Source: Phlebiopsis flavidoalba (taxonomy: Eukaryota; Basidiomycota; Agaricomycetes; Polyporales; Phanerochaetaceae). From it: a stretch of DNA of 64,000 bases. Position numbers and translations under genes: made by a program. Every line of letters starts with the position of its first letter. The first letter of the stretch is position 1. Shown piece by piece: positions 1 through 64,000 of this stretch. The stretch is from positions 372,001 through 436,000 of the forward strand of contig JAOCPU010000001.1 of the NCBI GenBank assembly GCA_035772785.1. The letters are read 5' to 3'. The notes under the pieces were generated by a model, which saw only the letters and a list, made by a program, of their open reading frames with translations, was not told the origin of the DNA and made no database searches.

Positions 1-325
1 CGCTGGTGTCCATCTCGCGATTTTTTTTTTCCAGCCAATCTCACTCCAGTTGGAAACATACACTGGAAGCCCGACTGATCCTTGTGGCTCGTCATTTGCA
101 CGTGTTTGGCACACCCCCCGACCCTGGAGAATCTCTGTCGGGGATTAATGCGCTGACTTCGAGCCTTGTCATTTTTTCAGGCGCTTATTATGATGACACA
201 GAAGAGAGCAAAAGGATGCGGCTGCCAACGACAAAGATGCTAAGGAGATAGCACTAAGAAAAGACAGAAAATAGCAATGTTACAGGCTCAACGATCCTCG
301 GCCCATTCCTCATAAACAGGGCGGT
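1..325. other. No gene recognised at the left edge
   Basis: I see no conserved peptide, RNA or repeat in this stretch. It lies downstream of the SKP1 stop. A T10 run at about 23-32 is the only simple sequence. The short open frame at 6-251 has no recognisable motif. Confidence 0.5.
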
Positions 326-1150
326 TTAGTATATGCGCCCAGTTGTACGCAGTGGAGGCAGTGTGTGGCGACTTACGTTCCTCCTTATTGATCTGTGCCT
401 TGAATGGAACCGGGCGTGAGTAACGGGAGACAGCAAGCTATCGCGATCTACTGACCTCCTCCTCTGGTGTAAAGTCGTTGACAATTTGTTAAAGAGTTTG
501 CGAATCTCTCTCAGGGGTCTTGCCTTGATCATGTTCCGCCACAGTCTTGCAACCAACATCACTGCGTCGGCCATGAGCATTTATCAGCCACCAGACGATA
601 AGCAAGCACGTACAGGAGAGGCTTAATGTCAAGGTATTTGGCAGCCAGTGATGATCTCGAAAAGCATCTCCTGGTCTACAGGTGATGAACGTATCTGGTC
701 CCACCTCGCTGATATCGGTGGTACGACTTGCGCGCATCGTCCTGCAATCTGCCGACAGTTCCGCCGCAGGCAGAGGCTCGCCACGGTGGTGCTCGCAGTA
801 CTCGAGGACCTGTATCGACGGTGTCGTTTTGATCAACACGCTGGCGTCCGGCGCTGACAATGAGCAATGAGCGGACGCACCTTCTTCAGCACGAGGACGA
901 CACGTTGGGCAGAGGAATTAGGGCTGGTCCGCTCTCACCAACATCTGTAATGAGGAAGAGACTCGCGCTCAGAAACGTTTGGTCTGTGGACAAGGAATAC
1001 ACGCGCAGCCCCCCCCCGCCCCCCGGCGAACGGAGCACACGCACGCCTCGCTGCTAATGGTCCTTAGATGAGCCACACTGCGCTTCGGCAGCACCTCCCT
1101 GTCGACGAAGAACTGCTCATTGTCGGAGGTCCAACGAGGCGGAGAACCAT
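326..1150 (-). CDS. SKP1: SKP1, SCF ubiquitin ligase adaptor (frameshifted in this sequence)
   Basis: SKP1 bridges the CUL1 scaffold to F-box proteins in SCF E3 ubiquitin ligases (nucleus and cytosol). Peptides follow SKP1 order on the minus strand: TSDNEQFFVDREV near 1125, the block ending IPLPNVSS near 905, VLEYCEHHRGEPLP near 800, RTTDISE near 715, VDQEMLFEII near 665, DVGCKTVA then GKTPE EIRKLFN near 500, VNDFTPEEE near 460, AQINKEE near 380. The ATG at 1150 begins MVL..VTSDNEQ, matching the family N-terminus. At least four short introns separate the blocks (donors such as GTGCGT and GTACGT). Single-base indels break the frame in nearly every exon, for example before VNDFTPEEE and in PNVSSS-VLKK, while the flanking codons stay perfect. 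I read this as an intact gene with sequence errors rather than a decayed copy. Confidence 0.9.
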
Positions 1151-1574
1151 CTGTACGGGCGAGGAGATGTATTGGTGTAAAGAAGTAGATGTCTGTACCC
1201 CCCGGGGTTCGCTCCGACCGCCCCATAATTTGAGGAACAAATGAAAATTACAGGGATTGTGAAGACAAGGACAAGCTCGATGCACGAAAACTCTCTGCTT
1301 TTGAAGGACTCGTTTATTTAAGGCCTCCCGGCTTACTGTAATCCAGAAGACGCAGAGTCATTTGTCAGGGAGGCGCACGACTCTTCGGCGCCCTACCGAT
1401 CCTTCGGACTTGATTCCGCGCCAACTAACATGTCCTTCTTTTCTCTGACAAGCATGCCTGGGATGAAGGTCGGACAAACCATTGTGACTTCACTCGCAGT
1501 GAAGAGTCCAAACACGTCGCCATAGTCAGGCCAAATGTTCGAGAGGTATTACGAAAATGACTCCAACTAGTCCT
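1151..1574. promoter_or_regulatory. Divergent intergenic region between SKP1 and the bL27m gene
   Basis: This stretch separates the SKP1 start (minus) from the first visible bL27m coding block (plus), so it should hold both promoters. I see no clear TATA box or conserved element. The unread start of bL27m may also lie here. Confidence 0.35.
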
Positions 1575-2166
1575 AGGCCGCAGTCCGCACGGCCACCCAA
1601 AACGAAGCACGGTCGTCCCTCGAGTTATAGCACTAACAACTCCACGCGTGGTTCCGCAAAGGTCGCCAGGGCTAGGCCAGAGTGGTGATCAACAGAGACG
1701 ATATCTCTGGCGGGAGTCGGACCAAATCTTCTTATTTTGTGGTCCCCCAAACCACCCCCGTCTTTCATTGAGCCAGCACGGGTCCCCAGAGGCACCGCTT
1801 AGACCCAGTATGTGATGAGTCCGGTTACACATCATTGTACGGCAACTGATTGGTTTATTTGCTTGTTTTCATCCGGTAAACATTTTTACGTCGCTGTTTA
1901 CGCCTCCATTTGGTGCGCTCAGGTTACAGAAATGGCCACAGGTTCGTATGGGCCGTGACCAACACTATCTACGCCATGGTTCCTGGTTTCGTCCGTTTCT
2001 ACAAGGTTCCGGGCCTCCGCAAGGACCGCAAGTACATTGGTGTTGTCCTCAACCGTGGCGAGAAGCTCCCAAGAGACGAAAGCTGCCAGTGGGCCGGAGT
2101 CGTTACACCCACCTTGTGAACCTCAAGGAGATTGCACAGCAAGAGGCCACCGCACCGGCATCATGA
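1575..2166 (+). CDS. Mitochondrial large-subunit ribosomal protein bL27m (frameshifted)
   Basis: bL27m (yeast MRP7 type) is part of the mitochondrial large ribosomal subunit. An N-terminal block near 1575-1680 reads roughly VRTAT..KHG...TNNS.RGSA.GRR, like the lysine/arginine-rich start of bL27. After an intron ending about 1930, the second block gives KW then MGRD, TNTIYAMVPGFVRFYK, RKYIGVVLNRGEKLPRDE and LVNLKEIAQQ, ending EATAPAS at a TGA at 2164-2166. The MV PGFVRFYK and RKYIGVV motifs are diagnostic of fungal bL27m extensions. The second block changes frame at least twice. The true start is not resolved. It is transcribed away from SKP1. Confidence 0.8.
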
Positions 2167-2661
2167 CCACCTCGCCCACAGTCAACAATATCCACTCCCC
2201 GGATAGAGTGTTCCGCTCTACAGAAAATCGTTTTCCGACACAGCCCGAGCCATTAGACGGGCACTCTGAGCAGTGTCTTCTACAGTAATAGGATTCGGAC
2301 CGCTATGCATGCGTACAACAGTCCTCTGCGCTTCTCGCAACATATTAGATGTCTAGTCCCCACGCTCAGCGCGCAGCTAGGTGACAGACAAGGTTGCATT
2401 GGGATCTAATACAGAGCACGTGTATGTATGGCGACATTCATATGTCAATCTTCGCGTTTGGGATCCTTGGGAACAGACTATAAAGAAAGCTGTCACGATC
2501 GGATTTCCAAAGTACACAGGTATGGTCCGTGTCGTGTCGTAAGCTACTATACAGGTGAGAACAGCACTGAGCTGGGGCTTTGTATGATACAAGAATTTGG
2601 CATAAGATGCAGTGCATACGGAGAGGGGCCGGTATCGTAGGGATGTGAAGAAGGACGATTA
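2167..2661. other. No gene recognised (between bL27m and F-box genes, tail to tail)
   Basis: The two flanking genes converge here. A 70-codon open frame at 2428-2640 (+) has no recognisable motif or start context, so I do not call it a gene. Confidence 0.4.
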
Positions 2662-4298
2662 TGAAGCGTCAGGGAACTCCGGGAATGTTATATCTACTTG
2701 GTCGAGGTCCACCTTCTCCACGTACCGTCGTAGCATCGGAGGTCGGTGTCCTCTGGGTCACTGAAACTCGCGTAGTGTGGCAGACCGACGCATCGACACC
2801 CGCTTCAAGGGGTGCCCTGCCTTGTGCCGCTCCTCAGCCATAACGTAGCACTGCAGCGACGACCATAGGGGACGTCTTGTCGCCATTGACGAACAAGTTT
2901 TCGATTCCGAGTGAACGGGCAAAGGAGGCGACCCCGCTCGTCGGGCGCAACGAGGGAGGCGAGGATCGCTCGCGCAAAGCCCTCGTCGTAGCTCGCGTCG
3001 TGGTGTGATGTAGAACGACTTGAGCTTCGGCGCGCGCTTGAACATCTCGCTCCACACAACCTTCTTCGTGAAGCCCCGTCCAGTGAAGGCGCGAGTGCGT
3101 GTGCGCATCTCGGAGAGCGCAAACTCCTCGACGTTCGTGAGGTCGAACGCGCGCACGAGCGACTGGAAGACGGTGCCGGCGATGTTGTCCATGTCTCCGA
3201 GGTTCGAGATCGTGGAGTCTTCGAGCAGGCCGTGGTCTCGAAGGGGTATGTCTTCGTCGCGCCGTACACGCACACGCCCTCGTAGCCGTTCAGGTACTGG
3301 ACGTACAGCTTGCGCACGTCGCGCAGCGGGTGCAGCGGGTCGAGCTCGTGCTCCTGCGGTACGCCCATGTAAAACTTGTTGTCCCTCGTACCGGTCCAGC
3401 CAAACTTTAAGCTTCATCGCGTACTCGGGAGCATCGTGCGCCCGACAATGTCCGCAATGATTGACCCGTTCGCGCGTCCCGAGCTCTAAATGGCGCAGGT
3501 GCTCAAGCTTTACTCTCCGCTTGTCCTCCTCCTCCGCTGCCGGCTGCCAGGTGATCTTTTCTATCTTGAGCACTTGGAGCAGAGGGCACTGTTCCAGGAT
3601 GTCGAGTAACGACGAGACGGGGATGGAAAGTTCGACGCGTTTTCTTCCCACAGAATGACAGGAACTTGATGCGCGACACCTGTTGAGGCTGCTCAGCTGC
3701 GGGTATAGGTAGTGCGCGCGTAGTCTGTGCAGTAGTGGTGTTTCGCCCTTGAACATCGTTGGAAGCGGTCTGCACTCTCCCTCGCCGCGGACCTTTATCG
3801 TCTCGAAGATTTCCAGCATGGGCGCTGGTTTCTCAATGAGCGGCGTCAGACGCGGGTCGGGGTTGCCATTGCTTGTCTTGAGCATCGTGGAAGGGAACAT
3901 ACAGCCAGCGTAGTCGGTGAATTTGCTCGGCGACCGCTTTGATAAGTGCAGCCGTTTTATCCCCTTCCTCATATCCAGGTGGTATGACGAGGCATACTCC
4001 TGCGTCTAGAGAGCGTTCGAGGGCAGTCATCGCACCAGTGGGATATCGTGTGCTGAGCTGTCTCCAGAGGATGGGGGCGTTCAAGGCGATTTGCCGCCAA
4101 GAATGGCACACCTTGGTAATGGACATGTAGCGGTACGCGCCGAAGTAGTTCTCGAGGGGATTCCATTGGTCCTCCTGAAGTTCTGAGAAGATGAGGATGA
4201 GGATGTCTGAGGATAGTCGGTTGAATGGTTGTAGGCCTGTTGCGATAGCGCGAAAGTAGAGCGAGTGACTGGTCTAATTGCCCTATCTGTTCACGCAT
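2662..4298 (-). CDS. F-box-like domain protein, agaricomycete family (frameshifted)
   Basis: F-box proteins present substrates to SCF ligases through SKP1. The N-terminal block near 4200-4020 reads L.SDILILIFSELQ, then NPLENYFGAYRYMSITKVCHSW, with RQIALNAPILWRQL. This is the standard agaricomycete F-box start (P-rich helix, V/CHSWRxIAxxxPxLW). The rest of about 400 residues is leucine-rich, with repeat-like segments such as SLLDILEQCPLLQVLKIEKI, LEHLRHLELG, DVRKLYVQYLNGYEGV, IAGTVFQSLVRAF and NVEEFALSEM. The C-terminus reads LRRYVEKVDLDQVDI and stops near 2662. At least five frame changes occur. The substrate cannot be inferred. SKP1 lies 1.5 kb away, but such families are scattered, so I draw no functional link. 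Confidence 0.75.
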
Positions 4299-5826
4299 CC
4301 GTCAACGAGATGCGGTCGCAATATCGTTGTAGACTCACTGTGGCTGCACTGTGCTGTGAGGAGGCACTGTAGGGCATTCGAAGCTAGATGACGACTGCGG
4401 ACATACGCCTCATGGGACTTACTGTTCGGTGGTCCATCCTGGGAGACTCCATGACTTTGGGTCCAGCAATCCTTCCAACGACACTGTCATCTCCCTAATA
4501 TCCTCTACTGTCCTTGTGCTGTCCGAAGCGTCTGGGACCGACCATCTGGTCGACCAACCGCGACCGCGTCGGCTGCTGGGGAGCGTCATGAGCCAGTGTT
4601 TGCCATGACGGAACAGATTCGAGAGTGAGAAGGTTGGTATGATGTTCGAGGGTGGGTATTTAAGCGAGAAGGGCTGCGTCTACACGTTCCATCAAGGTCG
4701 AACACGATGCAAATACAGGGCGATGAGGGAGTCAGTCCACTCCCGCAGACGGCAAGGCGCTCTCGGTAGCGCGTAAGGGCGGTTACAGGCAGTGTTCCCG
4801 CTTTAGAGTCAGGACAATGAAGAGTCGCATAGCCACGCTATCATACCCCTGGCTCACTTACCTCGCCAAGCCATCTCGAAGCAAAATATCCGTTGAAGCC
4901 TCGCATCCAGCGAGCAAAGCCTCATATGCAAGGCCATCTTCGCCTCGACGTTGATAGATTTACGCGTCTTTGGGAATTTTGCAGACAGAGGAAAGGGTTA
5001 GAAAGGCGGGCGGCGGTAAGGATAAGTTTAGGATATCATCCGTCTAGCTCGGATCGCATAGTGCCGGAAGATCCTTGCTTGCTGTTCATAGCCCGACGAT
5101 GCGTATGCGGTGGTAGGCGAGGTAAGGAAGGAAGGCTGTGATGGAGGGAGAAGATCTCACAAAGGTGCACTGTACATATTATTATGCCATGTATATATCT
5201 TCCGGAGCCTTTAATCTGCACACACTACGAGGTATCCCCGAGATACTTCGTGTCCTGAGGAAATCTTTGCAAGTCTAGAAGCTTATATGCTGAGGATGAG
5301 AAAGGGTCGAGAACAAACGTCAAATAAAAATTCGCAGGTTCCTGTCTCATCATCGGCGCTTCACTTTCACAAGCGACCGTCACATTTCACTCGTATAATC
5401 ACATCTAATCACTTGAGTCTAAGAGTAGCTGAGTTCCTTGGCCGGGTTAATTATCTTTCTGTGTCTCTGAGGGTGATGCAATCTTGTTCTCAAGCTCGAC
5501 AGCGAGTGACTACCACCGTACCACGCGCTGCGCATCTCTGGCAACCCACCTGAGCTGTTTGGATGTCGGGCTTCTCGTTCGAGGGGGGAACAAGGTTCTA
5601 ATCCCCCGCAGTTCATCACACGTTGACGACACACGCTCTGCCTCAGGGTCCCCGTGGGGCCGCTACACGGATACCTATAAGTAGCTCTTCTCAGGGTTCA
5701 CAGGCCCAGAATCGACGGGTAGGTTTACCCCCAGGCTCGCCTGTGGACGCCAACAAAGCATCAGCTGTGCTGATTCGAAGCAAAGTCGTGCCTTTTTATC
5801 GACCTTTGATACCTTACGAAACACCC
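4299..5826. other. Gene-poor interval of 1.5 kb
   Basis: I find no conserved peptide on either strand. The 82-codon frame at 4893-5141 (+) is lysine/arginine-rich and has no recognisable family. The right part (about 5700-5826) should contain the promoter and 5' leader of the DUF3074 gene. A GGGGG...CCCCC hairpin at about 5582-5619 encloses a tRNA T-arm-like string but no tRNA. Confidence 0.4.
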
Positions 5827-6794
5827 ATGGCGACAGACTACCAGCTCAGAGTCACTCCGGTGAAGGTTACAGGTATGCTTGCACCCTTGATGAGTTGAAA
5901 TTTGTGGTCTTATGCCGAGTTTGTAGAGTTACCTCCGGAAGACAAGCTTATTGCCCAGGGTCATGCGGTACTGGATACTACTGACAGCTGGAAACAGGGA
6001 AAGACTTACTACAATGTCGTCAACACAAGCTCTCGCGCGAAATTCACCGGTGAGACGGCGAACTGGCACTGCCGAGTGAGCGAGCATAGTCCAGAGGAGG
6101 CCACATTCGACGACTTCTGGGGCAGACTGGCACGTGAACAAGGGAGAGAATGAGATGAAGTGCGTACTCTATCGCAACCAATGACTTCGTATTCGCTAAA
6201 GAGGACCCCTCGGTGCCTAGATACGTTCATGAGATTGAAGAAAAGCCACTTTGATCAAACAGATATCGCCCAGCCAAGCGATCTGGTCGTATGTATTATC
6301 ATTTTCCCCCACCGGTCTCGCCAAGAGTCTTTACGGTTCTGCAGACGATAGAGTTTAAAGAGAGTTCGCCGCGGACTGGGGTATATTTGTCCGTTCAATC
6401 GCATGTTACCGCGCTCATCTCGTTTGTCTTACAGCATCATCATCTCAATACCAGTCGATCTTCTCTTCGGACCCAAACCTTGCCAAGCTCGAGGAGAAGG
6501 GCGTACATGGACACTGTATCCCCCGTCAGCGTGTTGAACGCATCAAAGAGATTGACATGGGAAAGTCGTCAGTGGCGGACTGGCAACGTCCAGCCGTGCT
6601 GAGGGCAACATCCCTCAGTTTCATGACAGAACGCGGACGCGATGGCGAGCAGCATATCTCGGTAAGAGTCTATTCGTCGTATTTCTTTGTGATTTGAACC
6701 TAGAGGTGCTTTCCAGGACGTGCCGGGATTCTTGAAGTGGCTGGAGTCGGAAAAGGCGAAGGCTCCTCCCTCTGCGGATGCTCCAGCTACATAG
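5827..6794 (+). CDS. DUF3074 START-like lipid-binding family protein (frameshifted)
   Basis: DUF3074 proteins are fungal members of the START/Bet v1-like superfamily; their ligand is unknown. The ATG at 5827 begins MATDYQLRVTPVKV, the usual N-terminus. Then come GKTYYNVVNTSSR, ANWHCRVSEHSPEEATFDDF, WGRL, NEMK near 6150, VTLIKQI.SPSQ.IW near 6270, and FPPPVSPRVFTVLQTIEF near 6305. A PRTGVYLSVQ block near 6375, D.NLAKLEEKGV near 6480, RIKEIDMGK near 6545 and DVPGFLKWLESEKAKAP near 6720 follow, with the stop at 6792-6794. The order matches the family end to end at about 270 residues. At least three short introns and several single-base breaks are present. The name is a family assignment only. 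Confidence 0.85.
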
Positions 6795-7331
6795 GTCGTG
6801 CTTGTCCACGTCGCTGTATACGAACATGTGTGCAAGATGTTCATGAGTATATGAGAACTCCTCAGCAGCTCGTATTGGTGTGTTTAGTGCCCTGCGTCTT
6901 TCGAATGTCACCAGCCAAATTCCTTTGATGAACCTTGTCCAGGCGCATTAGCAAGTACAACGTTCCCCAGCAAATACGCATAAAGGCTAATCTTGCCCAA
7001 AGCGGATGATCCCATATTGCTCTCCAATATATTACCTGCTGGGGTCCTCGCAGCCTCCGATGCGTGTCAATGGCACGCGCAGCTCAGCATATCATGGCCC
7101 CCAACTGATATTAAATCACGAAGTTCAAGCTTGAAGGATTTCCACCTAGTTATGGGGCCTGTGAACATCCCGAACTTGACATCCACAAAGCCTGAGCGGG
7201 AGCTGAACGCAGTAGATTCCCTATTTTCAGTCGTCGACCAACTTCAATGATTATGTGGAAATCAGCTCAGTACTTAACGGCGGAGAGGGAGAACGGAGCC
7301 GGCGCAGCAGACCAATCCAATCCCACTCACC
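6795..7331. other. No gene recognised
   Basis: Intergenic DNA between two plus-strand genes. No conserved peptide, RNA motif or repeat is visible. The last 100 bases should carry the promoter of the DUF6534 gene. Confidence 0.4.
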
Positions 7332-9180
7332 ATGGCGTTCGACAGCATCCTGGGTGCTATTCTCATGGGTGGACTCATTACTTCCGTGTAAGTTCGCTTT
7401 TCAAATTCATGAACAGCATCCCAAGCTAACCACCACGTTTGATTATTAGTCTTTACGGCGCACTGTGTGTTCAGTGCTACATATTTTTCCCAGCGCTTTA
7501 GTAAAGACTCGCCGACGTTGAAATCCACGGTGAGTTTGACTTGGAAACATTGGACATACGATCCATGTACTAACGTGTTACGTATGCCGGTATGGGGCTA
7601 TGGTACCTCATCATCTACAGTCAACTGTCCGTATCCGCTGACAGACTGCGCTGCAGGCTTCTCAACACAATCCATCTCGTATTCTTGGCCCACCTTCTGT
7701 ATTGGTTCGAACCGGTGTCCACATTCAATGCTTCACGACATTTACTGATCGGCCGCCTCAGGTACATGGTAACGAACTTCGGGAACCCATTCGCATTTAT
7801 CGTAGACCTGCCTTGGTAAGCACGCGAAGCGGTCTGCTGAGCGAATTTCCTAACATTAAGTGTGTGATAGGAGCCTTGCGGTACGCTGGTTCTTCCCCAC
7901 ATCTGCTGCTGAGGTCCGCTGATGAAATAATAAATGATGTAGGGCAACCTCCCTTTCAACCGTAAGCTTCAGCTGTCCGTCATCATGTATTTGAGCTGAT
8001 TTCATCATTGCACAGTGTACTGCCATCGCCCTCATACATTGGTTCGTAAATCTCTATGCTCGGAAAACAGTGTCGATTCACACAAGCCATATTAAGCTGG
8101 TACACGTATCGGGTCTGGATATGTATGTATGACTCTGTCTCTTCTTGTCACGAGACTGACTAGTCGCGAAAGTGAGCAATAAGAACCCAATATTGGTCTA
8201 CCCTCTGGTGCGTCATAATCACAAACATTTTGTGCGTTATATGTCATTGACGACCTCACTAGCTTTGCTTAGTTTTGCTGGCTTCTGGTGCGTGACAAGC
8301 TGACTAACCCGCTAAGTCACTGAGTGAAAACTGACGCGAATGAGGTTTTGGATATGGTACCTAACTTTGTGTATTGTTTTTTGGGGGAGTCCTGAGCTCA
8401 ATTGTGATCGCTAGCATCGGACATGCATAGAGACGTATACCATTCCTTTCGTCTTCTCTAATCACGCAGCTGAATCATATGTCAAACTAGCACTATACAT
8501 CTCAAAGTAGCGTCGTTCAAAGCCGTGCGTAGCGTTTCAACATTTTGCTACCACCCGCGTGACAAGGACTGCACCGTTTCAGTGGCTCTTCTATTCAAGT
8601 CTGTCGTTTTCAGCCGCAACGGATCTATACATTGCCATTACCCTGTGCGTCGTTCTTGTACGCCGAAGAGAAGGTCTGCATACGCGGTACGTACGTCGCA
8701 AGAGCTGTCTTCATCAGCTGATGATTTCGCACATCCCGCCAGTACGAACTCCATGATAAATGTGCTCCTTGTGTATATCGTAAACACCGGCCTGTTGACA
8801 AGGTGTGCTACTTGTCTATACGATATTTCTGTACACATAACACTCCTTCAGCTTGGTGGCTATTGGCGCCGTCGTGACAGTGATTATTTCAGTCCCTCAC
8901 AGGAGCGACTACTATGTTAACATTTCACAACGGCATAGTGCGCACTGATGCCCAATAACTTTATCTTCGTTTCAAGTAAGTGCACTTCATACTTGTTCCC
9001 AGCCTTATTCACTTTAGACCCACTTCATAGTCTACTTTGCCATCAGTGAACGTGAGTCGATGTCTTGGTAGGCAGCGCAGGTATGGGTCAAGCTCAGCGT
9101 TGCGTAGTATACTCGAACTCTATGATGGCCTCGTAGGTGTCTCGCTCAAAACGGCCGATCTTTTGGGCTGATATTCGATG
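7332..9180 (+). CDS. DUF6534-domain seven-helix membrane protein (frameshifted)
   Basis: This is an agaricomycete-specific polytopic membrane protein family of unknown function, very common in mushroom genomes. The ATG at 7332 gives MAFDSILGAILMGGLITSV, then a GTAAG donor near 7389, then LYGALCVQCYIYF in the first helix region. Next come LLNTIHLVFLAHLLYWF near 7660, the loop MVTNFGNPFAFIVDLPW near 7768, a helix ending in a basic loop (GLHTR near 8675), and STNSMINVLLVYIVNTGLLT near 8735, the most diagnostic block. CAT and a last helix NFIFVSI near 8950 follow. Many short introns split the gene. The 3' end is uncertain: NAR-type residues near 9090 suggest an end between 9100 and 9400. Confidence 0.8.
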
Positions 9181-11054
9181 AGGTTGAACGCTCGACAACA
9201 ATTCAAGACGCAGGCAAATGTTACAACACAGCGTGTAACCAGCATGATGTTCGCTGTTCAGGAACCCGAAATGTTGGTACGGGTACACAGTGGCCCGCTT
9301 GATAATTCATATGAGCGTCTTCTTAGCTGTGCCAACGTTTTCCATGTATAGGTTGGAAGCGAGAGGCGGACGGTCACTTCGATCCCAGAAATGCCTCTCA
9401 GGAAAATCGAGTGTGATAAATGAGCCTTGATTTTTCAGGAGGGCGGTGTCCAGCCTGGTCGAGCCTGGTCGCATCATACTATTACTTTTCGTGTTGATTA
9501 TGAGCTTACCTATCCATCTTCCACTTAATAGTGCAAGAAATCCCCGACCAAATAAACCGCTGAGCTCTTTTATAAATCCGAAGATGAGACCGCATGGAGT
9601 GTAAGGCTCCCATGATCAGAGAACTATGCAATAATCCCGTCGTAAGTGCTGCGTACGTATACGTAGTTGCTGATACGTTAACGTCACCATCACTATGACA
9701 ATAGTATTTTCGTCTCTGCATTCATTATTGGGTGAACTGAGAGGCTGACATACATTGACAATGTATTGTTTACGTAGTGCTTGCGGCGTCGAGATCTTCC
9801 GTTATTGGTGTCGGAGGGTCGTGGATGTATGTATCATGTCTCAACGAGTGATCTTGGATCATTGATTGCTTAGTGTTCTGCAACACAGCACGCTCATTGG
9901 TAGCAGTGTCTGCAAGTCATTCATAACTCCACTCGAGCTCGCGCGTTTCTTCTATCTTGACCGCGTCGGGTTCACCGCAGATCAACCCTGAAGATTCTCG
10001 AGAAGCGAGGCCACCCCATGATATATACCCGCGCTCGCCAAGTGTGGCTACATTTTTATATTACTGAACGAGGCTAGGCAGCCACAATCGTGACAGTGAG
10101 TGCCTGGGGCACATAATATATAAACGAAGTGCTAGAGATAGACTCATCTCGTGCTTCTCCTATTAGATATTCACCGCGTCACTCGTATTAAGGTAAGCTA
10201 ACAACGCAGTTATCTTTGTCATGAATTAAATGGCGAAAAATTATCGATCAGATCAGCTGGTACTGCTATCGCCTGTGGATTCGTGAGTTTTATAATATCA
10301 GCAACTAGGGCTCACTGGAAATTACACCCAATAGTGAGCGGGCAGAGCCGACTCTTGACGTTTCCCTTGGTAATTAACCTATTCGAAATGTCGCGTGAAA
10401 TCATCTGACGCAGCTTGTGAGTACCTTACTCTTACTCTTACTCTTGTTTGTCCGAATCCCTGTGTTCTCAAACCACCGCGATCACTGCACAGTATACTAT
10501 CTTCTGGCGCCTTGTAAGTGTCAACGCCTTGCTAGGACGATGTTCATCGACTGAGAACCCGTACTTTCCGCAAGTGTACTCGAATTCACTGTTGGCTTCG
10601 TGAGTCAAGACACGTTACTTCGAGGCGTTACGGAGGCTGACACGGATAATGGAGGCTGAACGCACGGGATCGTTTCAGCATGGACAACGGCATGCACCTC
10701 TATCCACATATCAAGTGCTCGCTTCGCTGGAAGCATTCAGCCTTCGGTACGGTCCCCAAGCCCGTCGGTCGACACGCTTTCGCGGTTTCGCGCATGCTGA
10801 AGCCGGACTATCGATTGTCATTGGAACCACGAGCTGACAAAGAAGGAAGACGAGATAGAGTCTGCACAGTAGATTCAGCCTGTAAGCCTTGAATTATGGT
10901 TACGGTCAAAGGACACCTGGTGTGGACAAACGGTTCGACACATTTCACGTTTCATGACGATATTCCATGTGAGCGTACTCGTGGCTCACCGGGCCATGCT
11001 ACTTATATTCAATATACAGTTTCGTTGCTTCATTGTACAATATCATAGCTTATA
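9181..11054. other. Gene-poor interval of about 1.9 kb
   Basis: No conserved peptide is visible on either strand. Short open frames at 9506-9721 (-) and 10680-10892 (+) lack any recognisable motif. The interval lies between the 3' ends of two convergent genes, so it is probably spacer plus untranslated sequence, or a gene too damaged to read. Confidence 0.4.
10427..10447. repeat. CTTACT hexamer microsatellite
   Basis: About three and a half copies of a CTTACT-type hexamer. Simple repeat in non-coding DNA, with no feature that suggests function. Confidence 0.8.
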
Positions 11055-13319
11055 CTAAGCAAGTTCCAGGTATCGTTCGACTGGAAGGGCATCAAGGTTT
11101 TTCTCTTAGCGAACTATTGGATTGCGTACCTTCCCAGTTGGTGACTGCTGCTTCGTTCCATACCTTAACCTCATGCTGTCTCGTACCGCCATAATGCTCT
11201 ACGAAAAGTCGTTCCCGAGAACAGACTCTTCGCGAGCGACACTTTCAGGTCGCATCATCCGCTCAGTTGCGGACTCTAGAGACACTGGAAGCATTTGGAC
11301 CTGAAACCATTTGCTACAGCTGAGACAATACCCAGGTGTCGAAATATAGTGCGTACCTTGCCCGTCTTTTTATCTTCTGGAGATAATTGGCTCATTGGAG
11401 GGCCAGACAGTTGCAGCTTCTTCTCGATTCCGCGGAGGGTTTCCAAGGCAAAGATAGCACTCATGGCGAAGTATGGGTTCATGTCCGCGCCTCAGGCACC
11501 CTAACTTCCATTCGCGTCGCTGAGGGGGGCACTGAAGGTGGAGAGATGATGCGGATGGAGGCTGCGCGAGAGTCGTAGCCGTAGGTTACCGCGTTCGGGC
11601 CCAGAAGGCACTCGCCACCGACAAGGCGTTTATAGCCATTGATAGTGGGTACAAGCTAGGAATGAAAGTTAATAAGCATGCTTCGCGTCCAGAAAGCAAG
11701 AATATTCACTAGGGGCATAACTAACACATCCATACTATTTAGTGGGGCAGGCTGGTGAAAGAGAAAAATGACCCAATTATCCACGCACTATCGGAACGGG
11801 AGAGACCATCGAGGGTACGCCAGCGAGGAACCACTCGGCTTCTTGAGTTATAAATTTGGTGTCCTCGTTCGCTGCGCCTTGGCGACCGTGTCTTCAATTC
11901 AGCATCGGAAACCGCAAAGATGTTCATGACCGCTGTTGTCTCTCAGAGAAACATGAATGTGGCTACATGCGCTGTCAGCAATTTTCAAATCCCTCTCCAA
12001 TGTACCTACCCACTACAGCCAGGCAGCTAAAAACAGGGGCTCTCAACACTGACGAGAAAGGAGCAAGTGAAAGCGTAAAAACTCAACGTTGCCCCAAGGT
12101 TTAGCCATGAAGCTTGGTATGATTCCATGCTTCATACCAATGCTCTTTGCCGCGAATTTGAAGAGTAAGGCGTTGTCGGCCATGCGCATTTGAGCCGACG
12201 TATACGCAAGAGCCGTCTCATAACACCAGGTCCGGTTTCAGTGTCTAATTAACTATTCAACGACGTCAGTCTTTTAAGGGTGTCTTTGCAGACGTCTACG
12301 GTGACCCTCCAAAACAACTTCAAACTTTTTTTTGGCGCTCTCGTCGAATAAGTCATGAGAAGTAGTCGGTATTGAGTTGCGTACGCAGAAGTAGGAGTAG
12401 CCATGCACTAGTGAAATATGATCAATACCAGCGACGAAGGCAGAAGATGGACTGGGTACTTACTGCCTGACGTGAGGGGCTGCAAATTCGTGAACTTCTT
12501 CTCGGCCACTGTTTGGGGAGTCTCTGGCGATATGTTAGGTATTAGGCTCATGGAAGAATTCCAGAAATAATACCTTTGAATTGGAAATACTAAAAGATTC
12601 ATTAGCAAGCGCAATACCTTACCCAGGCATGATGTAGGCTCGCCTCGTATTCGCACCCAGCGTAGCAATCGTAGCCCTTACTTTGGGCACGCTCAACGAC
12701 CTTCTTCAGAACACCCCGAGGATCCGCACAGATAGGCTCTTTAGTATCAGGGTCCAGGAACGAGAGCAGGAAGAAAGGGAACGTTGTTTTCCCAAGGAAT
12801 ACGGCGGAATGTTGAGAGATCGATTATTTGCGCAAGAAGATCCCTGTAGCCATTGGCCTTGTTCGAGATGAGGAGCTCGTTGGGGTATACGGTGTCGTGT
12901 ATGTCCCAGCCACTGTAATCCAAAACATGGTTAACAGGCAGAGATGGAATGAGATGTATTTGAGACGTACAAGACGACGCTACAGAAGCCGAAACCACCA
13001 CCAGTAACAGCGCTCAAGAATTTCGCCTTGGACTAATCGGGGCGAAATCATAGCAGTTAGACCTAGGTGACCTGGCCAATATGTTGTACGTACCATGAAC
13101 TTGCCCGCCCAAGACTCCATCGACTGCAAGGATGTTCAGTCACACACGATGTCAATCAGCGTGTCGAACACTGACCGTCAACACCTATATATTTGGATAG
13201 TAACACACGAATTATTGAGGAGTCCTTGAGCACGTACCAGCAACCTTGACTTTCAAGTCATCCTTCAGCAGCTCCTTGAGCTCCTCAACGGTCTTGGGCG
13301 CGTTCTTCGTGGCAGCCAT
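11055..13319 (-). CDS. GSI/FluG-lengsin-type glutamine synthetase family protein (frameshifted)
   Basis: Members of this class carry the glutamine synthetase fold; activity in fungal FluG/lengsin-like members is not always shown. The ATG at 13319 begins MAATKNAPKTVEELKELL. Minus-strand blocks then read DGVLRGKFM, SKAKFLSAVTGGGFGFCSVV, GWDIHDTVYPNELLI, TFRRIPWENNVPF (near 12785), FLDPDTKEPICADPRG, ETPQTVAEKKFTNLQ, ETGPG.YETALAYTSA, FKFAAKSIGMKHGIIPSFMA, KPWG, HVHVSLRD, NGYKRLVGGE, NAVTYGYDSRAASIRIISPP, NPYFAMSAIFALGLRGIEKK and EDKKTGKV. The end is EHYGGTR and VERYLELA with a TAG at 11055-11057. About 480 residues fits the stand-alone GS domain, without the N-terminal amidohydrolase of FluG. 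At least eight introns and many single-base breaks. Confidence 0.95.
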
Positions 13320-13452
13320 GGGTTAAAGCGTGTGTGGTCCCGGGAAGAGATGTGTCCGGGGAATATAACCGAACGGCTGCGCAGGCCGATAGGTTGGCGA
13401 TAGTGGGAGGGGATAAGGAAAGAGAGGAGCCATCCTCTATCGACGCTGGAGG
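13320..13452. promoter_or_regulatory. Short divergent promoter, glutamine synthetase and WDR53-like genes
   Basis: Only about 130 bases separate the glutamine synthetase start (13319, minus) from the first visible start of the WD40 gene (13453, plus). Both promoters should lie here. I see no clear TATA box. The WD40 start is uncertain, so the real spacing may differ. Confidence 0.4.
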
Positions 13453-15079
13453 ATGGGTGATACCATAGGGCGCCTAGACTCCATTGTAATATCGACGCGT
13501 CCTACGCGATCATATCTTCGCTTTGATAGTTCTACCCACGGCCACCTCCTCAATTGTGGGGATCTGCGGAATCCAGACAGCGTATGTTTTTCTCACATCA
13601 AAGCAATAGAGCTAGGCACTGACAAACAAACCAGTCAGACAAAAACTGATCAAGGCCATGTACACTCATGAAATTGAGCTGAATCTACCTGCACCCGCTG
13701 CAACGGTCTCTTTCAGTGCCCATGACCGACTTGCCGTTGGATCGGGTGGGTTATACAACCAGATTGAATTTTGCACACTCATGTGATATCTTCGCAGACG
13801 ACGGGCAGCGTACGCATCTACAAACCTGCCTTCTCTCAAAGTCACAAAGGCGATACGAGGGCTTGGCCAAGATGTTGGATCCTTGGCTTGGATCCCAGAG
13901 AAAACGTCTCCCTGTCAGTTGCTGTGGGTAGCCGGCGGCATCAAGGTCAGCTCTTACTCGTTCACTCCGCGAACCATGATACCGAAACATGTCATAGGCT
14001 TTTCTGTTCGACACCAGCACTGAAAAGTTGGTTTTAACATCCGCAGACGCAATTCAGACGTTGACTATCGGTGAAGACGAAGAGGACGTAATAAATGAGG
14101 TAAGTTGTATGGGGCAGCGCTACGATTTGTCTGATTTCCTCTAGAAAGCTTAGCGCCAGCGATTCTAAGAAATTCATGGCATTCGCCACTGATAGCGGAA
14201 CAGTTGGTACCGTGGACCTCTCAAATATGTCCATCACACGAATGAAGGCCAGGCATAATAACGTATGCAATCGTCTCTTTCTACCCTTGAGTTGCATTCT
14301 CATATGGGTCATAGATATGCTCATCGGCGAAATTTGTCCCCGATCGCCCCCAAGTGAACTCTCAGTGGGGGCTTTGATTCAGCTTTAATTCACTTCGACT
14401 TCAAGCAAAACACAGTCTTATCTCGTGTCGACATCGGTGAGTGGAACATGTCGTATCTCATTTTCGTTACACTGAAGGTCACGTCTCAGCTGCCCATTTC
14501 CACCCCCATCATCCGGAGTCTCGCTGTCGCCACCTTTCGTGCTCTCGACATCTCTATCTGCGGGCGGATTGGTGTGTGTGCAACTACAGCTGACGGACTA
14601 ACGCTTGTGCAGCAGATTGGGCAGTGGCGGAGACAAAAGCACGCTCCATCCGTAGGACAAGGAAAAAAGCGGGCCCGAAAATGGCAAGGCTAAAAGAGTC
14701 GGAGGGATACTTTGTACAAGTTGCCGACGGTCCCGTTGTCAGCAGGTAATAACACACAATTATCATTCATGGAAAAAAGGACAGCTGGCTCAATCACCTC
14801 GCAACAGCGCCTTCTCAAGTAACGGAAAGGCCGTCATAACCAGCACCCTGCTAGGAAGGTTGGCCCCCCAGCACGAGATCGTGTATAATACCAATCAAAC
14901 AGCTTGAACCCACGAAGTCCTGGACCGCGGAAGTCAGGACACTTGCGAAGGTGAACGCCATTGCGGTAAACGAGACATTCCTCGTAGTTGGCGGTATCAG
15001 TGACCCAGACAAGGGTCTAGTCGAGGTTTGGCCGCAAGACAAGCTCAGATACAATAGCAGAGCAATATATCTAAAGTAA
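13453..15079 (+). CDS. WDR53-like WD40-repeat protein (frameshifted)
   Basis: WD40 propellers act as protein-binding platforms. Blocks in order: RLDSIVIS near 13480, a WDLRNPDSV-type repeat end near 13570, YTHEIELNLPAPAATVSFS and HDRLAVGSGG near 13730, KVTKAIRGLGQDVGSLAW near 13850, VAGGIKV near 13935, IGEDEEDVINEV near 14070, KKFMAFATDSGTVGTVDLSN and MSITRMKARHNNVC near 14225, PSELSVG, HFDFKQNTVLSRVDIGEW near 14395, basic KKAGPKMARLKESEGYFV near 14680, VADGPVVS, NAIAVNETFLVVGGISD near 14960 and GLVEVWPQDKLR near 15025. The stop is TAA at 15077-15079. The acidic loop and basic C-terminal linker fit fungal WDR53-like proteins. Breaks and short introns are frequent, and the start codon is a best guess. 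Confidence 0.8.
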
Positions 15080-15129
15080 ACTGTGTAGATGTAATAAATA
15101 CTAAGGAAGCAAAATCCGAAATCGGAAGG

Positions 15130-15885
15130 TATCATGACGGTTTATCGTCCTTTTTGGTTTTTTGTTGTGTCGGTTCAGCATCTTGCCTGTTTTTTATTTG
15201 TTGATGCTTTGTTTTTAACTGTTTTTTGTTTTTCGGTCATGTATTAACTTAGGTTGTTTGTTTTTTCTTTTGCTTTGTCTGTTGCCTGTTTGTTTTTTTA
15301 TTTGTCTCTTATGTTTTACTTAGTTGTCTCGGAGTTATATAATATTTTTATTTCCTTTTACAGTATTGTTCGTGTTTCTTTTATATGTTCTTGCATAGTG
15401 GCTCTCGGTGGTATTATCTACCATTGGTTTCGTATTCGGCTTTTAGTTTTTTTTTGTGTGTTTCTTCTTCTTTTTTTTTTGTGGGGTTTTTTTTTGGCTG
15501 TCGTATCTGGGTTCATATGGTTCTATCTGCGTTTTCTACTTGTGTCTCTTTTTTTGGTTCTCATATTGTTTTTGTTTTTTTGGGTGTTTTCGTCTTTTTT
15601 ATTGGTCACGTTGGTAGTCTTTTTCTCTCGTTCTTTTTGTTGTTTACTGTTCGGTTCACTGTTCAAATGCCTGTTTTCAGTCTCGTTGGTAGTCCTTTCT
15701 TTGACATATCGCATCTATAAGTGTGTGCGCAGTAGTTTTAAGTCTGTCACTGGATACTGTCAGAATTCATTTTTCCTTTTGTCAGTTTATTTGTTTTTTT
15801 GCTTTGTTCTTATTTTTTTGACAGTCTTTCTTCTTGTTTTAGTGGGTGTATCTTTTTTGTCTGTGTATCGGCACTGGCTTCCGGA
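15130..15885. repeat. 750-base T-rich, A-poor low-complexity block
   Basis: From just after the WD40 gene, the plus strand becomes extremely rich in T (roughly 60 percent by eye), with G and C filling the rest and very little A. Because stop codons need A, a long uninterrupted frame (15254-15961, 235 codons) arises by composition alone; its product would be almost all Phe, Leu, Val, Ser and Cys. I treat that frame as non-coding. The edges are sharp, and the flanks return to normal composition within about 30 bases. Confidence 0.7.
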
Positions 15886-15889
15886 GACT

Positions 15890-16759
15890 GTTCAGGCCTG
15901 GATATACCCATCCTCATCGATGTCCTCGTCGGGAACACGCGCTGCACAATTGGCTTGGTAGGTTCCGGTGGAAGAACCGCAACTTCATGTTGGTCTGTGC
16001 GAGAGGACGAGCCTGCGACGTCTCTTCAAGCTTCCGGGAGACATATTTGATCCGCATGACGCCCAACTCGTTGTAGCCCAGTTGAAGAAGTGAACAGACA
16101 ACCGTAGCCGTGATAGCACCTCGGTATTATCCCGGGAGCCCCAGCCTGGAAGAAATTCATTCAAAATTGAACGTGAGATATCAAGCAGAAGTACGACGTA
16201 CGTTTCCATGCGTTTTTAGGACACCACCGTGAGAGCACCGCTTATGACGGTGTCAGGAAGCTTGTGTGTCCTCATATCCCACAGACTCAAGGGCTGGGGC
16301 AGGGTGTGCAGTGCTTTTGTCCCTTCATTTCCTCCTTCTTCTGCCTGAGCTCCTGGCTTCGTCGAAGGAACTGTCCCGAAGTCACAGTTGATAGCAGGAT
16401 AGGACTGACGACATATTCTCGGCAACCTATTCAAATTGTGGTGAGGGACATCTTTCCAAAAGTATCAAGAAACGCACTGAAGAAGGTTAGTAGCCGCGCA
16501 ATACCGCTGTTGAGCGCGGTTGCAGACGCGATGGTGAGCAAGTGGTAATCCCTTGAAGGTTCCATATGCGCTAGCAAACAGTCGCAGCTGCAGCAGCTAT
16601 TGCCGTTTCTGTCAGCCGAGTATCAAAAGGGCCATAAGCCTAAAGACGAACTTGCATGTTATGACTGTGCCTTGCGCGACGGTGAGCGGTGCATCCGGGT
16701 CCATGGCCGTGGGTGTGGAGGAAGAGGAGCCAGCAGCTGCAGGCCGAAGTTCAGAATGA
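15890..16759 (+). CDS. Unrecognised gene with acidic C-terminal tail (frameshifted)
   Basis: I do not recognise the family. Coding character is suggested by protein-like blocks in plus-strand frames: DEPATSLQASGRHIFDPHDA near 16005, APRYYPGSPSLEEIHSKLNV near 16120, DIFPKVSRNALKKV near 16450, LLSAVADAMVSK near 16515, QLQQLLPFLSAEYQK near 16580 and SMAVGVEEEEPAAAGRSSE with a stop at 16757-16759. The last block is a typical acidic, low-complexity C-terminus. Several frame changes and at least one intron are needed to join the blocks. The 5' end would fall in or next to the T-rich block and is not visible. It could be a nuclear scaffold or complex subunit, but this is only a guess. Confidence 0.45.
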
Positions 16760-16794
16760 ATCTGCGCATGTCGCAAATCTAAAATCGAGCCTTC

Positions 16795-17900
16795 CAAGAG
16801 CGCCGCGTTGAGACGCGCTTGAGACCTCTCTTGAGGCGCTCTTGAAGGGACCTTGAAGGGGTCTTGAGACCTTGATCTGATTACGTAATCAGCCCTGTAG
16901 CTCTCGAAAGAATAATCGCATCACTCAAGGTGGACCCGCCGATCTTTCAAGTCCTTGCGAGATTGCGCTGATGGTTACAAGGAGACCTCCGCCGTCTCAA
17001 GGTCTCCCAAGTGCCAGCATCCACGGCACGAAAGGTAAGACGCCGAAAAACGGAGGATGCCGGTGTCTCCCACAGTCGAACCACGGCGTCTGACCTTTGA
17101 CTTCGACGTTCAACTTTCAACCACCACTCCTCCCTCCCTCTGTCACCTCTCCTCCACACTCCTACTCCCTCCTGGCCGCCGACTCTACCAACCCACCGCT
17201 CCCTGGGCTACCCCCGTCTCTCCCTTTCCCTCTCCCCGCCGGATGTATCGTCAAGAACGCGGCTGATTCGAGCCGGTCACCGCGCGGGGCTGGCAGGGTA
17301 TGGGAAGGACGTCTTCGGCGGTCGAAGTAAGTCCTATGCCCCTGCTAGCACTGAACAGCATACTCACCTCCTGATACCATTCACCAGGGCTATCCACACC
17401 CAGGTAGCCTAGAAGGCCGCCTTTTGGCCAGGGACTCTGGTATGTACTTCTCACCTACCACTGATGTCATTCAGCTCACTCTTTCACCAGGTATGTAACA
17501 CCTCTTCAGGATGCTGTCAGCTGTTATGCACATACTAGAACTCTGTAGGTACTGTAGACTGTAGTAGAGTTGTAGATTTGTATGTAAAATATTGAGTAGT
17601 GACCACTCATAATACCGTCAGACGTCCAGTACAATATTATTAATTAATAATTATAATGTGTGAAAATCGAATATAAAATAGCCGGATTTAATCCCGCAAG
17701 ACTGTCTCAAGATGCTGTAGTGCCCGGAGGGACCATCCTAAAACTCGGAAGGTCTCCAAGCGGCCGTGGGAATCTTGCAATGATGGGACGCCATCTTGCA
17801 ACGATTTCTTTTTTTCTTTGAGAGACCTTGGAAGCCATCACCCGGCGTCTCTTCCCTTGAACCGGCTTTGAGACGCCTTGGAAGGGGTCCTGGAGATTTG
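16795..17900. repeat. Repeat-like intergenic DNA with degenerate CTTGAAGGGGTCTTGAGA motifs
   Basis: No gene is visible. The left end (16805-16875) and the right end (17815-17895) both carry short degenerate direct repeats built on GAGACGC, CTTGAAGGGGTC and TTGAGACC; another run with GTCTCAAGG/GGTCTCCCAAG sits at 16995-17010 and 17750. The middle has a pyrimidine-rich tract (17105-17240) and an AT-rich tract (17580-17690). The arrangement suggests a decayed non-autonomous mobile element, but I find no clear terminal inverted repeats, target-site duplication or transposase. Confidence 0.35.
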
Positions 17901-18066
17901 CGAACACATGTCAGCGGAAATGACAGCGCGACCTCGCGTGGCGCCCATCAATTAATTTTGTGCAGCTCAATGCGGGCGCTTAACACATACTCTTGGACGG
18001 TCTCGCAGAGAGGCGTCCGCAAAACCTTCCGTCCGCGCCAGGCTGCTATGGTGGCCGTTGTGCAGC

Positions 18067-21000
18067 ATGAACATGCAGGAAGACGCGGCTGCTCCGACCA
18101 CGCAAGCGAGTGCGAGTGGAGCAAGCAGCCAAAACCGCCCCGCGAAGGAGCCGCGTCTCTTTGCTCCGTTTCGTGCTCTCGGGCTCATCACAAACCACGT
18201 CCCATTCGTCCTACAAACACGGTCATACAAGGGTGCAGCGGACGGGCCTACATTGCATCTTGTGACATGTCTGTGGCAAGGCGTGGCGCGGAGTGTGGAA
18301 GGTGGAAAAATGACGCTGCAGTTCGTAGTGTGAGTAAGTGCAAAGCACTCGTGCCAATGTTTGGTATACTCAAGTTATTCCCACTTGTTTGATAGGACCT
18401 CGGATGCGCAAGAGCACGATCACATACTCTGGGCCTATGGATGGGAAGGCTCGTGTGGGCTGCTGCCCGACGTAGCGATGTCATCAAGTATACCTACGAG
18501 GCCAAGGAGGGTCGCGGCGAGTCTGGAAATACGTTTGGGCTCAAAGCTTTCTTCCATACTTAATATTCGCGCACCGGCAATTATTTGGCACTGGACGGAG
18601 TGATGGAAAACGTTCTCGCCTTTACTATGCATGTTAATATGGGACCACCAAATTTAGACTAACGGCTATGTAACCGTCTTATTATCAACGCTGGCAACGC
18701 ATTGAACAAACCTCTTCCAGACGTCAAGGTCCACCGTAGGAGTTTGAGCCTGGATTCACACCGCAACAAAAAAAAAAATTGTTTTTTTTTTTTCACCCCC
18801 CCCCCTTATCCCCTTCCGCCTCCACCCGTCAACCGACCTGAACAAAGTACTCGTCGACAGATCCCAGGGCAGTATGCAGCTATGGATCATCCCGAACGCA
18901 GTTGAGGTCCTATTCCAATTGTCACGCATGCATCACCAACCATAACATCGTTGCAGGACATGCATTTCACAAGTTCTCTCCTGACACTCCCCCCACTTCT
19001 TACGTCCCCGTCAGCCCATGCAAAAGACGGACGCCTCCCGTTTTTTGGGGCCATTACCCGGCTGCACGCTCAAATTTCTCCAGACTATTGACGTCCGTGC
19101 GGTATTGGGTGTTCCGCTGTCTGGGGAGAGATCTCGGTCCTACGACGTTCGCCATGGACGAGAGTCTCCTGAGAATGAAAATGCCAAGACGGCAGCTTGA
19201 TTCGATCTCTAGGCTTCAGAAACCTGTGGGTACATAAAAACACTGTGCAGTCTCGTCGATCCTTCTGAACAACAATTCTTTCAGATGCGTTGCACCCCAT
19301 TCTGGCCTCTCCGCGTGTTCAGCTCTTCGACACGGACACATCGCGCTTCTGGGGGGTAACCTCAACGCAGGCAGAGCCGCCGACTGCAACATTCGTTCGA
19401 AGCGTGCGCAGGATGGCGCCGTCACAAGCAGTTCAAATGGATCCACTGGCCAGCAACTGCTAGTTCACATCGGGAGTAAGGACTAAAAGCGTCAAAACAG
19501 TGGATCTTCGACGCCCCCACCGCAGACTCCCCGCCTGCTCAAATAGTTATCGGTACAGGCCACACACGCACCCCCACATCCATACGGTACTACTCGGCGA
19601 GGACGGGAAAGCAGCTCTTGACACGCCTCGCGCCGACCGCAGTCTGCGGTGCACGAGCGATCGTTGCGTGACTACGCGCAGCTTTGAGCTCAGCCAGGGC
19701 TCGCTCCGCGAAAAAAAGGCGACGAGCATTGGCTATCCCCGTCGAGTCGCACTCAAGTTGCCGCCAATCACGTCGCTGTCGTATTCTGTGACCGACGGTC
19801 GAAGAGGATTGGGATGATGTGCTCACGTGGGCATACGGACGAGACGCTTGCAAAGGACAGTGGTCGAATGAAGGACAAGAAGATGGGGAATACACCTTGG
19901 GCGGCTGTCACGGGGAAGCAAAAAGAAAGGTGTATCGGTGGGATCTGTGAAGGTCAGAATTTCTCCTCTTGTTCGGGGCCTGCATTCACTAACATTGTGG
20001 GCACAGACGTGTCTGTGTTACGGCGTGCGGAACTTTGGCATTGCATCCTCCTCCACCGGTGCCTATATATACTGTACAAACATTGCAGTCGGGCATCAAG
20101 CGCAAGTCTTTCGACGTCGGGCCAGTTCCTGAAGGCGTAAAGCAGCGTGTTGATGCTTGCATCGAATACCAGACCAAAAGGAACGATGCGTGAATGGCCT
20201 GGCGAGTGATTCACTAAACCGAGCCGTCATTTGCAAGTACGCTTGATTGGAACGATCAATGTGAGTTTGTACATGAACTAGTTGACTGTGACCACTGACA
20301 AAGTTGTCTAGTTCTTTGACTTCCATACATGCTGAGTGAGCTGGGAGCATACGCTCGTGCTCCCTTCATCCGCTGTCTCGATAACACTCCATCGGGATAG
20401 CGGCCTCCTTGCTGTGATCTGTGACGACCTTGTGGTCCGCGTCGTCGATATCGAGACTCGGAGGGTGGTCCGTGAGCTCGGTGGCTTCCGAAGTCGAGTC
20501 CTTGACCTCGTGCGTTTCACTGTGCTGTTCTCGTTCGCTCGTTTGCTGAAATCTTTGGAAGACCTTCTCCCCTGACGCCAGATGAGCTCATCACACAACA
20601 TCGCTGGACTCGATCATCCGTACATTTGATATCCCGACTGGGCGACTTATCGACGCGTTCCGTACTTCGAGTGTCGCGACGAGCGTTTTTTCTCACCCAC
20701 GAACGACTTCCTAGCAACTGCTCATGTCGACAGCGTTGGAGTTTATCTCTCTGGTGGTTTGTGTTAATCTTTCTCTATCGCGTTTATTTGTTTATTGAAT
20801 GTAATGATAGGGCGAATCGTGCACAATATTCGGAAGTGTCGTTCCATGGGCATTGTGGACGACGACATCGCCGACGTGGCGTTACCTTCTGTGCAGGGCG
20901 AAGCTGAAGACGAAGGTAAATATCGGTTGAGCTATCCATTTACCTCACGTACTTACATCTCTCAGCACTCAGCACTCGATGCCCTTGCAGCTCTCACAGT

Positions 21001-21708
21001 CGACGACGCCCCACAAGACGTCTTCATCACCCCACCACAACTCGACGGCGAACTCGTCACGCTCACGCTTCTCCCGCGAAGCCGCTGGCAGACTCTGCTC
21101 AACCTCGAGGTCATCCAGCAACGCAACAAGCCCAAGGAGCCCCAAAGCCGCCCGAGAAGGCGCCGTTCTTCCTGCCCACGCTGCCGGGCGTCGCGCACCG
21201 GTTCGACGTCGCCCAGGCGGAGAAGGAGAAGAAGACGAGCAAGCCGACGCGCAGGCTCGAACGGGCTGCTGCGGGCTCCGAGAGCGTGTTCTTCCAGAAG
21301 CTGCAGGCGGAGGAACAGGATGGCGACTGTGAGTTCTATGGGACTGAGAAGAGAGTGTGGTTGGCTGACGTGTTGTTTTGTAGACGAAGGGTTTTACTCC
21401 TATGTGAAGACCCTCTCACCCGCCGCGATCGACCTAGAGATCCGCTCGCTTGTCACTCTCTCGACGCTCAGCGGCTCTTCATTTACTGCCCTTGTGCAAC
21501 CGACTACGCTCGCATCGCGACTTCGAAGCCGTGCAAGCATTCCAGAATGTGTTCTTGCGGATACATGGCGATGTGCTGGCGGCAAACTCCCCGAGGTCAT
21601 AGAAGAGCTGGAGAAACTGATGGAGGTGCAGAAAAAGGAGAGCGAGAGGGTGCTTGAGTTGCTCGCGTCGAGTCTGGGTACCTGGGTTTTGTCAGGGATG
21701 TCATATAG
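18067..21708 (+). CDS. UTP21: UTP21 (WDR36), U3 snoRNP / SSU processome protein (frameshifted)
   Basis: Utp21 is a tandem WD40-propeller subunit of the SSU processome UTP-B complex, needed for 18S rRNA maturation in the nucleolus. The start at 18067 gives MNMQEDAAAPTTQASAS, then LFAPFRALGLITNHVPFVLQ, the diagnostic first strand, and WEGGKMTLQFV. Propeller blocks follow: YLNKVLVG-like near 18845, GHIALLGGNLN near 19345, ERAQDGAVTSS near 19405, AHTDET-like near 19830, FGIA.SSTG near 20030, GIKRKSFDVGPVPEGV near 20095, TLVLPSSAVSITLHRDSGLL near 20350, VRVVDIETRRVVRELGGFRS near 20435, TFDIPTGRLIDAFR near 20625. The C-terminal helical Utp21 domain contains FITPPQLDGELVTLTLLPRS (21025), NLEVIQQRNKPKEPP, FFLPTLPGVAHRFD, FYSYVKTLSPAAIDLEIRSL (21385) and EELEKLMEVQKKESERVLEL, ending LGFVRDVI at a TAG at 21706-21708. 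Frameshifts occur throughout. Confidence 0.95.
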
Positions 21709-21915
21709 CAGTAACATGGGACCATTAATCAACGTTCTCTGTACTTCGTAAGGGTATTCTTGCATTGCGTAGACCCCTCGTTCCGTGATCCAGCAATGTC
21801 TTCGAAACGTGCCCAGCGGCCTCCAGCCTCCAGCCCGCGTCGTGGTCGCTTTCTCACGCACACGAAATGGCGTCAGGATGGGTCCCGTAGGCACTGGTAA
21901 ACCAGCGCCTGCGAG

Positions 21916-21922
21916 TATATAA
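21916..21922 (+). promoter_or_regulatory. TATATAA box upstream of U1-like RNA copy A
   Basis: TATATAAG lies 49 bases before the predicted RNA 5' end. The second RNA copy has the same box (GCG.GTATATAAG) 36 bases before its 5' end, although the surrounding flanks are otherwise little alike. The shared box supports transcription in the direction of the U1-like reading. Confidence 0.6.
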
Positions 21923-21964
21923 GGACGGCTTTCCGCCCCCCCGTCTGAACCTTCCACAGACTCC

Positions 21965-22136
21965 ATACTTACCTTGATGGCACATGCCCCTTCACCTACC
22001 CGGGTGTGTGGGCCGTGGGGGCCATCCATAGCACGGCGACCCGTCCTCAGAGGGAACCTGCGGTTTGTACGGGCTTCGGCTCGTGCACCGTCTCAATATT
22101 TTCCTGTTCTGTTTCGGCCCTCGGGGCTGGCAGGCC
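21965..22136 (+). ncRNA. U1-like spliceosomal snRNA candidate, copy A
   Basis: U1 snRNA pairs its 5' end with the 5' splice site in the first step of splicing. The predicted RNA starts ATACTTACCT, the invariant U1 5' end. Helix H can form between GATGG (21976-21980) and CCGTC (22088-22092), just before the Sm site, as in U1. Stem 1 is CACATGCCC/GGGTGTGTG (21981-21989/22002-22010). A second loop carries ATAGCAC (22028-22034), close to the U1A site ATTGCAC. Stem 3 is GTACGGGC-TTCG-GCTCGTGC (22067-22086) with an outer CGGT/ACCG. The Sm-type site AATATTTTC (22095-22103) starts at RNA nucleotide 131; in human U1 it lies near 126. A 3' hairpin (22103-22134) and T9 (22137-22145) follow. Odd point: loop 1 lacks the usual U1-70K motif GATCANGAAG. 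Confidence 0.6.
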
Positions 22137-22145
22137 TTTTTTTTT

Positions 22146-22185
22146 GGCTTCTAAGTTGCGCTAACCCTAACCCTATATTGATGTA
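22146..22185 (+). other. Conserved tail with two telomere-type CTAACC repeats (copy A)
   Basis: Identity between the two RNA copies continues about 40 bases beyond the T9 run, through GGCTTCTAAG and CTAACCCTAACCC (22161-22173) to ATTGATGTA, and stops there. The tail is either part of a longer RNA, a 3' processing or regulatory element, or the edge of a duplicated unit. Confidence 0.5.
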
Positions 22186-22931
22186 TCGTAGCCAATGAGA
22201 ATAATAAATGGATATTCTATTGAATTTACTCGAGGGCCCATTTAGGAACGCTGCTCTACTCTATTCTCTCGCGTGCAAACTCAGTCTCCAATGCAGACAC
22301 AATGGGGCGAAGACAGTCATACTGCGACTGTCCAAATGCCGTGACGGCCAGGACAGCAAGCTTCAACACCGCCCTTCCATCTTTCTAGTCTCCAAGGCAG
22401 ACTTATCGAAATAAGGCCTGCCTAGGGAGACTAGGGCAGACCCAATGGGCGAAGATAGTTGTTCCCCTATATAGTGCAAACTGCCCCTTTCGACGTTGTC
22501 GTACGGTAATCCCAATCATCCTAGGACACAACTTCCTTGCACTATCTGGGAAAGGGGTGGATGACCACAAACGAAACACTCGGTGTTCCTGCGCCCCGCT
22601 GACAACGCTGCCCTGAGGGCGCTGACCGATGCTGAGCAAGACAGGCAGACAGCAGGATATTGACCGCGCGGGATGCAGGGGTGCAGCCAAGGAGTTGTAT
22701 GGAACTAAGAGATTCGTGCAGCGGGGTTCTTCGTCAACAGCTGGGAAAACGCGCTGGCTTTCTAAGCAGGCGTTGTCGCGTCATCTACCATCTATGTCCT
22801 CCGCATGATATCAGCTTGGGCTAACAGGGTTCCACATATAAATGCTCTTCCTGTTTAGACACGCTCGCCATCTCTCCTCCCACCGCCTCCTCTCTCCCAA
22901 GTACCTCTCGCAGACTCGAGCTCTCTCCACC
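22186..22931. other. Intergenic DNA with a partial local duplication; GST promoter at right
   Basis: No gene recognised. A segment around 22310-22335 (CAGACACAATGGGGCGAAG) recurs imperfectly at 22427-22450 (CAGACCCAATGGGCGAAG), suggesting an old local duplication. The right end holds a TCTAAGCAGG element at 22762-22771 and an ATATAAA box near 22836-22842 that probably serve the GST gene at 22932. Confidence 0.45.
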
Positions 22932-23760
22932 ATGTCCATCGTGCACTTACCTTCCCCACTCCCAACGGAATCCCCGCTCGATCCTCCTCGAAGAGTTCAA
23001 GGTGAGTCTGTCCGCCTCGGTAACGCATACATAATCCAACTAACGCACGCGCAGTCCGTCTACGGCGGGCCCGACTACGAGACCGTGCACATGAGCATCC
23101 GCGACGCGGACATCGGCAAGGTGCACAACCAGGTCAAGTCGGAGTGGTTCCTGAAGATCAACCCGAACGGGCGCATCCCCGCGATCACGCACGACGGGTT
23201 CCCACGTCTTCGAGACCTCCGCGATCCTCGTCTACCTCGCGCAGCAGTTTTGACAAGGAGAACAAGTTCTCGCGTCACCCCGCCAACGACCCCCAGGGCT
23301 ACAGCGAGGAGCTCCAGTGGCTCTTCTTTGCCGTGCGTCGCGCCGTGTCCCTGCATCTAGCTGCATATTTAATTGACGGGTCATTGCAGCACGGCGGTGT
23401 CGGCCCCATGCAAGGCCAGGCGAACCACTTCAACCTCTACGCGCCCGAAAAGATGTACGCACCCTCCCCCTCCCTCTCCTGACCCCACCTAACCCTCTCC
23501 CAGCCCCTACGCAATCAACCGCTACCTGAACGAGACGCGCCGCCTGTACAGCGTGCTCGAACACAAGCTCGAGGGGCGCGAGTACCTGCTGGGCACGTAC
23601 GGCATCGCAGACATCAAGGTCTTTGGCTGGGCGCGCTACCTGCCCCGCACGGGCGTGCCCCTCGAGGAGTTCCCCGAACGTCAAGGCGTGGGTCGAGCGC
23701 ATCGAGGCGCGCCCGGCGGTCCAGAGGGGCATTGCGACTGCGACGCCGTCTGAAAACTGA
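22932..23760 (+). CDS. Ure2p-type glutathione S-transferase 1 (frameshifted)
   Basis: Cytosolic GST of the fungal Ure2p/GstA class, which conjugates or reduces substrates with glutathione. ATG 22932 gives MSIVHL then the family start with an intron; the thioredoxin-fold domain follows as [69 protein letters not shown]. The helical domain reads [92 protein letters not shown] and ends [10 protein letters not shown] at TGA 23758-23760. [12 protein letters not shown] is the glutathione-site loop. About four frame breaks. Two paralogues follow on the minus strand. An upstream in-frame ATG at 22842 would add a mitochondrial-like leader, but it sits at the ATATAAA box. Confidence 0.92.
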
Positions 23761-23962
23761 CGCCTTACGAAACTTTAATCGGATGGAAGAAATGGAAGAA
23801 ATGCATGTGTATTAGTACGGACAGTGTTAAGCATGATTAGCTCGTGTGTACCTTTGGCAGGGATCGACGACGTAACTTTAGGAACGTGTATTCAGTTGGA
23901 CAATTCGACCGGTGTGAATAAATAAACCTATTTATTGCGCATATAGTCTATGAATAACGAAA

Positions 23963-24828
23963 CTACAACACCTCTACTCCTTTTTTCGGCGGCGTCGCAG
24001 CCGCAATAAACCCGCCTGCACCGCCGGCCGCGTCTCGATGCGCTCGACCCACGCCGCTTCACGCGCGGAAACTCGTCGAGCTCGAGCCCCAGGCGCGGCG
24101 CGGCGCGCACCCAGCCGAAACGCCTTGATGTCCGCGATGCCGTACGTGCCGAGCAGGTACTCGCGGTCCTGCAGCTGCGTCTCGAGCACGCCGTACAGCC
24201 GCTTTGTCTCGTTTGTGTAGCGCGTGATGGCGTATGGGCTGCGTGGGGTCAGTGGGAGGCGGATAGGAATGCGGGGAGGGCGTACATCTTTTCTTTGTTC
24301 CAGATAAAGTGGCCGGCTTGGCCTTGCATGGGGCCGATGCCGCCGTGCTACAAATTGTACGTATAAGCCTGTGTTCTGGGTGCGACAAACAGTGGAGACA
24401 TACCGTGAAGAAGATCCACTGGAGCTCCTGACTGTACCCCTTCGCGTCCTCCGTGGGGTGATGCGAGAACTTGTGCTCCTTGTCAAAGTGCTGCGCGAGG
24501 TACAGCAGGATCGCGAGACGTCTCGAAGACGGGGGGAAGCCGTCGTGCGTGAGCGCGGGGATGCGGCCGTTCGGGTTTGATCTTGCAGGAACCACTCGGA
24601 CTTGACCTGGTTGTGCACCTTGCCCGAATGTCCGCGTCGGCGGATGCTCATGTGCACGGTCTCGTAGTCGGGCCCGCCGTAGACGGCCTGATGTGCTAGG
24701 CTCAGATCCACGGCCAAAGGTCTTGCGACTCTCTGACGCACCTTCAATTCTTCCAGGAGGATAGCGGGAACGATTCCATTCGGCGTGGGAGCCGTATAGT
24801 TGATCAGCTTGCTGGATTCAGTAGCCAT
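23963..24828 (-). CDS. Ure2p-type glutathione S-transferase 2 (frameshifted)
   Basis: Second paralogue, convergent with copy 1. ATG at 24828 gives MATESSKLINYTAPTPNGIV, PAILLEELK, an intron, then [126 protein letters not shown] and the end A.TPPKK near 23963-23974 (which of two nearby stops is used depends on an uncertain frame). TPNG.V near the start is the Ure2p-type substitute for the catalytic Tyr/Ser loop. It is closest to copy 3 in the N-terminus (NYTAPTPNG). Frames change in nearly every exon. Confidence 0.92.
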
Positions 24829-25609
24829 AGCAGACAAAAGTGCGAGTATTGAGTATTGAGTGAGGTGCGGGTTGAGTGGCAGGGGGCCGGTGAGCAAGAC
24901 GCAAAGCCTGCCTAGCGGACGCGAGCATTTATACGCATCGCATACGTGCTGTGATCGACCTCAAGCGGGGTTCGGCTTAAGTAGATGGGCTGAACTCGCC
25001 AGATAGAGCGGTGGGATGACGGGGTATGACAGCGATGACGCGTCCGAACGCGACTATGGCCCTTGCTTGCTAAGCACCCCGCAGGGTGTTTGCCGAGGAG
25101 AGTGCTGAGAAATCGGTCGCTGGACGCGTCTGGCGCGTCTGCTCGCGAGCGCCGCTGGCGTCGTGTTAGTCCGCCGTCGTCGTAGCAGGTGCCCGACGAG
25201 AAAGTCGGGCGGGGTTTTTCGAGTCGCCGACCGAGGCCGGAACGAGGACGCGCGCCATCGAGCTCTGAAGAAAGCACGCGATATGGCAGAACCGGGCGCG
25301 GTCGTATTGTTCATTTTCCTGCCGCAGATGTGTAGGTTGTTGACTGGACTTTGTGGAAAAAGACACTTGCTTGATGACAAGGGGCTTTTTTTTTTGGGGG
25401 CGGAGTGACATGCAAGCCGGCTCGTCGACGTTCTGAGTCGTCCCCGCCTCGGGCGCTTCCAATCCAAGCGCCGACGTTGTGGCGTAATGTTGATGACCGG
25501 TGTTTAATTTCTGAGACATAACAACGTCGGCACTGTTTAAGTACCATCGGAATCGACTTCGACACTATCATGTATTATCAACAGTTGGTATCGTAACTCA
25601 TTCTACAGA
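24829..25609. other. Intergenic DNA between GST2 and GST3 with GST2 promoter
   Basis: Upstream region of the GST2 gene. No conserved peptide is seen despite several open frames, which are GC-composition artefacts. A shared GST-upstream element lies at 25061-25080. A T9 run at 25387-25395 is followed by GGGGG. Confidence 0.45.
25061..25080. promoter_or_regulatory. Shared GST-upstream palindromic element, copy 2
   Basis: CCTTGCTTGCTAAGCACCCC, with the near-palindrome GTGCTTAGCAAGCA on the other strand, lies 240 bases upstream of the GST2 start. The same core (TTGCTTGCTAAGCAC) lies about 200 bases upstream of GST3, and a weaker form (CTTTCTAAGCAGG) about 165 bases upstream of GST1. It may be a transcription-factor site or simply conserved promoter sequence of recent duplicates. 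Confidence 0.45.
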
Positions 25610-26470
25610 TCAATCCTGCTTAGGCGGGTTGGCGATCTCAATGCCCGCCTTCACGGCCGGCCGCGCCTCAATGCGGTCTAGCCACGCCTTCACATTCGGG
25701 AATTCAACCAACAACTCAGGGAGCACACGCGGCGCGGCGCGAACCCAGCCAAAAGCCTTGATGTCCGCGATACCGTAAGAGCCTGTGATGATACTCGCGA
25801 TCCTTGAGCTGCGTTTCGAGGACGCCGACGAGACGCTTTGTCTCGTTCGTGTAGCGGGTAATGGCATAGGGACTGGAAGAAATGTCAGCGTCCCGAAGGA
25901 GATAACTCAAATTATGGAGCTCACATTTTCTCTGGCGCATACACAGTAAAAGTGGCCCGCCTGGCCCATCATTGGTCCTATACCGCCATGCTACACATCC
26001 GATCATCAGCTCGAGCAATCCGCGCATACATACGACAAAAGCTTACAGTGAAGAACAACCACTGCAAGTCTTCGCTGTATCCCTTGGTGGTGGTCTTTGA
26101 CAGGATCATGCGAGAACTTGCTCTCCTTATCAAACTGCTGCGCGAGGTACAGCAGAATCGCAGACGTCTCGAAGACGGGAACCCATCATGCGTGAGCGCG
26201 GGAATGCGGCCATTGGGGTTGATCTTCAGGAACCACTCCGACTTGACCTGGTTGTGCACCTTGCCGATGTCCGCGTCGCGATGCTCATGTGCACGGTCTC
26301 GTAGTCAGGCCCGCCGTAGACGGCCTTGGGAAATAAGATGTCAGTGACGGCGCGTTGGGTATTGGAAGATGCTACAATTGCCTTCAGTTCTTCCAGTAGG
26401 ATTGAGATGACCCATCCATTAGGAGTGGGCGCGGTGTAGTTTACAAGGGACTTGAGGACGTGCTGGCCAT
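25610..26470 (-). CDS. Ure2p-type glutathione S-transferase 3 (frameshifted)
   Basis: Third paralogue, head-to-tail with GST2. ATG at 26470 gives MASTSSSPL then VNYTAPTPNGWV, ISILLEELKA, an intron, [58 protein letters not shown]-type block, [90 protein letters not shown] and AGIEIANPPKQD with the TGA at 25610-25612. All family blocks are present in order at about 240 residues. Frame changes again appear sequence-error-like. The three genes form a tandem/inverted cluster of 3.5 kb, suggesting local duplication. Confidence 0.92.
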
Positions 26471-27309
26471 TGTGATCTGCGGAAACGTCGAAGGGGTGAT
26501 TCAAAACTTGAAGTGTGGGTCGGCAGAGTCGAGTCGGGAAGCGTAGGGGGGTATGGTGTGTGTACTCCTCTGTATTCACTGCATCCTATAAGTACGTGCT
26601 GCCTGCCAAGTAAGCACTTTGGTTGGCTGGGCACAGCTCGACGCGAGCGAGCCCCGTTCCTTGTTGCTTGCTAAGCACACGGCATTCTCTACGAGACCGA
26701 AGGGAGAAGTTGCTGCGTGCGTGTAAGCCATCTCTCAGGGGGGGGTGGTTGACGCAATGGCGGCTCGTACTGGTAAGCAGTACGCTAGTCAATGCAGCCC
26801 CGAGATCAACGGCTCCGCGTACTGGCCGACGTTCACACCATGTGCACCTAGAAAGAGCATATACGCGTTGATTGACACGATGGTCTTTACGAAGTCCCAT
26901 ACGGTGTATCGTACCCCAACTTTGTAATGATGTAGCCTATCCCATCCATCGAGCTAGTCCCCGCTGATGCAAGCGTACTGTGGTGGGAGTAAATCGACTC
27001 CCCTCGCAACGAAGTCTTCCCCTCAAGATTGTCTCAAGGCGTCTATGGCAGGTGTCAGTCCACCAAAATGGCAACTGTGTTGGATCACTTTCATTCTATG
27101 ATCGAAATACTGAGGTAATTCAGAATGTATTAAGAAATCGAGTTATCAGAAGTACATGGGTTTGAGAACCATCTAATGACGGTATCCGGGTACACCTGCC
27201 AGTAGCGAGGGTGTCAATCTCGCAATGTGTCTTGTGCTCTTTCCAATGTCTAGATATTGTTCAGCTTTAACCGTAAAGGTCTTGCCTATGCTCAGTACGA
27301 TTCTTGTTT
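26471..27309. other. GST3 upstream region and gene-free DNA
   Basis: No gene recognised. It carries the third copy of the GST-upstream element (26664-26680) and, at about 27021-27045, a short run with TCTCAAGGCGTC like the repeat motifs at 16800-17900. Confidence 0.4.
26664..26680. promoter_or_regulatory. Shared GST-upstream palindromic element, copy 3
   Basis: TTGCTTGCTAAGCACAC, 195-210 bases upstream of the GST3 start; 15-base core identical to the element upstream of GST2. Confidence 0.45.
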
Positions 27310-28497
27310 GCGCGCAGACTATATAAAAGGAGAAGATCCGCTGTCTAGCCAACAGTTTCTGCTTTTATCAGCCGCCACGCATCGAGAACCGCAAGAGCCA
27401 ACTTGAGCTCCTCCGCCCTGGTCAGGTCGACTCACGGAGTTTTGGCAGCTGTACACGATGTAGCAGTAGCGGGCCCGCTCTACTGTCTGTGCAGTTTCCG
27501 GCTGGACCTTGTCCCTCCCGCACCGTCGCTCTTCACGATACACCAGAGTGGTTGCTAGCACAAGATGCGGAAGTCCCCACTTAGACGCGCGGCGCCCAGG
27601 CTACAGCTTCGGACACGTCGAGCCGCGCGCAGAGGCTCTTCCACATATGCTCGAGGAGGGAGAGCGTCTCGGCGTTGTGCGCGTCCCGAAGGCGCACGAT
27701 TGTGTCGTTTGCATGGGATGAAGATGTTTCCACTTGCTTCCGGAGGTCGTCTTCAATTTGTTGCGTGTCCACTCTCGTGGCTTTCTTCGGGGTCCTGAAG
27801 AAGGACACGAAGAGAAGGCTGATGTATGCAGCCCACCATGACTATGAAAAACCCTTCGTCTTTGCCTTAATAGAAATTGCGGTGATCAATCCATTTTAAC
27901 GCGAGGTATCCGAAGATGCATAGCTTTTGCTGTCCGCGAGACGTCCTCGAAACAGATGCAGCTGAATGCAATCATCAAGCGAACCCATCAGATATCTGGC
28001 GGATCACCTGCGGATGGGGAAGACGCCGTGGACTCATCATACTCATGAAGATAATGGTTAGTTCCACATGACAACTCGGTCGCGACTGGTACTTACCTGT
28101 TCAAGCAGCGGTACACCAGTCAGTGTTACCGTGTCATGCAGGCTAGCTGCGGCAAAAGCGTCCAGACTCTTCTGGCGCTTGAGGGGCATCTAGGACATCC
28201 TCGTCGACATTGAAGCTGCAAAGAAGTGCGTCAAAGCATAGTTCTTCGGTCATAGTCTAAGAGTGTCGACCTGATGCATCCTATCCTCCCTTTCAAGTGA
28301 CATGTCGATGACATTGGCGGCTCCTGTAGTATGTTAGCGGGTGAGGATCGTGATGATTGAATTGATGTGGACAGTCTACGTACGCTCAACGCACCTTCTC
28401 TGAAGTACTTCAGAAGCATTTGGGAGGTTACTTGGGTCCCCACCACTCCTGTTGTGCCCCTTATGAACTCCATGTGGCGATTTCCCAGCGGCATTGT
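27310..28497 (-). CDS. Unrecognised minus-strand gene region
   Basis: I do not recognise the product. A likely start at 28497 gives MPLGNRHMEFIRGTTGVVGT, QVTSQMLLKYFREGA, then an intron, NVIDMSLER, HQVDTLLDYDRR, SFNVDEDVLDAPQAPEES near 28210, and TVTLTGVPLLEQ with a GTAAG donor near 28110. A downstream block (27581-27808) reads SFFRTPKKATRVDTQQIEDD, LRKQVETSSSHAND and LSLLEHMWKSL, which looks helical or coiled-coil. These blocks may be one gene or two. Short introns and frame breaks make a full model impossible by eye. Confidence 0.4.
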
Positions 28498-28659
28498 GTG
28501 CGCGACGTTTCTCGCTCAGGAGCTCTGTGGCTCTGGGGTCGAAGATGGGTAGCTTTTAAGGTGGCGCGCTTCGTTCTACGTCGAGGAGGTGATGACGTTT
28601 GTCACCAGCAACGTTAGGGCTAGATCTACAGGTCGTCTCTGATTTTTGCGGATGACGCT

Positions 28660-29351
28660 GCATGTATCATGAGACAATTAGTTACTCAAACCCCGGACGA
28701 AGAAGAAACACAACTCACGACCCCGTACCAATGAAGCGTCGCAATGAGGCGCAAGAAGGCAATGACAGTTGTGTGGCGACGACTCGTTCGCGGTCTGGTC
28801 ACTTGCGAACAAACACCGACGAGGTTCTTCGACAAGAACGCGAGGATCTTCGCCCACTTCGCGATCGACGACCTCCAACTATTGCGTGGTCCTGTGTCCC
28901 CCTGTACCCGTCCTCGTCCATGTCGAGCATCATGGGGACCATCGCACGAAAGGGGGCCTCCATTCACATGCTGCTTTGGGGAGGGATAGCTGCGGACCGC
29001 GGACCTGGTCGTTATGCTCGAGTGGGTCGGAGTCGGTGGCGCGGATATCCCTCGAGGACAATCTTGACGAGAACCTCGAAAAAGTGCGTTGTTGCGCTGC
29101 TCGCGCTCGAAGTCGATGTGGCAATGCGAGGGTGTGGAGGTAGTATGGGATCGCCGGGCTGGCCGTTGCTACCGTAGACGCGTTCTATAAAATTCCACGT
29201 TGAGGTCGTCGCTTTCGAATACGTCCTTTGCCTCCGATATTTCGCGAAAGCTCAGACAAGGTATGGGTGTGGTCGTCCATCGAATGATGGCTTGTATATT
29301 GGCTGATGCGTTTGTTAGCTCATTATCATAAACACCAACAGGGTATAACAA
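28660..29351 (-). CDS. Unrecognised minus-strand coding-like region
   Basis: Protein-like minus-strand blocks without a family I know: GVYDNELTNASANIQAIIRW and FREISEAKDVFESDDLNVEF (29180-29340), LRARAAQQRTF near 29095, MMLDMDEDGY near 28930, and KWAKILAFLSKNL near 28845. Whether this belongs to the region to its left is unclear. GC-rich shadows open on the plus strand are rejected as they lack motif-like segments. Confidence 0.3.
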
Positions 29352-30321
29352 CCTAGCTAGGTGCGCGATGAAGGGGAGATTAAGTAACGAGACTCTTCTC
29401 TCTAACTAAGTAGAGTAGGACGACAACTGGCTCTTATACTACCGCTGATCCGTTGAAGTGCTCGCTTGCCACGCCATGCAAGATCTTCTCCTGCTTCTCG
29501 CAGCTTGTATGCGATCATCTGTGGTAAACATAGATATCGTGACAGTCAGCTATCAATGTATGCGCGAAATGAAGTCCGCTAAATATGGGACCATTGGATC
29601 GGCTTAATCGTTGGCAGAGTTTGAGAGCATTCTCCCATGGGGAAGGCGATCGTAAGATCGTGCTCTGCACAGTGTGCTGATTCTCCTTAATAAAAGACCA
29701 TACGAGCTATATGCGAGCTACTGGACTTACAGGATCTTCTCAAGGACTCGAGTAGGGTTCTCTAAGAGCTCCAAATCCTCGCATGAGCATGGAGGCCGAT
29801 GCAAAATCTTTGGCTGAGCAAAGCCTTCATTTCCGTTAACACGCGGCGGGAGCAGAGTACGCGTAGCACTCCAACACTCCGGTGAACCCTAATTATTAAA
29901 CATCTGGAAGAAAGAGTGAGCTCATGATTCGCGCCCTTGCAAGTATAGACCCGACGTACCAAGCAGCACTGGCTGATTGACGACGATCTGGCTTCAATAC
30001 GTTCTTGGTGGCGCCGATCGTGCCAACCGATGATATTCAGAATTCTGTCCTACACAATTGAGCCACTGCACAAACTTTCCTCAAGGTTCATAACATTCAT
30101 AGTGGTGGCTACTGGTGGTCGGGAACAAAGGGAACAATTTAAGCGCTTCTACACCGCTACCGTGAGGCGCCTATGGCTTAAATCACTCCGGTGATTTTTT
30201 CACGGTAGTGGGCAGATGATATACAAATCGACGGTACAAAACGAGAATTCCCACAAATCAACCGTGGTTAACCTAACTTGCCCTCTCGTCTCCCGACTAC
30301 GCCCAGGATGCGTGCTCTCAA
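29352..30321. other. No gene recognised
   Basis: About 970 bases with no conserved peptide, RNA or repeat visible. It adjoins the 3' end of the MYND-finger gene. Confidence 0.4.
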
Positions 30322-32166
30322 TCAGATGCCATCCACGAAAAAAACGGCCTGAGATTCGACAGCCGCAACCCGCTCGGGCCAAACAAGCCAATTTATGCTC
30401 TTTGTAATCCCTGCGCCAGGATCATTAATACGGCAGGGAATAGCGAGCTACGAACACGTACATTTTCTGGCAGCTTCGCGAGCAGTACGTGATGTTTCTG
30501 GCATCGCGTGCAGACCTTGATCCTCACGGAGCTATCGTCGCGCCTCGGGCACCATGGGTTGACACACTGATTTTCCTGCTTCCCACTTGGCACGTAAGCT
30601 TCGTTTCGGTCAGATCGAATGTGCTTGTGAGGCGCTTCCACGAATAATACGCCTCCTTGGCGAACGCGTATCCGTCATAAGGCACGGACGAAGACGCGTC
30701 GGGACATGGGGAGGAAAATCTTCTCTATCTGCGCTCGACAAGCGTCGGCAAAGGTTGGCGTGCGATGTAGGCCCCGCCTCGGGGCTCGGTCCGTCGTTTC
30801 CGAGGGATATGTCCGATCTCCTGGATGTACTTGTAGTAGCCCATGTCCTCGAACGCGTAGTACCTAGAGTGTCGGCGACATTTATCTGCTGCGGGTGGCG
30901 GAACGGCTTCGCGCATCTCAGCGTCCGTCAAGAGCGCCGTCATGGCGAAATCGATAGAATCGGGAAGAATGGTTTCGATCCCCGAAGATCCAGTGTAGTG
31001 AGGATCCAACGTCGATAGCCTATTGAGCGCACGATAAGTTCAGAAGCAGCTGTTTGAAGGCGACCACTTACGCAATAATCGTGAAGCCCAGGTGATAGAC
31101 CACCTGGCTATATTCAGGCCTCCCATGCTGTCTCTGTCGCTGCATGGCTGTCAAAACACTTTGGCCAACATTCGCGTCGGCCAGCGCTGCGCCGTAGAAA
31201 GGAGAGCCCTGTGCAAAAATCGAGAAGCACCTGCAGCTCCAGCTGTAATGCTTGATCGACAATTTTACGATTCTTTGGCGCATAGCGTCAGCTCAAAAAA
31301 GGAGACGGAAGCTGACTTTCAGACGTACGGTCAACCATTCCTCGAATTTGTGAGTAAGAGTATCCACACACCCAGGATGTATACGGCACGAGTGCGTCGC
31401 TCGGGATCAATATTTGTAAGGCGCGCACTGACCACAGGTGTCGTAGAGCTCGTGAATGAAGGTGTTCACGTGGTCGGTCGCGGTTGGGGACGGACATATG
31501 CGTCCAGCATGTGAGAAGGAGAGTCATGACTTTTCTCATCATGTAGAAGAGCACTATATTGTAGCCGTCAGCCGATTTTATCCTAGTGCTTGGACGACAC
31601 TGACTTTCTGAATTTGGGGTCTTGTGAAAGGACGGCCAGAGTCTTTACGACGGTATTGCGTAGGTGATCTCCATGCTGGCCTGCGGGCAACAGCTTCGGA
31701 AGATCTTTGAGGATAGCCTCGAATATCCTGGAAGAGTTGCGGTACACGTTGTCGAGAATTCCCACGTCTTCTGGACCCTTCTGATTATTCTCGTCGTATG
31801 TTTAGGAGAAAGTTGTAGATGCCGCATGACTAGCGGCAGCTCCCAGTAACAGCGCTTCGACCGAACATGGTCGTCTTGCTTGAATCGGGTGGCAAGACAT
31901 ACCCCTCGACGACCATCCGGGTGAGACGCTGGACAACTGGCAGTGAACGTGCCACCGTCTTTGAACTCGTTAAGGAGAAAACGACGACTTTTGAGCATGT
32001 CTAGGTCGACAGCCCGTCCGTCAAGTCCAAGTGCGCGAAAGACGGCCTGTTCGGGTGCCTCCCGAAACCGTTTTATGTTATCCGAGTCCGCCGAGATTTC
32101 GATATGGCTGCACGGGCATTGTGGTGCGGAGTTGTCCAACTTGCACGAAGGAAACGTGAGATACAT
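30322..32166 (-). CDS. MYND-type zinc-finger protein (frameshifted)
   Basis: Agaricomycete proteins of this type have a variable helical N-terminal region and a C-terminal MYND finger, a zinc-binding protein-interaction module. ATG at 32166 begins MYLTFPSCKLDNSAPQCPCS, followed by EQAVFRALGLDGRAVDLDML, NVYRNSSRIFEAILKDLPKL (near 31730), LRNTVVKTLAVLSQDPKFRK, SPFYGAALADANVGQSVLTA (near 31190), and near 31000-30790 IETILPDSIDFAMTALLTDA, YYAFEDMGYYKYIQEIGHIP. The finger reads C.N.WCP...RIKVCTRCQKRHY, CSRSCQKM, an intron, then DYKEHKLACLAR near 30390, giving the expected C-C-C-C-C-C-H-C pattern once single-base breaks are allowed for. The stop is near 30322. No specific partner can be inferred. 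Confidence 0.75.
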
Positions 32167-32545
32167 GTTAGTTCTGTGACGACGAGGACGATCAGCTCTG
32201 CAGAGTAGCGTAGATGAGTAGCCGCACCATTAAAAATGTACTGAAGCTGTCAACCGAGTCGAAGCTGTGAGGAGGTGTCCGGTCTGCTCAGAGAGGGTAG
32301 ATATGGAGGTGGGGGGTGGCCCGAGTGAGGAGGATGAGGGTCGTGGGAGACAGAGACGGGGGACGGGGAGTGGTTGGAGTTTTTTTGCTACATTCCGTTT
32401 ACGGTATGTTTCCTGTTTGTCCGTATTCGGGAACGGACGCGAAGTCGTCGAGATAGGACATGTTTGACGGGCGAATGCCTGGGCGACTTCGATCGCTCGA
32501 ATGCTTCTGTGAAGAGTGACTCAAACGGTCCGGCCCTCGTCAAAG
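32167..32545. other. Upstream region of the MYND gene
   Basis: No gene recognised. A G-rich stretch (32295-32370, many GGGTGG/GAGG runs on the plus strand) is the only notable composition; it lies just upstream of the MYND-gene start and may be promoter sequence. Confidence 0.35.
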
Positions 32546-33475
32546 TTACGTTGTGCAGGAAAAGAGCACCAGGAGTCCCAGATTGACCTTGCGAAACCCT
32601 TTGGACAAGAACAACCTATCCCTGAGGTTGTTCCGGGCCTTGGTTGCTCTAGACCTTTGGAGCGCTTTATGGTAGACAACTAAATCAGGCGCAGCTAGTT
32701 CTTTCGAGGAGTCCACGATGACTGGGGGCGTTAGCTTACTCCTCGGGTTTAGAGCTTCGCGTTTTATCACCACGAAGTCTCTGCTAATTGTGAAGTGAGA
32801 AACATCAAACCAAATTGGATGCCCCGGACCGACCTGCATTCACTTCCGCCTCTTATTGACTATCTGTCCGGATTCATGACCTTGAAGGTCTGCGTCGACA
32901 TGACTGCACAGCATTCAGTCAAACTCGGGGGTTTGCTAATGAATATATTTGTGCCCTTGCCACACTAATACGTCCATAAACGTTTACTACGAGACTGCAA
33001 ACGCTTCTTGAGATCGCGACTCCATGACAAAGTAATTGTGTGACGCACCGTTCAACCCTACGAACCGTCCGGAGCGAGAAACATTGTCAAAACGTTGAGC
33101 TCATCGCAACGAGGTCCATGACCGACATTTCGCTCATGGTGGACGAGAGTAACGCTGGGCGTCTCTGGAACATGGGATTCGGCCCCTGGGCTGTCTACAG
33201 GAAATCAAGCTGATGATGAATTGGCGTGGGTTGTTCAGGGTCTTGAACGAACGTTTCATGGGTTTCTTGTCCCAAAACAACCTAGCCCAGAAGTTCTGCG
33301 TCAAGCGGGTTTCCACCCCTCTGCCATTTATAATCTGATTCAGCTCGCACAATTTCGTTGCATGTCTGCCACGCTCGCAACCCCGGGCCTCTGAAAAGGT
33401 CTTCTTGTCTTCAACACTCGCGACAAAGGGTCTACCTATCACCCTGCACGACCATCGTTCAAGAAAGCTCGCCAC
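32546..33475 (-). CDS. Unrecognised minus-strand coding-like region
   Basis: Two open blocks look protein-like but match no family I know. Block 1 (33134-33475) includes LNQIINGRGVETRLTQNFWA and RLFWDKKPMKRSFKTLNNPR. Block 2 (32546-32839) includes SHFTISRDFVVIKREALNPR, KLTPPVIVDSSKEL and KARNNLRDRLFLSKG. They are basic and separated by a gene-free 300 bases. They could be exons of one gene or fragments of a degenerate element. Confidence 0.3.
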
Positions 33476-33674
33476 AGCTGCAGCAGAATTGCCTCATAAA
33501 GATTAGTTTCGATATGAGTTTGGGACTCGAGTACGTAACTCACCGCACCGTCCATCCTGTCACACGACCTAATTACACCACCGCAGGCCCTGAGGTCACT
33601 TTTTTTTGCCACGAACGGCGGGTTCGTACAACAAACGGTTACGGCCCCCGTCGTCGAGCAGCACACCAGATACG

Positions 33675-34239
33675 ATGCTCGCGCAGCATCTCGCGGGACA
33701 CTTTGTCATCTCCGCGGGCTCGACGCTCTTCAGGCGTGCCGCGGACTCGGGCGCAGCTCCAGCTTTGCATCCTCCACCAGCCCGCGCAAGCACAAGTATG
33801 TCCTGCCAAGTGGCCGCAAGGACTTTGGCGAAACGATTGAGGGGGGAGCGTGCCTCAGGGAGAACAGACGTCATGAACGAGACCGGCTACCCCTGCGAGC
33901 TCGTGCCCTGCGAATGGCGACGCGCGCGACGGACGCCAGGAGATCTCAGGGCAAAGGATGTGGCTATCACTCGCGATGAGATGGTTGAGCCAGTAGGCGT
34001 GACGGTTCTGGATAGGGCGAAGAAAGGGGGGAAGTTGATCATGTGGTATGTTACGAGGGTGCAGGACGGCGCGGGCAAGCAGGCTGGGACACAGATGGCT
34101 TCTGAATGTTACGAGTCCCGGTTCCTGAATGTTGAGCGTGCCATACCCATGTTGACTTCACAAGAAACATCGAGACTTAGCGACGCAAGCCCTCGAGCTC
34201 ATACGGACTACAGAGGCAGAGCCCTCGGCCGGAATGTAA
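33675..34239 (+). CDS. NUDIX hydrolase (frameshifted)
   Basis: NUDIX enzymes hydrolyse nucleoside diphosphates linked to another moiety. ATG 33675 starts MLAQHLAGHFVISAGSTLFR. Then CILHQPA (33755), KYVLPSGRKDFGETIEG (33795-33850), and the Nudix helix near 33860-33890. Allowing two single-base breaks, the box matches GX5EX7REUXEEXGU (GRKDFGE at its start, then a LRE near 33865 and an ETGYPCELVPCE end). MATRATDAR, KDVAITR, VEPVGVTVLDRAKKGGKLIM, WYVTRVQDG and ASECYESRFLNVERAIPMLT follow; the stop is TAA 34237-34239. About 190 residues matches small fungal NUDIX proteins. The substrate cannot be named. Neighbours give no functional context. Confidence 0.85.
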
Positions 34240-34460
34240 TCTAAGTAGACATCCCCCTAGGCGTGACAATTCCTGAGTTATTCAGGGGACATGGCGTTTT
34301 CATAATTGTCGTCGTCGTCGTAAGTACGTATACAAACAAACATCAGTTTAGAAATCGTAAACAGGGACCAAACGCGGACCAATCAAGAACGAATGCAAAA
34401 CGTGCCCGCGTTTTGCTTTAATATCCTCTCCTCAGCCTTTCATTTTCCTTCCTCAGGAAC
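34240..34460. other. Short spacer with GTC trinucleotide run
   Basis: Tail-to-tail spacer between the NUDIX gene and the acidic/proline-rich gene. Contains GTCGTCGTCGTCGT at about 34308-34321. No gene. Confidence 0.5.
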
Positions 34461-35443
34461 TCATTTTCTCGCCCGAATCTCCTTCAGCTCTTCGCCCACT
34501 GCTCTAACGCTTCTCTCATCTCTTTTCTCCATCCCCTCCCCATTCTCACCAAATCCAATCATTGCAGGCCGAGGATCTCTGACTTCGTCTCCCTCCTGTA
34601 ATCGTACATGGCGTCGCGAATAAGCGACTGCAAAAAGTTCGTGGGCCGGGTTGACAGACGATTGCGCACTCGACGACCCGCCCTCTGGGACAGCAGCCGG
34701 CAGGTTTCTCGACGGGCTGAACAACGACGGCAGCGGCCCCCATCCGGATGCCGAACCCGACGCCACCCTCCCCTGCGAGCGCCGCGGTGAAACGCGCACC
34801 GTCATCTGAATCGTTGCCTTGTCCCTCGCCCGGATCGTCGGGTCCACACGGCCCCCGCTGCGCGCCCCGTCCTCATCGACGACCTGTATACTCTGAATCT
34901 GGAGCTCGTTCGGGGGCACCTCGAGAAAGTCGACCTTGCGGCGCTCCGCGGGCGCATCGTCGTCCTCCGCCTCGGCCTCCTTCGCGATCCACTTCTTCAG
35001 CTCGGGCGTGCCGAGGCCGAGCACGTCCGTCTTCGGCCGCGCCGCCGCCTCGCGGGCCTTGCCCTTGTCGCGCCGCCGCAGCGGGATGGGCGTGTACGCC
35101 TCCCCGTCGGAGTCGTTCCTCGGGCAGCGAGGGGCTCGGCGTGCGGAGGCGGATGTCGATCTCGGTGAGTTGCTCTTCGCGGAAGGCTTCGAGGAGCGCA
35201 GGGACGGGCGGGATGGGAGGAGACGCTGGGCGAGGCACGGGAGTGGGGTTGCGAGCGGGTTGGAGAGGTTAGTAGCGGAGGTGCGCTGCACGGTCGTGCG
35301 AGACCGTGGGCGGGTACCGAGGGAGCTTGAGGCAGCGGTGGTTGTTGTGCGTGACTCGCTCGGACCAGGGGCAGTTCGTGGGTTGGAGGAAACGAGCAGA
35401 CGTTGCAGAAACTGTCCATTTGGCGAACACTAGGCTGTCGCAA
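34461..35443 (-). CDS. Acidic, proline-rich hypothetical protein (frameshifted)
   Basis: I do not recognise the family. On the minus strand the blocks read PASPPIPPVPALLEAFREEQ, LTEIDIRLRTPSPSLPEE, then NDSDGEAYTPIPLRRRDKGK, DVLGLGTPELKKWIAKEAEA, EDDDAPAERRKVDFLEVPPN, ELQIQSIQVVDEDGA and PTIRARDKATIQMTVRVSPR, followed by a serine/glycine-rich part and ELFAVAYS with a likely end DYRRETKSEILGLQ. Low complexity, charged blocks and conserved short motifs (LGLGTPELKKWI, VDFLEVPPNELQ) suggest a nuclear, largely disordered protein. At least two frame changes. The N-terminus near 35440 is uncertain. Confidence 0.55.
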
Positions 35444-36549
35444 AGGTTTGTCTTGCGCAGGGATCGTAGGGGAACGCTTTGAGACGGGGAAGGGCCGTTT
35501 CGGCTAATGACGTCAAGTCAGTCGCGTTTAGCTCATGTTACAGACACAGCACCTAGCGTTCACTACTGGGGAACGCTGCTGGGTTCCTCGTCCGACCCAG
35601 TTTGAGGCGGTCCTAGCAAGGGCTGTCCTCTTCATGGCGCCAGCAACCTTTCTAGCCGTAGGGCCTGTGGAGGTCCCCACACTAGTCGCACTCGTCGAGG
35701 TAGATATCTTTGTCGCCCGCGAGCTCAAACGCTGCCAGTGCCGCTCGTGCCACTCGTCGCGCGAGAACTGGCACTTGTGGCCGACGAGACCGTGCGTATT
35801 CGCATCGGCGGCGGCATGGGCGGCAGTACGTCTTTCTCGCTAGGCGCGACTGAAGTGTGGACGTGTACGTGGTGTCGGCGGGGTGCTTTTGCTGGGTCAG
35901 CCGCGGCTTTGGGGCTTGGTTTAACGGCTTTGGACGGACGTCGCCGAAATCGTGCGGGTCCGTACAGCCCGAGCGGGAGAGGGTCCTGGGCTGAGACTAG
36001 TGGTGGGTGGTCTCGGTTTGAGGAGTGCGGCAGATGGGGAGGTTGAAGAGTGGTGTGTGCGCGGATTTCACAGATTTAAACTGCGGGGCTGGCAGGCTCA
36101 GGAGCGCGGGTTTCCGTCTACTCAGGATGGGATGTAGCCGGTTTGACTCCAGTACGGGGGTGCCTCTCCTACTTTGAGCTTCCTCTAATACGCATGCATT
36201 GAGTAAAAACGAATAAAGAGTGTATGAATAGGCAGCCAACTTGGACCGCTAAGCAAATAACTCGCTCGTTGCTAGGGCTGATATTTATGCTCTTGGCAGG
36301 TTATCGAGGGGCACGTAAATCGAGGACCAAAACCGCACCGTCGTCGGTACCGCCGTACAAAGCGGCACCTTCGGGGGGAAAACACCAGCGAGGTTAATCG
36401 TGCTTGCTAGTGGGAGCGTGCGGAACAGCCTGCGGACGCGTGGTTAGCGAGCTTCTGTCGTCGGACTATCGGTAGGCAAATTGGTTATAAAGGCTGTAAT
36501 TGAGAAGAAGCGGCACAAAGACGATTACACACCCCTTTCGTCTTTGTAC
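35444..36549. other. No gene recognised
   Basis: GC-rich in its first half, with open frames on both strands (35535-35843 +, 35528-35728 -) that I could not tie to any family. A Cys-rich plus-strand string (CQCRSC, 35730-35750) is too short to call a zinc finger. The remainder shows nothing. Confidence 0.35.
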
Positions 36550-37354
36550 TAAGTATATCAAATTAACTACGCCCTGTAGTTGCCACCCCACCGCGACGAG
36601 TTGACTTGCCTGAAACGGACCCTTGCAGGCGGGTGATAGCGACCGACCTCTCCGGACCGTCCTGTTCCAGTCCTGAAAGACCTCGCGGCGCGGAGACGCC
36701 GCCTTCGTGACGTCGATTAAACGAGAAGACTGCGTCCCCACCAGAAGACACGAGCAGCTTCGACTTGGAGTGTGTGTGGATATGCGACAAGGTCGACGGA
36801 CTCCCCCCTTCTTCGGCAGCCCCTGCAACTCGGACTGCGACGCGCCACGCCAAAATCGATCGATGCACAGACTGCACCTCCAGCGTTCCCCCCGCCGTGC
36901 TGGGGCCTTGCTATCGATGCTATGCCAACTGACGCGTCCGGAGCTGAGAAGCCAGCCGCGTCGCACGGGCGCGGTGTGTTGTGGTGTGGCGAGTCTGATT
37001 GGCGGACCCCGGCAGCGGGGGCCGGAGTTGGTTAGTTCCACAACAGTGCTATACCATCGCGATCGCCGTAGATGAGCGTGTCGCCCCTGTCCTTGCTTGC
37101 GAGAGCACTGATGGGTCCAGCTGTCGCGACCTATTGACACGGACCCTAGGGATGCGCCCTGCCTTGCGGCATATCGGTGAATATTGGCGCTTTCCATTTG
37201 CGACAAAAAGTCCTGTGCACTGTTGTCTGGTGCCATATACTTGTTGTTGGGGTGTCTGGGAGCGGAGAGCGTTGGGGGGAATGATGAAGGGGCCTTTTTC
37301 AAAGTCGAGGGGGTCGAGCAGAACGAGGGAAGTAGTAGTACAAACCGCGAGCAT
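36550..37354 (-). CDS. Beta-propeller (WD40-like) protein (frameshifted)
   Basis: ATG at 37354 begins MLAVCTTTSLVLLDPLDFEK, GPFIIPPNA. Then PNNKYMAPDNSA near 37240, ANIHRYAARQG near 37160 and SALASKDRGDTLIYGDRDGI-like segments near 37060-37100 after frame correction. A later block reads KLLVSSGGDAVFSFN near 36730 and SGKSTRRGG near 36600. Alternation of short hydrophobic strands with DRDG/GGD turns is propeller-like, but canonical WD dipeptides are not clear. Breaks occur every 50-100 bases. Family and function are not identified; WD40-like is an inference from pattern only. Confidence 0.5.
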
Positions 37355-37649
37355 GACGGGGAGGGACAAAAGGGGACGAACCAGGTTCGCGCTTCAAAGC
37401 TTCAGACGCCGATTTCGCGCGTCGCGACGCGCCAAGCACGCCGCTTTGAACCAGATTTTGACTTCAAAAGCAGAGTATTGATCGTTTCGTTTAATCCGGA
37501 TTATTTTATTAAAATTTGTTTTAAAACTGGAAGTACGAGACATATGCTAGATGTACAGTAACTAGAAGTACAAGTGATTGGACGAGTCCGATGGGTTTCA
37601 TTTCATACTACACAAGTTTTCAGTTCCAGAGGTTCGAAAGAGACAGCGC

Positions 37650-38780
37650 CTACTGCTGTTCCTGCTTTTGCTCTCCCTGCTTCTCTTGCGGCTGAGTCCT
37701 TCTTCTTCACAACGACGTAGTTGTCGGCGGGTCTGCGGAGCTGGGGTAGCCTCATCCTCGCCGGGGATGCGTCCCCGGTTGTCCGGGTGCATTCCGACCT
37801 TGCGTTCGGCCCTGATCTGGCTAAGATCGTGGCTCACGAGGGGACCGTTTGCCCCGCCAACGGTCCCCGAATCCCCAATAGTGGATGGTGGCAGCAAGCG
37901 TGCCAATGATGGAGAAATCCAGTGAGAATGGAGAGGTAGAAGCGGTACTGAGAGTACCACTTAGGGGCTATGAGAGTATTGTCAGGAGTAATCCCTGAAA
38001 TCAGGTGCACTACGACTCACTCCAACTCGGCACCAGTGGCCCTCAAATCGGCGTTATACCACATAGAAGTGAAGCCGATCCATTGCGCGATTAAGGCGTT
38101 TGATAGGGTCCAAGGCGAGCGTGCTCCAACCCAGAATGACGGGTGCCGCACCCAAAACTCAGGCGCTTGTAGCCCTGCTGACCGCCGTATCCCGCAAACT
38201 CGATGAAAGCCCCAGTGCAGAGTCCACCGAGGAACGACAGGATCACTGCACCGTAAGTGACTTGGATGTCGAGGGCTTGATGCAGATGGTAATTTAGCCA
38301 CGCCAGTTGATCCATCGAAGTCCCCCCCACGGTGGCTGACGGATACGTGAGTTATATGCTATCTAGGGAAGAAAGCAAGATGCATTACCAGCAGCAGCTT
38401 CGCCAGCCTGGCGAGCGAGGTAAATGGTAGTGAGAGTAGATCCGAGGTTAGGCCCAGGGTTCCGCGAGTCCGAAAGTAACATATGGTTGGGAAAACTGAA
38501 TGGGGGCCACAGAGTTCGTGATACCAAGCTACATTACGCATTGATCAGGGGTGTAGTCGCAATTTGTTGAGTGGTCAACAGCCGCTTACGAGGGGTTTCC
38601 ATTGCAAGTGGGTGGGCTTCACTGAAATCATCAAGAAGGATAGGTTCCATACCGCACGGCGATGGTCCTGGCAAGGTCGGCGGGGAGTTACCGTGACTTC
38701 TTCTCTGATGTTTTCACGCGGCATGCCCGATAGTCTTGCGAGCCAGGGCTGGCCAGAGACGTGGGCTGGCGACCGCTGCG
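37650..38780 (-). CDS. TMEM69/DUF3429 mitochondrial inner-membrane protein (frameshifted)
   Basis: DUF3429 proteins are small polytopic membrane proteins of mitochondria (animal TMEM69) and bacteria with unknown activity. Minus-strand blocks: GLTLTTIYLARQAGEAAAG near 38430-38380 (donor GTAATG), HQALDIQVTYGAVILSFLG near 38290, GGLHWGFIEFAGYGGQQGYK near 38220, a segment for the next helix with LIAQWIGFTSMWY near 38080, then SILVGTC-like helix near 37950, and GLSHDL.QIR.ERK.GMHPD, RGRIPGE near 37780. The charged tail reads NYVVVKKKDSA and ends in QKQEQQ with a TAG at 37650-37652. The Y-G-Q-Q-G-Y-KRL motif is diagnostic. The leader exon is only roughly placed. Confidence 0.85.
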
Positions 38781-40870
38781 TATAGCGATTTCTGCGACGG
38801 GTGCCTGCCTAAATAACCAGGGACAGGGGCACGTGCACTGTGCGGGGTAGAAGGTCGTGACCGCGAGGAGCGGGCATCTGTGACCGTCGGAACCGTCGCA
38901 AGGCTTCGACGCAGGGAGAGTGGGTGCTGTGTGTGCGAAGATGGTGCACGGATGCGTGTTGAAAATCATTTGGTGAGGAATTTTATAGGGACGTCGGAGG
39001 TCAATGTGCTGCTCGTTGTTTTTGAGCGTCGTCGACGTGGTTCCGTGGGGAATGTAGTGTGGGTCAGTGCCTGGGCATGGTTGGTTTTTGTACTCACAAA
39101 GGAAGTGCTGCGATGGTGCACTTGTCATGGGGGACGTCACGACACCAACAACGCCAGACCATCCACCTTCCGCCCCTCAAAGCGGCCCCCACGTCTGTGG
39201 CTAAGGAAGCTGTAAAGCCCCAATTGATTATCCCCGCAATTTTCTGTGAGTGCCAGGTACAGGCGATAGCGCAGCTACCGTTTGCCATCAAATCGAGGCA
39301 CTGTAGCGCTACCCCAGACCGAGGGACATGATGCTAACATGGCGAAGTGTCTGAATCCGCGAAGCCGTTACACGAAGAGCTGCTGCACTGTAATAAAATG
39401 CATTGGTCCATGGGCGTTACTTACACACCGAGTGTGTAAACCGACAGTGAGAGAATCTGCAGATACGTGAAAAAAATGCGCGAGGTCTAGAACCACCCCA
39501 GACAGAATTAAAACTTGAGACGAACGCATGTATCATAGCGCTCGTGGAGAAAAGCAAAAACAGAATTAATCTTCTGGGAGGTTGCTGCTTTTGCGCTTGT
39601 ATCGAGTCCTTGGTCACGCAACCACTGGAACACAACCGTCACTTTTGTAGTAGCGGCGTACATGTTATCACAAGCATTGGTACGTACTTGTCTATCATCC
39701 TTGAGAGACCCAATCTTTTTCGCCTGCAACATCGTGCCCGCGTCAATGGGGGACAAATACCCACGCTACATCCAGGTAAACATACCGTAGAAATCCTCTT
39801 CATCCCGGTACCGGGTTTGTTGCCACCCTTTGTGCAGTTGGGTCAACGCGGTTTTTGGGACAATGTGATTATGGAATTCGCGGTCCTTTGCTTCGATGAG
39901 TTTCATAGCTCTACGATGGGTTCAGACGCCAACATGACGATCCGGATGACTGGGCCCATCAGGTACCCAAATCCTAGAAGCGCAGGTAGGTTAGCTGGGA
40001 GTTTGGTCACCAGCATGGGACTGACCTGCCGCAGCCCATGGTTGCAGGCGCCGTACACGACCATTGGGTCAGGTTCTACGTGAATGAGTTTTGGGTGCAT
40101 GCACACGAGCAAAGGTGACGTACAAAGATGGGCTTGGAAGGATCCATCCCATTTCGCCGAAGATCATAATGCCTCCCATGAAACCAGCCATTGTTAACGG
40201 GATAGTCATAGCCTTGATGGTTTCAGAACATGAGCTGGGTGGCAATAGTGTGACACGCATAGGGTACGTACTGTCTCCCATCTCACGCTTGTTCTTTGCG
40301 TATCCCGACGGTAGTCCGCCCCACGTAAGAATTTCTTGTTTCGACTTCGCTCGGAATGCCTTTTTCTACTCCTTCGCCTTCAACACAGCCCTCGGCCGCA
40401 TTTGCCAGTATTGCTTGGTTGAAGCCGGAGAAGATGTACCGCCCTCGTCCTTCGCAGCTGCTGATCCTTTCGAAGCTCTTGGTCGCTTTGCCAAGCGCAA
40501 ACTTAAGGCTTGCCGAAAACTGGTGTTCAACGAGGCCTTCGATGAAGCACACGAAGTACGCAGCGATAACGCAAGTGGTCGTAGTATTGTGGGTTTGCCA
40601 TAGTTGTTGGACGGAGGATGAACCTAACAAGATGATTGGTGAGCCCCGGAGGCGGGCGACTACACGCTGGCGCCCTGTGAATCGAGATATCGATCAGAGA
40701 ATTTTGATGGGCTAAAGACCTTTGCCGAAATGGGCTTCCCTTATACCGGTGTGCTGTAAACAGACCCTCCGCGAGTCAGACCGGCCGAGGCCCTCGCAGC
40801 TTGTCTCTCTTCCCTACCACCAACCACGCCAGGTGGACTTTACACCGAATATACACCGTCGCCGCCACAC
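38781..40870. other. 2.1-kb interval without a recognised gene
   Basis: Several coding-like strings occur on the minus strand: FQWLRDQGLDTSAKAATSQK (39600), LTQLHKGWQQTRYRDEE (39830), and a hydrophobic SETIKAMTIPLTMAGFMGGI with MIFGEMGWILPSPSLYVTFA (40130-40220). They suggest a membrane-protein gene, but I cannot join them or name a family. I therefore leave the interval unassigned. Confidence 0.35.
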
Positions 40871-42253
40871 GATGGTACGCACTCATCAACATGCTCCAAT
40901 AGTTGTCTGAATACTGACTACTGCCCCCGTATCATACAGACAACTTGTATCTGCTGGTCCGATACTCCCGCCGGAGCTCTTCACGATGAGACTCTCGACT
41001 ACCCTCTGGGACGACGACGACCACGCTCAAGGCATGTAGCCTGACAGTTCGCTCCTGGGTCCCCCACAGGCCCGCCTCCATCTCTTCCGCACCATTCGAA
41101 TTGCCCCTGTCAGAGGCTTCCCTGCAACCCAGCTCTCGTCACTTATCAAGAGCAACCCCCCTATCTCCCCGCTGCGTGCGCAAGCTGACCATCAGCGCTA
41201 CAATATTCGGAGGGTCGGCGCGGACAACCACAGTGCCATGGAGGACGACGGCTGGGTGAATGCCTCCGCGGAGATAGCCAGTGCCGTAGGCGTGCACTGG
41301 CGCGGGTGAATACTCTCGCGCTCGAGCCGACTGAGGTGGAACTCGCTCGCACAGGATACACGGGAGGCCTACGAGGCCGTGTTCGCTAGCGTCAAGACGT
41401 TGTTGCTCTTTGAGGTCCGGTTCCATGCCTCGGGTGACGTGCTACAGTTCCTGAGTGCATTCCCCAACCTCGAGGAGCTCTACTTCCATGCCGTGTCGTG
41501 GGACCATGAGTCTCCCGCACCCACTCCTTCAGACTCTGCGTCCGACTGGCTCTCGGCGCAGACATCCACGATTCGCGACAAGATGCACTTGACTTACTTT
41601 ATTCCTAGACCCGAGGTCGTCTCCGACCTTGGTGACGGAGTGGATTCTGAGCCACCCCTCCGAGCAGAAGCTCAGGACCATCCAGCTGCTTGCTGGAGGG
41701 AGATAGACAACACGAAGTCGCTCGGGGGACCTATTGAGGGTCAGCGGCTCTTCACTAGAAAGTCTGCAAGTTTGAGTTTCCTTCCGGCATAGCAGAAGAA
41801 GGTAATGCCGTCCCTTCCCTGGCTATCATCCTCTTACTCACAGTAATTCCAGCTGTACTGCACAACCACGTCAGTCTCGTGCACAACACCTCTCTGCGTT
41901 CCCTTTGCTTTCGGGCGGCCTAGACGTTACCGTCGACACATCTCGCACTTTCCCTCTCCAACTACCTCTTCCCCTGGGTCACCCTCATGCTCTCAGACCT
42001 CCAATCGCCCTTCCTTCGCGAGGTGACCTTTGAACTAGAGACCCCCGACGTCGCTGGTCTCCAGGGCCTCAACTGGGCCCGCATCGACGCCGAGCTCTCC
42101 AAGCGAGAGTTCACTGCATCACGGTGCGCTTCTACGTCAACTGTCCCTCCGCGCAACGAGAGGCAGTGCGGTCGAGGAACAGATCACGGCGAGATCACTG
42201 GCAAACTTCCGGGCTTCATGGCTAGAGGCACTCTTCGAGTTTCATGCATCTAG
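40871..42253 (+). CDS. F-box-like / leucine-rich protein 2 (frameshifted)
   Basis: A second agaricomycete F-box-like protein, unlike the one at 2662-4298. Plus-strand blocks: ILPPELFTM near 40965 and LWDDDDHA.LKACSLTCRSW near 41010, which is the F-box core, then QARLHLFRTIRIAPVRGFPA near 41070. Leucine-rich segments follow: SLIKSNPPISP, LTISATIFGG, TLLLFEVRFHASGDVLQFLS and AFPNLEELYFHAVSWDHES near 41480. The C-terminal part reads LSDLQSPFLREVTFELETPD, LQGLNWARIDAELSKREF and an ITVRFYVNC strand. The end is near 42253. The start is uncertain because of a probable first intron ending at 40940. The SCF role is inferred from family. Confidence 0.72.
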
Positions 42254-43929
42254 ATGCCATTATGCTAGAGCGGGCCATGATCGTATTTGGGTCTGTGACA
42301 ATTGGCGGCCTGGCGCTGCGGATGCTACTTTGCGCAGATACTAACTAATTATGGGTCTGGGGGCGGACACGGCAGCACGTTCCCGTGGGATCTCTTACTA
42401 TTATCTAATTTTTTTCTCGGGTCTTTGGGTTGTTTCACTGGGTCTTACGAGCTAGACATAATTTGTACTCATTCCAGTGCTTCACGTGTAATGATACAGT
42501 GCTTCATGTGTAATGATACGGTGCTTTTAGATCTCGGCTCAACGTTCGAGCTGGGTCGGGGTGCGACGTTCGCTGTCTTCACAGGTGAGCTGGATTCAGT
42601 GGCATTGTCCTTGTACTGACAGAGTTCTATAGTTGGCACAGGATTTCGGCTGCCGCACATTGTTTCATCATGCTAAATTACTACGGACCCGATACACTTC
42701 CATGCAACAGGCCCGGACCCAGATAGTCTTCCAATCCAAGAGGTGGAATGCCCGATACCGCTTATAACTCTTTGCACTGGCAGAAGGGCCCTTGTGTCCG
42801 GCCCCGGGCGCAGGGATTTGAACCCATATGCCCACACACGTCTCCTGACCAGCTCCGTGTCTAGAACCATTCGTTGTACAACGAAGAGATCAGACGACAC
42901 CATCACCATGGCCAGAGGACATCTTGGGCCCGTAGTCCAACCCCTAAAGACAAGCATGATTCATTCAGCAACATATTGACACCTGCTGGGTTGGGACGCA
43001 GTGGCCACTAACGGTAAGACTGCCCTCTAATGACCCAGAAATACCATCTTTTGACAATCCATACACAAGTACTACAGTCTCCGTCTGGACCAGTGACGAG
43101 TGAACTGGACCACTTAGAGCTCATTTCTGCTGGCAGGGAATGGACGGACATCATTTACACGTCTTAGTCAGGTTAGCTCCAATCGACTCCTGCATTCTAG
43201 TCCCATGTGCCGAGTATGAACTCTTGTAGAGGGTCCTCGTGCATGATAGAATTCCGACGCAAGACTGGAGGCTACTTATTCTACAGCCGAAGTCACGATC
43301 TGCATATGCTGAAAGTCGAGCCGAGCTACTGCCTGCCCCAGATAACCACCCACCCGCTTATATCGCACACCATGGCTCTCCCACAATCCTCTGGCCTCGA
43401 AGTGTCCCGGGAACCATCCTATCATTTGGGGCCAGTTCGCCCCCAAGTTAGGTGAACCGGACTACCATCAAGTTCGCGGATAATCATCCCACTCCTTCCC
43501 TCATTTCACTATCGTGTCGGCAATAACATGCCGAACTGCCCTCGTCAGAAGTTTCTAAACAGCCGGCGGCTAATAACGTATTTGGTTTTTTCCGATGGGC
43601 CAGGCGTGCATGTCTGCCTACGCACGTCCCCAAGCTACACAGTCATTGTGTCCCACTACTTATCGTAGACGAGAGTACATGGGCGCCATCTTAGACCACG
43701 GAGACTTCTCGATGACATTGTCTGTGGAGCGGATTTTTGTGCACTAGCGTCTTACGTGACTAGAGCGCTGGAATTAGATCCGTATCGCAAGATCCTTATC
43801 CTTGAGCGGGAGGTATGTACTCGCCAGCGTTTGAACAACTGACGGCGCCAGACTCAGTCTACAATTTCCACAGAAGTTTCTGGCTACCTGAGCATTTCCA
43901 GGTGAAGTTGTGCGTATTCCTAGCGTCTC
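42254..43929. other. 1.7-kb interval, repeats and unassigned coding-like bits
   Basis: No gene is supported. It contains a 22-base tandem repeat (42475-42529), a Pol III B-box-like string on the minus strand (42817-42827), and one exon-like segment (43690-43805) reading CALASYVTRALELDPYRKIL on the plus strand, which resembles the first beta-alpha-beta of a dinucleotide-binding fold but stands alone. Confidence 0.4.
42475..42529. repeat. 22-base tandem repeat, 2.5 copies
   Basis: Unit CAGTGCTTCACGTGTAATGA plus TA, repeated at 42475, 42497 (one change) and partly at 42519. Contains a CACGTG E-box in the first unit. Confidence 0.85.
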
Positions 43930-45200
43930 GGGACCCTAGCTAAGCCGTGTTGATTGTACTCTAGAATCTTCACCGTTTGCCATACAAGATGGGTATTGGG
44001 CGGCCTTCCGAACTTTTCCATGGACGCTGTCCTCCAAAACCTGGCGGACAGAATCATTAAAGTGGGTCCCGAATCTACGATAACGTACACACTGGGACTT
44101 GAGTACATGACCTGTTTAGGTATATGGCATGGGCTCTTGTCCGTTCTTCGGCGGTCGATCGACACTTTCTGGTATGCTTTTGAACTTGCCAACACAAACG
44201 AGACCAATGTATTTACTCTCGCTAGGTCTGCTTGGTGCCAGAGGCCCTCAACCGGACGTGAAGCTTATGCGCGGGTTCACCCGAAATCATAATGACGGAT
44301 ACCACGTCGAAGGATGGTTTCTGGGAGAGAGCCTAAACGATCTACTCCATGTCACTCCCGGTCACTCCAGCGATAAGATCAACGACAGGTGTTTGGCAAA
44401 ACTTCAGCTCGACATCCATGTCGGCAAGCAAGTGAAGGCTGGAGACAGGTAAGAGGGAGCATTATCAGTAAGCGAGCGCAAGAGTGTCGAACCGGGTCCG
44501 CTCGCGCGTCGGCAAGCAGGGACACCTACCTCGACGCTTTCCTTGTATCAAGTTTTCGACTCCTGGTCACGTTGTTAGTGTCCTTAGGGAGTATTCAGAG
44601 AGTAAGAATACAGCGACAGAGCGACAGCGCCAAGCAAGAATCATGGGAAGCCCACTCATGATTGCCACCCACCCGACACCGTTCGTCCTCCAAAGGTTTT
44701 CTGACCGTCATCCTGACAATGACAACGTCGTCAACGATTTCTTCATGAGCGCGTCGCCACCCGCGGCGATTTGTGCTTCCCCAACGGGGAAAACAAATGT
44801 CATCCTTGCGACAGGCGTCACGATCCCGGCTACCACGATTCTGCTCCAACTCGCTGGAGAGCATGCAGTCTCGAGCGGGGCAAACGACTTACAGGTCAAC
44901 TTCCTTTCCCACATTACCGCTCGTTTTCCGATTGACACCGGAGAGCGGGACGGCCGACAGCGCTTCGTCCGGTTTTGAGACATAAGCTATCTGATCACTT
45001 GGAAATAGCAGCAAGCTACCTGTGCTGTATGGGACGCAACTATCGGGCATGCAGTACACACGTCCAAATCACAAATCTGTTCACTGCCATTCACTCACCT
45101 TATCCGGAAATACGATTGCTGTTGATGCCGCGCGCGAATGCCCAGACTAACGCGGCTGCGGCCACTTTAGAGCAACTTCGGGGCTCGCAAGAATATATCG
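43930..45200 (+). CDS. APH-type (aminoglycoside-phosphotransferase fold) kinase-like protein (frameshifted)
   Basis: Fungal members of this fold are abundant and mostly uncharacterised; they are not known antibiotic-resistance enzymes. Plus-strand blocks: ADRIIKVGPESTITYTLGLE near 44050 (N-lobe lysine strand plus helix), GYHVEGWFLGESLNDLLHVT near 44300 (hinge, like xxVMExIPGESLDDL), HSSDKINDRC.AKLQ near 44370, RDTYLDAFLVSSF near 44525 and VNDFFMSASPP near 44735. NFLSHITARFPIDTGERDG near 44905 is like the catalytic HGDL/IxxRNILID loop, although the Asp of HGD is not readable in this frame. A C-terminal WEY..A-like segment lies near 45000, and HSPYPEIRLL near 45100. The match is by order and pattern, so I hold it at moderate confidence. 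Confidence 0.5.
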
Positions 45201-46470
45201 TTTCTGGGTATAGGCCGGTCCCAGCCCCTCAATCGAAACATATTGACACTTTTTCCTAGTCTGTGCTACCTTGGGGGAGCTGACAGAAACAAACAAGACA
45301 TTCTTGGGTAAAGCTCAACAACACTCGCCGACCCTGACGTAACGACAAACGTTACCCTCTCAAGTGACTCTGGATAAGAAAGATGAAGAATTTGTGGAAA
45401 GTGGATGGATACAGCTACGTAAGACGTATTTATTTTACGCTCAACAAGCTTCTGACTTTCGTGCCAAAGCTATGACGCTATCAAGGTCATGGCTGGGGAT
45501 GTGGCCCATAAGCTTACAGTACTGGCATAACGACTCCCCCTCCAAGCAACAAGAAGAGCAGGCTGGAGAAAAAAACCGAGCCACCCCCAATCTGAGATAA
45601 CGTGTACCAGGAGTTGTACATGAAGCATCGACTGTACCCTGTACATGGGGGGAAAAGTACGATCCAACAGCTTGTGTTGATGAAAAGTACAGGCCATTTG
45701 GAAGCCAAAATGTATATGTAACAGCGCTGCCCTGTTCCCCTCGGCAGGTCCTAGGTACGTCCTTTGAGACAATCGATCGCTAGCATGATCCAAATCTCAC
45801 TCACATAAGGATTTCACCTAGGCTCCTGGAATAGGAATCCCGTCTGACTGTGACCATATGTGCGCTTACCCGCTCAAGAACCTTGCAGAGAAACTAATCG
45901 GCCGCGAAATGAGCAACCGTTGCAAATATTGTAGTTCAGTTTCCCTCCTAGACGCCTAGGGGCGCCTTCTACACCGCTCGCACCGAATTCAGTTAGCTAG
46001 TCAGTACTAGTGCAGTCAGCCACTTGCGGACTAAGTAACCTGACGACGAACACTGGTCCGAGGTCCTCTCGATGCTAAAGTGAGATAATTATCGTACGGC
46101 AAGATGCTCTCATGTGACAGGTGTATGCCAAATGAAATAGTCTACAAGTATGTGGAAACGTCCGAATTGTCTCAGTATCTCCTCGCAATTGACGTCAGGG
46201 CTTCTAGTTTCCTGCGACATCACCAAGACTGAGATTATTTTAAGAGTGATAAACGTTTTCATTGTTTCTGTTCCTGCTGAACATTCGGAAGGAAGTATTT
46301 ATTACAATGAGCCGGGCAATACGTGTACACCTGGCAATGTTTTGATAGCCAATACCATACAACGAAACTGAGCTTTCAAGGCCCTATGCAGCGACCCTGT
46401 TCCTGGGTGGCGCCATCTACTGCGCCGAACGCTTCGTCCCATCCAGTCCCATCAATCGCCCGGTAGGCCG
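45201..46470. other. No gene recognised
   Basis: No conserved peptide or RNA is visible. Open frames near 45364-45600 (+) and 45470-45793 (-) show no motif. The right end adjoins the 3' end of the insulysin gene. Confidence 0.4.
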
Positions 46471-49400
46471 TTAGGCCTTGGGAATCTGTGAAAACGACGG
46501 TATTACCCTCCTCTGATTTTTTTCCCTCGTAGTCCCTAGATGCGGGGGCTTCCCTCGCGAAACTTTGTAAGCGTCTGGAGAATCGTCTTGACCTCGTCTT
46601 CGTGGACAACGAGTGTCTCGCCCGCAAGTACCTGCTGCCAGTATGCGATTTACCAGGGTAAGAGCGGGCTCATCACTGGAAATGAGCTCCGCTTTCCACT
46701 TCGCTTCATCGACGGTGATGCCTTTGTCGGCGAGGCTGGAAGCAAAGGCAGTGATGGCGGGCCTTGCTGACGTGTCGCTGCGGTCGGACCTTCATGAGAT
46801 TTGAGGTGTAGAGGCCAGCTTTGAACGGGATGGGGAGTCAGGGTGCACGTGGCTCTTCATGAGAGCTATCAACTCTTCCTTTCTTCACCGCCTTGAGAAT
46901 CTCGATCCTTTCTTGACCTGCGGTAGATTGAGTATACGGATCATGTCTATGATTACTAGGAACTCACGCTCAGTGTGGCAACCAAGGCAATCGGTGTCAA
47001 TGAGGTGCCAAAACCTATTGAGCTCTTGGGAGAGATCCACAGTATCCCTCCATCTCCAGTACTTCTCCAGTCCGTGCTTATGCTCGTTGAGCACCTCTTC
47101 AGTCATACCCTCCACCATTTTTCCATCATCTCTACAAGGAACGCATCGACACGCTCCTCGAGGAATGCAGGCGCCCTCTCGCTCTGCACGGTGATAAGGA
47201 TGCCGATGTCGTTTGTCGCATCCCAGCCAGGAGGAATAAGCGGTGTAGCCAAGCTGTTCGCGGGTGCGCAGAATGTCGAATGTGGGCTCATGGAGGATCT
47301 GCCTCAGCAATGCCACGATCACGGGAAGGTGTGTCCCGTCTGCCCCCCCGAAGTACAGGTAGTAGCTCAGCGAGCCGAGTTCGGCTCGTTTTTTGTTTCC
47401 CAAAGGAACCTCCCAGACTGCATTTACACCGCTAGGAGGGACGAGCATGTGGGTCTCGATGGACTCGGGAAGAGACGAGCACCGTAACGCCCGTTCTGCA
47501 GCTTTCATGAGCTGAATGGCTTCCTGTATTTTATTCAGTCAGCCTGCGGAGTCATTTATCAAAGTACTTCGACACACCTCTCTGTGTATATTGCCAACTG
47601 TGACATTGCGGATCTCGACTTGGTCAAATAATTTGGCAGCATGTGCCTCGAACTCGTCCAGAGTGATAGCTGATGCTCCTTCAGTCCGACGGTCATGCAT
47701 GTCAGAATAGTTAGCCAACTTACAAGAAACTTGGTCGATCCCCTCGGACGTGTGCCATGCGTTGTCAGTCGTAATATACGACATATAGTAGCCAGCGATC
47801 TTGTACGGATTGGAGAAGTAGAAATTACGCCATCCTCGGATAAGCTGCGCACGGGGTTAGTTGCTGCCATGAAAATCACAATGAAATAAGACTAACATGA
47901 GCTTTCGCGACCTCCAGTTGTTCAGGAGTCGTCACGACTAGATTACGTGCCCTCTCGAAGACCACCTTCGCTAAGGCACCGAGCTTGTCGTTGTATCCGC
48001 TTATGACGATGCATGGGCCGAGGGGGTCCGTTTGAAATCTGCAATCCAAGCCTGCCACTTTTGCATCATACAACTCCCCAGAGAGGGAATCAGTGGGCGA
48101 GATCGGTGAAGAGCCTTCGATGTATTAGTGAGAAGTAGCGACGAGTTATGACATCAACTTACGTGGTCATTGCGAAAGCCCGTGGGGATCGATATGCGAT
48201 TGGACTGTAACGTCAATAAGCACCAAAGTCGAAGGTTATAGAAAGGAATAGCATACCTGCGAAAGTCTATGACGATAGTTTTGCTCTGGGCACCCAGAAT
48301 TGATCGTCTTTCTTTGTGCCAGAGCTTGGATAATGGGGTGGAGTAAACAAGCGTGGGGCGTTCCGCGGGCTGGCAAGTACTGAATGAGCTAAACTCGCAA
48401 CTAAGCATTTGGTTAAATAATCACCTTCTCGATTTGTCGCTTATCTATCTCGACGCTGGTAGGGATAAATTTTGTTGGGTTCAGGCAGGTAAAGGTCGAG
48501 TATGTCATTGGGGGGCTTGGGCCTTCACAAGTTCAGTACTAATTTCACAGTATGCCAGCTCGATACAACGCTCACCTTCGAGAGAAATTCGGCGTCGAAC
48601 CGCTGTACATGATACTGTGTACCATATATGGGCTCTGTCTTCCACTCCGCGGACCCCCAGAGAGACGTTCGTGCTGCTTCTGCCTTGGCTGAGAGGAACA
48701 CACGGCCAAGCTCTAGCCGCATGCTATCCAGAATTTTGCGCACCTCCTGCTCCCCCCTCTTCGTTCCACGCCTCCGCTAGCCGGCGGCTGGAGAGGATGT
48801 GATCGCGAGGCATAGCGGGCCATGTCATCTGAGCGCTGATCCCTTGTGCGTAGGCAGATGAGGAGTATTCCTTCTTGCACTTGAAGTTGATCTCATGCAT
48901 CGCGGCAATCTCGTCTTGACGCCATTTCGAAAGGGTGGATGAGCGCATCATCGACAAGTATTTGAAGACCACAAGGATAACGTCTTTATAGTTGGCTACA
49001 TGTGGCAACGGGTTAGCTCAGTAGTAACATCCTCGATGAGAGTTCTTACCAAAGCCCTCATCGGTTAGGTCAATGATAATATGGAAGCAGATGAAACCTT
49101 TGGCGAGGGAATCGTAAGGTTCACATCCCACTCCTATGACCCACCCCTTGCGTTGCAGATATGCTAAAAGCGACCCGGGACCCTTGTGTACAACAAAGTA
49201 GAACAGAAATTCGAAGGGCCGACGACGCCAGGAAGATGCAGGATAGGGCAAAGGGAAAAAGATTTCGAGTAGGTGGATATCCATGATGCTTTGGGCGGAT
49301 ACCAGTGTCTAAGGCGTGCATGAGAAAAGGCGCATAATTTCTTCATGCCAATACACTCACGCTGTACTCATCCTTGCCGAATGGATTGTCGAAGACTTCG

Positions 49401-50553
49401 ATGGAACGGGGCGGACTGGCATTTTTGTCGGGGATAACGGAGAACAGTTTATTGGTCATGGCCGAAAGCTCATTTAGAGACTCTGTTTTGTATGATCAGG
49501 AATTTGTTTGAGGCGTATATTCAGATGTCAATCGTCACCTGTTCCGATAATGCAGAGTCGCATTCTATCAGCCACGTATTCCTTTCGCACCACCATGCGA
49601 TTATCCTCTTCCGAATTTCCGCCATGATCGAACTATCATCTATGTCGATGTCTGTAGCACTTGAGGAAGCTGTAGATGCAAGCTGAGTAGCAGCACGGTC
49701 ATTCGCGGTGGGCATTGGTAGATGCGCCATCTCCGTCAGCCATTGGACGTTAAGGGGCCCTGGGCTTTGAGATCACGAGCAGCCTTGGACAAGCTGTCGA
49801 TGTTTCCGGTTTCAAACTTGCCACAGGTAGCGTGTCCAGACTTGGTCAAGTGTTTGGACAATTGACGCCGGCGCCAGATGTCGGATTGGAGATTCTTCTT
49901 GTGCTCGGGAGTCGACTGCCTTCAATTCGTGTGAGACAGATGTCGTTGTGAAGAGCGGACAGTGGAAGAAAGCCGCGAAACGAGCGAGAGCCTCCGAGAG
50001 AGCAGTGGCCGAGACGTCGAAGTGGTAATTTGTGCTGGCTATCTTTGTGTGGGCATTGCAGCTGCCATTGTTTCTTGTCAGATACTATGAACTATGAGCT
50101 AGGAAGCCATGACGGATATGGGGTTGTCTTACTGAAGAGAACTCATTCTGGGCTGAGGGTACAGCTCTGTGCCCTGTTGTGACAAGCCCTTAGAAAATTG
50201 CCATAATGTACTTCGAATGACATACCATGAACAGAAGATGCTCGCAAAAGTGAGGGCCAAACCATGCATATCATCCTGATCGACATTCTCGTCAGCAACG
50301 GTGGTCTCGCTGCGAAACGATCACCACACACCGGGTCCTCCGAGTGTCCCGCCATAACAGTCATACTGGCGGCAGCCAAGCCTTCTCAGCCTTCTCATCG
50401 CGCACAAGCATTACCTCAAGTCCATTTGCGAGCTTGAATTACTCGATATTCACGTTCGTCCCGCTCGGACTTGCGTATAGACTTCGTGAACACATCGAAC
50501 GTAGGGTCCACGGGGTCCGAACGTGTCTCCACTCCGTTTCGGATATGTTTCAT
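46471..50553 (-). CDS. M16A insulysin-type zinc metalloprotease (STE23/IDE family, frameshifted)
   Basis: A peptidase of about 1,100 residues that degrades short peptides in a closed chamber; yeast members process a-factor. Minus-strand blocks: DPTFDVFTKSIRKSERDERE, YRVIQLANGLEVMLVRDEKA, EKAAASMTVMAGHSEDP, and the inverted zinc motif HFCEH in GLA-HFCEH-LLFM near 50262-50226 (one extra base breaks it). The third ligand helix ELKAVDSEHKKNLQSD lies near 49915 and QLSKHLTKSGHATC near 49855. Later blocks are SIEVFDNPFGKDE near 49395, YKDVILVVFKYLSMMRSS near 48980, FLSKVSVVSSW-like near 48600, DPLGPCIVISGYNDKLGALA near 48010, NPYKIAGYYMSYITTDNAWH near 47780, ELGSLSYYLYFGGADGTHLP near 47360, HEPTFDILRTREQLGY near 47285 and ETLVVHEDEV near 46610. 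The end is VIPSFSQIPKA with a TAA at 46471-46473. At least eight introns. Confidence 0.95.
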
Positions 50554-53500
50554 GCGGCGTGCAGTAGCGCGGGCGTGATTAATCGAAGAGCGAGGGGATG
50601 TTGAGTATGCGATGGGAAGAGGGGGCGCCGACAGCTGGGCAGCGGACGTCGCATCTTGCTTCAGAGGGGCAGTCTTATATACGTATTGCTCAGCGGCAGG
50701 CCACTTTGCACAATTATTCGGGCCACCATGCACAACGGTACACTCCAGGACACGCCATTCGATATAGGCACGGGGCACGTATGATCACAGAGGAAGGTCG
50801 GAGATACTCGTGATTTGACACGAGTTGGCGTGGCATTTCTTGCACGAGCCATCCGGCACGAAGACTACCTGGCTGTCGTTGAGGTTGTGTACCCCATGGT
50901 GAGTACAATGGCCAACCTTTGACAAATCCTTTCAGGAATCGCTCTTCGTTGACGGGTCCGTCCCCTGTGGTCATCGCAGTAGCGATGGCGTGTTTTGACC
51001 ACGGAACGCGCGTGGATGTGCTCTATCCTCGACTTGACAAACTTGGCAACACATACGCAGGAGTATTTGTCAATTCAATATCCGTGCCTAGGGAGAAATT
51101 ACCCATTACATACTGAAGGCCACTAGATCATCACCGTTGCCCGCAAACACTGGAGGTCGCCGGTCAAATCATACCGATCGTGCTTGGATCGTGCTAGACA
51201 TGGAAGGATTGTGAAGTTCTTGATGGTGAGGGAAGAAGCGTTGTGCGGTCGCGAGGGGGCCGTTTGACCCTCGAGGCTCATGACCAGGGAGCACTCGCGA
51301 AGCAAGTTGTGCACATTTTGTAGATGTCCGCGTCGCCGATGGATACTTGCACCTGGCACCGCGCCGTGTTTGTGGTCCTGATCGTAGATCGCCAGCTACA
51401 CGCGCATCAGCTAGGCTGGAAGTAGCATCATAGTGCAGTCCACATACCGAGCCCCATTTCCGGAGGGATAGCAGGCGTTATTGGTAGCAAGGCTGATGGA
51501 GGATGATCTCGGACAGTGATACAGGGCTCCTAATATCTATTTTTGGGACACAGAGTGTTACCCGAGTTGTCAGTATAGAAGTCCCTCTTTCATAAGTACG
51601 GCAACACTTCTACCTCTTCGTTGCAGCCGCGAAACGCTATGCAATTTAGCAACACAGGTGGAGTACTTGCCTCGGGATCGCAACCATTGGGCAGCCGACG
51701 CGTACCGATTCCCCGTCGAGAGAGCGCGCGTATGAAGTGCACGGTTGGTACCCAATCACATATCTTGTTTCAAGTGATAGACTTGTAGAATAAATCGCAG
51801 TCAATTCAAAGAAGGAGAGTCAAGTAGCTCGCCGTACCGTTGATGGTGACGTCCAAATTGCGTAGCACTCACAAGTTCCAAAACAGGGCACGCATGTTAT
51901 TCAAGAAAAAATGTACTGGTGAAGCCCGCGCCGCCTCTGGCGGCAGTAACCTTGCTTGTCTATCTAGCTATTTGACAAGCGAGGCAGTAGACCAGATATA
52001 ATGTCTGGTCACTAGTAAAACATGCACAGGCTCTATATCGTGTTATTTATGATGCACACATCGAGTTCTCCTGCCCCACCTAATAGCAGGATACAATTAT
52101 TTCACCCAAGTCTACCCAATCCGTATAAAGACCTATGTCCATTGTCAATGACCACATGCGCGCGGGACACGAACCTGCCCGCGTTGCCTTCCTATGGCAG
52201 GATTTCATCGGGACTTTCTACAGTCCTTACGACAATCTGCAGTCACGAAAATGCAGATGACGAGGGACGTCATTGATTGTTTGGGCGTGATCACCAACTC
52301 ACGAGTCGCCTACCCTAATACGGGTGTATACACGATGGTGAGCCCTGGTGATTCTGTGTGCTCAATTGAGCGCGAGTAGTTGAGCCAGGTAGACAAGCAA
52401 GGTCGAGACGCGACTTACCACTCTGCTATCAACGGATTTGCTGTGCTCGTCAGGTGTACCATGTCGCTCTGCCAGAAGGAGCCAGAAGAGCAGCCGCATA
52501 CCTTTCAGCCCCCTGAGTGTGCCGGGGACCGTGACCGTTTGCCCTGCTGCGGGGATTACAACGAGCTCTCGATGGATTTGCGTGTTGAGCCTGTGGGGCT
52601 GTGAATGGTAGCGTCGGCGTGCCAGCAGGGCCTTTGGGCCCATCTCGTGCCAACAAAAGATTGGCGTCGGCGGGCTTTCTTTTGTACATCCGGAAGACTT
52701 CTTCGGCGAGCCTTCGAGCTCTAGCGCAATGAGCGCGCACGGTCCGCGCGGGGTCACATATACAGTACGATACTGGCTGTGCCTATTACGAATCTTCACG
52801 CCGTCGAAGATTTGGTGAGACGGCCGCAGCACGCCCTTAAGGCAGCGTAGCGGCTTTGCCAGTGAGTATTGTGCGCAAGATGAGACACAACAGCCTGCCG
52901 TGAGAGCTTATTGTTTTCAAGTCAATGGGATGTTATAAATAAGAACCTCACTATCGGGGAACTTGTCGTCATCGTGCGACGACTCTGACGGGTTACGACC
53001 CATCGGGTTCATTCGTGCGCTCGCCCTGGACTGCTGGTCCCTGGATGGTCTCGTGCACGCGCCGCGTAGGGACATCAGACAGTCCAGATGTCATACAGGA
53101 TTAACTTGAACAACTATTTTGATGGGTGATAAAAGGTTTGTGGGGGTCGCCTGGGTCGTGATGTGCAAGTCTCGGTGAGTTGCACCTCACGGTCAGCTAT
53201 GTCGAATCTGAATCAGGCCCGTCTGTTCGCCCTGAGGCGTTGGATTTTGTCGGTCGGCATACAAATGTCACCTTCCGTTCTACGAGTGGCTTATAGCAAG
53301 CAAAGAGGGGTGACGTTGCCGCGGAAAGGTGATGGCAAACGATGGACGTGAGCAAGACCTAGCGCGTCGCGTTGTACTCGCGTCACACTGTGAACGTCTC
53401 TTGTGGACAGCGCGTCATGCTGCGTTACAACTACCTAGCGATACAAAACCACACATTTCAGCGAAGGAAAGCCGTCAATACTAATTTGGTACATAGAGTG

Positions 53501-53718
53501 GTTTTTTTTGCTTTATGCTGACAGAAGAACATGTTTTCATCGAGGGAGACTAGGGGCTATTCAAGAGAAGGGTTTCCACAGCGTGGTGTGTGACGTGACC
53601 GTGCGTGATGCATTTGCGGGCAAAGTCCGGTGAGTTGGGAGGTTGAATTTCAAATAATTGTGCCCCCCGACAGATTACCTTGACAAGCAAGGTAATTCAA
53701 TTATCATGATGGCTGGAG
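50554..53718. other. 3.1-kb region with unassigned coding-like segments
   Basis: I cannot name a gene. Plus-strand segment 50970-51116 reads AMACFDHGTRVDVLYPRLDK, LGNTYAGVFVNSISVPREKL and looks coding. Minus-strand segment 52380-52832 reads RHSQYRTVYVTPRGPCALIA and, in another frame, RLAEEVFRMYKRKPADANLL, then QTVTVPGTLRGLKGMRLLFW. Both are frame-broken. The stretch 52840-53718 shows nothing. Confidence 0.35.
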
Positions 53719-53768
53719 TACATCAATGTGGGGTTAGGGTTAGGCGCAGCTTAGAAGCCAAAAAAAAA
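53719..53768 (-). other. Conserved tail with telomere-type repeats (copy B)
   Basis: On the minus strand the T9 run (53768-53760) is followed by GGCTTCTAAG and CCTAACCCTAACCCC (53744-53730), ending ATTGATGTA at 53719. It matches the tail of copy A; identity stops at the same base in both. Confidence 0.5.
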
Positions 53769-53957
53769 GGCCTGCCCAGCCCGAGGGCCGAAACAGAACA
53801 GGAAAATATTGAGACGGTGCACGAGCCGAAGCCCGTACAAACCGCAGGTTCCCTCTGAGGACAGGGTCGCCGTGCTATGGAGGCCCCCACGGCCCAACAC
53901 ACCCGGCCCCCCCCCCCCCCGGGTAGGTGAAGGGGCATGTGCCATCAAGGTAAGTAT
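53769..53957 (-). ncRNA. U1-like spliceosomal snRNA candidate, copy B
   Basis: Second copy, on the opposite strand and 32 kb from copy A. It starts ATACTTACCTTGATGG at 53957 and keeps stem 1, the ATAGCAC loop, the UUCG hairpin, the Sm-type AATATTTTC (53809-53801 region) and the 3' hairpin with changed base pairs (GGGGCTGG in A, GGGCTGGG in B). Differences from copy A are few, except for a run of about 14 extra C/G bases (53911-53930) beside loop 1, which may be a homopolymer error. Flanks differ apart from the TATA box. Because it runs antisense to a plus-strand open frame, that frame is rejected. Confidence 0.6.
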
Positions 53958-53985
53958 GAGGTGTTCAGATGAGGCGAGCCAGTCT

Positions 53986-53993
53986 CTTATATA
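53986..53993 (-). promoter_or_regulatory. TATATAAG box upstream of U1-like RNA copy B
   Basis: TATATAAG on the minus strand, 36 bases before the predicted RNA 5' end, with the same GCG.G context as upstream of copy A. Confidence 0.6.
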
Positions 53994-54429
53994 CGCGAGG
54001 CGCCGGCGCACGGACCACATTCGTGGCGTGGGAGACTGAAAATGGAGGCGTTCGTGTCGATTCATGCGGTAACTGAATGCAATTGAGCTCATGGTGGTTC
54101 ATGCGACTTCGTAGTGGTAGGATCGACGCTAAACGTGTGTGACCATATGTAATGCTATCAAGTTGCATAATGCATCGTGATCTTCGAGGTTTGAGTTTCA
54201 ACCAGACACGTAGACGGAATAAGCGTCCGCTTTGTGAGGTTTAGACTTTCTCGCGAGAAGTCAACGAGAAGCCAGCAGGACGATCTCTCGTTGTTACCAC
54301 AAAGGGATTTATGAATGATCGTTGTATATTGCGAAATACTCTATGACAAGTTGAGGGAAACGATGTTGCAAATAGCTCACAGCATACACTAGCGATGAAT
54401 AGATACATTAACTCGAGTCTGAGTGTTGT
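53994..54429. other. No gene recognised
   Basis: Spacer between the U1-like copy B and the 3' end of the mitochondrial carrier gene; nothing else visible. Confidence 0.45.
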
Positions 54430-55925
54430 GCCAGAAATTTATTTGAAGGGCGACGCATGTCACGCCGTCGGCAGGTTGTTCGATATACGTCGCTAGTTGA
54501 CATCGAAGAGTGTCCAGAGGAGACCGTAGTGTGGTAAACACTTCGTAGCGCGCTTACACCCAGGCCGCGATATATGCGTGCCATTCCAAGAAGGAAAGGT
54601 TTCGGGTTGCTCGGATCCGGACCTTGAAGGTTCGTTAGACAACAGAAAAGGACATGGAGATGCCACGCCACCCTTGATTAATCGATGAAGTGTTTCGACG
54701 GACACTCCGCGGTGGGGATCCAGCCAGTGCGCGCTGTTGTACTTTCGTTTTGACCTGATGACACAAATATAAGCTAGCCCTTCACATTCAAATTCAAAAG
54801 ACATACACATCCAAGGGATATATCAAGGCCCATGATGAAACACCCGCGAGTGAGCCGCACAGGAATGGGTACTTATAATGAGGGATGTATTGGCATCCAT
54901 GTCGTAGTGTCGGTCCCTGTTCTCCTGACGGAAGGTCGTCCCATGATGTGTCGCAGGCCGTCGTATTCAAAGAAATACAAGCGAAGTTCCGAGTGTGTCT
55001 CTCACTGCACTGGTGAGCATACAATGACAGAGTCCGCCGATAGATGCACGCACGGCAATGTAACCGGAATCCGTGTGTAAAGTCCCCGCACTAGCCTCCT
55101 ACCCGAAAGATCCCGCCCCAGTACTGCTTGCATGGTGTTGGGCGGCTTGGTTCAGACGCTCTCCTATTGCTCTCTGCGATCGAATATTCCAACTGTCGGC
55201 GAACCTGAGGTGATTCATGTGAGCCATGATGATAAATGGGATCAATAGGCGCGATATATACTACTTTGACAAGCTCAAATGCTTCAGGGAAGGTCAGAAT
55301 CGCTGTTTAGTTGAATGGTGTGACGAGTCACTCACGCGTACTACCGACTGAGATGAGAGAGGCCCGACAGCGCTCCACTGCGAATATATCAGAATGAGAC
55401 TCGGTCCAATGCAGCACCTTCACGCACCCGAGACCGCCAGCTGCAGCCGACCGTCAAAGATTCTGTCATGAGAGAAACAATGGTGATTCTTGCAGCAACT
55501 AGAACTCCTTCGTTCGAGTGTAGAGATGGTGAATGAAGCCGCGTCCTTTTTTTTTTGAGTGGCGACACCAGCCATGAGACGCCGGTATAATCACACAGCG
55601 CGTGGTACTTACGGGACGAACGAGATGGTCATGAGAGGAATCCATAGTCCTCTGGAAAACCCCATGTACACCCTCTTCTCGGTACACCTGCAGCGCAAGC
55701 CTAGGGATCGTGACCTTGTTCCGGGTGGTCTGCAGTCTCGACTTGATGGAGTCCAGCTAACACGACCTGAATATAAAGCCCAACGTCGCGAAGGGGCCAT
55801 ACGCGAAGACTGACTGGATAGCCGGCAAAAGTCGAGACATAGCTCGCGAGAGATGGCGCAGACGACCGGCCTTGTTTCCTGCAAGGGGGCGCGCACGTCG
55901 TCGGCTCGGCGGTCAGTGCGCGCAT
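54430..55925 (-). CDS. Mitochondrial carrier (SLC25) family protein (frameshifted)
   Basis: SLC25 carriers exchange metabolites across the mitochondrial inner membrane using three repeats of about 100 residues. Minus-strand blocks: SYVSTFAGYPFDSIKSRLQT near 55860-55740 (first PxDxxKxR signature), TRNKVTIPRLAL, VYREEGVHGFFRGLWIPLMT near 55690, ISFVR, TIYTRTKEF near 55500, then FLCGSLAGVSSWALIYPLDV near 54860 (third-repeat P-x-D signature) and ETLHRLIKGG, GMARIYRGLGVSALRS near 54570, HGLLWTLFDV near 54505 and AYIEQPADGV near 54475. The second repeat between about 55480 and 54980 is less readable because of introns and breaks. The substrate cannot be assigned. The first exon near 55925 is uncertain. 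Confidence 0.9.
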
Positions 55926-56480
55926 GGAGAACAGGCAGGCGTACGTCGCAGATTTTTTTCTTTTTTTTTACTCATTGCGGGCGGCCCGGTCAAAGAAGAT
56001 GGTTCGAACGGCCTGCGCGGGGAGACATGCAGAGGAATGAGATGAGAAAAACCGACGCCTCCGGATCGCAGGGCGTGAATTGCGGCCTACCCCGTCCCCA
56101 TTACACTCATAGGAAATCGTCACAGGGCCCCGAGGCAGACCGTTTCGGCGTGCGTCTGCACGAGCAGCAATTCGCAGAGAACGTCGTGGTGGCGGCCAGA
56201 CGGGGTGGGTAGGTGAGTAAAGAAGATGTTGGGCGGGTCAGAACGAGCCTGAGCGGAGTCGAGCCTCGCTCCTGCTCGGTGTCCCTCAAACCGGTCTATA
56301 TGGGCGCTTAACGAGGATCTGCGCGCGATTGCTGCGTTGGTGCACAAGTGCATCACCCACAAGATTGATTCACACATGGAGACGTAAAGAAACCCCCGCT
56401 ATTGCTCCCAAACCGACCGTGTGTAATTCACTACGAGGAGCTATTAACCGAGGCAGCTGACCCCCTTCTCCAACGCGCCG
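55926..56480. other. Upstream region of the carrier gene; no gene recognised
   Basis: Contains a T/TC-rich tract (55950-55970) close to the carrier start and no conserved peptide. The minus-strand open frame 56120-56377 has no motif. Confidence 0.4.
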
Positions 56481-59400
56481 CTAGAATCCCCCCATCCGCT
56501 TTTTCGCAGGTTTCTTCTTACAGGTGCCGGCCGCCCACCGAACGGACTGGGAGGACCTGGGTGCTCGGGAACGGCATCTCTTGCGACGGCTGCGAGGAGA
56601 CGGGAGGCTGCTTGGTAGGTTGGCTCTGCCCATATATACAACGTCGGCTCCCTGTGACTGCGCAACGGGCCTTGGCCGGAACAGGGCTGGGTGGCAACTA
56701 CCGAGGGAGGCCCTGCAGGAGCAACCGCAATCAACGGGGGGCATCCGAACCCGTGGTTGTGATTTGACTTCTACTCCGGGCGCCTTGCCCATCTTTCTTC
56801 CTCCCCTGGGTAGAGCCGTCGCAAAGGGCTTCTGTGTCTGATATCATACGGGTCGTGGTATTCGTACTCTGCAGGGTCTGTACCGATCTCCCAGTCATTA
56901 AGGAGTAGTCGGACCCCACCAATGGACATTCCATCGGCTTGGGGACTACGTCTCTTATCTTGCCATAATGGTCTTGAGGAGCCGGACGCAGGAAGTGAAA
57001 TTGGACGGCTGGAGGTTCGGGCATGCCGAGGGACATGGCTTCCGTCGCGCGAGACATGGTTTCAAATGCGTCGTCCAGAAGCTGACCAGACTCTTCCAGT
57101 TTGATAGCATGTGGAGCATACAAACATCGCTTGCGAGGGCCAAATCCAGAGTCAACTGCTCACGAGCTTTCTGTTTCTGACCGTAATATAGACGGTCCTG
57201 GTCGGTAGTTCGTCCGTGAGAAAGGTCAAAGGCTTTGAGCTTGTTGTGTGTTTCCTGAAGCGGAAGTCGACACATCCGGTACAAATAACCTCAGCGAAGG
57301 GGTCCAGTCGTGGTGCCATAGGGTGCCCCCCTTTGCTACTCGTTGACGCGGTATGCGCTCCTGAACCAAGGCACGATATAACCACGGACAGAGTTCAGCA
57401 AGCTGCCCGTCAAGAAGTCAGCTCGAGAGGGATGAGCCGGCTCATCTCCGGAGCGGAAAAGGCGATATCGAATATCTGGACAAGATGTCAGTTTCTCGTA
57501 CGTGGTACAAATTCGCTGACTGACGTCGTCAAGGTTTGTTCTACGGAACGTCGAGATTCTGCCAGAACGACGACAATGGAGTCCAGAATTGTCGTGAGAA
57601 CGCCGACGGATCCTCGATAATCTGCTTGGGCTCGTCAACGCCAAAAATGCCTAAACAGGATTAAGGGAAATTCAAACGGGGGCATGAATGAGACTTACGC
57701 CGGTATACTGGCTCCAAGTCGACCTCTGTGTGCGCCTTTGCACCGAATGCACCGATGTCCGCCATGGACTTCTCCACTGTCTTTTCCAGCTCGAGTACCT
57801 CGCGATTCCAATCATGAGTTCTGCCAACCGGTCGCGTCTTTCTGGCCCAATTCGAGATCCAGTCGGGTGGATACTGCCTCGGTCACATAATTGCAATAGC
57901 ATGGCTGTAGAGTCGTCCGTGTCATTAGGATGTCGAAGGAACACCTGACCACTCTCCTTTCGCCAACGGAGGGAGTAGAAGGTAGAGAATATGGTAAGGT
58001 GTTCAGATGACAAAACATATCCTCCCTTTTTGCGACGTCCGTATCTTACAGTGACCAACGCATTCATGGTGGACGTCAGGAATGTCAACGGGCCTGGATA
58101 TTGGATTATTGCGTGCGCATATATCCATGTATTTTACTCACCTCCACCGAATGACAAGCTGTGAACACGTAGGGCGGTGTGTGCGTGGTCCCAAGCTCGA
58201 GCGTGTTTCACCGCAAGCACCGGTCTTGAAGTAAACCGTTGGTCTATCCATATCACCTCTTCGGTGGAGGACAGGCGGATCATGTCATCAACTGAGGGAG
58301 CATCCACAGAGGTATAAACCGTTTCGCCGGACGCTGCAGTCGCTAAATTGATGCTGTCATTGCTGGCCTGCGATGACGTTAACTTTATCGCCCATCCAAC
58401 TCACAAAAGATATTATTTACCCTGAAGTCTAGCAGATGCAATCGTTTTGCAGAAAGCAGCAGTGTTTGATTATGGCCCGGAAGACAAGCTAACCTCCAGA
58501 AAGTGGTCCATCTGTGATTGGATCCGTCTGCGTATATGCGATTTGCCCTGCCAACAAAACAATGAGACTTCTTCCTAGACATGTAGAGAGGCAACCTTAC
58601 ATGGTGGCAGACGGTGCTTCAATATTATACTCGAAGACGGTTCCATGATCATTGACACACCAAGAAAGGTGGGCCTCAGCAAATCTGCCGAATGTCGTGT
58701 CTACTAGGAGCCGGTCGCCAAAGTTGGTCCTGGTGAAAGAGGCAAGTTCTGTGGTAACGATGCCGTGAAGAGAATTGGCCTTGGGTTGAACCTCCAGAAG
58801 TTTTGGTTGAAACCTGCGCTGCGGACAGCGATTAGACACTCAGACCCCGATTGTTGAGGGGTCGCGGGCAATGATTTGCTGAATGGGCGTTTCGAATTTC
58901 CGGGACAGGTGTTGCGTACGGGAGGGCTTTAAAGAGTGCGAGATCCTTCTTAGTATGTGGGAAAGGGGCGAAATATCTAGTAGGAGGTCAACAAAGGAGC
59001 GACTTCGTGGTGGATCGTCTTACTGAGATCACAACCCGTAGGTCCCATCGGAAAGGCTAGAAAAGCAACATTCCGCCCCGCTCTCCCACGGGGTACCTCC
59101 GATTACTGGTGTCAGGACATTGCCAATGCAAGGGTCAAACTCCTTCCACTGCGAGATGTAGCCGTACATTTATCCGATAGCTCCTCTCTGATGAGCTCGG
59201 AAGCAATGTCGACATCGGGGTAATGAGTTCGCAGGAAGTTCGCCTGTAGATGATAAATTGAGTTCATCGCCAGCTTTACGAGTTGATTATGCATACGCCT
59301 TGCTCTGCTTGGTGCATAGCACTCAATTGCGGCTCCGAGGGCCATTGCGGACGCGAGGCAGGGAATATCTTGACTGCCTTGTCATGCGCATTTAACCTGG

Positions 59401-59656
59401 GACCTAACACGACTTCAGAAGATGGTAGTGTGAAAGGCTTGTTTACTGACCAGGATTATTAGTTGACAAAAGGGGACCATTCCAGACGCTTTCCCTCGCG
59501 ACGCAAATTCGCCGCTGTGAGGGAACCGTGGTCTACGACGGGATATGTCTCGCGGCTATCAGGTGCCGCTTTGTAATTGTCATCCTTCCTGGGTCGTCCT
59601 TTTCTTCGAGGTAGGTGTTCGCGTTCTGAGAGCTTCCCGGCCAGAGATCCATGCAT
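56481..59656 (-). CDS. RRN6-like RNA polymerase I core-factor WD40 protein (frameshifted)
   Basis: Rrn6 (TAF1C-like) is the propeller subunit of the Pol I core factor that binds the rDNA promoter. ATG at 59656 begins MHGSLAGKLSEREHLPRRKG, then YPVVDHGSLTAANLREGK, LEWSPFVN. Propeller-like blocks: VAFPMGPTGCDL near 59040, RRFQPKLLEVQPKANSLHGI near 58800, RLLVDTTFGRFAEAHLSWCV and NDHGTVFEYNIE near 58660, RWTTFWRLACLPGHNQTLLL near 58490, DDMIRLSSTEEVIWIDQRFT-like near 58270, RPVLAVKHARAWDHAHTALR near 58210, GPLTFLTSTMNALVTVRYGR near 58075. The helical C-terminal part includes RLAELMIGIARYLELEKTVE (57800), GIFGVDEPKQIIEDPSAFSR (57620) and KLEESGQLLDDAFETMSRAT (57095). The last residues are KKKPAKKRMGGF, stop near 56481, a basic tail I recall as typical of fungal Rrn6. 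The family name is probable, not certain. Confidence 0.6.
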
Positions 59657-59810
59657 GAGTTAGGATATAAGACGGTCACGGAGAGAGAAATATCGCGTTG
59701 AGAGTTCCGGGCAAGCCATACCTCTGGCGCTTAGACGGACGAAGTCCGCACTTTTGGCGGCAAAGCGCTCATTCCTTCGCGCTCTGTCTTCCGCCACCAC
59801 CTATGCGAAC

Positions 59811-60986
59811 ATGCTCAGGTTCTGGGCTTTTGAAGCCTCGGGCTACCGTGCAAGGTCAGGCATATCCATGCTACCGCTGTCAAACAATGCGACCGCATCG
59901 TCGAGCACAACACCAGAAGGAGCAGAAGCGAAGTGGACTCCGAACTCAATACGAACTGGTCTCATTGCGCGCGTGCAAAACGCGGAATGACAGCGATGTG
60001 GGACAACAAACGGGGCGCGCGGTTCCCGGTTACTTGTACTACAGGTATGGAATCATTGACTCATTAACGGTTTCAATATTAATTGCGCGCTGTAGCGCTG
60101 GAGAACTGCCAAGTCACTGCAAATGTTACCACCGTCCGCGCGGACAAGTCGGAATACCATGCAGTACAAGTCGCTGCCAGTGACCGCCCCGCCCAACAAA
60201 GACGACTACCAAACAAATGATTGGGCATTTCAAAAAGGCAGGCGTGCCTCCGAAGCGCATTGTCAAGGAATTGCCCCAGTCACTCCAGACGCACATGTTC
60301 CGTTGGTGTGTAATCCTACCCAGTCTCTGAGAAATCATGTTGATGTTCCTGCTCTTAAGGAACCACGTTATCCGCAATACATTTCGTCCCCGGACAATTT
60401 GTTGATGTTGTGTCAGACTCGTGAGTACCTTGCCCAGGCATTGCGTGCTCCGTTCATTTGTTGTGCTAGCATCGGCAAGGGTTTCCAGGGTGTCATGAAG
60501 AGATGGAACTTCAAGGGTCTGCGGGCGAGTCAATGGTGTCTCGATATCACATCGTTCGGCGGGGAGCCATCGGTGCCCATCAGGTACGTCCATCACCGTC
60601 CGCAAGGAAACAGAGCCTAATACCCCCCTCAGGACCCAGGACGTGTTTGGCCCGGCAAGAAGATGGCTGGAAGAATGGGTTGGTGTACGCACGACAGCTC
60701 AAAATCTGGCAGTCGTGCGTGTTGACACCACTCTTGACCTCATCTTTGTTCGCGGCTGCATACCGGGAGTGGATTGATGCACACGTCCTCATCCGGGATG
60801 CGAAGAAGAAGATGCGTGACATTGCGCACGTCAACTATGCTAAAGGAAACTTTGACAAGGTACTTCCTAAAAACATCGACGATTTGCCCTTCCCTGCCGG
60901 CACGAAAGGAGCTCGCGGCCCAGTTACCACCAATCATCATGGCCCCCTCGCATCGTGTTACCAGTCCCTTCACACCTCGGGAATAG
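59811..60986 (+). CDS. Mitochondrial large-subunit ribosomal protein uL3m (frameshifted)
   Basis: uL3m is an early-assembling protein of the mitochondrial large ribosomal subunit. ATG 59811 gives a basic leader, MLRFWAFEASGYRARSGISM, then AKWTPNSIRTGLIAR and MTAMWDNKGAR.PVTVLQ near 60000, NCQVTANVTTVRADKSEYHA near 60120, VQVAASDRPA, IGHFKKAGVPPKRIVKE near 60225, GKGFQGVMKRWNFKGLRAS near 60475 (the uL3 signature), HGVSISHRS, DPGRVWPGKKMAGRMG near 60640, LPVVRVDTALDLIFVRGCIP near 60715 and VLIRDAKKKM. The mitochondrial-type C-terminus is LPFPAGTKELAAQLPPIIMA and SPFTPRE, stop at 60984-60986. Frame breaks and short introns occur between blocks. It is divergent from the RRN6-like gene. Confidence 0.9.
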
Positions 60987-61617
60987 AATGTGGTTTTGTG
61001 ATACTTATATTCCCATAAATGTCATTTCTTTGATTACATTCCTTCTACCAGGATGACTTGAGCATTTCACTCAAGCTTTGACGTGACAAGTCCGAGCACT
61101 TCGGATGCCAAAAAAGGAGTCTTTCCAGCAGTTACATCATCTATAGCTCACTCGTGCGTAGATGGTGTGTACATCTGCCAGATGGCCTCTCACGAGTACA
61201 GCCTGTGTCGCTCGGAATGGCGCGCTAACGTTCACTGCGTGCATACACAGACACTAACCTTTTTCCTGCCTATGAGATTAGAGACCGCAACTGAAGCGGT
61301 GCTTAGACGTTTGGCAGTCAAGTCACAGTGAGTCTGCATATGCCATTGTAATTGCAGACAACTGATTGCGCTACGTAGCAACATCCATAATGTGCGCGCC
61401 CGCTGTCTACCCTCAATACGACGAACGACGTGCCCTCCCACTACGCAGGATAGTATATAACGGGTTTCCAAAGACGGTCCCAAGAAGACGGTAACCTCCT
61501 AGGCATTCGAATTGTCGTTTCCCGAGCCCGGAGCTCTTTCGTTGTTTCCTGGACTCTTTTCTTTTTTACTGACAAGGCCTAGTGTCATTTCCCTTCCACT
61601 CTTTCTACTGCCTCATC
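60987..61617. other. No gene recognised; promoter of the secreted protein at right
   Basis: The 82-codon frame at 61083-61331 (+) has no motif. A TATATAA string at 61452-61458 lies about 160 bases before the start of the secreted-protein gene and may be its TATA box. Confidence 0.4.
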
Positions 61618-63160
61618 ATGCGTCTCACGTTGGCAATCTTCTCCCTAGTCCTAGCGACAATTACACAAGGCCGGCCTATTGCTCAACCGTATGCCCTGCC
61701 TATTTCTATAGCACTTCTTCCTCTGACCATTACTCAGACGAGACGTTCCTACCCACGTCTCCTAGTCCAATCATTCCCAATCCCAATGATTCTTCCGCTA
61801 CATCCTCGGATAATAGCACTCAGGCCGGTGGAAGCACCGCAACCCCTTCTATCGTAACGGCATTTACGGTGTATACTACGTTCCCCGCATCGGCCCTTGA
61901 CACTTCGCTTCTCTCATTCTCCACTGATGCTTCACTACCCGCATCTCCTACTGACAATTCCACGGATGCATCTTCGTCTCCCCCTTCGTCAACGCCCACT
62001 TCCCCCCTTCCCTCGCCAATAGCACAGCAAGCTCTGGTCCCAGTACAACGGATAGTGCAGCACCATCCCTTATTACCGACGCATCTACATTGTCCCCTAA
62101 CTCCACATCGAATTACTCCCCTGTCACCGTCACCGTCACGGACAGCTCTGCACTCCCTAATTCGACAGCATTCGCAATTCCGACCAACGTGCCGACCGCA
62201 TGCATGGCCATTATGGCTTCAGGATCCTTCTCGCTGACAGCCAGTCTACCCACAAGCACGGCTGACCTGAATGCATCCGGCAGTTGTCACTTTGGCGTCT
62301 TCAACCTCCACGGACAACGTGACCGCCTTAATCGTATCGACGGATGGTCTGTCATCTACGGTCTCGTCCATCGCCTCTTCCACCACGGCAACAACGGATA
62401 GCGCTGCTAGCGCCACATCCTCTGCATCTCCGGCAGGAAGCGCCAACTCTACTCAAAGTCTCGCGGACCTACCGGCTGCCACTGGGGCCCCGGGATTGTT
62501 GAACTTCACGAACCCAGGTTACTGACGCCACTGTTCAGAAGCGTATTGCTCAGCGCAGACCAGACTGCCCGACGTTGCACAAAGCTGGCAAGATCTTTGT
62601 GTAGGTCACTTATCTATCTATCCGAACCGCTCGTTCTAAATTTCACATTTCGTGCTAGCTCGTCAGCGGCGGTGACATTTTCACTACAGAGCCTTGTGTA
62701 CAGCTGGCGGGTGTCAACGGTATCAACGCACTCCTCGCGAGTGCCGACCCCTGTGACCAACAGGACAACGCTGACGCAAATGATCGACTATGCCAAGTCC
62801 TCCGGAGTTACCAACGCGGACGATCTCATTGCCAACGCTGTTGCGTACCGCCAGCACCCCCGCAATGCCCCTCAACATCAATGGGGTCGTTCCATCAACT
62901 CCTTACTGTCAGAAGGCTCCACGCAATGCAGAACTCACAAGAAGGGAAAAAATTGTGGAAGGCACAGCTCCCTGGAGTGAATCCCGGCATCTTTTGGTAG
63001 TCCGTCGGTTGGACTGGTGGCGGGGGGGTTACGGTGATCGTGTGAGTCGTGACCTTTAATCCTCTCCGTGAAGTCTGGTTAATAATACTCTTTTTGTCAA
63101 TAGCGTCCTCATGTCCCCTTTGGTACCAGCCCGGATGTCACTACGTGCGGCTGCTCTTGA
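61618..63160 (+). CDS. Secreted Ser/Thr-rich cell-surface-like protein (frameshifted)
   Basis: ATG 61618 gives a clear signal peptide, MRLTLAIFSLVLATITQGRP, with a likely cut near residue 19. A long Ser/Thr/Asn-rich mucin-like part follows (for example NDSSATSSDNSTQAGGST, VTVTVTDSSALPNSTAF, SSTVSSIASSTTATTDSAAS), likely heavily O-glycosylated. After QKRIAQRRPDCPTLHKAG near 62540 comes a conserved C-terminal domain: VNGINALLASADPCDQQDNA, MIDYAKSSGVTNADDLIANA, VAYRQHPRNALNINGVVPST, PYCQKAPRNAEL, and CPFGTSPDVTTCGCS with a TGA at 63158-63160. Six or more cysteines suggest a disulphide-bonded fold. Agaricomycetes have many proteins of this design; function is unknown. Frame breaks at about 61740, 62090, 62270 and later. 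Confidence 0.75.
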
Positions 63161-63567
63161 CCTGGATCCACACAACACCCCCCCACCCACACCAACCGAA
63201 GGACGCCTGCCCGAACATATTACTTAGTTCTTATTTAGGAACCACTTTCGAATGTCGTAGGTATTATATTGGGGAGCAAAACTCTGCAGACTTAACATTT
63301 CCATCATATAAAAACGAGGATGCTTGATGGCAAGGATCACCTAAGCAAGCCAAAATGACCCTCCTGGGGAAAGATCTGACAAACTACCCACGCCCGGCGC
63401 CGCTCACCAGAGGGCTATAAATTTGTGGCGTGATGATTGGCGGACACGCTTCTACATACATGGCAAAAGCCTTGGATCCTAACAACCCCAAACACGCTCA
63501 TCGCGTGCCTCTTGCAGCGCACTCCCTACGTTCACCGTGCTTCAGACACACATACAACCTCCGAGCC
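63161..63567. other. Spacer between secreted protein and SRP receptor beta genes
   Basis: No gene. A CTATAAA string at 63415-63421 may be the TATA box of the next gene, about 150 bases before its likely start. Confidence 0.4.
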
Positions 63568-64000
63568 ATGGATGGCCCTGCCGAAAATCCCAAAATGCAC
63601 GATACTACGCCCAGTCCGAAGTAATATCACCAGCCTCCCTCGCGAGCCCCCAATTGCTACTCCTCGGCTCGCTAGTTCTTGCAGCAGTCATCTTGGCGTG
63701 TTTGTACCCTCTACCTCCGAGTGAGATCATTGACCGACAGGGTTGTAGGGTCTTCGTTGCCGCGCGCAAGAAAGCCTTGTCCAAGGGAAAACTCGCTACT
63801 ACTTGTGGGACCCTCAGATGGAGGGAAAGACAGCTATTCTATCCACTGTCCGTTCATCAGCCTAGCTTTGGATTGTACCGTGCTAACACGTTCTGTAGCT
63901 GCTATACAAACAAACGCTGTCTACACATGCTTCTATGCAGACGATAACATGGCGCAAATATCTCTGCCGCCTAGCAACAAGTCACTCAGACTCATCGACA
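63568..64000 (+). CDS. SRP receptor subunit beta, 5' part (cut by window end, frameshifted)
   Basis: SR-beta is an ER-membrane GTPase that anchors SR-alpha for cotranslational targeting. A likely ATG at 63568 starts MDGPAENPK. Then SPASLASPQLLLLGSLVLAA, VILACLYPL forms the single N-terminal transmembrane helix. KKALSKGKLATT and, after one frame change near 63795, LLVGPSDGGKTAILST form the P-loop (GxxxxGKT). Near 63900-64000, AIQTNAVY and YADDNMAQISLPPSNKSLRL lead to LID, the start of switch 2 (DxPGH). The gene runs off the window. It has at least one intron between 63860 and 63895. Confidence 0.75.

Follow-up and report, generated by a model that had tools for sequence, protein, structure and literature searches.

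A candidate U1 snRNA family in the fungus Phlebiopsis flavidoalba and a promoter element common to U1-like, U2 and U4 genes

U1 RNA marks the beginnings of introns. The U1A site is AUUGCAC, and the Rfam family RF00488 represents yeast U1. Promoters of snRNA genes differ between kingdoms, consisting of a USE and a TATA box in plants and of a PSE in animals. In human U1, loop I (G28 to G37) is bound by U1-70K; within it, C31 and A32 are stacked on Phe106 and Phe148, U30 is packed on two leucines, and A29 pairs with A36 (PMC4383343). Among fungi, TATA-less U6 promoters with the motif GGTAATGCAAAACT have been reported in Flammulina filiformis (PMC9318071).

Here we describe a U1-like RNA of the agaricomycete Phlebiopsis flavidoalba, two copies of which (A and B) lie in the window, by which we mean the whole 64,000-nucleotide stretch analysed. 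No description of this RNA or of its promoter appeared among the matches listed from the open-access literature. The RNA has the U1 5′ end in common with yeast U1 and is far shorter; RF00488 was not among the Rfam matches in the window, in the region of copy A or at the loci of the five copies found. With human U1 it shares the 5′ end AUACUUACCU and the order of parts, in which three stem-loops are followed by the Sm site and a 3′ hairpin, with helix H just before the Sm site. In place of AUUGCAC, copy A carries AUAGCAC, which is one base from the U1A site and sits in a loop of uncertain geometry. The Sm site begins at nucleotide 131 here and at nucleotide 125 in human U1, and reads AAUAUUUUC here and AAUUUGUGG there (PMC4383343). 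Loop I, CUUCACCUACCC, has UCAC in common with the human loop and in register with it: UCAC occupies the places of human U30 to C33, while A29 and A36 have U and A as their counterparts.

The U1-like unit and its five copies

The initial annotation had proposed a 172-base unit with a U1-type 5′ end, helix H, stem-loops, an Sm-type site and a terminal T run; direct reading found the unit and all of these elements in place (Table 1) and confirmed the start of the Sm site at nucleotide 131. The UUCG-capped stem is likewise present, but at 9 bp it is one pair longer than the 8 bp first given.

Table 1 Features of the two U1-like copies in the window.
Feature	Position in window	Strand	Remarks
U1-like snRNA body, copy A (L001)	21965-22136	+	172 bases, read directly
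Possible broken upstream element GGTCCCGTAGGCAC, copy A	21881-21894	+	
TATA box TATATAAG, copy A	21916-21923	+	49 bases 5′ of RNA start
U1-type 5′ end ATACTTACCT, copy A	21965-21974	+	would pair with 5′ splice sites
Helix H, 5′ strand GATGG	21976-21980	+	invariant in 5/5 copies
Stem-loop I	21981-22010	+	9 bp (CACATGCCC/GGGTGTGTG), 12-nt loop CUUCACCUACCC
Stem-loop II region	22011-22065	+	outer stem 9 bp; inner part uncertain
AUAGCAC (DNA ATAGCAC), in stem II	22028-22034	+	unbroken in 4/5 copies; L005 with 3-base insert
Stem-loop III, UUCG loop	22066-22087	+	9 bp; 9/9 pairs unvarying in 5 copies
Helix H, 3′ strand CCGTC	22088-22092	+	invariant in 5/5 copies; can pair with GATGG
Sm-type site AATATTTTC	22095-22103	+	starts at nucleotide 131; AATATTTT in 5/5 copies
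3′ stem-loop IV	22103-22134	+	outer 5 pairs in 5/5 copies
T9 run, RNA 3′ end of copy A	22137-22145	+	
Telomere-repeat-like CTAACCCTAACCC, copy A	22161-22173	+	downstream of T run
Upstream element GTGGTCCGTGCGC, copy B	54006-54018	-	-61
TATA box, copy B	53986-53993	-	-36
U1-like RNA, copy B	53957-53769	-	G-rich insertion in stem-loop I
CTAACCCTAACCC element, copy B	53731-53743	-	

The 36.28-Mb genome holds five copies that are 87-100% identical to copy A, namely A (L001), B (L003), L002 (C1:458625-458849), L004 (C2) and L005 (C3). Helix H, the Sm core AATATTTT and the 3′ T run are retained in all five; in helix H every one of the 25 cells is paired, the Sm site follows it and the 3′ hairpin comes after. 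The 5′ end ATACTTACCT is exact in four copies, and in L004 it becomes ATACTTAACCT through an extra A. Loop I is CUUCACCUACCC in A, B and L005, is one U longer in L002 and differs in L004. The T run measures T7-T9 throughout and is preceded by an extra A in L004 and L005, and in stem-loop IV the inner six pairs are paired in 73% of cells as the five copies are aligned. Indels set the copies apart: copy B has the G-rich insert in stem I, L004 an insert at the 5′ end, and L005 a deletion affecting stems I and II as well as one extra T in stem III.

Some of this variation should be read with the state of the assembly in mind. Three glutathione S-transferase genes clustered beside copy A (window 23034-26453) show repeated frame shifts, in which adjacent matched pieces are separated by gaps of a few bases that leave no room for introns; the U1-70K reading discussed below also changes frame, and run lengths are not the same in the two best U6 copies. 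Assembly indel errors seem to us a more likely source of these frame shifts than decayed genes, and small differences among the U1 copies may be assembly errors as well, so that little weight should be placed on a difference like the G-rich insert in copy B. In a Pfam scan of 20 open reading frames of the window, three had a match at E up to 0.001, all of them partial and two below the curated cut-off. The open frame that ends just upstream of copy A (window 20768-21748) matches a Utp21-type domain in two stretches. For one protein of the window, the closest named relatives come from Fomitiporia, Phellinidium, Gelatoporia and other mushrooms, all of them Agaricomycetes.

Outside the promoter and about 75 bases on the 3′ side, the flanks of the copies show little alignment. 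Two further stretches, of 69% and 77% identity, are common to the L002 region and the window, at distances from copy B that do not match. One of them (window 46468-47189 against L002 355-1057; 69% identity over about 700 bases) lies near two U1 copies, and its likeness suggests an older duplication. A search of viral contigs with ATACTTACCTTGATGGCAC returned no homologues. Among prokaryote contigs, a 16-base word gave 95 stretches, of which 80 were compared; the best E value was 0.012, and nearly all the matches listed consist of the 16-base word alone, as chance predicts.

Promoters of the snRNA genes

Three U1-like copies (L002, B and L004) carry the upstream element GTGGTCCGTGCGC at -58 to -61 together with a TATA box at -34 to -36, and the same element or a close form stands at -54 to -59 before all four U2 genes and the single U4 gene; the 13-base element of the three U1 copies is the same as that of U4. 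For scoring, the U2 start was set by hand at the ATCC-type word before TTACCAC and the U4 start was taken from the Rfam match. A matrix was built from eight words picked by eye, with each gene left out in turn, and compared with a background of 5000 130-mers of the window, copy B included. By this matrix, the element lies at -54 to -61 in three of five U1, four of four U2 and one of one U4 genes; the weakest case, in the U2 copy L009, scores 10.4 bits, a value attained by 1.4% of random 130-mers. A TATA box at -26 to -36 accompanies it in seven of the eight element-bearing genes, the U2 copy L008 having TACATA. When the 36.3-Mb genome was searched with the pattern GGTCCGTGCRCN{8,22}TATA (GGTCCGTGCRC-N8-22-TATA), six distinct places were found (9 rows), and none with the reversed control. 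These are three U1 copies, one U2 gene, the U4 gene and a site at C24:364377. A looser pattern, CCGTGCN{8,28}TATATA, is uninformative, with 74 matches against 69 in the control. The site on C24 (L056, C24:364377-364407) has no credible Rfam match downstream, and either is fortuitous or belongs to an unknown small RNA gene.

The U5 and U6 genes differ in this respect. The motif GASTTGAMCRAAATGC stands 41-44 bases before the Rfam match at both U5 genes (L010 and L011) and at one U6 gene (L014), and an exact search finds it at these three places only in the genome and at none in the control; the other two U6 loci (L013 and L015) have degenerate forms, as judged by eye. No TATA-type word was found within 130 bases at the five U5 and U6 loci. 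As in plant and animal snRNA genes, then, an upstream element lies near -60, with a TATA box as in plants; here, however, GTGGTCCGTGCGC plus TATA belongs to U1, U2 and U4, while U5 and U6 have a separate TATA-less element. The U6 genes of Flammulina filiformis are likewise reported to be TATA-less, whereas the motif here is GASTTGAMCRAAATGC and also stands before U5 (PMC9318071).

Copy A itself departs from this arrangement. Its TATA box, which the initial annotation had pointed out, is real, but it lies at -49, compared with -34 to -40 in the other U1 copies, and the upstream element is missing. Matrix scoring finds no upstream element at copy A or L005: the best 13-mer of copy A scores 4.9 bits, attained by 24% of random 130-mers, and the best score of L005 is attained by 31% of the background. 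The BLAST match of copy A to copy B ends one base before the RNA start, and for this reason retroposition of copy A was considered. It was rejected, as the upstream region of copy A is still alignable to the other promoters: its alignment beats 500 of 500 shuffles against both L002 and L003, 499 of 500 against L004 and 493 of 500 against L005. Because of this alignability, the region upstream of copy A resembles a promoter of the common type that about 25 additional bases have disrupted. The absent upstream element and unusual TATA spacing make copy A doubtful as a gene; it is probably a duplicate, weakly active or silent, and not the main gene. That role is best assigned to L002, which lies outside the window and is the most intact copy.

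On the 3′ side, CTAACCCTAACCC is whole in four of the five U1 copies and AACCCTA lies downstream of all five. AACCCTA was absent within 1.5 kb at all ten U2, U4, U5 and U6 loci, and occurs at three other places in the window. The Sm site AATATTTTC of the U1-like copies is unlike those of the U2 (AATTTTTG, or GATTTTTG in L008), U4 (AATTTTTGG) and U5 (AATTTTTTC and AATTTTTC) genes of the same genome; it is interrupted by an A such that its longest T run is 4, compared with T5 in U2 and U4. Given this interrupted run and the T7-T9 at the RNA 3′ end of all five copies, one may postulate that U1 is made here by RNA polymerase III, which we regard as quite unlikely. A milder reading, and a guess, is that the T run sets the 3′ ends of U1 and that CTAACCCTAACCC downstream acts as a roadblock.

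Covariance models, folding and the search for another U1

A match to the Rfam U1 model RF00003 had been suggested as a check of the initial annotation, and here the outcome was negative at every level. The model gave no match in the 64-kb window at the gathering threshold, and none at E up to 10 either in 401 bases around copy A or at the five loci of the family. A genome-wide run at E up to 0.001, which scored 41 of 621 candidates, was likewise negative; the model also matched none of 14 control genomes, so that these provided no positive control for it. In the same genome, the same tool recovered four U2, one U4, two U5 and three U6 genes, one of them below the cut-off.

Folding provides little discrimination. 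The free minimum of copy A is -70.1 kcal/mol (z -1.23), 23 of 200 shuffles are equally good, the minus strand has a z of 0.50, and the minimum free energy structure is not that of U1. When the 5′ end and the Sm site are kept unpaired, copy A takes on the architecture initially described, at -67.3 compared with -69.2 kcal/mol free (same script), and unconstrained L004 forms helix H, stem I and stem III; L002, B and L005 adopted the U1 fold in neither free nor constrained mode. A drawn U1 structure with a shorter inner stem II has -54.8 against a free optimum of -69.2 kcal/mol on copy A and -45.9 against -67.3 on the five-copy majority consensus, and thus lies 14 and 21 kcal/mol above the respective optima. 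In this structure, which was drawn on copy A, 94.1% of cells pair over the five copies, compared with 33.3-51.7% when it is slid; all 500 of 500 shuffles reach the observed pair counts because the five copies are too alike. No pair of the drawn structure is altered on both sides among the five paralogues, and hence no compensatory change was found for the four-way junction. The fold of copy A alone is at chance level, and the family and its promoter are above it.

We also looked for a better U1 among all 75 exact ATACTTACCT sites in the genome, each of which was examined by script, and found none. A loose test for helix H and an Sm-like site was passed by 11 sites, four of them family members and seven others. 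The word AT[TA]GCAC occurs at three sites, all family members, and only three sites, again all family copies, combine it with helix H and an Sm-like site. A loop-I-like word is present at two sites, L066 and L094. The former (C1:629420) passes the test for helix H and Sm site but was judged a chance occurrence, as CCGTGC is missing from the 110 bases before it and it gave no U1 match; the latter fails that test. The search covers U1 genes with an exact ATACTTACCT.

No GAUCA-type U1-70K site was found in loop I, apart from UCAC; U1-70K may nevertheless bind the altered loop. One N-terminal domain of U1-70K is present in the genome (L231, C37:101654-101878), at 24.9 bits against a cut-off of 23 and an E value of 7e-4; it is the sole match, and the reading downstream changes frame several times. 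The call of a putative U1-70K is based on this domain match. A 29-residue piece of the reading matched only chains of CUGBP1 in the PDB set, so that this piece alone fails to show U1-70K.

Identity of the family and alternative explanations

With five copies, a promoter common to U2 and U4, and no better candidate, the family is very probably the U1 snRNA of this fungus. The identity put forward initially is thus supported for the family, on evidence beyond that of the initial annotation and against a negative RF00003 result; copy A, on which it was first proposed, belongs to the family but is a doubtful gene with a seemingly damaged promoter. Membership in RF00003 fails, and a U1-like mode of working is well supported. 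We infer that the three copies with the common promoter would be transcribed from GTGGTCCGTGCGC at about -59 and a TATA box at about -30 to -35, with ATACTTACC as the predicted RNA start. Sm proteins would then bind the RNA at AAUAUUUU, U1-70K and U1A would recognise it through their altered loops, and in splicing the 5′ end AUACUUACCU would pair with the first bases of introns.

Alternatively, the family could consist of U1-like pseudogenes or variants, with the genuine U1 gene hidden in an assembly gap or starting with another 5′ end, but this appears unlikely. The indels in copy B, L004 and L005 and the lack of RF00003 matches to the copies would fit it, and the site search would have overlooked any U1 gene whose 5′ end departs from ATACTTACCT; coding regions are frameshifted too, however, so the indels may be assembly errors, while helix H, the Sm site and stem III are retained in all five copies and three of them carry the 13-base element of U4. 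The U2, U4, U5 and U6 genes were all found, moreover, which makes a gap confined to U1 less likely.

That the stretch arose by chance or derives from a repeat, and has no RNA function, is very unlikely. Its weak folding z-score and the lack of covariation would be expected under such an origin, but only five copies were found, their 5′ end, Sm site and 3′ end are nearly always conserved, and the promoter persists in three copies while the flanks diverge and is shared with U2 and U4. A part of a protein-coding gene is extremely improbable: the stretch does overlap open reading frames on both strands (74 codons on the plus, 209 on the minus), yet the indels between the copies have lengths not divisible by three (some of these indels may be assembly errors), and the copies retain helix H, the Sm site and stem III.

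If the family is indeed the U1 snRNA of this fungus, then there is at least one agaricomycete whose U1 escapes the Rfam U1 model, and automated annotation would list the spliceosome as lacking U1. In that case the altered loop I would constitute a natural test of co-evolution between U1-70K and its RNA, and one element for U1, U2 and U4 together with a separate element for U5 and U6 would provide a simple rule for snRNA genes in related fungi.
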